Source: Musa acuminata AAA Group | Taxonomy: Eukaryota > Streptophyta > Magnoliopsida > Zingiberales > Musaceae | Assembly: GCF_036884655.1 (NCBI RefSeq) | Contig: NC_088344.1 | Location: forward strand, 36,616,501 to 36,680,500 | Direction: 5' to 3' | DNA length: 64,000 nucleotides | Part shown: piece after piece, positions 1 to 64,000 of the stretch | Numbering within the stretch: the first letter of the stretch is position 1 | Layout of the letters: every line of letters starts with the position of its first letter | The notes under the pieces: model-generated | What the model was told of the DNA's origin: nothing | Databases searched by the model: none | The model's input: the letters and a program-made list of their open reading frames with translations, nothing else | Position numbers and translations under genes: made by a program

Positions 1-430
1 AGTTATACATCATGGCTAGTCAATGCCCGAGTTATGCATCTCGACCAATCTAATGCCCGAGTTACGCATCTTGACTAGTCTAGTGCTTGAGTTATGCATC
101 TCAGTTAGTTTAGTACTCGAGTTATGCATCTCGGCCAACAAACTCTCGAGTCTTGCACCTTGGCCAATATAGTGCTCGAGTCATGTATATCAGTCAATCC
201 AATGCTGAGACATACATCTCGACCAGTCCAATGCTCGAGTCATGCATCTCGACCAGTCCAGTGCCCGAGTTATATACCTCAGTCAATTAATATCAAAGTT
301 ATGCATCTCGACTAGTTCAATTAATGTCAAAGTTATGCATCTCGACTAGTCCAACGCTCAGAGTTATCCATCTCAATTAACTTGTGTTCGTACTATGAAT
401 CTCAGACATACCAGAGGCTCACAGTAACGA
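1..430. repeat. 30-bp tandem repeat (minisatellite), runs off the left edge
   Basis: A degenerate unit of 29-30 bp beginning near AGTTATGCATCTCGACCA recurs at 1, 30, 60, 90, 120, 149, 179 and onward with substitutions and a few indels until about 430. It lies directly upstream of a retroelement polypurine tract and LTR, so it is probably the non-coding stretch between pol and the 3' LTR of a Ty3/gypsy element. There are no spacers, so it is not a CRISPR array. Confidence 0.85.
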
Positions 431-588
431 GTAAAGGAAATTGAGGCAGACCACTTAGCTCAAAGGGGGACCATGATAGGAGAACTCAAGCTCCCAACAA
501 AACTGTGGACCCAGCCAAAGAAAGCACCAAGTGATGCCTCGAGCCCCTCTACAGGGAATCCGATGCATGCCTCTTGTGGGGTTTGTGG

Positions 589-1456
589 GGTGGGGGGGAA
601 GAGAATGATAGGGCATATTTTCACATCACCCCCACGACTGCATTCAGCTACCATTTCAACAGCTGATGTGGCACCCCGAGGCTGATGTGACACCCACATG
701 CACATCGACATGGCACCTTGGAATTGTACGAGATAACAGACTGCACTTACGTCATCAGCGAAGACTCGTACAATACAAGCGACTACGCCTGTGTCGCCCG
801 AGGCTGTATAGGGCGATGCTGCACAGTGCAGAGTCGCTCGGGAAGGCGTGAAACGACATGGCATGGTGCAAAGCCATGCAGGTCGGTTAGCGTCTACGTG
901 AAATACACGAGCCCATCGCTTGGAGCGTCGATGACCATTAACGAACCAAGTACGATCAACCCTAGAACGCAAGTATAAAAATCGGCCTATCGGCTAGCCC
1001 AAGGGTTCGGATCTTAGACACTTAAATCTACCCCATCACTACTATACTAACATAAACTTCGGAAGGGTCGAGTCGGGATTCCCTCTCCCGACTTTGGCTT
1101 GTGTGCAGGAGCCCAACAAGAAAGGAAAAGCAAACCCTAACTCTACTTTGAATTGGCTCGACAGACGACGTCCCAACCTGACATCACATCGACTCTCTCC
1201 AACCAAGAAACCATGTTGATGACCTTATGCACTGAGATCGGATCGAATCGTACTGACAACTCGGCCACGGTGTGAGGATGATCGGTATCACGTTTTCTGA
1301 TGCACCTTTGGTTTCTTCCCGTGCAATGAAATCGAATGCGATCGAAATCTTACGACATAAAGACTAAGTAAGAACAGGTTGAATCAATCCAACCGCTTCC
1401 TCGATCCAATTGAATCGATCAGTTTGCTTAGAAACTTTAGAACAAGTGTTCTAACA
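589..1456 (+). mobile_element. Polypurine tract plus 3' LTR of a Ty3/gypsy-like element
   Basis: A purine run (GGTGGGGGGGAAGAGAA, 589-605) is followed at once by TGATAGGGCATATT, the expected junction of polypurine tract and 3' LTR. A TATAAAAA box is at 975, and a GTGTGCAGGAGCCC motif near 1100 recurs in the other LTRs of this window. The proposed end, TTCTAACA at 1456, coincides with an abrupt change to AT-rich DNA, giving an LTR of about 851 bp. The start resembles that of the solo LTR at 42072, so they are probably the same family. The ORFs inside are chance frames. The right end is the least certain part, because the partner LTR is outside the window. Confidence 0.7.
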
Positions 1457-1754
1457 TGCCAAAATTATCAAAATGAGGATTTATAATTTATAAAATTCCT
1501 AGAATTTCATGATTAAATAATCAAAACATATTTCTAAAATATAATATCATAATTCTAAATTTAAAATGAGATGGATCTTGAAAATTCTAAAATAAATAAC
1601 CTAATTTTAATTTTAATTTAATTTATTGGGGTTTCTACGGTGGGACCTGGATCGACCCGCCACGTTAGCCCTCGTACCCGACCTGCTGAGCGCAAACCCA
1701 AATCGACCATTCTCGTCGATCCCCCGCAGACTCTTCGCCCTCCTCTCCAGCTCG

Positions 1755-2420
1755 ATGCGTTTCACCGACTCGCCGGTGGTGGAACTCCCCGTGGGCGGCG
1801 CCGTCCTCACCTTCGAGCAGGACAACGGCTCCATGCACGTCGGGACCTCCGTCTGGCCCTGCTCCCTCGTCCTCGTCAAGTTCGTCGAGCGGTGGCTCCC
1901 CCGCCCCGACGCCGCCGTTAACCCCTACGCTGACCTCCTCCGCTTCCCCGGCAAGCGGGCCGTTGAGCTCGGCTCTGGATGCGGCCCCGCAGGCCTCGGT
2001 CTCTTCCTCCTCGGCCTCGACGTCATCCTCACCGACATCGCCCCCGTGATGCCCGCCCTACGCCGCAACCTCAAGCGCAACCGCCCTGCCTTGCCCCGGA
2101 CCCCCAAGCACGCCCAGCTCTACTGGAACAACCCCGGTCAGATCAGGGCCCTCCGACCGCCCTTCGATCTCGTGGTCGCCGCTGACGTGGTGTACATGGA
2201 GGACTCCGCCGCGCAGCTCGTGACAGCCATGGAGGCTCTCGTCGGGGACGACGGCGCCGTGCTGCTGGGTTACCAGCTAAGGTCGCCTGACGCCCACCAA
2301 GTGTTCTGGGATTTGTGTCGCCAGGCATTCCCGGCCATCGAGAAGGTCCCGCATGAGGATCTTCACCCAGATTACGCCTACGAGGAGACGGATGTCTATA
2401 TACTAAGAAAGAGGAAGTAA
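1755..2420 (+). CDS. METTL21-type protein-lysine methyltransferase
   Basis: Single-exon gene of 221 residues. I chose the ATG at 1755 because family similarity begins there; an in-frame ATG at 1626 would add 43 residues without family character. The Methyltransferase_16 hallmarks are visible: a conserved Trp in TSVWPCS (about residue 34), SAM-binding motif I ELGSGCGPAGLGL (71-83), a post-I acidic segment ILTDI, and a DVVY motif (144-147) in place of the family DxxY. The family transfers methyl groups from S-adenosylmethionine to lysines of chaperones and translation factors; the substrate here cannot be told. The gene is strongly GC-rich, unlike its AT-rich flanks, which is common for monocot single-exon genes. 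Its promoter lies within 300 bp of a retroelement LTR. Confidence 0.85.
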   Translation: MRFTDSPVVELPVGGAVLTFEQDNGSMHVGTSVWPCSLVLVKFVERWLPRPDAAVNPYADLLRFPGKRAVELGSGCGPAGLGLFLLGLDVILTDIAPVMPALRRNLKRNRPALPRTPKHAQLYWNNPGQIRALRPPFDLVVAADVVYMEDSAAQLVTAMEALVGDDGAVLLGYQLRSPDAHQVFWDLCRQAFPAIEKVPHEDLHPDYAYEETDVYILRKRK

Positions 2421-3140
2421 ATTGGCAACCATAAAACAGTGGTGATTTGATCTGTTCCGGCTTTAGCGACAGGTCCGTTCTTTTTCTTCTTGATGATATC
2501 TCTTATTCGAACGCAATCATGATATTTCATCGATCAATTTTTGTGTATTTTAAATTGAAATCTTAGTTGTATCACCTTCTTGCATCTTTAGTAAGATTGA
2601 CGAGGTGCAATGAATTACTCAAACTAGCCAAGTCAAACATGGTTTCTCTTTTGTGCAATGAAGGAAGCAGAAGTTACCGTAGCAGCTTACAAGAATCAGT
2701 CTAAATATCGGTTCCCGTGAGGAAGTATGCTACTAGGAATAAGTGAGAAACACTAGTACACTAAGAATGGTGAAGTTCGCCGTAAAACAACTATGCTTCT
2801 TAGGTTCCAAGCTTATGTTGGTGGACATAACAGTCTCTGCATAATCTGTTTCTTCTTTTCTTTTATGTTGTACCTTATGATGAATCAGTTATATTAAATT
2901 GTTTTAATATTATAGACCTTTAGTTTGTGTTCATCATTTGAATATGTTCTCGACCAAATACAAACTGCCTTCCATTAATTGAATAGGCTTTTCATACGAT
3001 CATGTATATTAATTGTTTGGGTAAACTATTATACTATTAGGATTAACACCGTATCGGAACTTTCAATTTCTGCATTTTCACTACTCAGCAATCAGCTTGT
3101 CTCAAACTGCATATTCTTCCTAGTGTCTTAGTAATATGAT

Positions 3141-3335
3141 CTAGTGCATCAGCTATGGAATCTTAGATTCATGTAATAACATTGACCCTCCCTAAACTTT
3201 GCCGGGAACTCTGTAAACAAGTCCAGAGAGTATGTATATCTAGTGCATGAGCTATGGAATTTTTGATTCATGTAATAACATTGACCCTCCCCAAACCTAT
3301 GTTGCCGTGAACCCTGTAAACTAGTCCAGATGTAT
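3141..3335. repeat. Imperfect ~99-bp direct tandem repeat
   Basis: CTAGTGCATCAGCTATGGAA at 3141 recurs as CTAGTGCATGAGCTATGGAA at 3240, and both copies continue through ATTCATGTAATAACATTGACC to a GTCCAGA motif. The two copies differ by scattered substitutions and small indels, so the duplication is not very recent. Confidence 0.8.
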
Positions 3336-4689
3336 TATATATATAACTATCTATTTTATCCTGCCAATTCCTGATTGTGGGTCATTTCCTCTTAACTTTC
3401 ATTGTTCTTGTGAATCTGTACCTTGTCCATTGGTTCCTCAATCTGGGTAAAACATGTTGTTCTTGAAGAATGAGATGTTTAGCTGAATTTTGTTGTAGCA
3501 TTTAGAGATGCTTCTCTTTATGTGAGACTAAAGCTAGCTAGGATTGTTCAGGCACAATCATTGAAGCATCTCATAGAAAGTTAAGCAGTTTAGCTCTGTT
3601 TTCAAAGATGTCTAAATGGTTATGGCATCGACCAAGAAAATATTATGATTCATAGTTGTTTGACCATGGTGATTACATTTCCATTTTGTGCTATCGAAGC
3701 CTCTATGCAAATGTACAACCAATTCCAAAGAATCCTTTGATGTTTTAGTACAACAAATCATCTAATTTACTTAGATAATCTATTAATGAAAGTTAGGAAT
3801 AAAAGAAGGATTTGGCGAAATGATGACAAGTCCAATCTAAACATAATTTCTCTAAAATTTGAATCTAAACTGAGCTAGTAAGCTCATATGTTAAATGCTT
3901 GTGTATCTGTGCATTGGTAGTTCTTGAGTTATTTTCTTGACTTGTTTGTTACATTTCTTCTGTCATTTAGTCCATTGTTATGTTTCTTCTTCTGTTTAGT
4001 TCATATTTTCTTTGTGCTTTTAGTTCTCATTTGTAAAGTATGAGGGATGAGTATTATCCTAGTGATTCTCTTCTGGTTAGGACTTTGGTCCAATCCCTTG
4101 GTCTCTTAATGTTTCATTTTTAGTTGATCTGCCACTGAAACCTAGGGGTCTTTGTTTGTTTCTCAAAACTAACAACTTCTGTAGATTTGATAAGATGGGA
4201 CTCTCAAGCTTCTATACTTGAAAAGTCAACATTTCTTTATCATTCATAAAGGTTTAACATGGTCCTACATGACATTATCGGCCATTCCTTATGGAAGATC
4301 TTGAAATACCATATGAAGATACCATATGATATGTGGATTAACATCCTTACTGAAGCTTTACTATGTATTTATTTTTTGTCATTTTCTCAAGACAAGTGAT
4401 GTTGTTCTGGTTGTGTTCATCATAACATGACAGACCGAAATGTTACTCTTTTGGTTGCCAGCTTGTTTGTAATTTTGCGTAGAGTCTAGGCAGCATGATA
4501 AAGCTAATATTCATTTTCGTTGCCTTTTTGCATTTGTTGCATACAAATAGGTGATAACCATTTTCTTGTTCGGCAGACCATGGAGTTGATTTGGAGCTAC
4601 ATTTGGTGCTATTTAAGAAATGCTGCTATGAGAGTTAGTGAGAGACTATGCTTTATAGAGAAAAACTTGTTTAATTGGAAGATTTGAGA

Positions 4690-5036
4690 AATCTGGATTC
4701 TCTAATTTCTGACAGGAGGCATCTACTGCAAAATAGTTCCTTGAAAATATTCAATCTGAGAATCGCTTACATGTACTTAAATCATTCACTGGTATAACCT
4801 TTGAGCTTGTCACCGGTGTGAATGTATACGCAGATTTTAAATGTGCAACCCGTGCAGGAGATTGACTTTCAGAACCTAACCTTTTGTGATCCAAAAGCAC
4901 AGCAGGGAAGGGTCAACCCACAAAGTTTCTTGTGTGATGCAGATTGTAATAATTATTATCATGTCAAATCTTCAGCCAGCATACCTGGTCATCTAATATC
5001 CAGCATTCCATGTTCGGTAAGTACTTCTTCTGAGTA
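4690..5036 (+). pseudogene. Decayed protein-like segment of unknown family
   Basis: One frame reads FLENIQSENRLHVLKSF and then FELVTGVNVYADFKCATRAGD before a TGA near 4863. The next frame, overlapping that point, continues with EIDFQNLTFCDPKAQQGRVN and on to IPGHLISSIPCS at 5009, followed by a GTAAGT donor-like site at 5017. The two pieces read like one protein interrupted by a frameshift or an unrecognised splice. No start codon or further exons were found. I do not recognise the family. It may be a pseudogene or a diverged exon pair of an unannotated gene; confidence is low. Confidence 0.3.
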
Positions 5037-6596
5037 ATCTCCCTGTTGATTGGATTTGAGAAAACCCAACTGTTGGTCCAAAATTATTGGGTTGGTGTTG
5101 GATATTGCATTATGATAATTCTAAGAACCCATGCATGTGACATTTTAGCCAATTCAGCGTTGTTTCATACTTATGTCGGTGATTTTATGAAGATATTTGT
5201 GAATATGGATAATTATGATGTTCACCCGTGTTTGATGGTGAAACCAGAAGTCAGTCTGCTTGTCTTTGCACTCAAAAGAAGTTGTTTATGATCCTTGACG
5301 ATAGTAGATGGAAGCATTTGTGTCTGCACTATGTATCCACTTTACAAGACAAATTCCCTGGCGGTGAGCTAGTCGTTTATCTCGTTGATTTATGCAACTT
5401 ATAGACAGTGTTTCTATAATTAACATTTCCTTGACTTGTTTGGCTGTTTTCTATTCCTTTTTTTCGTATGACTTGTTTGGCTGTTATATACTATGGTAAG
5501 TAACTTTACTAGTTCATATTAGCTTGAATGCTGATAGATAACACTGGTGGTATCAACACTACATGCTGTATGTTTGCCAGTCTCTTTCTTTCCCTGAAGG
5601 ATCAGCTCAGCCACCGCCATGAGCATTACAACAGTGGAAATGCTGGAGACAGAATCAAAAGGCAAATAGAGAAGGATAAGGTCTGTCCATTGAAACTTTT
5701 CCTTCAATTTTTGCTGTCGTGTATGTGTGTATGATTTGCATAAGAAAGGGACAGACAAATGGGTTCCTTGTGGCCATATCATGTTAGTGGCGGATCTCCA
5801 TACACACAATACAAGCATAAGATAGTATAATTATGTTTGTTTAGGTCTTGATATGACAGATTACACATCACTCACTATGTTATATCTTATGCTGCGTTGT
5901 CGGTGGTTCATTTACGTCACCCACTATCCTGCAGAGTTTCTGTGTTTTGGTCTGTGTTTTTCTAAATCAGTTCTCTTCATCGTGAAAGAGACGTGATTGA
6001 GGCTGCCTTATTCTGTCTGATGATTCTTATTATAATAATAATCTTGTAATGGTGTTTACTGCTCGAGTCGACAATTATAATCTCTCTATCTACAAGAATA
6101 AGATATCCCTGTGAGCCACGTTGTTGCGACTATTTGCACTTAGTCTCCTTAATCCTAAGATGCATTAATAAATAATATTAAAATAATACTCATCCCATTC
6201 TTTTTCGAGGAAGAGAATAAAACCTAACAGCGTACCAAAAAATACAACAAGAATAATGAAGCACGTGCGTGGCACGTGATCAGAGTCCGTAGGGTCATAT
6301 CTCACGCGGCCTTCATTGTAACTAAAATAATGGAAGGAAACCACGGCGTGGATCCGATGCACTGCCTATCCATTCCCAGCCCGCAGTCTTCACTCCAAAG
6401 CCGTCGGCCGGTGCAACGCTGTCACCGTTCACAGGTCCTCCATACAAATTTGTCCTCATCGTCGCTTCCATCATCACGCTTCCCCCACATGACACAACGC
6501 CATTACATCGCTTCTTCTCTTCTTCAATTTCGCGATCGACGCGACTGCCGCTTCCTTGGTTTCTTCTCCTCCTTGGTGTTATAAGATCAAAAGACA

Positions 6597-7976
6597 ATGC
6601 TTCTGCTTCGATCCCACCGCTTCCTCCTCCCTCGGTGCCTCGCCTACTCCGCCTTCGTCTCCTCTTATAAAAGTGCCCTCGGGAGCCCCCTTCCTTCCCT
6701 TCCTAGACGGCGCTCCATGGCCAAGTACGGCACCTCGGCGTCGCCCTCACCCTCGAGGTTCCTCCTCCGTCAGCTATTCGAGAAGGAGTCCAGCACCTAC
6801 ACTTACCTCCTCGCCGATCTCGCCCACCCCGACAAGCCTGCCGTGGTGAGTGCCGCTCTGTGATCCTTCTCCTTTTCTGTTTTTAGGTTCTCTGATCGGC
6901 GACTCGGATTGTTGCTTCGATCCTTGATGCATCTATCATCCGAAAGTTGATTGAAAATTTGGGTGTTAGCTTTTCCGGATATCTATCGTCTCCTAATCTC
7001 CTATTCTCTTTCAATTTCCTATTTGTTTTTTAGTTTATTAGATAAAAGGTTTTTGTCTTCCTTCGATCGAGATGAAGTCACATTTCAATCTCCTAATTTA
7101 TTTCAACTGTGTTCTAATATACTCGATGCCATAATACCAAAATATAATTAGTTCATGTGTTGCTGTTCAGTCTCATCAATGTTTATGTGCTTTGGATTGC
7201 GTTTTAGTTGTTTGATAATTCACATTAACGATAGTGCGATATTATGTGGTACTGACCTTTTGCTGCATAGAGTTAAAAGGTCAAATCTGGGACATCTTCA
7301 GCCCTTAAGATAATTAAGTTCTTTCTTAGAACCTTGCTGCATGTTACCAAAGTTTGCCATTTACGTCTGAGACATCTATTTTCCTGCTCTCTGGATTACT
7401 TATATTTGTAGCTCGATTGAATGCACAACAAACATGCAGACCAATCTATTGTTAATTTTTTGCCGAAAAAGAATCCATAGTGAAACAGTAAATGTAGGCG
7501 CTAACTTGAGCATAATATACACTGTTCATTGTGGATCACTTTGGGTGACAAATAAAACGCATTTGGATGCTTCGGCAAAGATCATCATGATCATGTAAAA
7601 AATATATGTATTTCTGGATATTGAATGTTTTAGATGAGTTCAATACAGAAAGTTGATCTGCACCGAATCATGTGCCAATTGCCCACTGCTTTGGTTAGAC
7701 ACTAACTTGGATATTGCAAATGGAAATAGGCACTAGTGTTGTATAATACAGTTTTCACAAGAGAGCTCTACTGTGAATCACTTCATTCTGGTAGTCATTC
7801 AGACTAGTATGTTTACAAGGAGCATATCTCAACATCTGCATATTGATCATTTGTATCTAATTGTTATGCCAATTGATGAACATAATGATTCAAGCTTAAA
7901 ATTACTAGATAATGTGTCTTCTTAATGCAGATAGGACTAAATGATGAGTGGAAAAGTGTGATAATTATTTGGATGT

Positions 7977-8065
<89 letters not shown>

Positions 8066-8172
8066 GTATGTGTGTGTGTGTGTGTGTATGTGTATATATA
8101 TATATAAGTATATATATGTATATGTATCTGTATATGTATGTATGTATATGTATCTGTATATGTATGTATGTG

Positions 8173-8207
<35 letters not shown>

Positions 8208-11200
8208 CTGTGTATATATATGTATATGTATCTGTATATTGATGTATGTATATGTGTATATATATGTGTGTGTGTACACTAAAAATAAACTGATTCTAAG
8301 CATATACCAAACTATCATTAGCAATTGGAAAGCTATTAGAACATCTTTGCATATGGAGAAACCTTGGTATCATCTGTTCACCATTTCTTGTGTGATTTGG
8401 GTTAGATGACAGTCTTTCCTCTCTCTGCCCTTTTTTTTCTTATCCTTTCCTATTATAAATCTAGATATTTGTGGTCTAAATTCCTGTAAATTACATATTT
8501 AGAAATCTAGATGTTCGGTTGAGTAGATGATGCATCTAATGTGACGCACAACTTATAAAGATTGTTATGCAAGAATATTTGCAAAACATTTAGTTTGTAT
8601 TGATGAAGTTGTAAATTGGATTATTTGTTGGTTGTTTCACTTAAAAACAATGAACTTGTACCGATTGCTAGTATGAAGAAAGATTATCTAGTTAATTATG
8701 TTTCAAGGAAGTATCTTGTGCATAAGTCGTGTCACATAACCTGACTTCTGCCATTTTGCTCTTATGTTTCGCCAGGTCAATTTAGGAACTCTTTGCAACT
8801 TATGCTTGGTTCTGAGGTTAACTAAATTTAAAAGCTTACTAAATAAGAAGCTAAATTCTATCTCCCTGTATCTACATATAACTTATGTTCACAACTTTTG
8901 TTGAATATTGTCATTTGTGGTCTATCTGTGTGCTTTCTTTTATTGTGTGTTTGACTTGGCCTAGTTTTCTGTACTTTAGTTGGACCTCTCTATCGTTCAC
9001 TAGTTAAAACATTTGCTTCATATTCACATTGTTTTCCTTCTCTGCTAAATGGTTTCATGTCTTTTTGTAGCTGGTTGATCCAGTAGACAGAACAGTTGAC
9101 CGAGATATATCTCTTGTAAAAGAACTGGGGCTAAAACTCATCTATGCTGTGAATACCCATGTCCATGCTGATCATGTCACAGGGACAGGTTTGATAAAGG
9201 TAAATCACAATTCATGTATCAATCTACTTCAGCATTCAACTTGTTATTTCACGAATATTGTACAGTAAAGAAAAGTTAGATTGGCTACGTATTGTACATA
9301 TTTGTACAGATGTATACCTACTGATATGCACGATGCATGCTCATACACATATTTTATACAGGATGATAATTTTGATCTATGTATTAATTGGTAATATTCC
9401 TTGCAGAAAAAGATGCCAGAGGTAAAGTCTGTCATATCAAAAGTTAGCAATGCAAAAGCAGATCATGTGGTTGAACATGGTGATAAAATATATTTTGGTG
9501 ATCTTTTTCTAGAGGTAGGGCCATGTTGCCTCTGATACAGATTAGTAAGTTGAGTCAATTCTCCTCTTGTCAATTTGTTTGGTTCCTTTTGAATATGACT
9601 TCACAAACATATCAATAGATGATATATGTGTAATAAATTATATATGTTAACCTGTTCTTGGGTTGATTATGCTGAATTATTTTGTTCAATGATGGAGTAA
9701 CTGAGGGACTTTAGATGATGTTTGCATGCTAATCTTGATTCAATCAACAGATTCCTGACAGTGTATGGCTATGATGATTATGGTCCAATAAAATCTTCAC
9801 ATTTTTCACAAATGCACAATTTTAATGATTTGTAAGAGCATTGCAATTCCTCATATAAGGATTAAGCTGACATGCACTATGACAAGATAGTGTGGAAATC
9901 ACAAAGCAGGACCTTGATGTGTGGCAAGAAACCAGTGATGTATTTTGATGCTATTTATAGAGACAATTTAGAAAAATGAATGAGCAGCATGTCCAAGTAG
10001 TATTTAGTGTACCACACATGCAGCTTTTGGTGATTAATGCACCAAGTTTTTCTTGTGGGATAAGCATTTAAATCGTATGATCTTTCTTGGTTTTCCTGCA
10101 TATATATGCCTTTGAGTATGTAGTACCACAAGGGTAATTTGGATTAGCTTTAGTAATGTACTAAAGCATATACATAAGTGTGCAATAATCCATCATTTTG
10201 AAGGGTTTACATGTAAATATTAACTCTACAGAGATATATATGCTACCAATTTTGAATATTTAATTGTATGCATGCTAATTGTGCCATAAAAGATAGGTTT
10301 CTTGAAGAAATAAAGCCATTTACATGTCATTATTTATCTGGGCATAATTGTTACCAACAAGTTTTCACTTAAACTCATCATTTATCAGCTAATATAAATT
10401 GTATAAAATGTGTAACAAATTCATATATGGGAACACATATAATCGGATACAAATATGGAAAAGTGTGGGTTGTCATTTGGACAACCTGTCATGTAGATAC
10501 TGAATGACTGGATGCACCTTCAGCCTTGGAAGATAAGGTTATAGCCTCTTTCCGGACCTGAATACACAAACATGTGTAAAAAAGCTGTCGTAGTGTTTGG
10601 CTTATTACTAATCTAAATTGATCATGCTAGCAGAAGAAATGTCTTTTTTAATGATAACCCCAGTAAGAGATCCTTCTAGACATATATGAATTAGTACAAT
10701 CGGACTGCTTCTACATTTAAGATCATTTTGGTGCAAAGTATGTTTTCTAAAATGGTAAATTTTGCAGGTGCGTGCCACTCCTGGTCATACTCAGGGTTGT
10801 GTTACCTATGTAACAGGAAATGGACCTGATCAGCCTTATCCGAGGATGGCTTTCACTGGTGATGCTTTGCTGATTCATGGCTGTGGAAGGACAGATTTTC
10901 AGGTGCATAGGCTCATTCTTCTTCCTTTTCTTCTGACACCAAACATCTACTGTCTATGAATAACTTACTTTTATCTCGGATATTAGATAAAAGCACTTTG
11001 AATATGATAATCACACAATGCACTATCCTGAGTAACTAGATGACTGATTAGATTTTCATTGTGTTCAAATCTTTAAATTGTAGTCGAGAGTCTTGAGAAG
11101 TTTGATCTGGTGCACAATCAATTTTGATGCCCATTTATTGTATTCTAATTGTTAGTGAAACTTGGTTGTTTTCCTGTGCAAAAGTTTAGATGAAATGAAT

Positions 11201-12424
11201 GATAACATCAATTATCGTCCTTCAGTTTTTCTGGGTGGAGGCTTGGTTTCTCTCGAAGAGTTTACTAGCCCATTTCTCAAGTTCCACTCAATTGTTGAAG
11301 GCCATCTATTTGTATCACCTTAGTTAAGTTAGCTCTTGATGCCTTGATGGTTAGGTTAGAATTACATGGTTGTTATCTAGTTACATCTCATTGGTAACTA
11401 TTACTATGATACAGTTCAATTAGAAACACTAAAAATATAACTTGTCATGCTAGTGCTTGCTTTGATGTAGAGCACGTGAGATGGATTGCATGAGAGTGCA
11501 ATCTGTTATCTCACTGGTTAATTTGGCCATCCAATTTTGTGCATCACACAATATTTTCATTTACCTCGTATCATGTTTATTGGAAGCAGTGCATTCCACT
11601 TCTTATCCTATTTCATGGATGAAGCTTAAATTCCATGATCCATCTTACAGGCGGGAAATTCGCGACAGCTCTACCAATCAGTCCATTCACAGGCAAGGAA
11701 CGAATGTTTATGTGGCACATTTCAATGCATGTTGCACATGTATTAGCAGTTCACTGATGACTTTCTCTGCACATCTTAGATATTCACATTGCCAAAGGAA
11801 ACTCTCATTTATCCTGCTCATGACTACAAAGGCTTCACTGTAAGCAGTATCTTTGACTTACAGCCTCTGATGTATTCCTAGCTATTCACACAGCTTCTTT
11901 TGTGATGCAGGTAAGTACAGTTGGAGAGGAGATGCTCTACAATCCTCGGCTAACAAAGGATGAGGTAAATTCTTAATCAAGCAACCCCCTCCCCTTCTAA
12001 TCTATTTTGGAAAACCACTCAAAATCTTAATGACGGTCTATATTTGTGATACCACTTACCTTCTGTTAAGATGAAATTATTTGCATGAATTCATCTGAAG
12101 AGTGAAAATTGTGCTATGATTAAACTTATTATTCTACTTCATTAATAGTCTGCTTCTAAGCAAACGTATCCTCTGTAATAACTATTCTCTGGGTTTTGTT
12201 TTGTAGGAAGCATTTAAAAGCATCATGGAAAGTGAGTGGTTTGATCATCTTTTTCACAAGTTCTTACGACCTCTTGCAGCAAACTTTCAGCTTCTAAATG
12301 AGCTCAGTGTTGCTCTTCTTTTACTTCTTGCTCAGATCTGAAGTTGGATTACCCTAAAATGATGGATGTCGCTGTGCCAGCCAACATGGTCTGTGGGCTC
12401 CAGGATCTACCTACAAAGGCCTAA
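6597..12424 (+). CDS. ETHE1: Persulfide dioxygenase ETHE1 (glyoxalase II-like), mitochondrial
   Basis: Nine exons: 6597-6845, 9071-9199, 9407-9514, 10768-10902, 11651-11692, 11780-11839, 11911-11964, 12207-12231 and 12336-12424; 296 residues, all junctions in frame. The family oxidises glutathione persulfide to sulfite in the mitochondrial matrix during sulfide and cysteine catabolism. The metallo-beta-lactamase motif [12 protein letters not shown] gives H113, H115, D117 and H118; further metal ligands are H169 (TPGHTQG), D194 (FTGDALL) and H235 (YPAHDYKG). GCGRTDFQ and the C-terminal [12 protein letters not shown] are typical of ETHE1. The first 40 residues are rich in Arg, Ser and Leu and lack acidic residues, as expected of a mitochondrial presequence; a second Met (residue 41) could start a cytosolic form. 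Intron 5 has a GC donor. Length matches the plant family. Confidence 0.93.
7980..8276. repeat. Compound microsatellite (TA)n-(GTAT)n-(GT)n in ETHE1 intron 1
   Basis: About 74 bp of pure TA is followed by GTAT and GT tracts, then by mixed TATA/GTAT/CTGTATA repeats to about 8276. The open frames reading Tyr-Ile repeats on both strands come from this tract and are not genes. Confidence 0.95.
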
Positions 12425-13582
12425 GCATCATCCAGACGGGACTGGTGGATTAGTCTCCTCAAATCCTATGGGAGTGGATGGGAGCAAACATCCCCTATTT
12501 CTTTATCAATAAAATGCTGCTTAAGAGTTATTCTATGCGTAAATGAATGGTAAATGTAACCTTAAAAGTTACACAGTGTTGGCCTTCATCTATCATGGAG
12601 CAGCCATGTAGAATTCAAGAAGGCTATGTTGTAACCCACGGATATCATGATTCGGTCTTTACTTCTTGTCCCATGTTTCCCACTTCAGTAAATAGCTTTG
12701 TTTCTTTGTTATCAGGCGTGTCTAATTTATTACTAGAAGGGCAAGATTTTGAAAAGCTTCTTCTTTTGGATATTTTTCGAGAGATATCTTTGTTTTCATT
12801 TTCGGAGATGGTACTTCTATATCCGATAATATCTTTAATGTCCTTTATTGTCTCTTGTTGTTTCTGCCCTTATCATCGTGCGTTTGTCAATTATGCTCGT
12901 CATTTTGTGCTTGTTACCTCTTCCCTCGTTCTTGTTCTCCTTTGTTGTTATTGTTGTGCTCTCAATTGTCGATGTCCCTAGGGGAGGTTGATGCTGTCAT
13001 CGTACTAGTGTTGGAAGGTGGTGTTAATGTGGATGATGGGCATAGGCATTAAGGAGTGTGAGGACTAGGGTGGATCTTTGTGATGCTTTAATAACGACGA
13101 ACAAAGACAAAGACGAGGACGGTAGCGATGGATGAGAGCATTTTGTTATTATCAAAAGAGCTTTAGTGGTGGCAATGACAGATAAGAGGTATTATACGTA
13201 TTACATAAAATTAATGACACCATCTGAAAAAAAAAAGAAAAAAAAGAAAACAGGGCACCTTTAGAAAATAATAAAAGCCTAAAAAGAGAACTTTTTGAGG
13301 AAAATCTCCCGTATTGGATATGGGCCAAATAAGACAGTTCTACCGATCATAAAATATACGAATAAACATTCGTATATGTAGCTGTCCAAGGAATACACGA
13401 CTTTTGAGACGTACATAGGCTGATATAACGGTACTCCGAGACCCTTTCTACGATGGATTGTAACGCTTCTGGTGAAGATATATCGGTATACTTGTCACAT
13501 AACGGCTCCGCATAAATGTAGGATCTCAGGGGTGGTGTTCCTCCCGTTTTCGCGAAACCAGAAGCCTTTGGCGAGAAAGACG
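12425..13582. other. Intergenic: ETHE1 3' flank and next promoter
   Basis: A 144-codon open frame at 12547-12981 is low-complexity (Phe, Leu, Ser, Cys), has no recognisable domain and lies in the probable 3' UTR, so I left it out. An A-rich tract lies at 13219-13251. The promoter and leader of the L18a-like gene precede 13583. Nothing else was recognised. Confidence 0.55.
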
Positions 13583-16489
13583 ATGAGCTCCGGAGAAGGG
13601 AAGAGCCGAGGAGCCATGGCCGATCCTTCGTCCCACCACCCTCAGCAAGCCCAGCCCCAGCCCCAACCCCAACCCCAACCCCTGCAGTTCCAGTCCCCTT
13701 ACGGCACCTTCGGCGTCCCCGACTACTCCCAGCCCGCGATCGGGTTCCCGCAGCCGGTCGCTCCTCCTGGCGTCGGCGTCGGCGTCGCCCCCTCCGCTCC
13801 AGCTTATCCTCCTTATTCCGCCGCCCCTCAGTATTACGCCCATGGCTACCAAGTCGTTCCAGGTATCGAATCTCTCATGATCCTTCCCGAATCTCTGTTA
13901 TCTGTGAAGTAAAAATCCGTAGCACGTTGAGTTTGATCTTATGTTGCTGTCGCGTTAGTTTGATATGTTTTTCCTTGAGGATCGGTTAGGTTTACAGATT
14001 TGTGCCGTTGCGGATGTGATACGATGCAATTCTTCTAGCTGATATTTATGGTCAAATGGAATTTGATTACGGGAGGCCTTGAAATGAGGGCATTTCTGCT
14101 AGAAAACCTAGGTTATTGAGGTCGACCATTGGGACGAGTCCCACCATGAAATTTGAGTTGAGCAAGAGCAATCTGTTCCTGAGAGTTTGTATGATTGATC
14201 TTTCATGTTTCTCCACTGAAAAATATGGCTACCATGTTTATTGCCTCTTTTCTAATAAATTGCTTCACTAAAATAAATCGATTTCAATTTCATATTAAAT
14301 TGTGTTTTATAAAGAATATGTTTTAGATGGAGATGATCTAGATTTATTTGGACAAAATGGTAATTTTAGGTTGGGCTTGAATCTTTTGCCACTATTTCAT
14401 GGATCACAAAATGCCAAACAAAGATAACAAATACATTGCAATGTTTGTATGTCTTATTTGGGGTAGAAGCATTAGGTGTATCTGTGATGCCCATGCTAGT
14501 TAAGTATTTATTGTGTAGATTGATATTTTAAATTTATAGTAAGATACTTAACTGGACCATATGTTTTTTGTGGTGCATCTTTAAAATGTTGCTCTCGGTT
14601 GTTATAGCTTTTAAGTTTTTTTCTATATCAATATGTGAAAGTAACATATGTTAGACTTGGTTTTTTTAATTGGATGCACATTAGCATATTATTCCATTGC
14701 TTTAAGGCTATGCTGGAGTTGCTGAAGGATGGCCATTAAGGTTGCGGCGTCTTCCCTGTTGTGGTCTGGGTCTTGGCTGGTTTCTGTAAGTTAACATATA
14801 TTTTATTATGGTGCTCTCTAAGGGTCTAATTTTTCAAATTCTGTAGCATTCTAGCAGTGTTTTCTGGTGATAATTAAGATACATATAGTCTAACTTTTGA
14901 TTAACATGGCTATCATAACATGTGTCATGCTTGAAGGTTTATCACTGGCTTCTTTCTTGCTGCTGTTCCTTGGTACATCGGAGCATTCTTTCTCCTCTTT
15001 GTTAGAGTTGACTACCGAGAGAAGCCAGGTTTTGTTGCTTGCACTATCGCAGTAAGTGATCATTAGTAATAAAAGTTACTGTGTTAAATTTGCATATTAT
15101 GCCTTGGTTGCTGCTTGCATGCTCAGATTGTTTTGTACACTTGCAAGTAGTATATGGTTGGTTGTTGGATTTTGCTTGCCTATATACATACATGAACCTG
15201 AATTTGCTCACCATATATGTCACTTAGTTTATGTAGTATATTTTTAGCCTACTTTTATATTTGTTATTACATCTTGTATATGCATAGTGCATGTAACACG
15301 TGATATTAAAATTTCTAGAAAGACATGGAGGATGATGGACTTAGCTATGTGTTAGCTTGGAAATGCGCTACTTCATAAAGATTAGTGTTGGTCAGTTCAA
15401 ATTTTAAAGTTTCATGAAGAATTGTTTTCTCAAAAGATATGATGGGAATAAATACTCTGTGCAGTATTTTGGTGGAAGTAATGATTCTATGAAGTATCTT
15501 GACTAAAAATGCCTGAAAAGGTTCAATTATTTCATGATGAATCAAATAATGGTATTAAAACCAGATTTGGTATCATGACTCAACTTGATTGACCAACTGA
15601 CCAGTATGTTGAAGACCTGAAATCATGTGGCCTAAAAGTCCGATGGAATCCATCCAATCCTGGTAAACCATCATAATGCTCCTCTCACTTAGCCATCCTT
15701 GTTTCTGATTGTTAATTGATTGAAGGTAGAGTTTAGATTCCATTGTTTACCAAGGAAATGATGACTACATTCTTCCATGTTTCATTTAGATCCTGCCCAC
15801 CAGACTAAACGCGATAACTTACTGATTGCTGAAGCTGGACAAGATTCTGCATTGTTTAGTTTTACAAAACTTTCACGTGTCCTACTCGGGGGTACATTTG
15901 AAGACATTCAATATTCGTAGAGGTGGAGGATTTTTCCTCTCAACTGGACAAATTTTCTAGAATCTTTTCTTAGTGATATTAAAGTGCGCCTCAAGCCTTG
16001 GGTGTATAAATTCATGGATATCATGGCAGCATCATGTAATCAATGATAAAATTTGTGTTAATCTTTAAAGTTTTAGAATCACAAGGAAACAGTGGTGAAA
16101 ATTTAAGAAATGTTATTGGCAGTTATGAGGTGTCATGTGGTTTTTTTTTATGTTTTGGCATACAATTTAGCTGTTCCCGATAAACTCTCTTGTCAGGTTT
16201 ATTGGTCACAATGCGATAGCATAGTAATAGGTTTTGATTTGAAATTTGGTCATTCTGGTATGTGAATTAGAAACTCGGTACATACTTTGAAAGATCTGTA
16301 AGAATTTGTTTTGCTCGTGCATCCTTTGTGCTTATGTACTCGGTTCTTTCTCAAACGTAGCCATTCCTTCCTATATAAATTTTAGAGAAGCATATGTTTT
16401 TATTGATCAAACGCTTTGATTATGGACAGGCTGTTGTTTTTGCAATTGCGGTTATTCTTGGGTTAACAAAAGAAACTGATGCATGGTGA
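13583..16489 (+). CDS. 60S ribosomal protein L18a-like small membrane protein
   Basis: Four exons: 13583-13862, 14707-14785, 14937-15051 and 16430-16489; 177 residues, all phases consistent. The N-terminal ~95 residues are disordered and rich in Pro, Gln, Gly and Tyr, with a PQPQPQPQP run. Then come the family-specific block GYAGVAEGWPLRLRRLPCCG, a hydrophobic segment GLGLGWFLFITGFFLAAVPW, FVRVDYREKPG, and a second hydrophobic segment ending GLTKETDAW. This is the plant family mislabelled 'L18a-like'; it carries two membrane segments and has no ribosomal role that I know of. I chose the ATG at 13583 because the upstream extension of the frame lacks family character. A second in-frame Met (MADPSSHH) is 12 residues downstream. 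Confidence 0.88.
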
Positions 16490-17904
16490 TTGGTGTTCAA
16501 ACCTCAGCTGGATTTGGGTAATCTATGCCTTGTCCAAGCCTTGTAATAGACAAAGTTGATCAACCAAAATATGAAAGATGCTACATCTCTTATCTGGGCT
16601 TGTAAATTTACTTCTGATGATCAAACTATTTATGTCTATTATTCATCCTCTCATGCTTATTGGCAGGAAATGATTCAAGTAGCCATCCCATGCAGCAGGG
16701 ACATTAATTGACCATAATGATATGCTTTCTCTCAGTATTTGATTTTTTTCAGTTTTTTTATGACCACCAGAATATATTTCTCCTCGGTGGCATGAGCTCA
16801 GTTTGCAACAGAAAAGATGCAACAAAGCAGTCTATTGGATTTTCACATTGTCCCGTCTAAATTTGACCCTTTGGGAGCTCAGCATAACTTTAGATGGCTG
16901 TTTTTAACTCTAGAATTATGCAGATTGTTTACTATCTTTAGGCAAGGAAAAAGGTTTCACTAATACCAGAGAATGCAGTTTTGAATGAAGACACGATGAT
17001 CAGGTCACGGTGAAATTTTTGTTCAATGTAGCTCAGTGACAATGATCTCGTAATAAAGAATGTATGAAATGTTTCAGACTGCGTTGGTCTTTCTGTGCTA
17101 CTGACTGGCGCTGATTGATTGAGAGGGATCGAGAGGGCAAGTTTAAGCAGTTCATCGCCTAGTCAGATTATGTTTTCAGCAAAGGTATGGTTGCTTGCCA
17201 CTGTGATTGATAAATACGTTAACTGACATCGGTTTGGGAAGATTTCATATCAGCCAGCTTATTATAACGGGTTTTGATAGTTATTGAAATCAAGTATTAA
17301 CAATCTCGACTGGTTTTTTGGTCTAATTTCTCGTTTCCATATTGATTTTAGCATATTAAAAGTTTTAGAACATTTATGTCCACTGATGCCTTGGTCTTGT
17401 TTAAATATATATCTGTCCTACAACATATGTCCTAATCGACTATATATATATATATATATATAATAAGGAAAACGTGCACCATGGTAGTTCAAGCATAAGA
17501 TGGAGGCTACCCTCCGCTTGTTCATACATGTGGGCACATAATTATTGACTGTTCTTTTTGTCACATGATAAAAAGGTTAAGAAGAGATTGTTAAAGGTGG
17601 TTAGAGGTAATTTTTTATTAAAATATTTTATCTTTTTATGATCATATATAAAAGCTCATCTTTAACACAACGAAGGGAGATCACTTTTTTTTATCACTCA
17701 TGTCCATATTCATATATGTCACGTTACTAATTTGGACATTAGAGGGACTAAATTAGAAAATCTCTCTTGACTTCAGTCTTTGTGCATGTGGTATCTTAAG
17801 AGCTTGATGTTTTTATCTCAGAGACATTTCGAACAACCCTACACATATAGGTCGGAGTCACATTGGGCTGATAAGAACGTTAATGACTTCTTGTAATACT
17901 TTTT
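16490..17904. other. Intergenic, AT-rich, with a (TA)n tract at 17441-17462
   Basis: It contains the 3' UTR of the L18a-like gene and AT-rich spacer with a short TA microsatellite. No exons were recognised on either strand. Confidence 0.6.
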
Positions 17905-19924
17905 TTAGTGGTAAGAAAGCTTGATGTCATAAAAACGATTGCCCATCGACCCTCTCAATGAACGCTCAAACAAAGAGGCTTTGCTCCCGACCCATAATAC
18001 TTTCCCTAAAAGAGAACAGCAGCAACACTTTCCACACATGGGTGCATTCACCTCGGTGCAAATGTCAATGTGATATCGGCGTCTATTCAATGACCAAGGT
18101 TTCTCACCCCCACGGATGACTCCAAGCCACTTGCTCATTCTTATCGAGGTATTCTTAAATCTCACTCAGCAAATACAAATGCTAATAAATATGTTATAGG
18201 CCATAACTCTACTTTTGCCCTAGTTAGCTCAATAGGTGATGCTACCAGCTCAATCGCTATCACCAGCTCCACTAGCACCCGTCGAGGTTCCCTAACTTGA
18301 CGTAGTGCTAATATCTAGGAGGGCCCAAGACCCACTAAACTGTCAGTCGAGGGGGCACTTCGATCCCCAACTATGAAATTTAGTAGACTGCACTACCACT
18401 CTACCTTGTCTGAATTTGAGGCTCAATTGACGGAGTCGATGGAGGATTCCCTACATATCCAACTATGGCAAATGAAATGATATTTAGAGAAGATGCAATG
18501 AGAGTTCCAATAATCAGAAGGGAAAGCACTAGTCGACCCCAGTTCCAATAATCAGAAGGGAAAGCACTAGTCGACCCCACCTTGGGTTGATCATCGTTCA
18601 CCCAAAAAAATCTAGGAGGAACTGATTCCAATAAACTTTTGCCTCCCATCCTTAGAGGCATTCAATGGTAGTGTCGACTTGATGGAGCACATTATAATTT
18701 TTTATGCTCAAATATCATTATATGATACTTTAGATACCCTAATGTGACATACCTTCCTGACCATGTTAAGAGACCCAATACAAGAACGGTATGCCCACCT
18801 AAAGTAACTTTCTATCAATTCTTTTGCCCAACTCATAAGGGAGTTCGAACTTCACTTCCGCGAGTATGTATGCCCATGGCCACCACCAGTAACAATGCTT
18901 CTCAGACTCAAGCAGGGGAAGGAAGAAATGCTTATAGACTTTGTCACTTGGTTCACAAAGAGATTCGAGGCGTGCTAGATGCTCTTTCATCACTCATAAT
19001 ACAGAAAGATGGGGCTAAAGCCCTCTCATCTCTTTTAGTCATTGATAGAGAGATCATAGGTAATTGAATTATAGATATTTTAAAGGGTCAATTAATACAA
19101 TATCACCAAGGCAATAGTCTGGAGCAAGCATGAGAAATCACACAAGAGGCCAAAGTAGGAGTGGCCATAATCAGCTTCGACCACAAGGTCATCGCATTTA
19201 AGGAGAAACGAATGACCTAAGTTACCTCATTCAATTTTTTTATAGATAAAAAAGAAAGAACTTTTGAAAGATCCTCACCCAATGAATGCCCTATTAGCAA
19301 AAAGAGACAAGTCCAAATATTATTGGTTCTACTAGGATTACTGCCATGACACGAAGGATTGTCAATACTTAAAAAAAGTAAATTGAAGAACTCATACATC
19401 TGGAACACCTTATTAGGTGGTTCATCCGAAAGCACTAAAAACCATCGCCCCGACCTCAGGGGTCAATAGAGAGGTAGATTTATATCAATATTGGTAGACT
19501 TGCCTCGAGAGAGATCACTCCTCAAGTAGTAAGGCTTATACCTAAACTATCATTGAAAAGTGCCCGAGGATGAATGACTGTATCAAGGGGACACAACTTT
19601 TTAGGTTGTAAGGCTTATGCCTAAGATATCATTGAAAAGCACCTAAGGACAGAGGATGACCTAGAGATAACATTCAAGGAGAAAGAGACGGAGTACTTTG
19701 ACCCAAATCATGATAATGTCTTGATAGTTTCTATATGGATGAGCAATGCTCGAGTAAAGAGTATCATGATTGACTAGAAAGCTCTGCTAATATCCTCTAC
19801 CTTGATGCTTTTGAAAAACTCAAACAGTTAACTAACGACCTTACTCCTATGACTTCTTTACTGATGGGGTTCACTAGCAACTCTATCTCACCTCTTGAGA
19901 TAGTGAATCTACATGTCATATTCG
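17905..19924 (+). mobile_element. Degenerate Ty3/gypsy gag-protease remnant, left part
   Basis: Translated fragments on the + strand match the order of a plant gypsy polyprotein. A Gag core (EFELHFREYV from 18841, then EEMLIDFVTWFTKRFEA) is followed by a ruined zinc knuckle around 19313-19375 (DYCHDTKDCQ, with the first Cys replaced by Tyr and a stop inside). A protease-like stretch follows at 19690-19924 (ITFKEKETEYFDPNHDNVLI, then LMGFTSNSISPLEIVN). Many stops and frameshifts show it is dead. The limits are approximate; the far left may include leader sequence. The element continues at 21128 after a nested insertion. Confidence 0.75.
18503..18578. repeat. Perfect 38-bp tandem duplication in the gypsy remnant
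   Basis: The segment 18503-18540, starting AGTTCCAATAATCAGAAGGG, is repeated exactly at 18541-18578. The identity implies a recent replication-slippage event compared with the heavy decay around it. Confidence 0.95.
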
Positions 19925-21127
19925 TATTGAATCTTAGATTTTGATGATGAAATCAATTGATGTATTTGTGATCTGATCTACGTTTTGAGTGACGTAAGAA
20001 GCTTCGATAAGGGAGAGATAATTAAAGTAGGAAGAATCATGTTGGGCCAGAGTGGAACATGTCGGAAGATTGGACGCCAAGCCGGAGAATCGGTCGACGT
20101 ATCGGCAAAAGGCTTCAGGCCATGAGTTCGGGTATCAGGCCAAGAAGAGTAAAAATTACGTCGAGGAAATTGGAGTTGCGGAAGTCAACTGGCCAATTGG
20201 ACAATAGGCCGCAAGAGAGGACGATGCACCGAAGAATTGAACTAGGCATCGATGAACCAATGACATGTCGGACAACATTTGATTTGGCTTTATAATAATT
20301 GTCTAGATTGAAGTAGGTTTTAGGTGTAATTAAGTTGGAATTGGGCTAACTCAATTAGGGACCAATTGGGCCCTAGTTTGGGCTGTGTTGGACCAAGTGA
20401 AAGGCTCAAATAGTGACCTAAGAGGTGGAACCATCAATGGAACAATCTTCGAGACTGTGTCAGTCGGTGGTAACGCCCAGTGGTAGAGTGTCAAGTGATG
20501 GTATCGCCAGATTAGGTGGTGGTACATCCCAGTGTCAATGTTGTAGGCGGTGGTACCACCAATACCTAGAAGACCCAGGTTGAGACTAGTTTTGGCTCCA
20601 AGTTTGAATATATTTGGAGCCTATAAATACCCCTCTCATCCCTGGTTAACACACACAAATACAGAGAACTTAAAAGTGGGAAAATATTGTATCAATCACT
20701 TGAGAGATCCCCTCCTCTAGTTCTAAAGTTTAGAATTATGTTTAGAGAGGAGTAAGTGCTTGTAAATGATTGTCTCCTAAACCTATGAAAAGGTAAATAG
20801 TGGTGTAAAAGGGTAGTTGATCTTCGTCCGTTGAAAGAAGATCGTTAGTGGATGCCAATGGCCTCGACGGAAGAGGAATCGGGAGTGGATGTAGTTCATG
20901 ATGGCCGAACCACTATAAAACTTGGTTTGCATTTCTATTTATGCAATTTACCTTCACTACAAATTACCTTACTTACTTTACTTTCTTATTACACTCTTAT
21001 GAATACTTTCAAGTTAATTACATTTTTATATCGATTTTATCGAAACGAAGATTTTTCGAACCGACGTCATTTTTATCCGCTGCACTAATTCACACCCCCC
21101 CTTCTTAGTGGCGACTCGATCCTATCA
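19925..21127 (+). mobile_element. Solo LTR of a Ty1/copia-type element nested in the gypsy remnant
   Basis: A 1203-bp block runs from TATTGAATCTTAGATTTTGA to the end TCGATCCTATCA. A start TGTTGAATC with end CCTAACA is common in plant copia LTRs as I remember them; the 5' TG is mutated to TA here. It is flanked by ATTCG (19920-19924) and ATTCA (21128-21132), a 4-of-5 target duplication. Removing the block and one flank joins the gypsy reading frame in phase, which independently fixes the boundaries. No internal copia sequence remains, so this is a solo LTR left by recombination. The interior holds direct variants of a GGTGGTACCACC motif around 20460-20570. Confidence 0.82.
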
Positions 21128-22110
21128 ATTCAAAGACGAGGCTTGTTCCAAAATAATATTGTTTAAATTTATGGTAGTGAATATCCCATCGACATACAAC
21201 TTGATCATAGGCTAATCCACATTGAATAGATTGAGGGTGATAGTATTGACCTATCACGTGACGATAAAATTCTTGATAAGGTCCAGCATTGGAGAGCTGA
21301 GAAGCAACCAAAAAGAGTTACGCTAGTGCTACCTAACAGCGATCTCTCTACCGAAGAAGGCTTGATCGAAGGAGCCACCTATGGAACCTTATGACTTCGC
21401 CAAGTTTGTCCCATGTCCTAAGCCGATAGAGCTATTGATTGAAGTAGCCTCTAGACAAGAACTGATGCTTTAGAAAGTTGAAGTCAATGACCCAACTAGA
21501 TCTTGAGATAAGCTAATGTCAAACTAAAAAGGGTCATATCGATTCATTAAGGTTATCCAAGACTAAACCTGTCACCTCGGGACAATAAAAGGGGTGGTGC
21601 CTCCAAGTACATGACACATTATAAACTTAAAGTGATTCTACTCCTTAGGCATCCCTTGAGGTTAGGCTAGGATGACTATGCTCTAAACATCAAGCCTTAA
21701 TCTACTATGTATTTAGCATCAGTTGTAAAAATATATATATATTTTTAGGATATATATGTTGTAAGTTAAGGAAAGAAAGTTTCATTACTTGAAAAGACTA
21801 TACCAACTTGATCAGACCTCTATATTCAAAATGAGACTTTGACCTATCGAGGTAGAGACTAGTCGGGTGGACAAGCCCGATGATACAATAAGAAACAAAC
21901 ATAAGGACTAAGTCATATAAATAGACTCGACGACCCAATAAAGACTAACACCTCACAAGGCAAGACAAGGATCACCTCATCGAACTCAGCTCTTAACGAG
22001 ACATTGCTCGGCCTCTTTTGGTTGTCTAACCAACTCGATTCCTTGAGCCTCTACCTTAACGATAAGCGCTAGGTCTTTCCTCTTCCTCCTCGGCCTCTCT
22101 ATCTCCACAC
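21128..22110 (+). mobile_element. Degenerate Ty3/gypsy remnant, right part
   Basis: The frame broken at 19924 resumes with FKFMVVNIPSTYNLIIG (about 21163-21213), the conserved block after the gypsy protease. A LNRLRVIVLTYHVTIKF stretch, one frame away, and a CYLTAI motif near 21330 follow. Beyond about 21600 no protein similarity is seen; this part may be non-coding 3' sequence or an unrelated fragment. Stops and frameshifts are frequent. Confidence 0.65.
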
Positions 22111-23973
22111 AAATATTGTCGATCATAATAGACTACTGATGAATAACGGAGTTTGTATCGATAATAAAGACTATAACATAATGATAATACATACCAATAC
22201 AAATGGAAACGGAGAATGACTTACCCAAGAACACAGATCCATATTGATAATAAATGCAAACAAAAAAAAATCAGCTAAACAACCTCATTTGTAGATTTTA
22301 AGCAGAAAATGTCAAATAATCCATACTGATGGAAGGTTGCTGAATATTCACATGATCAACTCTACACGTTAATTTATTTGTCTTGTAATATGAAGTCAAA
22401 AGATAAAACTTCTTAGAGCATTCGGAACTGCAGCTACTGCAGAGATAACGGCATCAGTGACACAAGTATACTTGATGAGTGCTTGAGCTTGTAAGCTGCC
22501 CAAGTCCTGCTACAAGCAGAATGGCCGCAACTGCAGTCGGAATTAGTCGTCTTCGCTAACTCAGAGCCCTTAGAACACCTCCGTATTGCTTCATCTCATT
22601 TGTAGGTCGTCCATCCTTTGCACTGAAGCACGTAGAGGATCTCTCTTGATCAAATTTGGCCTGGAGCTCTTTGATGTTGCAATGCTTTCGGAAGCTGAAA
22701 GCGACTCCATTGACCGTCTTTTATAGCTTGCTCTCCACCGATCGTTAGTTTCGATCAAGTGTCAACTAGAAAACCTTTGGTTCTTCCTTCCTGAAACCTA
22801 ATCCTATATCGAAAGGCAGATGGAGAAGGAAAGATGTTCCAGGTTCATGAATCATGTCATCACAAGAAATGTGCCAGGTCTTTTTCGGTCTAACCAAGAA
22901 ACTGTACTGAACATATGGTTTCGTTCAGATTCATATTTAGTCAAGTTCGGCTTGTTCTTACTCATTCAGATTCATACGAGAGGTGTTTAAATTCTCATAT
23001 TTGCTCGAAAAAAGAAGAAAAAGAGGAAGACTAGATGGAGAAAGCATGCCTGAGACATCAACTTTCTGAAGTTGGCCATACTGAAGCAGCTTCCATGAAT
23101 GAAATTTCTTGTTCTTGGTGGTGATTCTTTTGGGCAACTTCAATCAGCGACAGAAGAGCCATGTATGTGGTTTTATACGTGCACAGAATGCTTGGGAGAA
23201 GAAACGTTCCCTGCTGATTCCTTCGAGGTTGTGTTACTCCAAACTCTTTAGTTGGAACTCCCTCGATCGGTGTGTACTATATATACTATAGGAATGTGGT
23301 TGCCCGTTTGGCTTCTTCAATGGAAATTCTACACATTAGCTTAGGAACCTAATCTCTATTCTCGGTGGATCATTTTTGGTGTTCTTCATAGTGAACAGTG
23401 AACGAGTGATACTCGTTATGATGTGCTATGTTGTTAGAAAACCAGCATTAGTGTTGGAAAGCAGAGACTACATATGGATTGTAACTTTACCTTGAAACCA
23501 ATGATGAAAAAGAGGATGCAAGTAGCAATGAAGATGATGTTCATTAGCCATGAAAGTAGGTTGAGGGCCAACATTTTCGACCCTTAATTTCACGGCAAGC
23601 GGCATCTCCGATGCTCGCCCTTGTAATCAATCCTGTTTGGTTTTCAGGAGCAGAGTTGTGATAATTGTGCAAGTGTTTGAGCCTTTGTTTCTTCCTCATG
23701 CCATGACAGCAGAACTATAGAAGCAATGTTGTGTTTCCTGGTACTCACCGAACAGTAATTTTCTTCTACATTGTTTGCTAGGAAAATGTTGCAAACTATG
23801 ACAAAGATCAATGTCGATCACTAAAACACAACTCCCACATCAACACTAGGAGTCTTTCCAGAGATGAAAAGGAAGAGCTGTTTACCTGTTGATTCTAACT
23901 TATTGAATGATCCGAGAGATGGTCATATGGAATGCAACTATTGATGTTCATATTGCGTATCAATGACATAACA
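22111..23973. other. Intergenic spacer
   Basis: The 3' flank of the Ycf23 gene lies at the right end. A TATAAAAG-like sequence on the minus strand (22718-22725) stands beside a 39-codon open frame (22591-22710). The frame begins only 8 nt after the box, upstream of any normal start site, so it is not called. Nothing else was recognised. Confidence 0.5.
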
Positions 23974-26900
23974 CTACTGCCGAGCCGAGCTCAGCTCCTC
24001 GGATGCACATCTGGAGAGTAGGCCTAGTGATTCAGCAATACTTTTGACTTCTGCGATCATCGCAACCACATCATTGAGCTTGTTCACAGCTGAACCCACA
24101 CCCTGCACTCAGAGAAAATAGCAGTCTCCCATTATGTATGACATTTCAGATGATTCATTGCTAAACAAGATCAAGTCTCATCAAATTTCCCCATGATGAT
24201 ATCCTATTCGGTAAGAATGCTGTGTCTAAAAGCTTTAGCAGAGCAGGCAAAGCAAATCTCTTATTCCAAAACTCAAATTGAGTTGATTCAAACAATAAGA
24301 TGTTTGATGTTTGTTTGCTTATCAGACACTTAAAAAGCTATTGGGTTGTATGCAATTCATTCTCTCTCAGGAAATAATAAGCAAGAAAAAGCACAGTAAA
24401 CTCAAAACTATCACAAAAACAGAAAGAAATAATATGCATACCACTCCTGCTGCTCCTGCTGTTAAGGCCATCGGTGCTGTAACAGCACTTAATCCAGATG
24501 AGCACATAACTGGAATTTTGACTGCTCGATAAATGGAATATGCAGCCGCTAGTGTTGGTGTTGCCTAATGTCAAACAGTAAAATAATAATCAAATTGTGT
24601 TAATACAATACCGGAGAAGTCATGGAATCGAATAAGTCTAGTCTTCATCCAACCTATAAATGTTTTATTCATTCATATGCAAAAATCCTTTCTAATTTTG
24701 TTTATGAGTTAAAAAGATGTATATCGACAAGATCATACACCTGGATAAAAAATAAATCAGCGAATTTGAAGAATAAAATTACTACAGTATGTGAATAAGA
24801 ATTCAAACTTCAGCGGTGACAAACATTGGTCACCCGGTTTCACTGAGACTAGCTATCGACAAGAAGCAGTGCATATCCGAGAGAACACTGTTATACCTTC
24901 TCGATCAGACCAAGGACACCAGGTTTCGATGGACTAGAGTATTTCCCTCCTTCGGTTTGAATTATATCAGCACCTTCCTGTTCCAGTAACTCAGCTAGCT
25001 TCACCTGTTATATAATCAAAACCAAAAAAAATGTAAGAAGAATATATCTCTTATGTTAAAATCTGATTTCTTAAGTGCATAGCACAGCATGAGCTACCTG
25101 ATCAGGGAGATTTAGCATATGAGGCACAGTTACAGATAGTGTAACAGATGGAAGAATTCTTCTTGCATCCCTTGCTAGCTTTAGAATCTGACAATTCACC
25201 AGAAAGCATAATAAAGGAAATAAAAACAGATTCAATGCAATAATGAGAAAGTAAGAAACTTATCTTTTATGGACCCATGTAATCTCTAGAGAAGTTGAAA
25301 GAATATAGGAAACTACAGTAAAATCAGTAGCTACTAGTCACTATTAAACCATAAAACTTGAGCTTAAAGCTTACAAATTGACTCCAATAGACAATTATCC
25401 TCTATTTCAGCAGTGTGGCTTCTAAATATAAGTTGAGACTGATTAGCTTCTAAGTATAAGTTGAGACTGATTAGCAAATTTGACTCTCTTACATAGTATG
25501 ACCACAATGAGGTACTAATAATCTGATATGGAATGAGCAAATGCGATACGAATCATTCATGTCCTGGAATTATGCATCTCTTCAAGCATCGATCTCATTA
25601 TAAAAAAAAACCAGAAGGGCATAAAGCAGTCAGCATATCGGTGCTTATAAAATTCTGCCAGATAAAATTATAATTTGCACAAAAAGAAATCCTTCACATA
25701 GAAGTTAAGCATAGATGAAGTTTATTACTATGATAGTTGAATATTAAGCCATGTTCAAACTGTTCGAAACAAAAAATAAAAGAATAATACCCTAATGATT
25801 GTTTCATTGAACATGCTATCTTGAGGAGCTTAGAAAGAAAACATGGAAACAAATGCTCGATGGTGACGGTTCTGCATACCTGCTCGGAGGAGAACTGAAT
25901 ACCCATCTCATAAAACGAATCATAATTACCAATTTCGACCTGTGTACACCAGAAACTTCTAATTGTATCAGAAACAAACAGATGAGATTTTATGCAAATG
26001 CTTGGTCTCTAAATTAATAATCCAAACCATTTGGGCGCCTGCTTCCACTGCAGGAGGAAACGCTAGAGGATCTACTGAGGAGACACAGATCTGCCAAAAT
26101 ATAATTTTCTTAGAAAGAAGAGTTGAAGTAGCTGATCAAATATATTTCACATAGCAGAATGAGTACATTAATATTACATCCATTAAGCAAATATTCCATA
26201 TCTAATCTTCCTTAACCTATTTGCAAATTCTCCTTTTGTTTTACCTTTCCAAATTCCAGCACCTGGAGAACATTTCAGTGCAATTTGATACTTAACAATA
26301 GGGAAATAGGACAGTCTAATTTTTCACTATGAGGATTTACTTATAATTGCTCTGGTCATAATATCAACTCATCTATGTCTTGTTTAGGACAGTATTGTAC
26401 TTTTACTTAATTTCAAATAAAACTGGATTGACAAGAACAATGTTAAAATATAACTAGCAATTTCAACAGCCATCTTGAAACATTATAGCTTGTTTATGGA
26501 CACAAGAATCTCGAAGTATACTTACCATATTTGTCTCAGGCTTCCTATATGACAAATAGACCACTTAATGCTCATTAGGAAGGAAGGAGAGATATTTATA
26601 ATTGGCTCAATAATATCAAGTCCAGAGTGCCCACAAATGCATTGACTGAGCCCCTATGCAAGTGATGAACATTCTTCCCAGTTCATAAACATAATACAGA
26701 ACAATACACTCCTACAACTAAAGATCAGAGAGTTGAGGGCTGATTTTTCTTCCTTAATTAAGATATGGCACACATCGATGTGCATACATACTCATGCATC
26801 AGACTACCAACAACCACCAACTCTTTCAAGATCTAAACAAAGAAGTATAAATCAAAGATAATGATCCTAAACAGGTGAAAAGTAGAAAAACTAAGCCGCA

Positions 26901-27452
26901 GGAGTTGCTTATAAATTCCAAAAGATTTACCGGCAGAGAGGTCAAGCCCAAAGCAAGCTTCACCAATTCCTGGTCACAGGCTATATCAACATGCGTAGCA
27001 CCCCCCTGTCATTTACGCAGGAAACAGAACATATAATTTACATGGGTTCGAGGCAAAGAGAGACCAGATAGTTCAGTACACACACCTTCTCCGCAGCTAT
27101 AACCACGGAGGCCACCTTGTCTTTGTCGAAGTTTTGGAGTCCTGAGATGATCTGCAGAAGAGAACCAACCAAATCACTCGGCACAGAGAACAGAGGCACC
27201 GAAGAGGCTTCAAGAGCAGACCTTCAGAGCTCTCCTCTGGCGGAAGTCTCTGAGGACGGACTCCTTCACTGTCGAAGCCGAGGCTCTCGTGGTGAACGAA
27301 GGCCAACGTTTTAGTTGGCGTCGGCCAGCGCGTGATGCCTGCCGCAGATGGAGGACGGGGTCAGCGCGGCCATGGAGCTGACCAGAGGCGCTTTGTTTGG
27401 CTGCAGGGCACAATGGCATCGGAAGGACTCCCGTCGCTGCTCCATGCGCCAT
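23974..27452 (-). CDS. Ycf23 family protein (DUF561), plastid-targeted
   Basis: Nine exons on the minus strand: 27452-27222, 27151-27086, 27005-26931, 26090-26028, 25939-25880, 25187-25098, 25004-24897, 24564-24442 and 24102-23974; 314 residues, every junction phase 0. Family blocks in order: RDFRQRRALK-IISGLQNFDK, GGATHVDIACD, ICVSSVDP, VEIGNYDSFYEMG, LSVTVPHMLNL, GADIIQTEGG, VMCSSGLSAVTAPMAL and GVGVGSAVNKLNDVVAM. The fold resembles a TIM-barrel phosphate binder; the biochemical role is unknown. Residues 1-55, rich in Ala, Arg and Ser, look like a chloroplast transit peptide. Ycf23 is plastid-encoded in red algae and nuclear in land plants. The first donor is a weak GTCTGC. The ATG at 27452 is the only suitable start in frame. 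Confidence 0.92.
25418..25473. repeat. 28-bp tandem duplication in a Ycf23 intron
   Basis: GCTTCTAAATATAAGTTGAG... at 25418-25445 is repeated with a single substitution at 25446-25473. It lies inside the intron between exons 5 and 6 and should not affect the protein. Confidence 0.9.
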
Positions 27453-28038
27453 TCCCTTGGAGATAAGGCTCTCCGCCTTTACTTATAGGCCAGGAAAACA
27501 TCATCAAATGAATGGCGCACGAATCTTGAAGCCCTTTTATACCGTTTACGATTCGTGCAGGCAATCCCACAGAACCAAAACGCTTTCAAAGAAGTGCCTG
27601 CGTTGGCTGCTGTCACGTCCAATACAATACGATCGTTCAACGATGTGCTTTAGCTTCGTCTTAAATGGTGTGTTTCTCGTGACGAGAGAAGAGGAAGATA
27701 ACATCTTCTTCAACATTAGGCACGCTATGGGGGGAGCAAGCGGTTCTTACAAACACATGGTAAGATTCATTACCATCTCCGTCGTAAAAGAGTGCAACGT
27801 GAAGTCAAGAAACCAAACGAACACATGGACGGACACAAGACGCAGTAAGAAGTCTCCACCGCTCGGCTTATGCCGGAGGTTTCGGTTTGCGATCGCGCCG
27901 CTGCTCCGTCCGCTGTGCTGCCCACGTCCCTCTCCCTCTTCGGCGAAGAACACAAAAAGACGAGGAAAAAGAGAGAGAAGATTTAGTTTGTGTTGAAGGG
28001 AAGGAAGACACGACAGTAGTCATGCTCAAAGCGAAGGA
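27453..28038. other. Spacer between two minus-strand genes
   Basis: It contains the promoter of the Ycf23 gene and the 3' flank of the small membrane protein gene. The 199-codon open frame on the plus strand (27397-27996) has no family character and overlaps the Ycf23 first exon, so it is treated as chance. Confidence 0.5.
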
Positions 28039-28266
28039 TTAGAGGTGGCAGCCGCAGCAGAGGTAGAAGCAGCAGAGGGCGCCCACGAGGAGGACGGCCT
28101 CGAGGCAGTAGAGGATGCTGAAGAGGAGGTCGTCGAGGAAGGAGAAGCGGAGGTTGGGGCGCTTCCACCGCCAGCAGTTGGCGAAGCGGAGCTTCCACGG
28201 CCAGCGGCATCCCCTACCGCCGTTCAGCTTCCGGAGCCAACTTCCTCCGCCGGGCTCGGCCGCCAT
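28039..28266 (-). CDS. Small Cys-rich single-membrane-segment protein
   Basis: A 75-residue protein without introns. The N-terminal half is basic and Trp-rich (RWPWKLRFANCWRWKR). A hydrophobic segment at about 43-66 (LLFSILYCLEAVLLVGALCC) is followed by the tail FYLCCGCHL. The layout suggests a short tail-anchored membrane protein with a Cys cluster that could be palmitoylated or bind metal. I remember similar short plant proteins ending in CCGCHL but cannot name a function. I chose the internal ATG at 28266 because the 22 upstream residues of the frame look like leader. Base composition is GC-rich against AT-rich flanks, which supports coding. Confidence 0.6.
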   Translation of the reverse strand: MAAEPGGGSWLRKLNGGRGCRWPWKLRFANCWRWKRPNLRFSFLDDLLFSILYCLEAVLLVGALCCFYLCCGCHL

Positions 28267-29310
28267 CCTCCCCTTTCGCAACAAGCAGCGGTGGGTCTCT
28301 CTTCCCCTTTCACCGTGACCGAGGAATCGCAAAGTGGATGGGAGGCAGGACGGCGTCCGGGAGTTGTTGGGGGCGGGAGTCTATTTAGAGGAAGAGGAGC
28401 AGAGGATGCGTCGGGAAGTACGCATCCGTTGGTTTGCGGTGACAGAGAATGAGAGCGCAGATGGTTGATTATAAGTCGTCCGATATTGTTTTGACGGTGA
28501 TGATGACATTGTTTGTGGACATAAGTCATCCAAACGAGTGTATCTATTTTTAATAGGGAAATTAACCTTAAAAAAAAAACCTCCACTTATTATATTGGAA
28601 AAAATTTTAGATGCTAATTTTACTTTATATTTCCGATTATTTTCTCAAAGCTTTCTAAATCAATTTTGATGACGAAATCAATCGATCGATATTTATCCAT
28701 TTACGAAGGAAAAAAAAATCCTCTGATAATTTCTAAATAGAAAGGTGTCACCCCATAAAAACGAATTAACATTGGCTGTTTTAGGTAAATTAACCTAATA
28801 AAAATAAAATAAGGAAAAAAAATAGGTGTCATCACAAAATATTCCTTTTTTAATCAAATGTCTACCATTCCCAAATCACCTTCAAATTTATAAGAAACAC
28901 AATACTAATTAATTTAAGGAATCCACTGATTTCACTTCAACCCAAATCATTCTTGTCTTCTTGATGCATGAACAATCTAGTTTGCATTGTATTTGAATAA
29001 AATTGATTAGTCTAAAAATATTTTACACATATAATAAGTTATCACACGATATATCGAAGAGGAAGAAATAAATAAATACAGAAAAAAGAGAAAAAAATTA
29101 TTGGTTGAATATTAAAAATCTGGACAGTAGATATGAAATATTCATTTTTATAAATATAAAAGACTATCAATCAAGAATATGAAGAATTATTCTTCAAATC
29201 AAATCAAAATTATTTAAGATCATTATATGATGTCATTATAATTTTTTTTCTTATAATCGAATTTATGAAAGGGGATAGAATATTATAATAAATTGAGTTG
29301 TTTTAGTGAT

Positions 29311-29356
<46 letters not shown>

Positions 29357-29465
29357 TCAATTATTATTTTTCTATTCTTAACAATCTAATATTGTTTCAC
29401 AAAAATCTATTGCATTTTGGATTACAATTATTATTTTCCTATCTTTCTGTCGAAAAAATGGCTCA
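28267..29465. other. Intergenic, very AT-rich after 28500; (TA)n at 29314-29353
   Basis: The first 200 bp are GC-rich leader and promoter of the small membrane protein gene. The rest is AT-rich spacer with a 40-bp TA tract. No gene was seen. Confidence 0.6.
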
Positions 29466-30006
29466 TGTTGGTGTAAACAACTTTAAGTCGTGGCCTCAGG
29501 ACCGACGCGGCTTGATTCGGGTCCGAATGACGGGGATCTTCCTGGGACGCTCCTCCCGACTGCTGAGGTTGCCGATCACGATGTTCCGATTGGGACGAGA
29601 TCGTCGTTTCCACCGGGAGAGAACCCCCGCCTGCGCCTTTAGTGGACGACCTTCGCCTTCGCACCTACACAAAGGTCGGGTCGGGGAGCTCAACCTGACC
29701 CCTCCAACGATCAAGTTAGTAGATGGTCCTCGGGGATTTTTCCTCCTCCTTCTCTCCCTCTCGTGCGCGAGGGTTTTTATAGTGAGAATTATCGTTGCAT
29801 GATGTGCCTGCCCGCAGGGAGCATGATCGTACTTCTGGTAGCGTCTGATATTGCCGTTGGCGTGACGTGGGGGATCGAGCCTGAACACGATGTTAATGTG
29901 CCTTGGTAGGCGTTCCGGTCCGCGTTGACCGGGTGCCTCAAGACGTGATGCGCCACCTAGTGCAGCTGATGTCACGTGAGTCTTATCGTAATTATTACCC
30001 ACATCA
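29466..30006 (-). mobile_element. Solo LTR (Ty3/gypsy type), minus orientation
   Basis: On the minus strand the block begins TGATGTGGGTAATAATTACG and ends GTTTACACCAACA, with a CTATAAAAACCCTCGCG TATA region inside. It is 541 bp, bounded by TG and CA and flanked by GCTCA (29461-29465) and GCTCC (30007-30011), a 4-of-5 target duplication. It is a diverged relative of the LTR at 33110-33678: both share the sequence around the TATA box, a GATCGTTGGAGGGGTCAGGTT-like block and the terminus. The 168-codon open frame inside is not a gene. Confidence 0.85.
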
Positions 30007-32023
30007 GCTCCCTAAATAAATCTCATCGTGTTGTGTCTCCCACTGTTCCATTCTTCGTCGACGTTCAACCACAGTGGGCGATCTCTCAGTGCACTCGGAA
30101 CGCCAAGCAAGGAGGCATAAAAGAAGTGGTCACTTTGTGAAAGGAAGAGGCGACAGCAACCGCCGCTGTGTTCTTTCGTCTCTGCTTTCTGGTCTTCCCC
30201 TCAGCTAATATTACCTGATAAGACGGAGGGAAATGGAGTAGCTTTTGCTGCTCCCGAGATCTTCTGGTGGTCATGTACGACAACGTCTAAAGACGAACTC
30301 ATCTCCATGTTTCGCTGCCTCTTGTCTCGGATTCAAGCAACAGTCTGCAGCCCCAAGTCCATCCACCGGCACTCATGAGCGATAGAATCTGCATATGCAT
30401 GTGCTCTCTCCCTCTCTCTCTTCATCCATTGTGAGCTGCAGTATCGTTTGTATCTAAATGGTAGTAGAGTTCTTGGTAAGGTCATTAGATGCCTATAAAC
30501 TGGCCCCGAAGCTTTCAATGGAGACGATAAACCTTGTATGTGAGTGCGGCAGGGTGCAGGTTGGGACTCTCGCAAGAAGATGTCCAAGCTGTGATCCCAT
30601 CGGACGAATAAACCCGGAGCTAAATGGGCTGAGATCCATTGCTTTTGAGCCAATTGCCTCCACATTAGGCCTGGTCAAACCGATTGACCCAATTTCGAAC
30701 CCATCTGCCTCGTGACGACCCAAACTTGTAGCTCTTACGATGGCAACGCTTATATCTCAAACACTAGTTTAGTAGTGTGCAAAATAAATATAGTCTCGAG
30801 AAGTGAAAACTCAAAGAAAAGCTTAGTTTCGAGACGATAGACATCCTAACGATTAAGCCACATCGTACGCAATTATGAGGTTATGAGTTTGGATCCTGTA
30901 ATGAACCCAACTTTTCTGTTGCCAATGTAGGAAATGTGAAATCAAATGGCACCAAAGCATTTCAACTTTCATGCACATTGATCGATGATGTTGTACACAA
31001 TTGAACGCTCATAATTCAGGGGGTGCAGTGTGAAATCAGTGGTTGAGACTTGCAGTGAGTCTGTCTTCCTCCAATCGTCAGAAGAAGACGAGCGAGTCAA
31101 AAAGCACACCACCAGCTATCCTTATAATATTGATGTCTCTAACGATCTTTTGACGTGCGTTATGGAAGCTTGTGCAACGATGAATGGATGGACAACCAAA
31201 TCCCCTAAAGAAATGGCCTATGGCTTGTTATATGAATGAATCACATGAAGTAGGGACCCGTTTCCTGTGCCAATTGGTTCCATGCAGCAAATGATGTCAA
31301 CTATAATGATTAAAGAGAGACAGAGAGGAAGAAGAAGAAAGGAAACTCCATCCACCTTGCTCTTGTCAGGGCTCAGCTGTTCCCAAGGAAAGAGGTGGAC
31401 GTTTGCAAAGCTCAGTTGGATTGCTTGCATCCACCCCTCTCTCTCTCTCTCTCTTTTCAGCTTCTCCATGACTGCTTACGAAAACCAAGCCTTCAGTTCT
31501 TGGAGTAGAGAGTGTAGTTTCTGAGAAAAGGCATCTCCAGTCTCCAGCAAGAACAACAGTGCAAAGGTTTTGTGAACATCCAATCCAATTCACCTGCCAA
31601 ATAACCAGTCCAATCTTGAAGAGCCTAATTGAAACTAAGATCTAACTACGGTCTGTTCTGATTGCAATGTGGTCCAAGCATCGTTGACATCCCCAAAAAC
31701 ATAGAAACGTTTGTGTCAGCTTCAATTCTAAGCTTCGATGTAGCAAAACTAGCAGCAGTAAATGCATGGAAAGGAAGAGAAGACAAATCGAGCAGCTGAT
31801 AACCGTCTCAGAGATTGCTGGCTTTGGAGGAGCCACACACGATACTGGTGCAGAGCAGGTGGCATTGACGTCGAACCCATCGATTCACCTCTCATTCCTT
31901 CTCCTCCACGCAAAGGACTCACTGTTGCCGTCGCTGTGCTGACCTTACCGCCGATGGTGACGGCCCCCAACCAAATACCAAACCCCACCAACCAGGCGAC
32001 TCTTCCAAGTCAGTCAACAATCT

Positions 32024-32064
<41 letters not shown>

Positions 32065-33109
32065 AAAGGAGGTCTGAGAGAGAGAATAGACGTAGAGCCC
32101 ACGCAACTGCTCCATGCACAATGAATACACCGCAATAACGTCAACGTTGTCACACGGATGATTTCTCGTTCATTTGCCGCATGTTTCCAGCAGTCGATCG
32201 TGGATGCAATTTCAAACAGGTTGCCGATGATGAATCTATCCATTGGACGGATAGAAAGGTGATTGAAAACTCCATCCATGTCTCTCCATCATTTCATTCA
32301 AATCTACGTAGATTGAACAGTACGTATTGTCAAATGTTATTTACATTAGAGAAGAATTCAGAAAAACTTGCACCATCGATTTTTATAAGATGTGATAATA
32401 ATATAACACTAAGTGAAATCTAACGAGTAGTGTAAACATCCATCCTATATGAGTGATGAAGAAAGCAGTATGATTATTAGGCACAAACGTACAAAGTCAA
32501 ATGTCATGAATGGAATACGGAGACGAAACAACGTTGGCACACGATGTTTGATGCCCTTTGACTATCCTATTTGGTCGAGCCAATTGTCGTGATGATTGGC
32601 TCACAAGTTGGTCGAGGTTAGGTTCGATTTAGACGCATCTCAATGTTGTTAGGTTTCAATCAAATCGATTCAGTTTTCGTGTCATTATTCTAAACCCAAG
32701 TCATCGATCACATCCAACCTTCCTTTTCTTCCCCAATGGAAATAACACCATGCTCTATCCATGATTCTATTCTAGACACAAAGAAAAAGGATGTCAGGTG
32801 TGATAAGAATGGCATAATCCACTATGAAATGATTTGGATACCGTAAGACTACCGTTTGCTCCCATAAATGTAAGATATAATAGAGGTGTTAGTTGAAGAG
32901 GCCAAATCATTCTCCCCACCCACTTGACATGTTGATATCGATGCAAGAGTAAGCATGATGTAGCGTAATACAAAAGATAAAATTGGTCATATAAGCGATC
33001 GTTATATCGAATCGATTATGCCGATAGCTATTATGCTAGGTCGATTACATTTACCATCATCATGTTAGATATGCCATGTCAACCATTGTTATCTTAGACT
33101 AGTCATATC
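30007..33109. other. Spacer between two solo LTRs
   Basis: It contains a short CT tract (about 31437-31454), a (CT)17 tract (32029-32063) and a possible tRNA-like SINE fragment near 30810-30920. Several short open frames show no domain or splice structure. No gene can be supported. Confidence 0.5.
32029..32063. repeat. (CT)n microsatellite
   Basis: An uninterrupted CT run of 35 bp; GA-rich on the minus strand. The Ser-Leu and Arg-Glu open frames across it are artefacts. Confidence 0.95.
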
Positions 33110-33678
33110 TGAGGGCGATAATAGCGATGAAACAGCGGGTTAACATCAGTTACGCCCGGATGACGCCTTGCGTCTCGGTTGACCTGGCACTTGAGGCAGA
33201 TCAAGACGACGACCGGAGCATGCCACGTCCTACGCAAGACCAGTCCTTTATGCCACGCCAACACCGGTGTCAGACGTTACCAGGAGTACGATCCTACTCC
33301 ATACAAGCGGGTACATCAGGCAATAGTAAGCTTCCTTATAAAAACCCTCGCGTTCGGCTCGAGGGGAGGAGATTGGGGGGAAGAGGGAAAAACAAAGACA
33401 AAAAACCTCCTGTGACTATCCATTGACTTGATCGTCGGAGGGGTCAGGTTGAGCTTCCTGACCCGACCTGTGTGCAGGGACGAAGACGGAGCGCCTCCCA
33501 CTGCGTTTCTGGGCGAGGAGTTTCCAACCAGAGGGGACGGTTGTCCTGTCGGGATCGAACCACCGCAGTCGACCACCTCAGCGATCTCCGGGGTCGTCCA
33601 GGAAGATCCTCAATCATTCGGACCCGAACCCGACCATGTTGGTCGAGAGGCCACGGCTTAAAGTTGTTGACACCAACA
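33110..33678 (+). mobile_element. Solo LTR (Ty3/gypsy type) with perfect target duplication
   Basis: A 569-bp block starts TGAGGGCGATAATAGCG and ends GTTGACACCAACA. It is flanked by identical ATATC at 33105-33109 and 33679-33683. A promoter-like CTTATAAAAACCCTCGCG lies near 33334 and the GTGTGCAGGGACGAAG motif near 33471. It belongs to the same family as the LTR at 29466 but in the opposite orientation and with a different target duplication, so the two are independent insertions and not the ends of one element. Confidence 0.92.
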
Positions 33679-34989
33679 ATATCAATGATTATTGAGCTAA
33701 ATGATCAAGTGAATGACCTTTGTGTTGAATTTATCGAGAAGCATCAACTATAAATAATATATTATTTTTTCTTTCCTTATCTTTTCGATGGATCATTCTA
33801 TTTCAAACTCTCTAAAAACTTAGGCATCGGAGAACCAATATATTGTTTGGTGGTACTAATTGCCACATATGTCCATCAGGTAGTTCAAAATAGTCAAGAT
33901 TGATTAGGCAACAATCATCAGTTTACCTATCTATAAATTTAGCCCTTCTTAAATAAATCTATATAACAAATTTGAGGATAATTTTCCAAACCAAAACTAT
34001 ATAATACATAGAGCGCATTCTAATCAACTATGATGATCGGGGTAGGTACGCACATCCATCAATTAAATTCAAACCTTAGCACGGTGACACGAGTCCAGCC
34101 GTGGGAAAGCAACCCTTTTATTTCTCTATCATCTTCTTCTAGAAATGGCTGAGATCTAAGCTGATCGTGCATGGATTGTGATCTAGAGAAGATGAGATGA
34201 GTCATGATCGTTTACCTTACGTGTCAGATTTTGATTGAGAGATTCTTTTTCGCCACATCACCTACAAGCCACCGTGGATGCTGCCCAACACGTCTTTGCA
34301 GTTCTAAATCCGTGGCAAATGTTGCGGCTTGCGGGTGACACGGCTCTGTTCACGAACCCAGACACGACGAGTCGGTGACCGAGAAGCTTCGCCGATGTCT
34401 CCCAGCCTCTTTGCGCGTCACCCAAACGTGAGCCTCACTCTCTTTTGGTCGTTGCCAACCCGACACCGAGCCGGAGACAAAAAACGCGTTACTGCGGCCC
34501 CGAGACCGCAACAGTGTCCGCACGTGAACCGCACCGTGAAGCCGGTGGGTTTCACACCACCACCGGGGCTGCCGTCACCGACCGTCTGATGTTTTCCTCG
34601 CCTCGAACTTACCGTCTGCGGCCCCGCCGTCAACCCTCCCACCACCGAGACGGGGGGATCTGACGCCCACACGTCGTCAGCAGCGCGCCGGGTCAGCGCC
34701 CGGTCTCCCACGTGCTGAGGGCTGGTCAAATGCCGGTGCTCCACAACTGGCACGCGTCCGACGAGCCATGGAATTTGACATCGGTATCCCCCACCACGAG
34801 CTCCTCGTGATCGTGGACGAGTCCTCGTCGCCTGCGTAAAACGCCAGCCAAATTATTGCGAAGGGAAGCGATGGATCGAAGCTTATTTATATGCATAGTA
34901 TGAAGGGAGCAACGGAAGAGTCTTCCTCTTTCTCTCTCTCGGACCAACCTCGTCTCCTCTTCGTTTACCACGTCTCTGGCGCACTGTCC
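33679..34989. other. Promoter region of the WRKY gene
   Basis: AT-rich to about 34240, then GC-rich with ACGT-containing motifs. A TTATTTATATG TATA-like sequence is near 34883, about 105 bp before the WRKY start codon. Long open frames on both strands at 34329-34753 reflect high GC and have no family character. Confidence 0.5.
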
Positions 34990-36422
34990 ATGGCTGGAGA
35001 TCAGGGGAGGGAGCATTACCACTTCCTGTTACATGACGAGTTGTCGGCGCTCTTCTCCCAGAAGCCACCGGGCGGCGCAGCAGACCCTGGTCCACGCGGC
35101 TTCCACCTGCAGGCAGTGTCACCGCTCCTGAGCTTCACCGACTTGTTGCATGGCCCGGCTATGGACTACGACTCGCTAGGTAGAGATTTGGGTTTGTCAT
35201 GTTCGGCGCCGTCAGGTGTGGTTGGTTCCGGTGGGACGGCGTCGCGTGAGCTGATGACTGGTGGTAACGACAATGCTCGTTACGGGTGCGGTGGAGGTGC
35301 GACCCCGCTGACACCGAATTCTTCGGTCTCTTCATCGTCCACTGAGGCAGCAGGCGAAGAGGACGGAGAACGGTGTAAGAAGGATCAGCTGAAGCAGGAG
35401 GATGAGGAGGAGGAGGAGGAGCAACAAGCCAAGGATGATGATGACGGGGGCGATACGTCTAAGAAAGTGTGAGTTCTCATGAAAACTGAAAAGTCTCCTC
35501 TTGCCTTTTCCTGCTTTTCACTTTCTGCTCTGCCTAAAGGTTTGATTGTGTTGGACGATGGCAACTTCAATCGTAGATGGGGTTTGGTTTCGCTTTGGGA
35601 TTTTTTCTCTCACTTGTGTGATCTCGACCTCTATGTTTCGACACATTAAGCTTTTTGACTCGAGCCAGCCTTAAGGTCTTGCCTGTTTCTGTTCTTCGAT
35701 CCCAAAGTCTTTCCCTTGAGGTCTTTAGCTTTCGGGGCGCAGCCGGGGATCATCAATGCATGAACATCCAACTATATTCCGACACCGTAGCAGCTGAATC
35801 ATTCGCTTCCTACGGTCTGATCGCTTGAAACTGGATGCAACAGGAATAAAACCAAGAAGAAAGGAGAGAAAAGGCAAAGGCAGCCCCGTTTCGCCTTCGT
35901 GACCAAAAGCGAGGTTGATCATCTCGACGATGGCTACCGGTGGAGGAAATATGGCCAGAAAGCAGTCAAGAACAGCCCTTATCCAAGGTAAGTCAAACCG
36001 TAAGCATGAGAGCTCGTGACATGTTTGGTCGCATCCTTACCGCCGAACCAACATATCTGTACAGAAGCTACTATCGTTGCACGACTCAGAAGTGCCCGGT
36101 GAAGAAGAGGGTGGAGAGGTCCCATCAAGATCCCACGATCGTGATTACCACCTACGAAGGCAAACACAATCATCAGAACCCTGCAACAGCTCGAGGGAGC
36201 ACACACCTGATAGCATCTCTTCCCATGATGTCGACCAGCTTCTGCCAGGAGCTCATGATGCACCAAATCCCGCAACTTAACAGCATCGACACCCAGCAAG
36301 GGAACACGAACCCTAATGTGTTCCTCGCGAGCCTACTGCCTTCGCTCCAGCAGTCTCACTTCCCCGACTACGGTCTCCTGCAGGACATCGTTCCTTCCTT
36401 GGTCGACGGCAGCCAACCATGA
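34990..36422 (+). CDS. WRKY transcription factor, group IIc
   Basis: Three exons: 34990-35468, 35844-35987 and 36065-36422; 326 residues. The single WRKY domain has WRKYGQK at 193-199 and a C-X4-C-X23-H-X-H zinc finger (C213, C218, H242, H244), the group I/IIc pattern; with only one domain this is IIc. The intron after the Arg-208 codon's AG matches the conserved R-type WRKY intron. The domain ([35 protein letters not shown]) is closest from memory to the WRKY28/71/48/23 set; a specific name would be a guess. Exon 1 encodes a Ser- and Gly-rich region and an acidic run ([10 protein letters not shown], about 136-146), followed by a Lys-rich nuclear localisation stretch. Acts in the nucleus on W-boxes. 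An earlier in-frame ATG at 34903 is possible. Confidence 0.92.
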
Positions 36423-38850
36423 CATGGCTTCGTCGCATGCTGTTTCTTGTTCTGTGGTCTCAACTTTTTGTCGTACATGAAGTGCGTTGAGATGTTCGGG
36501 TTGAGAGTAACTTTCATGCATGTGAAATGAAGTCCTCATGCACCAGTAGAATCCCTCCGTGAAAGGAACGCCTATCTAATTTTGAGGTTATAGCTTCATC
36601 TTCAAGGCTTCTGACAGAAGGCATTTTATGCTATTCGACGACGTCTGCCTCAAGGATGGCAACCACAAGCCTAAAGACGATCCGGTCAGTGGTCTCCACG
36701 ACAGGACAAGTCAAGAGCTCCCTGGGAAACAAATGGCCTTTGTAGTGACACTTGGAAAGATTGTACTTTCTCCAAAAACTAAAAATCCATTTGATTCTAA
36801 TTAGTTTTTGTGACCATGCAGATGCAATTTCTTGAAGGTTTTTGCAAGTGCAAGGATTAGCAGTACTCTGTCTCTTCCACTTAAAATCGTTTCCACATCA
36901 TATTCTGAGTTTCATATGTTACAGAATCCCAAATAGAGTCAGTCTGACCATAGTTTTCTTGGCTATCACTGTAAAAGCCACCATTCTTACTACTTACCAT
37001 GAAGTACAAGTCTTTTTTTATCTCAAGAACTGATGAAAGCCAAACAGGCATCCCTCTTTTCCATTTTCTCAAGTAGCACTAACATGAGAAGGGGATGCCC
37101 ATAATTTACTCAGATAGATGACAATGGAAGGAAGACAGGCAATTATTTCAGCAGTTGAAGCAGTGCAAACCATGGACAAGGCTGCTTTCTCTAGACTGTT
37201 ATTGGGATGCTGAACAACACTAGAGGGACTGTTGACAGAGAGTGGAAATGTTCATGAGTGTAGTGTTGTGTTGGGTGACTAGGTACCACTTTGGAATCAG
37301 CACAGTGTTGGGTGTTTTTGCTTTAATAGAAGTAGACCCACATGGTTGTGTGAAAAATCCGTTCATAAATCTGTCGGATCTCTTTTATCTTGCATTTTGG
37401 AGCTCACAACTTTCGGGCCACACCAATGATCGATCGACCAAATGTTCCTTATCAAATTGGTGCTAGAAGGAAGCCCATGCCTATACCTCGATCGAGCAAA
37501 CTAGTTCCCTGCACTGATAAAATCATTTAGTCTCACATTTGTTAAGGAATATAAAAACTAAGAGCCGCACCAATGACCGATTGGGACCAAATGTCCCTTA
37601 TCAACATATTAATTATATTTGATAATGTGAAAGCATTGTGTATTAGATCTTATTTTTCAAAAAAATAAAAAGGAGAAAAATCATGATGCATATTAATGGA
37701 AACATTGAGTAAAGAATAAAGGAAAGCTGGCATGCATAAGGAAACAAGTGTGAAAACAATAAAGAGAATCCACTAATGTTCCTCATATGTTTCACCACAG
37801 CTTCACTCTGTAAGTTAAGAACCAAAACACAAACATAACAATACAGCATTTCTTCTGCATCGAGTAGCTTTCTGGATTAAACAAAACTATCAAACATCCA
37901 CCTTGCCTTCTCATTTGACAAGCATAAGTAATGAATATGTTAACTTAATCCTAAAACTGTTCACATGGCTCGAGACATGTATGATTAGTTTGCAAATTAC
38001 TCAAAGATCATATACCCTATGATCTTAACAAGAAAAATAGCACTTCAGATATCATGACAAAAAAGCAACTCATAAGTATAACTGAAGACTGGCTAAAGGA
38101 ACAACAGAACTAGGTGAGAGGCTCATCTGGAAAACAAACCCTTGGAGAGGGAAAAAGAAATACCAAGGGAATCTAAATTGCAATTAGGGTGAATTCAGAG
38201 TTCAGAGCAGACAGCACAGGCTTCTGAAAAGCTTGTTGTTCCTGGTCATCCTTTCCTCCTTTTGAGCCCTTGGAACGGCATAAAGAATGAAACAGAAGGC
38301 AAAGCTTGCTACTCCTTGGATATCATAATCAACTTCCTTCCTTCAACTACTGATACACATTTCACATAACAAAACACATTGATGATCTCAAATCTTAAAA
38401 TGCCTGTATACGAGTACCAAAATCCATAATATTGATAAGCAGAAAAGAAATGGCAAAGATACCATATTCCCAAGGCACTTATAACATGAATGAAAAGGAT
38501 GCCCACTTAAAATGAAGTGGAGCTATAAATATAGGGAGTGCTATGACCAGACATCAGAAAGTACTTGCCAACATGATAACATCAGATAACATCCTAAGAA
38601 CGTAAAGACATATTAAAGGAGGGAGACACAAAGACACCTCTGAGAACACAAACCTCACACTTCAGAATCATAACATCATGGGCAACAACAAAGGCCCACC
38701 AACACAATAAAAAAAAGATGGTCCTTTCCTTGGATAGGCATTGCAGAGAGAGAATAGTAATATGGCTACTTTGTTATATGGAACTCCAATACGATGCCTC
38801 TTCTTTTATTCTCTAGCAATGGAACTAGGATAATCAGAATTCCCATGAAT
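36423..38850. other. Intergenic: 3' flanks of two convergent genes
   Basis: WRKY 3' UTR on the left and bHLH144-type 3' UTR on the right. Two short related segments (about 37421-37455 and 37570-37605, CACCAATGA-CGAT-ACCAAATGT-CCTTATCAA) look like dispersed repeat pieces. No exons were recognised. Confidence 0.5.
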
Positions 38851-39576
38851 TTAGTCATCAAGGTCCTGTATTCCGAGTTTCTCAACTTCTGACTTGAGGG
38901 ATTTCAAATATCTAACAGCTTCATCAAGGACGACCGTCGTGTCCATCTGATCTCCGCCAGGTATAATGCCCCTGAGAGCTTCGACCATCTTTTTCATCCT
39001 ATCCCTCTTTCTATCGGCACTGTTCAAAGTTGACTTGTGACTGGAAGCATTTCCCAATGTGTGACATCCCAGATCTTCCATGAAGCGTGGTGAGTCTGGG
39101 AAATTGTCATCCTGGTTGTAGACAGGAGTCCTACCGGTGCTGATTACATCGTCATCTTCATCATTTTCTTCTTCTGAACTAAGCAGTGCATTAATATCTT
39201 CAGTGTCTTCTTTGAAAGATGATGAACATTCTTCTTTAATATCAGTATTTCTGCCAATGATTTTGCCATATTCTTCAACACATGCAGCACCAACATGGAA
39301 GTTTGAGGAACCAAACTCGTGAACCAGAGCAGGGTGGGACATGACCCGATCTGTGTTGTCCATCTGATTAAAAATGAAGTTCTTGGGGCAGGTTTCAGAG
39401 AGTTGGTGCTTGAATCTACTAAATGTACCAGGAATTTCATATTTTCTCCCAGGTTGAGCAGCACCAAAGGTAAGGGTAGGAACACCATTGGTATAGATGT
39501 TATAGGTGTAGCCACCCACTTCATATGGATGAGCGGGTGGTACATTTCCTGCAAAATATCTTGGGTCTCCGTGCAT
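38851..39576 (-). CDS. SAC51/bHLH144-type atypical bHLH transcription regulator
   Basis: The main ORF lies in one exon: 241 residues, from the ATG at 39576 to the TGA at 38851. Recognisable SAC51-family features are ETCPKNFIFNQMD (about 61-73), an acidic Ser/Glu middle, and a C-terminal helix-loop-helix (about 185-235: RMKKMVEALRGIIPGG, then TVVLDEAVRYLKSLKSEVEK). The basic region lacks the His-Glu-Arg residues that contact E-boxes, so it probably acts by dimerising with other bHLH proteins. In Arabidopsis this family (SAC51, SACL1-3) controls vascular growth, and its translation is released by thermospermine through a conserved uORF; such a uORF is present here (39957-40774). Transcription is leftward from about 41.6 kb. 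Confidence 0.88.
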   Translation of the reverse strand: MHGDPRYFAGNVPPAHPYEVGGYTYNIYTNGVPTLTFGAAQPGRKYEIPGTFSRFKHQLSETCPKNFIFNQMDNTDRVMSHPALVHEFGSSNFHVGAACVEEYGKIIGRNTDIKEECSSSFKEDTEDINALLSSEEENDEDDDVISTGRTPVYNQDDNFPDSPRFMEDLGCHTLGNASSHKSTLNSADRKRDRMKKMVEALRGIIPGGDQMDTTVVLDEAVRYLKSLKSEVEKLGIQDLDD

Positions 39577-39672
39577 GGAGACAAAAGATTATTGGATCCT
39601 TTGCTGCCGAAATGGGGATGGTTGGATGGTCTTCAGCAGGCAGAAGTATATGGCTTTCAAATGTGTCTCCAA

Positions 39673-39777
39673 TTTTCTTTTTTTCTTTTTTTGAGTAAGT
39701 GACCAAGACAGGATTCAGTCTCAAGACCTTGCGATAGACTATCAAAGTATTTATCAACTAAGCTAGTTGACACCTTT
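39673..39777 (-). mobile_element. SINE with perfect 11-bp target duplication
   Basis: On the minus strand the element begins AAAGGTGTCAACTAGCTTAG, with a tRNA-like A box (TAGCTTAGTTGATAAA) and B box (GGTCTTGAGACTGAATCC) at normal spacing. It ends in an A-rich tail, AAAAAAAGAAAAAAAGAAAA. It is flanked by identical TGTGTCTCCAA at 39662-39672 and 39778-39788. It lies between the conserved uORF and the main ORF of the bHLH144-type gene, in the sense direction. An intron from a GTAAGAT donor (39817) to a CAG acceptor (39604) would remove it from the mRNA; which form is made cannot be told. Confidence 0.9.
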
Positions 39778-39956
39778 TGTGTCTCCAAAAGTTACTATGT
39801 GCTTCCGAATATCTTACCAGATTATCACTTTAGAAAAGATTGTGTGGTAGCAAATTATATGTCACCAATGTATTATCTTCCCAATCTTGCATCTATCATT
39901 ATTCTTATGGCAGATCGATGACTAAAGAGGATATTATAGCCCAGCTTACTTTGAAA

Positions 39957-40774
39957 CTACGTTACAGGCTTAAGCAACTGGCGGAAGTACTCAGCCTAGC
40001 ATTTGGAAGGACAAGATCAATAGCGTTATAATATATAAGAGCTCAAATAAGAAGGAAATAAAGAGTACGAACCAAGAAAATATACTATCCAATACATACA
40101 GACATCCAAACAAAAGACAAGGATCATCTTATAGACATTATAAATATAAAAATAGTAATATATAGCATGTACATAAAGAATAGAAAAAACTATAGCACAA
40201 ATCAAAATATCTTTGTAAGGATAAGCACATTTCACTAATGAACTGATTTCTAAATAAGCTCATTTTGGCCAAACTATCATCAAACAAAAAAGCAAACAGT
40301 TGTCTGCATTTCAGCAATATAAGCCGAAATTGTCATGAGACATGATATATCACGAAATATAATTAATTCTACATACTATTTAGTTTGTTTGCCTATGATT
40401 ATAGAAGAACAATACTCATATGAATTAAGAGGAAGTCAATAATTTCAATCATGAAGGATTAATATATACAATGATCAGCATAACCCTTAAAAGGAATCAA
40501 AAGTGGAGAAGAAATCATAATAATGGATCAGAACCTAACAACATTTTGTGTTGACAGGACAAGATGCATAACATAGGACAATTCCAAAGGATATATACTA
40601 CAGTTTGCAATGGGCACAAAATAAAGTATAACCAAAGCAAAGGAGTATGAAAAAACAGGGAATCACCTGACAAAATTGCATCAATTGATAGAAAGCAATG
40701 ATTCTAACGTTCATTATGATTTCCCCAACTTCCTCCACAGTGCAGTATCTCTTTAAGTCGAGCTCAATGTACAT
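39957..40774 (-). CDS. Conserved uORF of the SAC51 family, split by an intron
   Basis: Two minus-strand exon parts, 40774-40667 (36 codons) and 39995-39957 (12 codons plus stop), join in phase 0 across a CAG|GTGATT donor and a TAG|GCTGAG acceptor. They encode a 48-residue peptide ending FCQAEYFRQLLKPVT. From memory, the SAC51-family conserved-peptide uORF ends in a nearly identical CQAEYFRHLLKPVT, preceded by an RVIAC-like block; here RIIAFYQLMQ. In that family the peptide stalls translation of the main ORF and thermospermine relieves it. The exon starts at 40840 after a TTTTGTGCAG acceptor, and an in-frame stop upstream supports a separate short ORF. It is easily missed because neither exon piece alone looks like a gene. 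Confidence 0.88.
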
Positions 40775-41441
40775 TATCACCACTTCAAATCCAATATAAT
40801 TGAGTCATTAAACCAAACAATCGGCTTCAGTTCGTGTTACCTGCACAAAAGTATGCATAAAAATACGACTAGAAAGAATCTTACAATAGCAACGTAAATC
40901 TTATGATAATTGGAGAGAAGGAACACAGAATCAAAATTCAACCTTTATCCTCTTCCGCAAAAAGTTCAACATAGATCAAAACAAGCAAGAAGCGGGGACA
41001 TACACAATAACACGGGAAAAGACAACTAGGCAAGCACGCTTCTTATTGCCGTCGTAATGAATCGGGAGGGACGACACCCACGGCATGATGTTTGACCTCA
41101 CGTCTTTCCAGCAATTCTGGTCAACAATCAAAGTGAAGATCCTCGTATTATAATAAAGTCAAAACCAGACCCTCCATGCCACGAAAAATTCACAGAAGAA
41201 CAGAGACGAAACACATAATTCGATGACAAACCGAGACATACGCTACATTTGATAAAAAAGATGTGCGAGATCGAGAAGGACATCCAGATCTCCAAGTAAT
41301 AAAAAGAGAGAACCTTTAATAAAAAGTCATAGAGGATCCAAGGAAACAAACAAGAAAACAACGACGAACAGATGGATATAAGAAGTAGAGGAAACATGCC
41401 GCGATGGCATAAAAGTTAGGAATACCGAGTTACAAACTTAC

Positions 41442-41640
41442 GGAGAACGAACCAAGGACGATAACGATGACGGCGAGCTCAAAATCCAAAGTTTTACAGC
41501 GAATTAGGGACGAAATCGAAGAAGAGCTCCTCAGACGAGACGCAGCACCAGATTACGAAGGCCACCACTAGAGTCCAGGCTTAGGTTATGGCCTCCTTTT
41601 TAAGCTGAGGCCACAGCTAAACCCTAAGGGCTGGATTCTT
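41442..41640 (-). other. First leader exon and start region of the bHLH144-type transcript
   Basis: The GC-balanced segment ends at a clean donor TTCTCC|GTAAGT (exon edge 41442). It resembles a plant 5' leader (CTTCTTCGATTTCGTCCC). The transcript start is probably around 41600, next to the GA/CT tract. A further exon may lie near 41119-40970, where a 36-codon ORF begins (41086), but its splice sites are ambiguous. Confidence 0.55.
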
Positions 41641-41662
41641 ATTGTGCCCTCTAACCTTAGGC

Positions 41663-41668
<6 letters not shown>

Positions 41669-41709
<41 letters not shown>

Positions 41710-41714
41710 TCTCT
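41669..41714. repeat. (CT)n/(GA)n tract at the bHLH144-type promoter
   Basis: 46 bp of CT with one interruption, GA on the transcribed strand, immediately upstream of the presumed transcript start. GA repeats bind BBR/BPC proteins in plants, so a regulatory role is possible but unproven. Confidence 0.9.
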
Positions 41715-42071
41715 TAATTTAACTTTATTTTGATTAGAAAAAAGACAATTAAAGTGACTAATCAAAACCCTTAATAAGCTTTTTACTTGATTAAAGTGGT
41801 TGGTTGATCATTAAGAAGGTGGCCATCATGTCTCATTTGATCAGTGGATTCTACTATTATATATTTGTTCTTCTTGTTTGTTATACTTTGATTACTAAGA
41901 TATAGACCATTTGGCTCAAACTAGTAATTGCTTTGTCAGCTTTCTACTTTGCATCCACATCCAACTAATGAAAATGATGTTTAGACTTCATACTTACCTA
42001 AGGCATAACTTAGAAATCTTACTTCCATGTTTAGACTTCATACTTCAAATCATACTTTTATTATATATTAT

Positions 42072-42708
42072 TGATAAGACATATTCTGGTATCTCAATCC
42101 TCGTGGATATAATCAGCAGCAAACACGTTAGCGTGGACATGAAGCCTCGGGACTGAGATAGAGCATCACATCGAATGTGCCACCTTATACTCGGGACGAC
42201 GGTCGCCCCTTCCCGTATTGTCCAAAGCTGCACAAGACAACGTCGTACGGTAGAAGGTCACTTCGAAAAGTTCGGAATGGTGCGGGGTGATGTCGTTCAG
42301 TGTAGGTCGATCGGTGCTCGCACAAAGGTACAAGTTGATCGCCCGAGAAGTCGATCGCTGTCGTCAGATCATATATGATCGACCCTCGAGCACAAGTATA
42401 AAAGCCTCATGATCGACATCAAGCGAGGGGTTGGGGTGTTTCTTTCCTTTTATAAAAAAAACTTCACTTCATACTCACTTAACTTTCAAGGGGTTGAGTC
42501 GAAAAATCCTCCTTCCGACCTCAGCATGTGTGCAGGAACCCAGTGATGAAGAAGCAAGCCACTCATCAAGGAAGAAGATTGTGCCCATGGGATAAGGCGC
42601 AAACTCAACCCCGACTCGACAAATGCTCATCATCCAACAATCAGCCGCATAGACAATTTTGCACATCGAGGGTCAGATCGAACCATGCGGTTCGAGATTT
42701 CATTAACA
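42072..42708 (+). mobile_element. Solo LTR (Ty3/gypsy type)
   Basis: 637 bp from TGATAAGACATATTCTGG to TTTCATTAACA, flanked by ATTAT at 42067-42071 and 42709-42713. A TATAAAAG box is at 42391 and a GTGTGCAGGAACCC motif at 42529-42542. The start resembles the LTR at 606 (TGATAGGGCATATT), and the shared GTGTGCAGGA-CCC motif supports the same family. Because the target duplication is AT-rich it is weaker evidence by itself than that at 33105, but termini and composition change agree. Confidence 0.8.
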
Positions 42709-43509
42709 ATTATAAAAAAATTTAAATTAACAATCCGACCGCTTTGGATTTCAATGTTGTTATTATATTTTTAAAGAAAATAAGGGGTGATAATGGTTTT
42801 GAAATCACTAGCTTAGTTTCAATTCAACTAAAATTCCGATTAAATCCAAATATGAAGTATTAACCCGTGACACATATTTATCTTTTATATTTATTTTTTT
42901 TCATATTTAACCAGTTTAGAGCAGTTAATTTTGATTTCGATTTCAATTTCTAGGCATTGAAATAGAACAGTTAATTTCTCATATTTTGCTGAAAAATCAA
43001 TCCGAATTTCGAATCAATTTGGGTTCGATTCAGACCTTCTCATGGATTGGATGGGCCAAATTGCAACCCGGGGGGGACGATTATGGACTAGTTTTTGGAA
43101 GCAATATGAAAGAAAAGCTTTTACATACAATATATTTACATCCCTTGCAATTATAAATTTTAGTACAACATTATATCCCTCCAAACAGTAAACGACTCCA
43201 CGTACGTCAGTATACTGTTGTTAGTATTAGTTTATTTGAGCTAAATAAATATATACAATATAAACATTCTAAAACACTATATTGTTATAGTACATATGAG
43301 TTTGTAAAAGATATTAATATAATATTTATAATTTTCATAAATAATTAATTTACAATAATTAATCTAAGTTATTTTTGTATAAAAATATTATGACATAATA
43401 AAAAAATATTATAACAAGACTCGTTCGTCAACTTATGGATAAGAAAAAAAAAGAGGAAAAGAGGTATTTCCCAGAAAAATCTAAAAAATAAGTCTTTTTT
43501 TCGAAAATT

Positions 43510-43588
<79 letters not shown>

Positions 43589-43697
43589 TGAAATTGTGGA
43601 TATCTCGAAGAACAGTAACGTAAGCGCTGAAGTCATCCCGGTCCTTGTTGCCAACTTTGACCGTCGAAAGATCTAATGTACCCCGTCATCCGAGGAA
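42709..43697. other. AT-rich upstream region of CYP72A copy A
   Basis: From about 42832 onward this region matches the sequence upstream of copy B (from about 51523) and, from about 43150, that of copy C (from about 55397). It ends in a long TA tract, a short conserved leader and the start codon at 43698. Confidence 0.7.
43513..43585. repeat. (TA)n tract upstream of CYP72A copy A
   Basis: 73 bp of pure TA ending 112 bp before the start codon. The equivalent tracts are 27 bp in copy B and 75 bp in copy C. Confidence 0.95.
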
Positions 43698-46600
43698 ATG
43701 GACACGCCGGCCGTCTCTTGTAAGTCCATGGCCGTGGGTGATTCCGTGTCAGAAGACATGGCGTGGAGCCTCGTGTGGGGTGTGGGCGGGCTGCTGCTTC
43801 TGGTGTGGGCGCTGAGGACGCTGAACCGGGCGTGGTGGACGCCGAGGCGGCTGGAGCGCGCGCTCCGGGCGCAGGGGCTCAACGGCACCCCCTACCGCTT
43901 CCCCAAAGGCGATCTCAAGGAGAACGTGCGGCTCGACAAAGAGGCGCTCTCCACGCCCATGCCTCTCACCCACAACATCGTCCCTCGCGTCCTCCCTTTT
44001 CTCCGTCGCGCCATCGACGAGTACGGTAAGCCTCTCTTTTTCGACGTTGTTTTCGAGATATTTGATGCGTGCAATCAACTTGTTTGATTTATTGCCTATT
44101 AGAGAGGATCTTGACGAAGGACTCGTGAATCCATGCAGGCAAGATATGCTTCACTTGGTTTGGACCAGTACCCCGAGTGACGATTATGGATCCCGAGTTG
44201 GTGAGGGAGGTTCTTTCCAACAAGTTCGGCCACTTTGGTAAGCCCAAAGGAATCCTCCTCGGAAGGTTTCTCTTTAGAGGACTTGTTTCGTACGAAGGCG
44301 AAAAGTGGGTGAAACATAGGAGGATTATGAATCCTGCTTTCCATGTTGAGAAGTTGAAGGTGACTCATTGCCCCTGTTGGAGATAATCTTGTTTGTAGCT
44401 TGGTTTATGTGAAAATGTCGGCCTCCTTCGAGCCTATTGAAACGAATTGACTTCTCTTTTTTTCTCTTATCCTCATCATTTACAGCGAATGTTGCCAGCA
44501 TTCTGTGCTTGCTGTAGTGATCTGATGAGCAGGTGGGAGAACCTGGTTGGCTCCGAGGCATGTTACGAGTTGGATGTTTGGCCTGAGTTCCAAAGCTTCA
44601 CCGGAGATGTCATTTCACGAACAGCTTTTGGTAGCAGTTACGAAGAAGGAAGACGAATTTTCCAACTCCAAACCGAGCAGGCTGAACTCGTTATCCAGTC
44701 TATCCAAAATCTATACATCCCAGGTTACATGTAAGTTATTGCCTTTGGTTTCTTCATTTATTGTTAGCTGAATGCTGGTTAGTGTAGTGGTTCTATTGAG
44801 TAGGCAGTTGGTCGATTGCTGCTTGCTTTGTTGCTCACCCAGTTACAAGCATCCCATGCCTCTTTATCAGACTCTCAACCAATAACATAACGAATCGAAA
44901 CGTTCTTCATTTTTTCGATTGCAGAAGTTGATGATTACTTGTAAAATTTTCTAGAGCAGGTACTCGTTGCAGAAGTTTCAATTAGGATAACTTAGTAAAA
45001 TCGTGTCTTTATTGCCATCTTCAGGTGGTTCCTTAACACAAACAATAACCGATTGCTTCAATTCTGTTTTTCACATAATCTATTGAGCTAAACCAACTTT
45101 ACTTTCAAGTAATATGTAGGGTATCGCTAACTAATGGCTATCATACAGGTTTCTTCCGACCCCTAAGAACAAGAGAATAAAAGCAGTCGATAGAGAGGTC
45201 CGAGCACTTCTTCGAGGCATAATAAAGAAGAGGGAACAGGCTATAAAATTGGGTCAAGCAAGCAACGATGACCTGTTAGGCATATTGATGGAGTCCAATT
45301 TAGAGCACTACCAAGAACATGGGAACAAGAATGCTGGGATGACTACAGAGGATGTGATTGAGGAATGCAAGCTGTTCTACTTTGCAGGGCAAGAAACAAC
45401 ATCTGTGCTGCTAACATGGACAATGATCGTCTTGAGCATGCATCCAGGCTGGCAGATTCGGGCTAGGCAAGAGGTTCTTCAAGTCTTCGGAGAACGCAAA
45501 CCAGATTTTGATGGCTTGAGTCACTTAAAGAATGTAAGATTTAGTTTTGTTCTTTGTTATCCTGCTTAGTTGACCAGAAAGAACAAAAAAAAAAAATCAA
45601 ATAGGGAAACATAAGTATTTTAAAATTTTAGTTTTGTTAATGTCTATAAAGCAATGAGAGTTAATCTGTTCCTTGTTAAGGATCTGAAATCTGAATTATG
45701 TAAACAATGTCTTTACAAAATGCAAGTCAATGATCTTTCACATGTCCTGGATTAGCAGGAGCCTGATGCTGCACCTTTAGTTACAGATTCAGCAAACCAG
45801 TAAACGATGAAGCTTTCCTACATTTTAACTGAAATTTTGGGTTGCTTTTCCAATTATAATGTCGCTATATGTTTGATGAGTGACTTCAAATCATATTATA
45901 GAATGTTAGCTTCATTGTTTTCGAATCATATTATAAAATGTTGACTTCATGATGTAACTCTTCAGCCTCAACATATGTATCTAATTAATGAAAAAACCAT
46001 ATTGTCAGAAAGATACAGCTCCTGCTAATCTATGTATCTAAACATCCATGTTTCTTATATTATTAGTTTTATGTTGCTATATGTCTGATAGTTCCTCCAT
46101 GTTTCTAAATGAAATACAGCTCAAGGATGTCAGTTAGATACTTTCTTTTCTTATACTATATGTCAGAGAATTCTGTTCTTTTACTTTTTGTTTTTGGATT
46201 GACCTTTCAGAGAGATCTTACCAAACTTGTCATTATCTAAACATCTGAAACAATCCGCTGGAATTTGTGGCAGGTTACAATGATTCTATATGAGGTTCTC
46301 AGGCTATACCCACCAGTGGTTTTCCTCCAGAGGCAGACATACAAGACACTGAAACTTGGAGATGTGATTTACCCACCAGGTGTGATGCTTTTGATGCCGG
46401 TAATCTTCATTCACCATGATCCGAACTACTGGGGCAAAGATGCCAACGAGTTCAATCCAGAGAGATTTGCAGAAGGGGTTTCAAAGGCATCAAAAGACCA
46501 GGTCGCATTCTTTCCATTCGGTGGGGGTCCTCGAATCTGCATCGGCCAGAACTTTGCATTGCTGGAAGCCAAGATGGGACTAAGTATGATCCTTCAACGA

Positions 46601-46699
46601 TTCTCATTTGAGCTTTCACCATCTTATACCCATTCTCCACACAAACTTGTAACTCTTCAACCTCAACATGGTGCTCAAATAAGGTTACGTAGGTTTTGA
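43698..46699 (+). CDS. Cytochrome P450, CYP72A-type, copy A
   Basis: Five exons: 43698-44025, 44139-44359, 44486-44730, 45149-45533 and 46274-46699; 534 residues, all phases consistent. An N-terminal membrane anchor at about 21-42 ([20 protein letters not shown]) places it on the ER. P450 signatures: oxygen-binding AGQETT (344-349), K-helix EVLR (400-403), PERF (455-458) and haem loop [12 protein letters not shown] with the iron ligand Cys482. Sequence style ([30 protein letters not shown]) is CYP72A, a clan that hydroxylates terpenoids, gibberellins or herbicides with NADPH-P450 reductase; the substrate cannot be told. Exon 1 is GC-rich and the others are not. An alternative start is Met11. 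It appears intact. Confidence 0.92.
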
Positions 46700-48674
<1,975 letters not shown>

Positions 48675-51259
48675 ATGACCGTACAGCAGCCTCAGCAGCA
48701 GCAGCAAGTGGCCAACAACTTCACCTCACAGTTTGCAGTCATGTCCAAGGCCCAACTCTATGATCCTCTCTCAAATGAAAGTATGCTCTTGTCTCCGCAA
48801 TGAAATAAAATTTCTTCCCTTCTTTCGTATATCCACAACGAAAGTGATTATCATCAATGCTCTTTTTTCTTTCTTTTTGTTTCACTAGGATCTTTTCCTT
48901 CACATAATTTAGGAGTGCTGCTTGTGGTATTTTTAATAACATGGATTTGGATGATGGGATTGCTTTGCGTTCTGTGTCTTCATGGATATGGAGAATTGAG
49001 ATACACAGTCATGTGATTTCAGATTTTACTATGTAACCTTTTTTTATTAAATAAGTTTCTTTTATTTGGTGCCCTCATTTTATCTTTCATGTCTCATGTT
49101 TTTTTTTACTCATTGATAGTGCAGCTGATCCAAGTCCTTAGGACCTTCTTACATTTTAGACTTTAAACAGAATAGGAAATTTTTTTATGAAGTTTTGAAA
49201 CTTCAGCAGTAGTCTAACAATGAAATTATGCTTCAGGGTTTTTCCAGGGAAGTCGTGTGATATGATCTTTAACCAAATATTTGCTGAATTTGGTTGGGCT
49301 ATTTTGTGCTTTGTACTTCATTATAAATGCGTAACAGTATTCTTTCTCAGCTCTTTGTTGTCAAAAGTCTTGGTGTACATTTAGAAGCAGACAAATTTTA
49401 CGCGCACACAGATTTATGAATGTGTCACAGTATTCTTAGTCAGCTCATTGTGGGCAAAAGGCTTGATGTGTATTTGGAAGAGGACAAAAATCTTATACAC
49501 ACATGCCTGCACGCACACACGCACATTAACTTTTAGATCAACTGTTCCCTGGAGTAGTCCAGGGATTCTTAAGAAGGTCCCACCAAATGTGTGAAACCAT
49601 TTTTGGTGTCTGCTGCAAGTCATGTGTTTTGAAATAAAAATATAACAAAAATAAAAAAAATCCTTTTTAGGAGCATTATATACTTGGTTGAGGTGAGAGG
49701 AAGCTAGACGAGACTTGACAGATGGGTTTAAAATAACCTATTATAAGCACAGGCAATGAGATTATGTACGTTTAGCAATTTGATAGGTGGATACAACGTG
49801 TTGGACTTTATTAATGAAAGCTCATGGTTGATACATAGCTTATGATTGGGTAAAAATGGAAAGGTTCTTCACACTTAAGGTTTAAGAGACATGAACAAAA
49901 CTATTCAAGTAGTGTGAAATTTGTGCAGTTTGTATTATAGAATGTTGGTCTAAGAGTGCTTAATTAGAAAAAATAGGATGTGAGATACATTATGTGAGAT
50001 CAGAACAAGGATTCTGACATAAGATGTCCAGAATATCTGGTACCTAAGTGCACAAAAGCATTCCTGTAAAATGATGCAAGTTGACTCTTGAACCTGGATC
50101 CAGTACTGTAATGATAGCCCACTGTTCCACTAGGATATGCTCTCTTGCTAGACTGGATATCATGAATATTCTTGTTTTTTTGCTTTGGATATGTATAAGA
50201 GAGAGATGCAGTTTGCTACTTGTATGGGTCATCTTTGATTAAAGTTACAAGTTTTGTGTTTTATTTGGCATTTTTCAGAGTCTAATTTCTTGAGTCCTTT
50301 TTTTCTCCTTGTTTTAAAAATTATATGCATAAGCATTATGTATGAAAGTTTGAAGAATTTATTATTAAAATTGTGCTTTGTTTCAGCACAAATAATGCTT
50401 GGAATGGTACAATCTCCTAAAGTGTTAATCTTTTATGTATTGATTTAGACAGTACCTTGTAAATCAATAGATTCAGCTGTGAATAACTAATGCTTTCTTG
50501 TTTTATAGATGTCCAACACTCAACAAGCTTGCCGACAACCACAACCAGCACAAGTCGGACAGCCACAGATTGTTCACAGTTTGCAGACAGTGCCTGCTAA
50601 AGTTGGAGAACAATCTGAACCTGGTTGATCTCAATCACTGCTATCAGCTAGACAACAGCATCCAACACAACCATCCATTTCTGTTCCACCTGCATCTGTT
50701 CCACGGTTGACCTTCCAATCGAAGGCAATGCCATTGCCACTTTCAGAACCACAAACTAAGGGCTTTCTGAATCTCCAAGTTCCTTCAGTAACACCTATAC
50801 AATCGTCCCAGATTCAAAATATATCTCAACCCAACCTTGCTGCTCCACATTACTCAAATCTTCCATCCCATATGCCGATGATCTCTGTACATCCACAGCA
50901 AACTTTGCAGAATCCTGGACTGTTCAATCAACTCCTGCAGCCGCCGTTACCACTGCAGCCTAGACAGGTTGCAATGCAACCTTTCGCTCTTCAGTTTCAT
51001 CCACAGATGCCTCACTCGCTTGGTCTTCAACCATCCAGTGCACCTCAACAGCTTTTATCACAACCCTTGTTTCACGTAAGTTGGTAACTGGAACCTTCAT
51101 GACTTTTCCAGGAATTGTTTTCATTTTTATGTGCAGAAGAGATTGCTAGCAAAAGATGACAGACCACTCTGAATTGGTCAGTCAGGTATCACACCTCCAT
51201 CCTCCTTCCCACAAGGTCAGGCACCACTTCCAAGTCAGCCACCACAGCATCTTTATCAG
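48675..51259 (+). pseudogene. Broken ESP1/CstF64-like gene (duplicate)
   Basis: Close copy of the gene at 60850-63604 but disabled in several places. In the first coding exon a 2-bp loss near 48763 shifts the frame. The second exon, encoding the hinge segment ALIEQNQQEARQILVDNPLL, is deleted together with its flanks near 48888. The third exon has lost a G at its acceptor (50385), and its donor GTGGTAATC has become GTGTTAATC (50423). The fourth exon has a TGA at 50626-50628 in place of TCA. The Pro/Gln-rich exon (50510-51078) and the short exon at 51182-51259 survive. The copy ends at the duplication junction near 51478, so the gene's downstream half is missing. It may still be transcribed, but no normal protein is expected. 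Confidence 0.9.
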
Positions 51260-52186
51260 GTGCATATATTCTCCTGCTTCGTGAACAAAATGCCTGGTAA
51301 TTTTGTATGGTGTAGAATTTTTAGCAATGAAAATAACATGAGCAAACAAGCTATGAGTGGTGAACACGAGAATGTTGAGTTATATTGGACATATTAGATT
51401 GGTTGAGCAGTAAACATGTATCTCTTGACAAAGTTATGAACATGGTACTACATCACGGAATACAGTTCAACAATAATCGATATCAATTGATAAAAAAAAA
51501 AATTAAGCACTCCACCAACCTTCAACTAAATTTCGATTCATTCCAAATATGAAGTATTAACCCGTGACACTTATGTATCTTTTATATTTATTTATTTTTC
51601 ATATTTAACCAGTTTAGAACAGTTAATTTAGATTTCGAGTTCAATTTCCAGGGATTGAAATCGAACTGCATGGTCTGGTTCCCATTTTGCTGATGAATAA
51701 TGAAGCCCTATTACGAAGCAATTTGGGTTCGATTCAGACCTTGTCATGGATTGGATGGGCCAAACTGCAAGCCGGGCCGGGCCTATTATGGACTAGTTTT
51801 TGGAAGCAATATGAATTACATATATTATATTTACATCCCTTGCAAAATTTGGCATTATAAATTTTAGTATAACATTATATCCCTCCAAACAGTAAACGAC
51901 TCGACGTACGTCAGTATACTGTTGTTAGTATTAGTTTATTTGAGCTAAATAAATATATACAATATAAACATTCTAAAATACTATATTGTTATAGTACATA
52001 TGAGTTTGTAAAAGATATTAATATAATATTTATAATTTTAATAAATAATTAATTTACAATAATTAATATAAGTTATTGTTGTATAAAAATATTATAACAA
52101 GACTCGTTCATCAACTTATGGATAAGAAAAAAAAGAGGTATTTCCCAGAAAAATCTAAAAAATAAGTCTTTTTTTCGAAAATTTAC

Positions 52187-52218
<32 letters not shown>

Positions 52219-52321
52219 TGTGGATATGTCTAATAACAGTAACGTAAGCGCTGAAGTCATGCCGGTCCTTGTTGCCAACTTTGACCGTCGAAAGATCTAA
52301 TGTACCCCGTCATCGGAGGAA
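51260..52321. other. Duplication junction and upstream region of CYP72A copy B
   Basis: Up to about 51478 it matches unit 3 downstream of the short ESP1 exon. From about 51523 it matches the region upstream of copy A. A TA tract of 27 bp lies at 52187-52213 before the conserved leader of copy B. Confidence 0.75.
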
Positions 52322-55301
52322 ATGGACACGCCGGACGTCTCTTGTAAGTCCATGGCCGTGGGTGATTCCGTGTCAGAAGACATGGCGTGGAGCCTCGTGT
52401 GGGGTGTGGGCGGGCTGCTGCTTCTGGTGTGGGCGCTGAGGACGCTGAATTGGGCGTGGTGGACGCCGAGGCGGCTGGAGCGCGCGCTCCGGGCGCAGGG
52501 GCTCAACGGCACCCCCTACCGCTTCCCCAAAGGCGATCTCAAGGAGAACGTGCGGCTCGCCGAAGAGGCGCTCTCCACGCCCATGCCTCTCACCCACAAC
52601 ATCGTCCCTCACGTCCTCCCTTTTCTCCATCGCGCCATCGACGAGTACGGTAAGCCTCTCTTTTTCGACGTTGTTTTCGAGATATTTGATGCGTGCAATC
52701 AACTTGTTTGATGTATTGCCTATTAGAGAGGATCTTGACGAAGGACTCGTGAATCCATGCAGGCAAGATATGCTTCACTTGGTTTGGACCAGTACCCCGA
52801 GTGACGATTATGGATCCCGAGTTGGTGAGGGAGGTTCTTTCCAACAAGTTCGGCCACTTTGGTAAGCCCAAAGGAAACCTCCTCGGAAGGTTTCTCGTTA
52901 GAGGACTTGTTTCGTACGAAGGCGAAAAGTGGGTGAAACATAGGAGGATTATGAACCCTGCTTTCCATGTTGAGAAGTTGAAGGTGACTCGTTGCCCCTG
53001 TTGGAGATAATCTTGTTTGTAGCTTGGTTTGTGTGAAAATGTCGGCCTCCTTCAAGCCTATTGAAACGAATTGACTTCTCTTTTTTTTCTCTTATCCTCA
53101 TCATTTACAGCGAATGTTGCCAGCATTCTGTGCTTGCTGTAGTGATCTGATGAGCAGGTGGGAGAACCTGGTTGGCTCCGAGGCATGTTACGAGTTGGAT
53201 GTTTGGCCTGAGTTCCAAAGCTTCACCGGAGATGTCATTTCACGAACAGCTTTTGGTAGCAGTTACGAAGAAGGAAGACGAATTTTCCAACTCCAAACCG
53301 AGCAGGCTGAACTCGTTATCCAGTCTATCCAAAATCTATACATCCCAGGTTACATGTAAGTTATTGCCTTTGGTTTCTTCATTTATTGTTAGCTGAATGC
53401 TTGTTAGTGTAGTGGTTCTATTGAGTAGGCAGTTGGTCGATTGCTGCTTGCTTTGTTGCTCACCCAGTTACAAGCATCCCATGCCTCTTTATCAGACTCT
53501 CAACCAATAACATAACGAATCGAAACGTTCTTCATTTTTTCGATTGCAGAAGTTGATGATTACTTGTAAAATTTTCTAGAGCAGGTACTCGTTGCAGAAG
53601 TTTCAATTAGGATAACTTAGTAAAATCGTGTCTTTATTGCCATCTTCAGGTGGTTCCTTAACACAAACAATAACCGATTGCTTCAATTCTGTTTTTCACA
53701 TAATCTATTGAGCTAAACCCACTTTACTTTCAAGTAATATGTAGGGTATCGCTAACTAATGGCTATCATACAGGTTTCTTCCGACCCCTAAGAACAAGAG
53801 AATAAAAGCAGTCAATAGAGAGGTCCGAGCACTTCTTCGAGGCATAATAAAGAAGAGGGAACATGCTATAAAATTGGGTCAAGCAAGCAATGATGACCTG
53901 TTAGGCTTATTGATGGAGTCCAATTTAGAGCACTACCAAGAACATGGGAACAAGAATGCTGGGATGACTACAGAGGATGTGATTGAGGAATGCAAGCTGT
54001 TCTACTTTGCAGGGCAAGAAACAACATCTGTGCTGCTAACATGGACAATGATCGTCTTGAGCATGCATCCAAGCTGGCAGGATCGGGCTAGGCAAGAGGT
54101 TCTTCAAGTCTTCGGAGAACGCAAACCAGATTTTGATGGCTTGAGTCACTTAAAGAATGTAAGATTTAGTTTTGTTCTTTGTTATCCTGCTTAGTTGACC
54201 AGAAAGAACAAAAAAATAAAATAAAATAGGGAAACATAAGTTTTTTAAAATTTTAGTTTTGTTAATGTCTATAAAGCAATGAGAGTTAATCTGTTCCTTG
54301 TTAAGGTTCTGAAATCTGAATTATGTAAACAATGTCTTTACAAAATGCAAGTCAATGATCTTTCACATGTCCTGGATTAGCAGGAGCCTGATGCTGCACC
54401 TTTAGTTACAGATTCAGCAAACCAGTGAATGATGAAGCTTTCCTACATTTTAACTGAAATTTTGGGTTGCTTTTCCAATTGTAATGTCGCTATATGTTTG
54501 ATGAGTGACTTCAAATCATATTATAGAATGTTAGCTTCATTGTTTTCGAATCATATTATAAAATGTTGACTTCATGGTGTAACTTATTACTGAAAAAACC
54601 ATATTGTCAGAAAGATACAGCTCCTGCTAATCTATGTATCTAAACATCCATGTTTCTTATATTATTTGTTTTATGTTGCTATGTGTCTGATAGTTCCTCC
54701 ATGTTTCTAAATGAAATACAGCTCAAGGATGTCAGTTAGATACTATCTTTTCTTATACTATATGTCAGAGAATTCTGTTCTTTTACTTTTTGTTTTTGGA
54801 TTGACCAGTCCGAGAGATCTTACCAAACTTGTCATTATCTAAACATCTGAAACAATCCGCTGGAATTTGTGGCAGGTTACAATGATTCTATATGAGGTTC
54901 TCAGGCTATACCCACCAGCGGTTTTCCTCCAGAGGCAGACATACAAGACAATGAAACTTGGAGATGTGATTTACCCACCAGGTGTGATGCTTTTGATGCC
55001 GGTAATCTTCATTCACCATGATCCGAACTACTGGGGCAAAGATGCCAACGAGTTCAATCCAGGGAGATTTGCAGAAGGGGTTTCAAAGGCATCAAAAGAC
55101 CAGGTCGCATTCTTTCCATTCGGTGGGGGTCCTCGAATCTGCATCGGCCAGAACTTTGCATTGCTGGAAGCCAAGATGGGACTAAGTATGATCCTTCAAC
55201 GATTCTCATTTGAGCTTTCACCATCTTATACCCATTCTCCACATACACTTGTAACTCTTCAGCCTCAACATGGTGCTCAAATAAGGTTACGTAGGCTTTG
55301 A
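52322..55301 (+). CDS. Cytochrome P450, CYP72A-type, copy B
   Basis: Five exons with lengths identical to copy A: 52322-52649, 52763-52983, 53111-53355, 53774-54158 and 54876-55301; 534 residues. Membrane anchor, [12 protein letters not shown] and the haem loop [12 protein letters not shown] (Cys482) are intact. It differs from copy A at scattered sites, among them DKEALS to [15 protein letters not shown] to [15 protein letters not shown] to LVRGLV, and, most notably, PERF to PGRF (E456G). The Arg of the E-R-R triad is kept, so the enzyme may still fold, but the change sits in a strongly conserved motif. No stop or splice defect is seen. Its downstream flank is cut short at about 55396 by the junction with unit 3. 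Confidence 0.9.
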
Positions 55302-55751
55302 ATCACTTATTTTGTTTATTATGATATTACGATATGCTTTGGGCGTGTTCTCTTCATAGATACTCTTTTCTGTTTCAAGTTGTCTATTGAAAGGTTGACA
55401 TTATAAATTTTAGTGTAACATTATATCCCTCCAAATAGTAAACGACTCCACGTACGTCAGTATCCTTAACGTCCGTGTTAATCACATTTACTGTTGTCAG
55501 TATTCGTTTATTTGAGTTAAGTAAATATATGCAATATAAACATTCTAATATACTGTATTGTTATAGTGCATATGAGTTTGTAAAAGATATTAATATAATA
55601 TTTAGAATTTTAATAAATAATTAATTTATAATAATTTAATATAAGTTATTGTTGTATAAAAATATTATAACAAGACTCGTTCATCAACTAATGGATAAGA
55701 AAAAAAAGAGGTATTTCCCAGAAAAATCTAAAAAATAAGTTTTTTTGAATA

Positions 55752-55753
<2 letters not shown>

Positions 55754-55828
<75 letters not shown>
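55754..55828. repeat. (TA)n tract upstream of CYP72A copy C
   Basis: 75 bp of TA ending 108 bp before the start codon. Because a stop present in copies A and B is lost here, the frame of copy C is open through this tract. Confidence 0.95.
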
Positions 55829-55833
<5 letters not shown>

Positions 55834-55936
55834 TGTGGATATGTCTAAGAACAGTAACGTAAGCGCTGAAGTCATCCCGGTCCTCGTTGCCAACTTTGAC
55901 CGTCGAAAGATCTTATGTACCCCGTCATCCGAGGAA

Positions 55937-58929
55937 ATGGACACGCCGGGCGTCTCTTGTAAGTCCATGGCCGTGGGTGATTCCGTGTCAGAAGACATGG
56001 CGTGGAGCCTCGTGTGGGGTGTGGGCGGGCTGCTGCTTCTGGTGTGGGCGCTGAGGACGCTAAATTGGGCGTGGTGGACGCCGAGGCGGCTGGAGCGCGC
56101 GCTCCGGGCGCAGGGGCTCAACGGCACCCCCTACCGCTTCCCCAAAGGCGATCTCAAGGAGAACGTGCGGCTCGCCGAAGAGGCGCGCTCCACGCCCATG
56201 CCTCTTACCCACAACATCGTCCCTCGCATCCTCCCTTTTCTCCGTCGCGCCATCGACGAGTACGGTAAGTCTCTCTTTGTCGGCGTTGTTTTCGAGATAT
56301 TTGATGCGTGCAATCAACTTGTTTGATGTATTGCCTATTAGAGAGGATCTTGACGAAGGACTCGTGAATCCATGCAGGCAAGATATGCTTCACTTGGTTT
56401 GGACCAGTACCCCGAGTGACGATTATGGATCCCGAGTTGGTGAGGGAGGTTCTTTCCAACAAGTTCGGCCACTTTGGTAAGCCCAAAGGAAACCCCCTCG
56501 GAAGGTTTCTCTTTAGAGGACTTGTTTCGTACGAAGGCGAAAAGTGGGTGAAACATAGGAGGATTATGAATCCTGCTTTCCATGTTGAGAAGTTGAAGGT
56601 GACTCATTGCCCCTATTAGAGATAATATTGTTTGTAGCTTGGTTTATGTGAAAATGTCGGCCTCCTTCAAGCCTATTGAAACGAATTGACTTCTCTTTTT
56701 TTCTCTTATCCTCATCATTTACAGCGAATGTTGCCAGCATTCTGTGCTTGCTGTAGTGATCTGATGAGCAGATGGGAGAACCTGGTTGGCTCCGAGGCAT
56801 GTTACGAGTTGGATGTTTGGCCTGAGTTCCAAAGCTTCACCGGAGATGTCATTTCACGAACAGCTTTTGGTAGCAGTTACGAAGAAGGAAGACGAATTTT
56901 CCAACTCCAAACCGAGCAGGCTGAACTCTTTATCCAGTCTATCCAATATCTATACATCCCAGGTTACATGTAAGTTGTTGCCTTCGGTTTTGTTAGCTGA
57001 ATGCTTGTTAGTGTAGTGGTTCTATTGAGTAGGCAGTTGGTCGATTGTTGCTCGCTTTGTTGCTCCCCCAGTTACAAGCATCCCATGCCTGTTTATCATA
57101 CTCTCAACCAATAACATAACGAATCGAAACGTTCTTCATTTTTTCAATTGCAGAAGTTGATGATTACTTGTAAAATTTTCTAGAGCAGGTACTTGTTGCA
57201 GAAGTTTCAATTAGGATAACTTAGTAAAATCGTGTCTTTATTGCCATCTTCAGGTGGTTCCTACAAGAGCTTTAACACAAACAATAACCGATTGCTTCAA
57301 TTCTGTTTTTCAAATATTCTATTGGGCTAAACCAACTTTACTTTCAAGTAATATGTAGGGTATCACTAACTAAGTGCTATCATACAGGTTTCTTCCAACC
57401 CCTAAGAACAAGAGAATAAAAGCAGTCAATAGAGAGGTCCGAGTACTTCTACGAGGCATAATAAAGAAGAGGGAACAGGCTATAAAATTGGGCAAAGCAA
57501 GCAACGATGACCTGTTAGGCTTATTGATGGAGTCCAATTTAGAGCACTACCAAGAACATGGGAACAAGAATGCTGGGATGACTACAGAGGATGTGATTGA
57601 GGAATGCAAGCTGTTCTACTTTGCAGGGCAAGAAACAACAGCTGTGCTGCTAACATGGACAATGATCGTCTTGAGCATGCATCCAGGCTGGCAGATTCGG
57701 GCTAGGCAAGAGGTTCTTCAAGTCTTCGGAGAACGCAAACCAGATTTTGATGGCTTGAGTCACTTAAAGAATGTAAGATTTAGTTTTGTTCTTTGTTATC
57801 CTGCTTAGTTGACCAGAAAGAACAAAAAAAAAAAAAAATCAAATAGGGAAACATAAGTTTTTTAAAATTTTAGTTTTTTTAATGTCTATAAAGCAATGAG
57901 AGTTAATCTGTTCCTTGCAACTTGGGTGGTTAAGGATCTGAAATCTGAATTATGTAAACAATGTCTTTACAAAATGCAAGTCAATGATCTTTCACATGTC
58001 CTGGATTAGCAGGAGCCTGATGCTGCACCTTTAGTTACAGATTCAGCAAACCAGTGACCGATGAAGCTTTCCTACATTATAACTGAAATTTTGGGTTGCT
58101 TTTCCCATTATAATGCGGCTATCTGTTTGATGAGTGACTTCAAATCATATTATAGAATGTTAGCTTCATGGTTTTTGAATCATATTGTAAAATGTTGACT
58201 TTATGATGTAACCTATTAATGAAAAAACCATATTGTCAGAAAGATACAGCTCCTGCTAATCTATGTATCTAAACATCCATGTTTCTTGTATCATTAGTTT
58301 TATGTTGCTATATGTCTGATAGTTCCTCCATGTTTCTAAATGAAATACAGCCAAGGATGTCAGTTAGATACTCTCTTTTCTTATCCTATATGTCAGAGAA
58401 TTCTGTTCTTTTACTTTTTTATTTTGGATTGAACGGTAAGAGAGATCTTACCAAACTTGTCATTATCTAAACATCTGAAACAATCCGTTGGAATTTGTGG
58501 CAGGTTACAATGATTTTATATGAGGTTCTCAGGCTATACCCACCAGCGGTTTTCCTCCAGAGGCAGACACACAAGACAATGAAACTTGGAGATGTGATTT
58601 ACCCACCAGGTGTGACGCTTTTGTTGCCGGTAATCTTCATTCACCATGATCCGAACTACTGGGGCAAAGATGCCAACGAGTTTAATCCAGAGAGATTTGC
58701 AGAAGGGGTTTCAAAGGCATCAAAAGACCAGGTCGCATTCTTTCCATTCGGTGGGGGTCCTCGAATCTGCATTGGCCAGAACTTTGCATTGCTGGAAGCC
58801 AAGATGGGACTAAGTATGATCCTTCAACGATTCTCGTTTGAGCTTTCACCATCTTATGCCCATTCTCCACACACGCTTATAACTCTTCAACCTCAACATG
58901 GTGCTCAAATAAGGTTACACAGGATTTGA
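55937..58929 (+). CDS. Cytochrome P450, CYP72A-type, copy C
   Basis: Five exons of the same lengths as copies A and B: 55937-56264, 56378-56598, 56725-56969, 57388-57772 and 58504-58929; 534 residues. [16 protein letters not shown] and the haem loop with Cys482 are intact. Changes against A include SLFVGV at the exon 1 donor region (intronic), [13 protein letters not shown] for [21 protein letters not shown] for LGQASNDD and VTLLLPV for VMLLMPV. I chose the ATG at 55937 by homology with copies A and B. The upstream TAA of A and B is TTA here, so an in-frame ATG at 55841 could add 32 residues before the anchor. It is the most diverged of the three. Confidence 0.9.
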
Positions 58930-60849
58930 ATGACCTCTTTTGTTTATTCTGATATTTCGATATGCTTTGGGTGTTTTCTCTTAATAGATACTCTTTTCTG
59001 TTTCAAGTTGTCTATTGATTAAGGTTGTAGTGCTCCGAGCGTTGTACTTGTGCTACGATATTATACCATAATCATACATTTGGTATATATATATATATAT
59101 ATATATAGATCCAGTTGTTTCGATGAGCATTAGAAGGAAATTTTATTTTTAACGAGGTTTTTTGTTTGTTGAGTGAAGTGTCATGTTGGTTAATTATGGA
59201 GCTGTTTATTTTAAGCTTCATGAAGTACTATTAACAATGATAAATGGCAACAAGATAGATGTCATTTGTTTATGACATTCGAATTGATCAAGGAGTGATT
59301 AATCTCAAGTTCAAGTTCATGTACGATCATTATGTATGCCGTTAGAGATGTAACAAAAATTACTTCTAATTTTTTTAAGAAAATAAACGAGTTGGATGTT
59401 GTCTATCTTTTTCTTCATCGAGAAAACTAGAAAAGGTTCAATCTTTTTCGAACGAAGAAGCATCAACTTGAAAAAAAATCACTTTCTCTTTTTCTTCATC
59501 GAGAAAACTAGAAAAAAGTTTAATCTTTTTCTAACGAACAAGCATCAACTTGAGCATATCCTAATTATCTTTCTTTTAATGAATGACTAGAGAAATGTAC
59601 AATTAATTGGAAATGCCCCGTTCCTGAAAGCCATGCAAAATAAGAAAGTGGCATTATTATTCGGCCTCCTCTGCTCATTGAGGTGAAGAATTCGATAGGT
59701 CGGATGAGCTTTGAAGGTTAGCGGTTGTGTGTATGATGTTCACTTGGATATTGTCATCTCCTCACAGTATTTAGTATCCTACACAAGAAAGCAATTTACA
59801 AGAATACAATACGTATATCATACGTAGAAAGCAGATAATAAATACGTATTTATATAAGGATTACTCCTTTTGTAGCTACTCTATTATAAACGGTGAAGAG
59901 GGCAAAGAGATCATAAGCTCCATCCAACTAACAATCGATCCTCTTTCGATGCTGGACCGGTCCAAGTAACATGGGCCTTAAGATTTGGATGGGCTCTAAT
60001 TGACCCCGAAGCGTTACCTTTGTGCCCTAAGCCCAATCTTTCTTCTCCTCGTCTAATCTTCTTCCTCTGCTGTCGCCCTGCCCTCTCCGCGCGAACGGCC
60101 AACGACCCGCCGACCGCAGCGCCGGGCCGGCGAACAGGTGCATCGTCTCCCCCTACCATTGTCGTCTTTTTTCTTCTTCTTCGTCCTTGGATTTGAAATA
60201 TGATTCTTTCGTTTTTTTCTTCTTCCTCTTCATATAATCTGTTGGCTCTAAGTCTCAGTCCCAACTCTATTCGGGTAGAAATATCTCGACCTTGGAAACC
60301 CTCGAGGTTACACCTGTTGATTCTTTGAAGGTCACGGGAACCTAATTCTGAAGGGCTAATGTTGAAATGACTGATCATGACGATCTGTTTGTCCTTTGAT
60401 GGGATTAGTTGTTTTTTTTCCCCTTCTCTGCGTAGGATTTGTTGCGTGGCTTGTGGGCTTTTCCTCTGTGAAGTAGGACTTAGCAGGCATTTGAATTTTA
60501 CTATGTCATTATTATCAGTTCTCTAATTAGTTTGAGTCAAGATTTTGTTTGTTTATCGATAGTCTAAAACTCCTCCGGTCTTCTGTCCTAACAAACGTAT
60601 ATGATATAGCAATATCTGAAATTTTCATGGTGGAAATATTGTGATAAGAGTTGCACAGAGCTCAGTGATATGAACAACTTGGGTGAGCATGTAAAGTTCT
60701 AATTGAGCGAGTTTATTATGAGATTTTCCTAAGCCCTAACTAGTCTTGTCTTGCTCAAACCATGATTTATGTCTTCCTACTTTATTTTTTGGGTTGCCAG
60801 AGAAGTGTTTGGGAGATTCATAGTTTTGAAGTTGGAAGAGAGGAGGAGG
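58930..60849. other. Spacer and 5' leader of the ESP1-like gene
   Basis: It holds the 3' flank of copy C with a short TA tract (59084-59107) and a local ~75-bp duplication (about 59396-59470 and 59485-59560, both containing TCTTTTTCTTCATCGAGAAA). A GC-rich probable non-coding first exon ends at GGCGAACAG|GTGCATC (60137). The following intron ends at TTGCCAG (60801), 49 nt before the ESP1-like start codon. Confidence 0.65.
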
Positions 60850-63604
60850 ATGACCGCACAGCAACCTCAGCAGCAGCAGCAAGTGGCCAACAGCTTCACC
60901 TCACAGTTTGCAGTCATGTCCAAGGCCCAACTCTATGATATCCTCTGTCAAATGAAAGTATGCTCTTGTCTCCTCAAAGAAATAAAAATTCTTCCCTTCT
61001 TTCGTATATCCACAACGAAAGTGATTATCATCAATGCTCTTTTTTCTTTCTTTTTGTTTTTTTTTGTAGGCTTTGATAGAACAAAACCAGCAAGAGGCTA
61101 GGCAGATCCTCGTCGACAACCCTCTCCTGACTCGAGCTCTCTTCCAGGTCCCTTTGCTCTTTCCCTGCGTCATGCTGGCCACTAGGATCTTTTCCTTCAC
61201 ATAATTTAGGAGTGCTGCTTGTGGTTTTTTTAATAACTTGGAATTGGATGATGGAATTGCTTTGCGTTCTGTGCCTTCATGGATATGGAGAATTGAGATA
61301 CACAGTCATGTGATTTCAGATTTTACTATGTAACCTTTTTTTATTAAATAAGTTGCTTTTATTTGGTGCTCTCATTTTATCTTTCATGTCTCATGTTTTA
61401 TTTACTCATTGATAATGCAGCTGATCCAAGTCCTTAGGACCTTCTTACATTTTAGACTTTAAACAGAATAGGAAATTTTTTTATGAAGTTTTGAAACTTC
61501 AGCAGTAGTCTGACAATGAAGTTATGCTTCAGGGTTTTTCCAGGGAAGTCATGTGATATGATCTTTAACCAAATATTTGCTGAATTTGGTTGCACTATTT
61601 TGTGCTTTGTACGTGACTATAAATGTGTAACAGTATTCTTTCTCAGCTCTTTGTTGTCAAAAGTCTTGGTGTACATTTAGAAGCAGACAAATTTTACGCG
61701 CACACAGATTTATGAATCTGTCACAGTATTCTTAGTCAGCTCATTGTGGGCAAAAAGGCTTGATGTGTCTTTGGAAGAGGACAAAAATCTTATACACACA
61801 TGCCTGCACGCACACACGCACATTAACTTTTAGATCAACTGTTCCCTGGAGTAGTCCAGGGATTCTTAAGAAGGTCCCACCAAGTGTGTGAAACCATTTT
61901 TGGTGTCTGCTGCAAGTCATGTGTTTTGAAATAAAAATATAAGAAAAATTAAACAAATCCTTTTTAGGAGCATTATATACTTGGTTGAGGTGAGAGGAAG
62001 CTAGACGAGACTTGACAGATGGGTTTAAAATAACCTATTATAAGCACAGGCAATGAGATTATGTACGTTTAGCAATTTGATAGGTGGATACAATGTGTTG
62101 GACTTTATTAATGAAAGCTCATGGTTGATACATAGCTTATGATTGGGTAAAAATGGAAATGTTCTTCACACTTAAGATTTAAGAGACATGAACAAAACTA
62201 TTCAAGTAGTGTGAAATTTGTGCAGTTTGTATTATAGAATGTTGGTCTAAGAGTGCTTAATTAGAAAAAATAGGATGTGAGATACATTATGTGAGATCAG
62301 AACTAGGATTCTGACATAAGATGTCCAGAATATCTGGTATGTAAGTCACAAAAGCATTCCTGTAAAATGATGCAAGTTGACTCTTGAACCTGGATCCATT
62401 ACTGTAATGATAGCCCACTGTTCCACTAGGACATGCACTCTTGCTAGACTGGATATCATGAATATTCTTGTTTTTTTGCTTTGGAGAGAGATGCAGTTTG
62501 CTACTTGTATGGGTCATCTTTGATCAAAGTTACAAGTTTTGTGTTTTATTTGACATTTTTCAGAATCTAATTTCTTGAGTCCTTTTTTTTCTCCTTGTTT
62601 TAAAAATTATATGCATAAGCATTATGTATGAAAGTTTGAAGAAGTTTATTATTAAAATTGTGCTTTGTTTCAGGCACAAATAATGCTTGGAATGGTACAA
62701 TCTCCTAAAGTGGTAATCTTTTATGTATTGATTTAGACAGTACCTTGTAAATCAATAGATTCAGCTGTGAATAACTAATGCTTTCTTGTTTTGTAGATGT
62801 CCAACACTCAACAAGCTTGGCGACAACCACAACCATCACAAGTCGGACAGCCACAGATTGTTCACAGTTTGCAGACAATGCCTGCTAAAGTTGGAGAACA
62901 ATCTGAACCTGGTTCATCTCAATCACTGTTATCAGCTAGACAACAGCATCCAACACAACCATCCATTTCTCTTCCACTTGCATCTGGTTCATCTCAATCA
63001 CTGCTATCTGCTAGACAACAGCATCCAACACAACCATCCATTTCTGTTCCACCTGCATCTGTTCCACCGTTGACCTTCCAATCGAAGGCAATGCCATTGC
63101 CACTTTCAGAACCACAAACTAAGGGCTTTCTGAATCTCCAAGTTCCTTCAGTAACACCTATACAATCTTCCCAGATTCAAAATATATCTCAACCCAACCC
63201 TGCTGCTCCACATTACTCAAATCTTCCATCCCATATGCCGATGATCTCTGTACATCCACAGCAAACTTTGCAGAATCCTGGACTTTTCAATCAACTCCTG
63301 CCGCCTAGACAGGTTGCAATGCAACCTTTTGCTCTTCAGTTTCATCCACAGATGCCTCACTTGCTTGGTCTTCAACCATCCAGTGCACCTCAACAGCTTT
63401 TATCACAACCCTTGTTTCATGTAAGTTGGTAACTGGAACCTTCATGACTTTTCCAGGAATTGTTTTCATTTTTTTGTGCAGAAGAGATTGCTAGCAAAAG
63501 TTGACAGACCACTCTGAATTGTTCAGTCAGGTATCACACCTCCATCGTCCTTCCCACAAGGTCAGGCACCACTTCCAAGTCAGCCACCACAGCATCTTTA
63601 TCAG
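60850..63604 (+). CDS. ESP1/CstF64-like mRNA 3'-end processing factor without RRM (partial)
   Basis: Five coding exons are visible: 60850-60957, 61070-61147, 62674-62712, 62797-63420 and 63527-63604; 309 residues, phases consistent, the rest beyond the window. Residues 17-75 match the hinge of CstF64 (FAVMSKAQLYDILCQMK, then ALIEQNQQEARQILVDNPLL, then AQIMLGMVQ), the part that binds CstF77/symplekin in cleavage and polyadenylation. There is no RNA-recognition domain before it, as in Arabidopsis ESP1, a CstF64-like factor known from silencing screens. A long Pro/Gln/Ser-rich region follows. The start is at the first ATG after the leader intron. Exon 4 contains a 25-residue tandem duplication absent from the pseudogene copy. 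It appears intact. Confidence 0.85.
62911..63060 (+). repeat. 75-bp in-frame tandem duplication in the ESP1-like coding exon
   Basis: The segment encoding GSSQSLLSARQQHPTQPSIS plus LPLAS (62911-62985) is repeated as the same 20 residues plus VPPAS (62986-63060). The pseudogene at 50620-50700 has only one unit, and it ends VPPAS like the second unit. Confidence 0.95.
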
Positions 63605-64000
63605 GTGCATATATTTTCCTGCTTCCTGAACAAAATGCCTGGTAATTTTGTATGGTGTAGAATTTTCAGCAATGAAAATAACATAAGCAAACAAGCTATG
63701 TGTGGTGAACACGAGAATGTTGAGTTATATTGTACATATCAGATTGGTTGAGCAGTAAACATGTATCTCTTAACAAATTCATGAACATGGTACTACATCA
63801 CGGAATACAGTGTGCAACAATAATCTGAGTTCACCAAATTAGAATATTTTGACCATCTAATTTGTCTCTTCTGTTCTTTTTCTGTACCAAGTATAACAGT
63901 TGTTGTGCCAAATCATTGGTCTTCAATTTTCTAAATGCCCTTAATCAGTAAAAGCAACACACATTTCCTGGGATCACATGGTCAGGTTATTCTCTGTACC
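63605..64000. other. Intron of the ESP1-like gene, running off the window
   Basis: Begins with a GTGCAT donor after TTTATCAG. No further exon is recognised before the window ends. Confidence 0.6.

Follow-up and report, generated by a model that had tools for sequence, protein, structure and literature searches.

A probable homology group 15 upstream ORF, divided by an intron, in the leader of a banana bHLH144 gene

Results

Organization of the locus

The window that we analysed, 64,000 nt of Musa acuminata AAA Group (contig NC_088344.1, positions 36,616,501 to 36,680,500 of the forward strand), carries on its minus strand a gene for a bHLH144/SACL3-type transcription factor whose leader contains a conserved upstream ORF (uORF) in two pieces (Table 1). 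In tail-to-tail orientation to this gene, the plus strand carries a probable WRKY gene (34891–36422), of which the 35940 piece matches PF03106 and the 34891 piece does not. The window also holds three tandem P450-like gene copies, recognized by the likeness of their ORFs (43698–44087, 52322–52711 and 55745–56326, plus 46265–46699, 54867–55301 and 58495–58929); among the pieces tested, the one at 46265 matches PF00067, and those at 43698 and 52322 match nothing. Two pieces of a Gln/Pro-rich ORF (50707–51087 and 62797–63432) look much alike by eye and were perhaps duplicated together with the P450 block; no Pfam family matches the one at 62797.

Table 1. Features of the bHLH144 gene and its leader, listed 5′ to 3′ along the transcript (window coordinates; a slash marks a splice site)
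Feature	Position	Strand	Remarks
Predicted first leader intron, CC/GTAAGT ... GTGCAG/GTAAC	40841–41441	minus	splice-site consensus
Short uORF MTQLYWI (7 codons), before the conserved uORF	40785–40808	minus	predicted leader
Conserved uORF, first coding piece (codons 1–36)	40667–40774	minus	108 nt
Phase-0 intron inside the conserved uORF, CAG/GTGATT ... TGCTAG/GCT	39996–40666	minus	671 nt; 21 ATGs inside
Conserved uORF, second coding piece (AEYFRQLLKPVT + TAG)	39957–39995	minus	39 nt
Two short uORFs between conserved uORF and main ORF	39830–39899	minus	8 codons, 39899–39873; 20 codons, 39892–39830
SINE-like insertion with repeats	39662–39788	minus	leader, between uORF and main ORF
Main ORF, bHLH144/SACL3-type transcription factor	38851–39576	minus	241 codons; uninterrupted

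Joined in phase 0, the two coding pieces specify a 48-residue peptide, MYIELDLKRYCTVEEVGEIIMNVRIIAFYQLMQFCQAEYFRQLLKPVT, which ends in CQAEYFRQLLKPVT and is followed by TAG. Two internal AUGs lie in frame within the first piece, at 40714 (M21, 28 codons) and at 40681 (M32, 17 codons). The uORF span holds 49 GT and 30 AG sites, and 12 GT-AG pairs with a spacing of 60 nt or more stay in frame to LLKPVT without another stop; among these 12, the 48-residue peptide, which has the length of most homologs, arises from the 40667/39995 junction only. An earlier note on this DNA had described a uORF in two pieces; its exons, phase, 48 residues and TAG stand, and its span of 819 bp is corrected to 818 bp. 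The count of leader uORFs begins at position 41660, an arbitrary choice that leaves out an ATG lying slightly further upstream.

The main ORF begins 380 nt after the uORF stop at the window locus. Its relatives number 227 proteins at E ≤ 0.001, from 416 candidates, and many are named bHLH144; the 120 of these 227 that were listed include P0015 (97%) and a Canna indica protein (65%). A partial Musa troglodytarum model is 90% identical over 63% of the query. The match of the main ORF itself to PF23173 (bHLH_SAC51) has an E value of 7.8e-5 and 23 bits, below the curated cut-off of 28.5, and P0015 bears a precomputed PF23173 label.

Homologs of the uORF peptide

A single-sequence phmmer search of 5.77 billion sequences with the uORF peptide found 14 proteins, including yam, lotus and grass peptides, the best of which (E 1.9e-17) is a full-length match from the yam Dioscorea alata. 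This protein, IHE45_04G076600 (P0001), has 48 residues, is 83% identical to the banana peptide, and was deposited as a hypothetical protein rather than as a uORF. A profile search, with 175 candidates, extended the set to 139 proteins at E ≤ 1, the fern Ceratopteris among them. The earlier note had attributed the peptide to the SAC51 family of conserved uORFs, upstream of a bHLH144-type gene; the full-length homologs in other plants, with E values down to 1.9e-17, and the bHLH144 ORF downstream bear this out. Chance likeness is ruled out by that E value together with the 12 copies in the genome itself.

Counts of homologs were taken from the 120 listed of the 139 profile matches. Ninety-three of these are continuous through the tail; 24, here called run-on homologs, extend beyond Cys-Gln into other residues, and 3 stop at that point. 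An N-terminal motif that we defined divides the 93 into 73 bHLH144-like and 20 SAC51-like peptides. With positions counted ungapped from the tail, Q42, L43, L44, K45, P46 and T48 are invariant in all 73 bHLH144-like continuous homologs; the pattern by which these rows were picked contains the start of the tail, so that Y39-F40 is fixed in them by construction. M21 occurs in 68 of the 73, M32 in 47, and both in 44. None of the 73 has the residues E4, D6, C11 or F34 of the window peptide; all four recur in the Musa troglodytarum model P0017.

The position relative to a bHLH144 gene recurs in other plants. In Gossypium hirsutum the peptide (ERO13_A05G150100v2) and a bHLH144 protein (ERO13_A05G150000v2) have neighbouring locus tags, and in Spirodela and in Tripterygium the longest contigs named by the peptide entry and by the bHLH144 entry are equal in length, which we count as further linked placement. 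That annotation would overlook such a uORF, as had been predicted, holds in part at most: the peptide is annotated in several genomes as a hypothetical protein of its own, and its first exon has been built into 5 of the 120 listed bHLH144 models.

Copies in the banana genome

Searching the same genome with the first exon gave 12 matches, all of which were fetched. Each has a 48-codon uORF with the same phase-0 CAG/GT split and a TAG stop, and each stands before a bHLH144 ORF; the division of the coding part by an intron, as the earlier note had it, is thus predicted alike for the whole set. We read the 12 as four paralogs in three haplotypes, since their contigs are numbered eleven apart, 11 being the chromosome number of Musa. 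Queried with the main ORF, the genome yielded 84 matches, from 150 scored candidates out of 197. Those reaching upstream of query residue 139 lie at the 12 uORF loci only, and the remainder are limited to about residues 139–237, the bHLH end.

The uORF peptide is under purifying selection. Ka is below Ks in all six paralog pairs (Ka 0.094–0.189, Ks 0.431–1.339), in a coarse estimate from 48 codons and one haplotype per paralog, with first-exon Ks saturated in pair A–B; the last 14 codons show no amino-acid change and one to four silent changes in every pair. Comparison of the haplotypes of the window copy shows 0 or 1 nt of difference in the uORF, 3–8 substitutions in the intron and 5–10 in the main ORF. 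At paralog B (L012–L014), the main ATG is in frame with the uORF stop, at a distance of 102, 105 or 108 nt according to haplotype; L013 was the haplotype examined for intervening stops, and there the frame stays open, so that TAG alone separates the two ORFs.

We placed the banana proteins in a tree of 28 rows, comprising the four banana copies and 24 relatives chosen by us among the 120 listed. The window protein forms a group with P0015 and a single Canna protein (100/100). The three remaining banana copies fall together with Canna and Zingiber proteins, two of each (100/100). Some of the deeper forks are weak. This grouping places the window copy in a lineage separate from, and older than, that of the three paralogs.

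The leader of the window copy differs from those of the paralogs in several respects. Its uORF intron is 671 nt long, against 110, 98 and 107 nt, and opens with GTGATT where the paralogs have GTACAT, GTAATT and GTAGTC. M21 is common to all four; M32 is found in the window copy only. The distance from uORF stop to main ATG is 374–380 nt, against 102–204 nt, and this interval contains one or two AUGs, against none in the paralogs; the AUG of the 8-codon uORF (39899) is missing from the haplotype on contig C7. The SINE-like element, 105 bp long (39673–39777) and flanked by the 11-bp direct repeats TTGGAGACACA (39778–39788 and 39662–39672), is present in all three haplotypes of the window copy and, among the four paralogs, in that copy only. 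It has at least 42 matches in its own genome at 73–100% identity, 3 of which are the window locus, and so is a dispersed repeat; presumably it is a SINE, judging by eye from a tRNA-promoter-like look and an A-rich end. A tRNA scan of the window with bacterial settings found none, and Rfam at gathering thresholds gave no match.

The uORF intron

In all 12 copies the intron sits in phase 0 after Cys-Gln and before Ala-Glu-Tyr-Phe. The run-on homologs point to the same position elsewhere: in 23 of the 24, Cys-Gln is followed by Val (GTN), the residue expected from a retained GT donor; P0182, with Gly, is the sole exception. These homologs are kin, so the 23 cases are not 23 independent events, and they may be just genomic sequence. 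Four pairings (P0136/P0187, P0153/P0207, P0142/P0211 and P0142/P0213) share an identical first exon, with one partner continuous and the other running into Val, which argues for splicing at the uORF in other plants; in four further such pairings, the first exons are one residue apart. That the split is a novelty of the window locus is therefore ruled out: it is common to the bHLH144-like uORFs of other plants and to all 12 own-genome copies.

Were the intron of the window copy kept, AEYFRQLLKPVT would give way to 22 unrelated residues in an ORF of 58 codons, so the suggestion that retention changes the peptide is right as to form. Retention as a switch is doubtful, since the retained intron puts 21 AUGs into the leader and probably would not free the main ORF. 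The GTGATT donor seems, by eye, weaker than the consensus donor GTAAGT. Our literature search covered open-licence papers, and we do not claim the intron position as unpublished. In those papers the string LLKPVT was not found, SACL3 together with uORF and splicing turned up only PMC3426882 in the text searched, and SAC51 with banana gave, by title and abstract, only work on common bean.

Discussion

From comparison with other plants we conclude with considerable confidence that a banana bHLH144 (SACL3-type) gene carries here, in its leader, a homology group 15 conserved peptide uORF; repression of the main ORF by this uORF, and its easing by thermospermine, would follow the pattern of those plants. 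The peptide has the AEYFRQLLKPVT-type C-terminus with a fixed stop position, and it lies upstream of a SAC51-family bHLH main ORF. Group 15 uORFs are recorded from Arabidopsis and rice to a fern (PMC2075485, PMC3426882), and the banana uORF is an ordinary addition to these known leader peptides. Its nearest counterparts are the SACL3/bHLH144 uORFs such as those of rice SACL3A and SACL3C and soybean SACL3, which would likewise have a 48-codon type, the same tail, internal in-frame AUGs and a bHLH144 ORF; the bHLH144-type run-on homologs have the banana intron position. Peculiar to the banana copy beside these are the 671-nt intron, the SINE-like insertion, and E4, D6, C11 and F34. Arabidopsis SAC51 (bHLH142) has uORF4 and uORF6 at the same place in its leader, and the 20 SAC51-like homologs have the banana tail, whereas the SAC51-type peptide has 53 codons and a different N-terminal half. 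SAC51 has four exons, with three leader introns and the main ORF in the fourth exon (PMC4308196); exons 2 and 3 contain the uORFs (PMC6504692). Two leader introns are predicted in banana.

If the banana leader works as those of Arabidopsis, rice, soybean and Brassica do, a uORF translated along with its invariant C-terminal tail would hamper translation of the downstream bHLH ORF, perhaps through stalling and perhaps by exposing the mRNA to NMD, and thermospermine would ease this repression. On this reading, splicing of the intron is constitutive, and its position goes back to the ancestor of the gene group rather than being a device of the window locus. PMC6504692 reports that disruption of uORF4 or uORF6 raises reporter output from the Arabidopsis SAC51 leader and that loss of both overlapping uORFs abolishes the thermospermine response. 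It lists as responsive the leaders of Brassica SACL1, rice SACL3A and SACL3C, and soybean SACL3, all with both uORFs, and as nonresponsive those of AtSACL2, AtSACL3, OsSACL2, PtSACL2, GmSACL2 and BoSACL3, so that, on this account, family membership is no guarantee of a response. The same paper records that thermospermine had no effect in wheat-germ extract, that a leader without any uORF also lowered translation, that the basal level fell when uORF4 and uORF6 were both lost, and that a minimal uORF6 alone did not respond; together these results leave peptide stalling unproven even for SAC51. Suppressor mutations fall in the conserved uORF and in ribosomal proteins (PMC11913374). Like the responsive leaders, the banana leader has internal in-frame AUGs, and M32 may be the counterpart of uORF6, to judge from a "second methionine" description and from homolog P0232. 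An extension for which we see little likelihood is that the intron at the tail border, conserved in position among plant bHLH144 leaders, serves as a second switch, with splicing determining if the repressive tail is produced, and that the banana paralogs divided the job, the window copy alone retaining M32, a start perhaps linked to the thermospermine response, together with a long GTG-donor intron.

Other readings were weighed against this one. The intron lies directly before the invariant tail, at a position kept across the bHLH144-like group; its retention leaves a 58-codon ORF without the tail; and the GTGATT donor stands apart from the GTA donors of the three paralogs. All this could suit a switch in which regulated retention of the 671-nt intron drops the tail and alters bHLH output in some tissues. 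We nevertheless think such a switch very improbable, because the 21 AUGs added before the main ORF should make the retained mRNA translate poorly, introns of 98–110 nt at the same position in the paralogs are as expected of a plain ancestral intron, and the run-on homologs are perhaps mere genomic sequence. A motif scan showed that the uORF first exon opens five bHLH144 models among the 120 listed (P0017, P0057 and P0062 from Musa, P0097 and P0119 from Salix), as if it were spliced into the bHLH ORF to supply a new N-terminus, with the uORF as a by-product. Those models join at varying places and lose the tail, and fusion leaves a conserved tail with its stop unexplained; we give it scarcely any credence, less than regulated retention. 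In the window copy the main ATG is preceded at 12 nt by an in-frame stop, and the gap contains no AG; the whole main ORF therefore cannot join in frame, and that form of fusion is ruled out; a splice into the main ORF itself, as in P0017, may occur. Least probable of all, in our judgement, is that the window uORF is a decaying relic that no longer acts. Among the four paralogs, the SINE-like insertion, the extra AUGs after the uORF and the much longer intron are indeed found here only, and E4, D6, C11 and F34 are absent from the 73 homologs, yet the 48 codons persist in all three haplotypes, which vary there by no more than 1 nt, and the tail is intact.

The reading of the locus as a bHLH144 leader with a group 15 uORF, spliced at an ancestral position, also bears on annotation. 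The split at a fixed place probably explains why the Musa and Salix models fuse the first exon to the bHLH protein, and these five are probably mis-annotations. For banana, this reading would place a known thermospermine-linked translational switch at four bHLH144 paralogs in three haplotypes. Since the paralogs differ in their internal starts, they would offer a natural comparison for the start that the thermospermine response needs.
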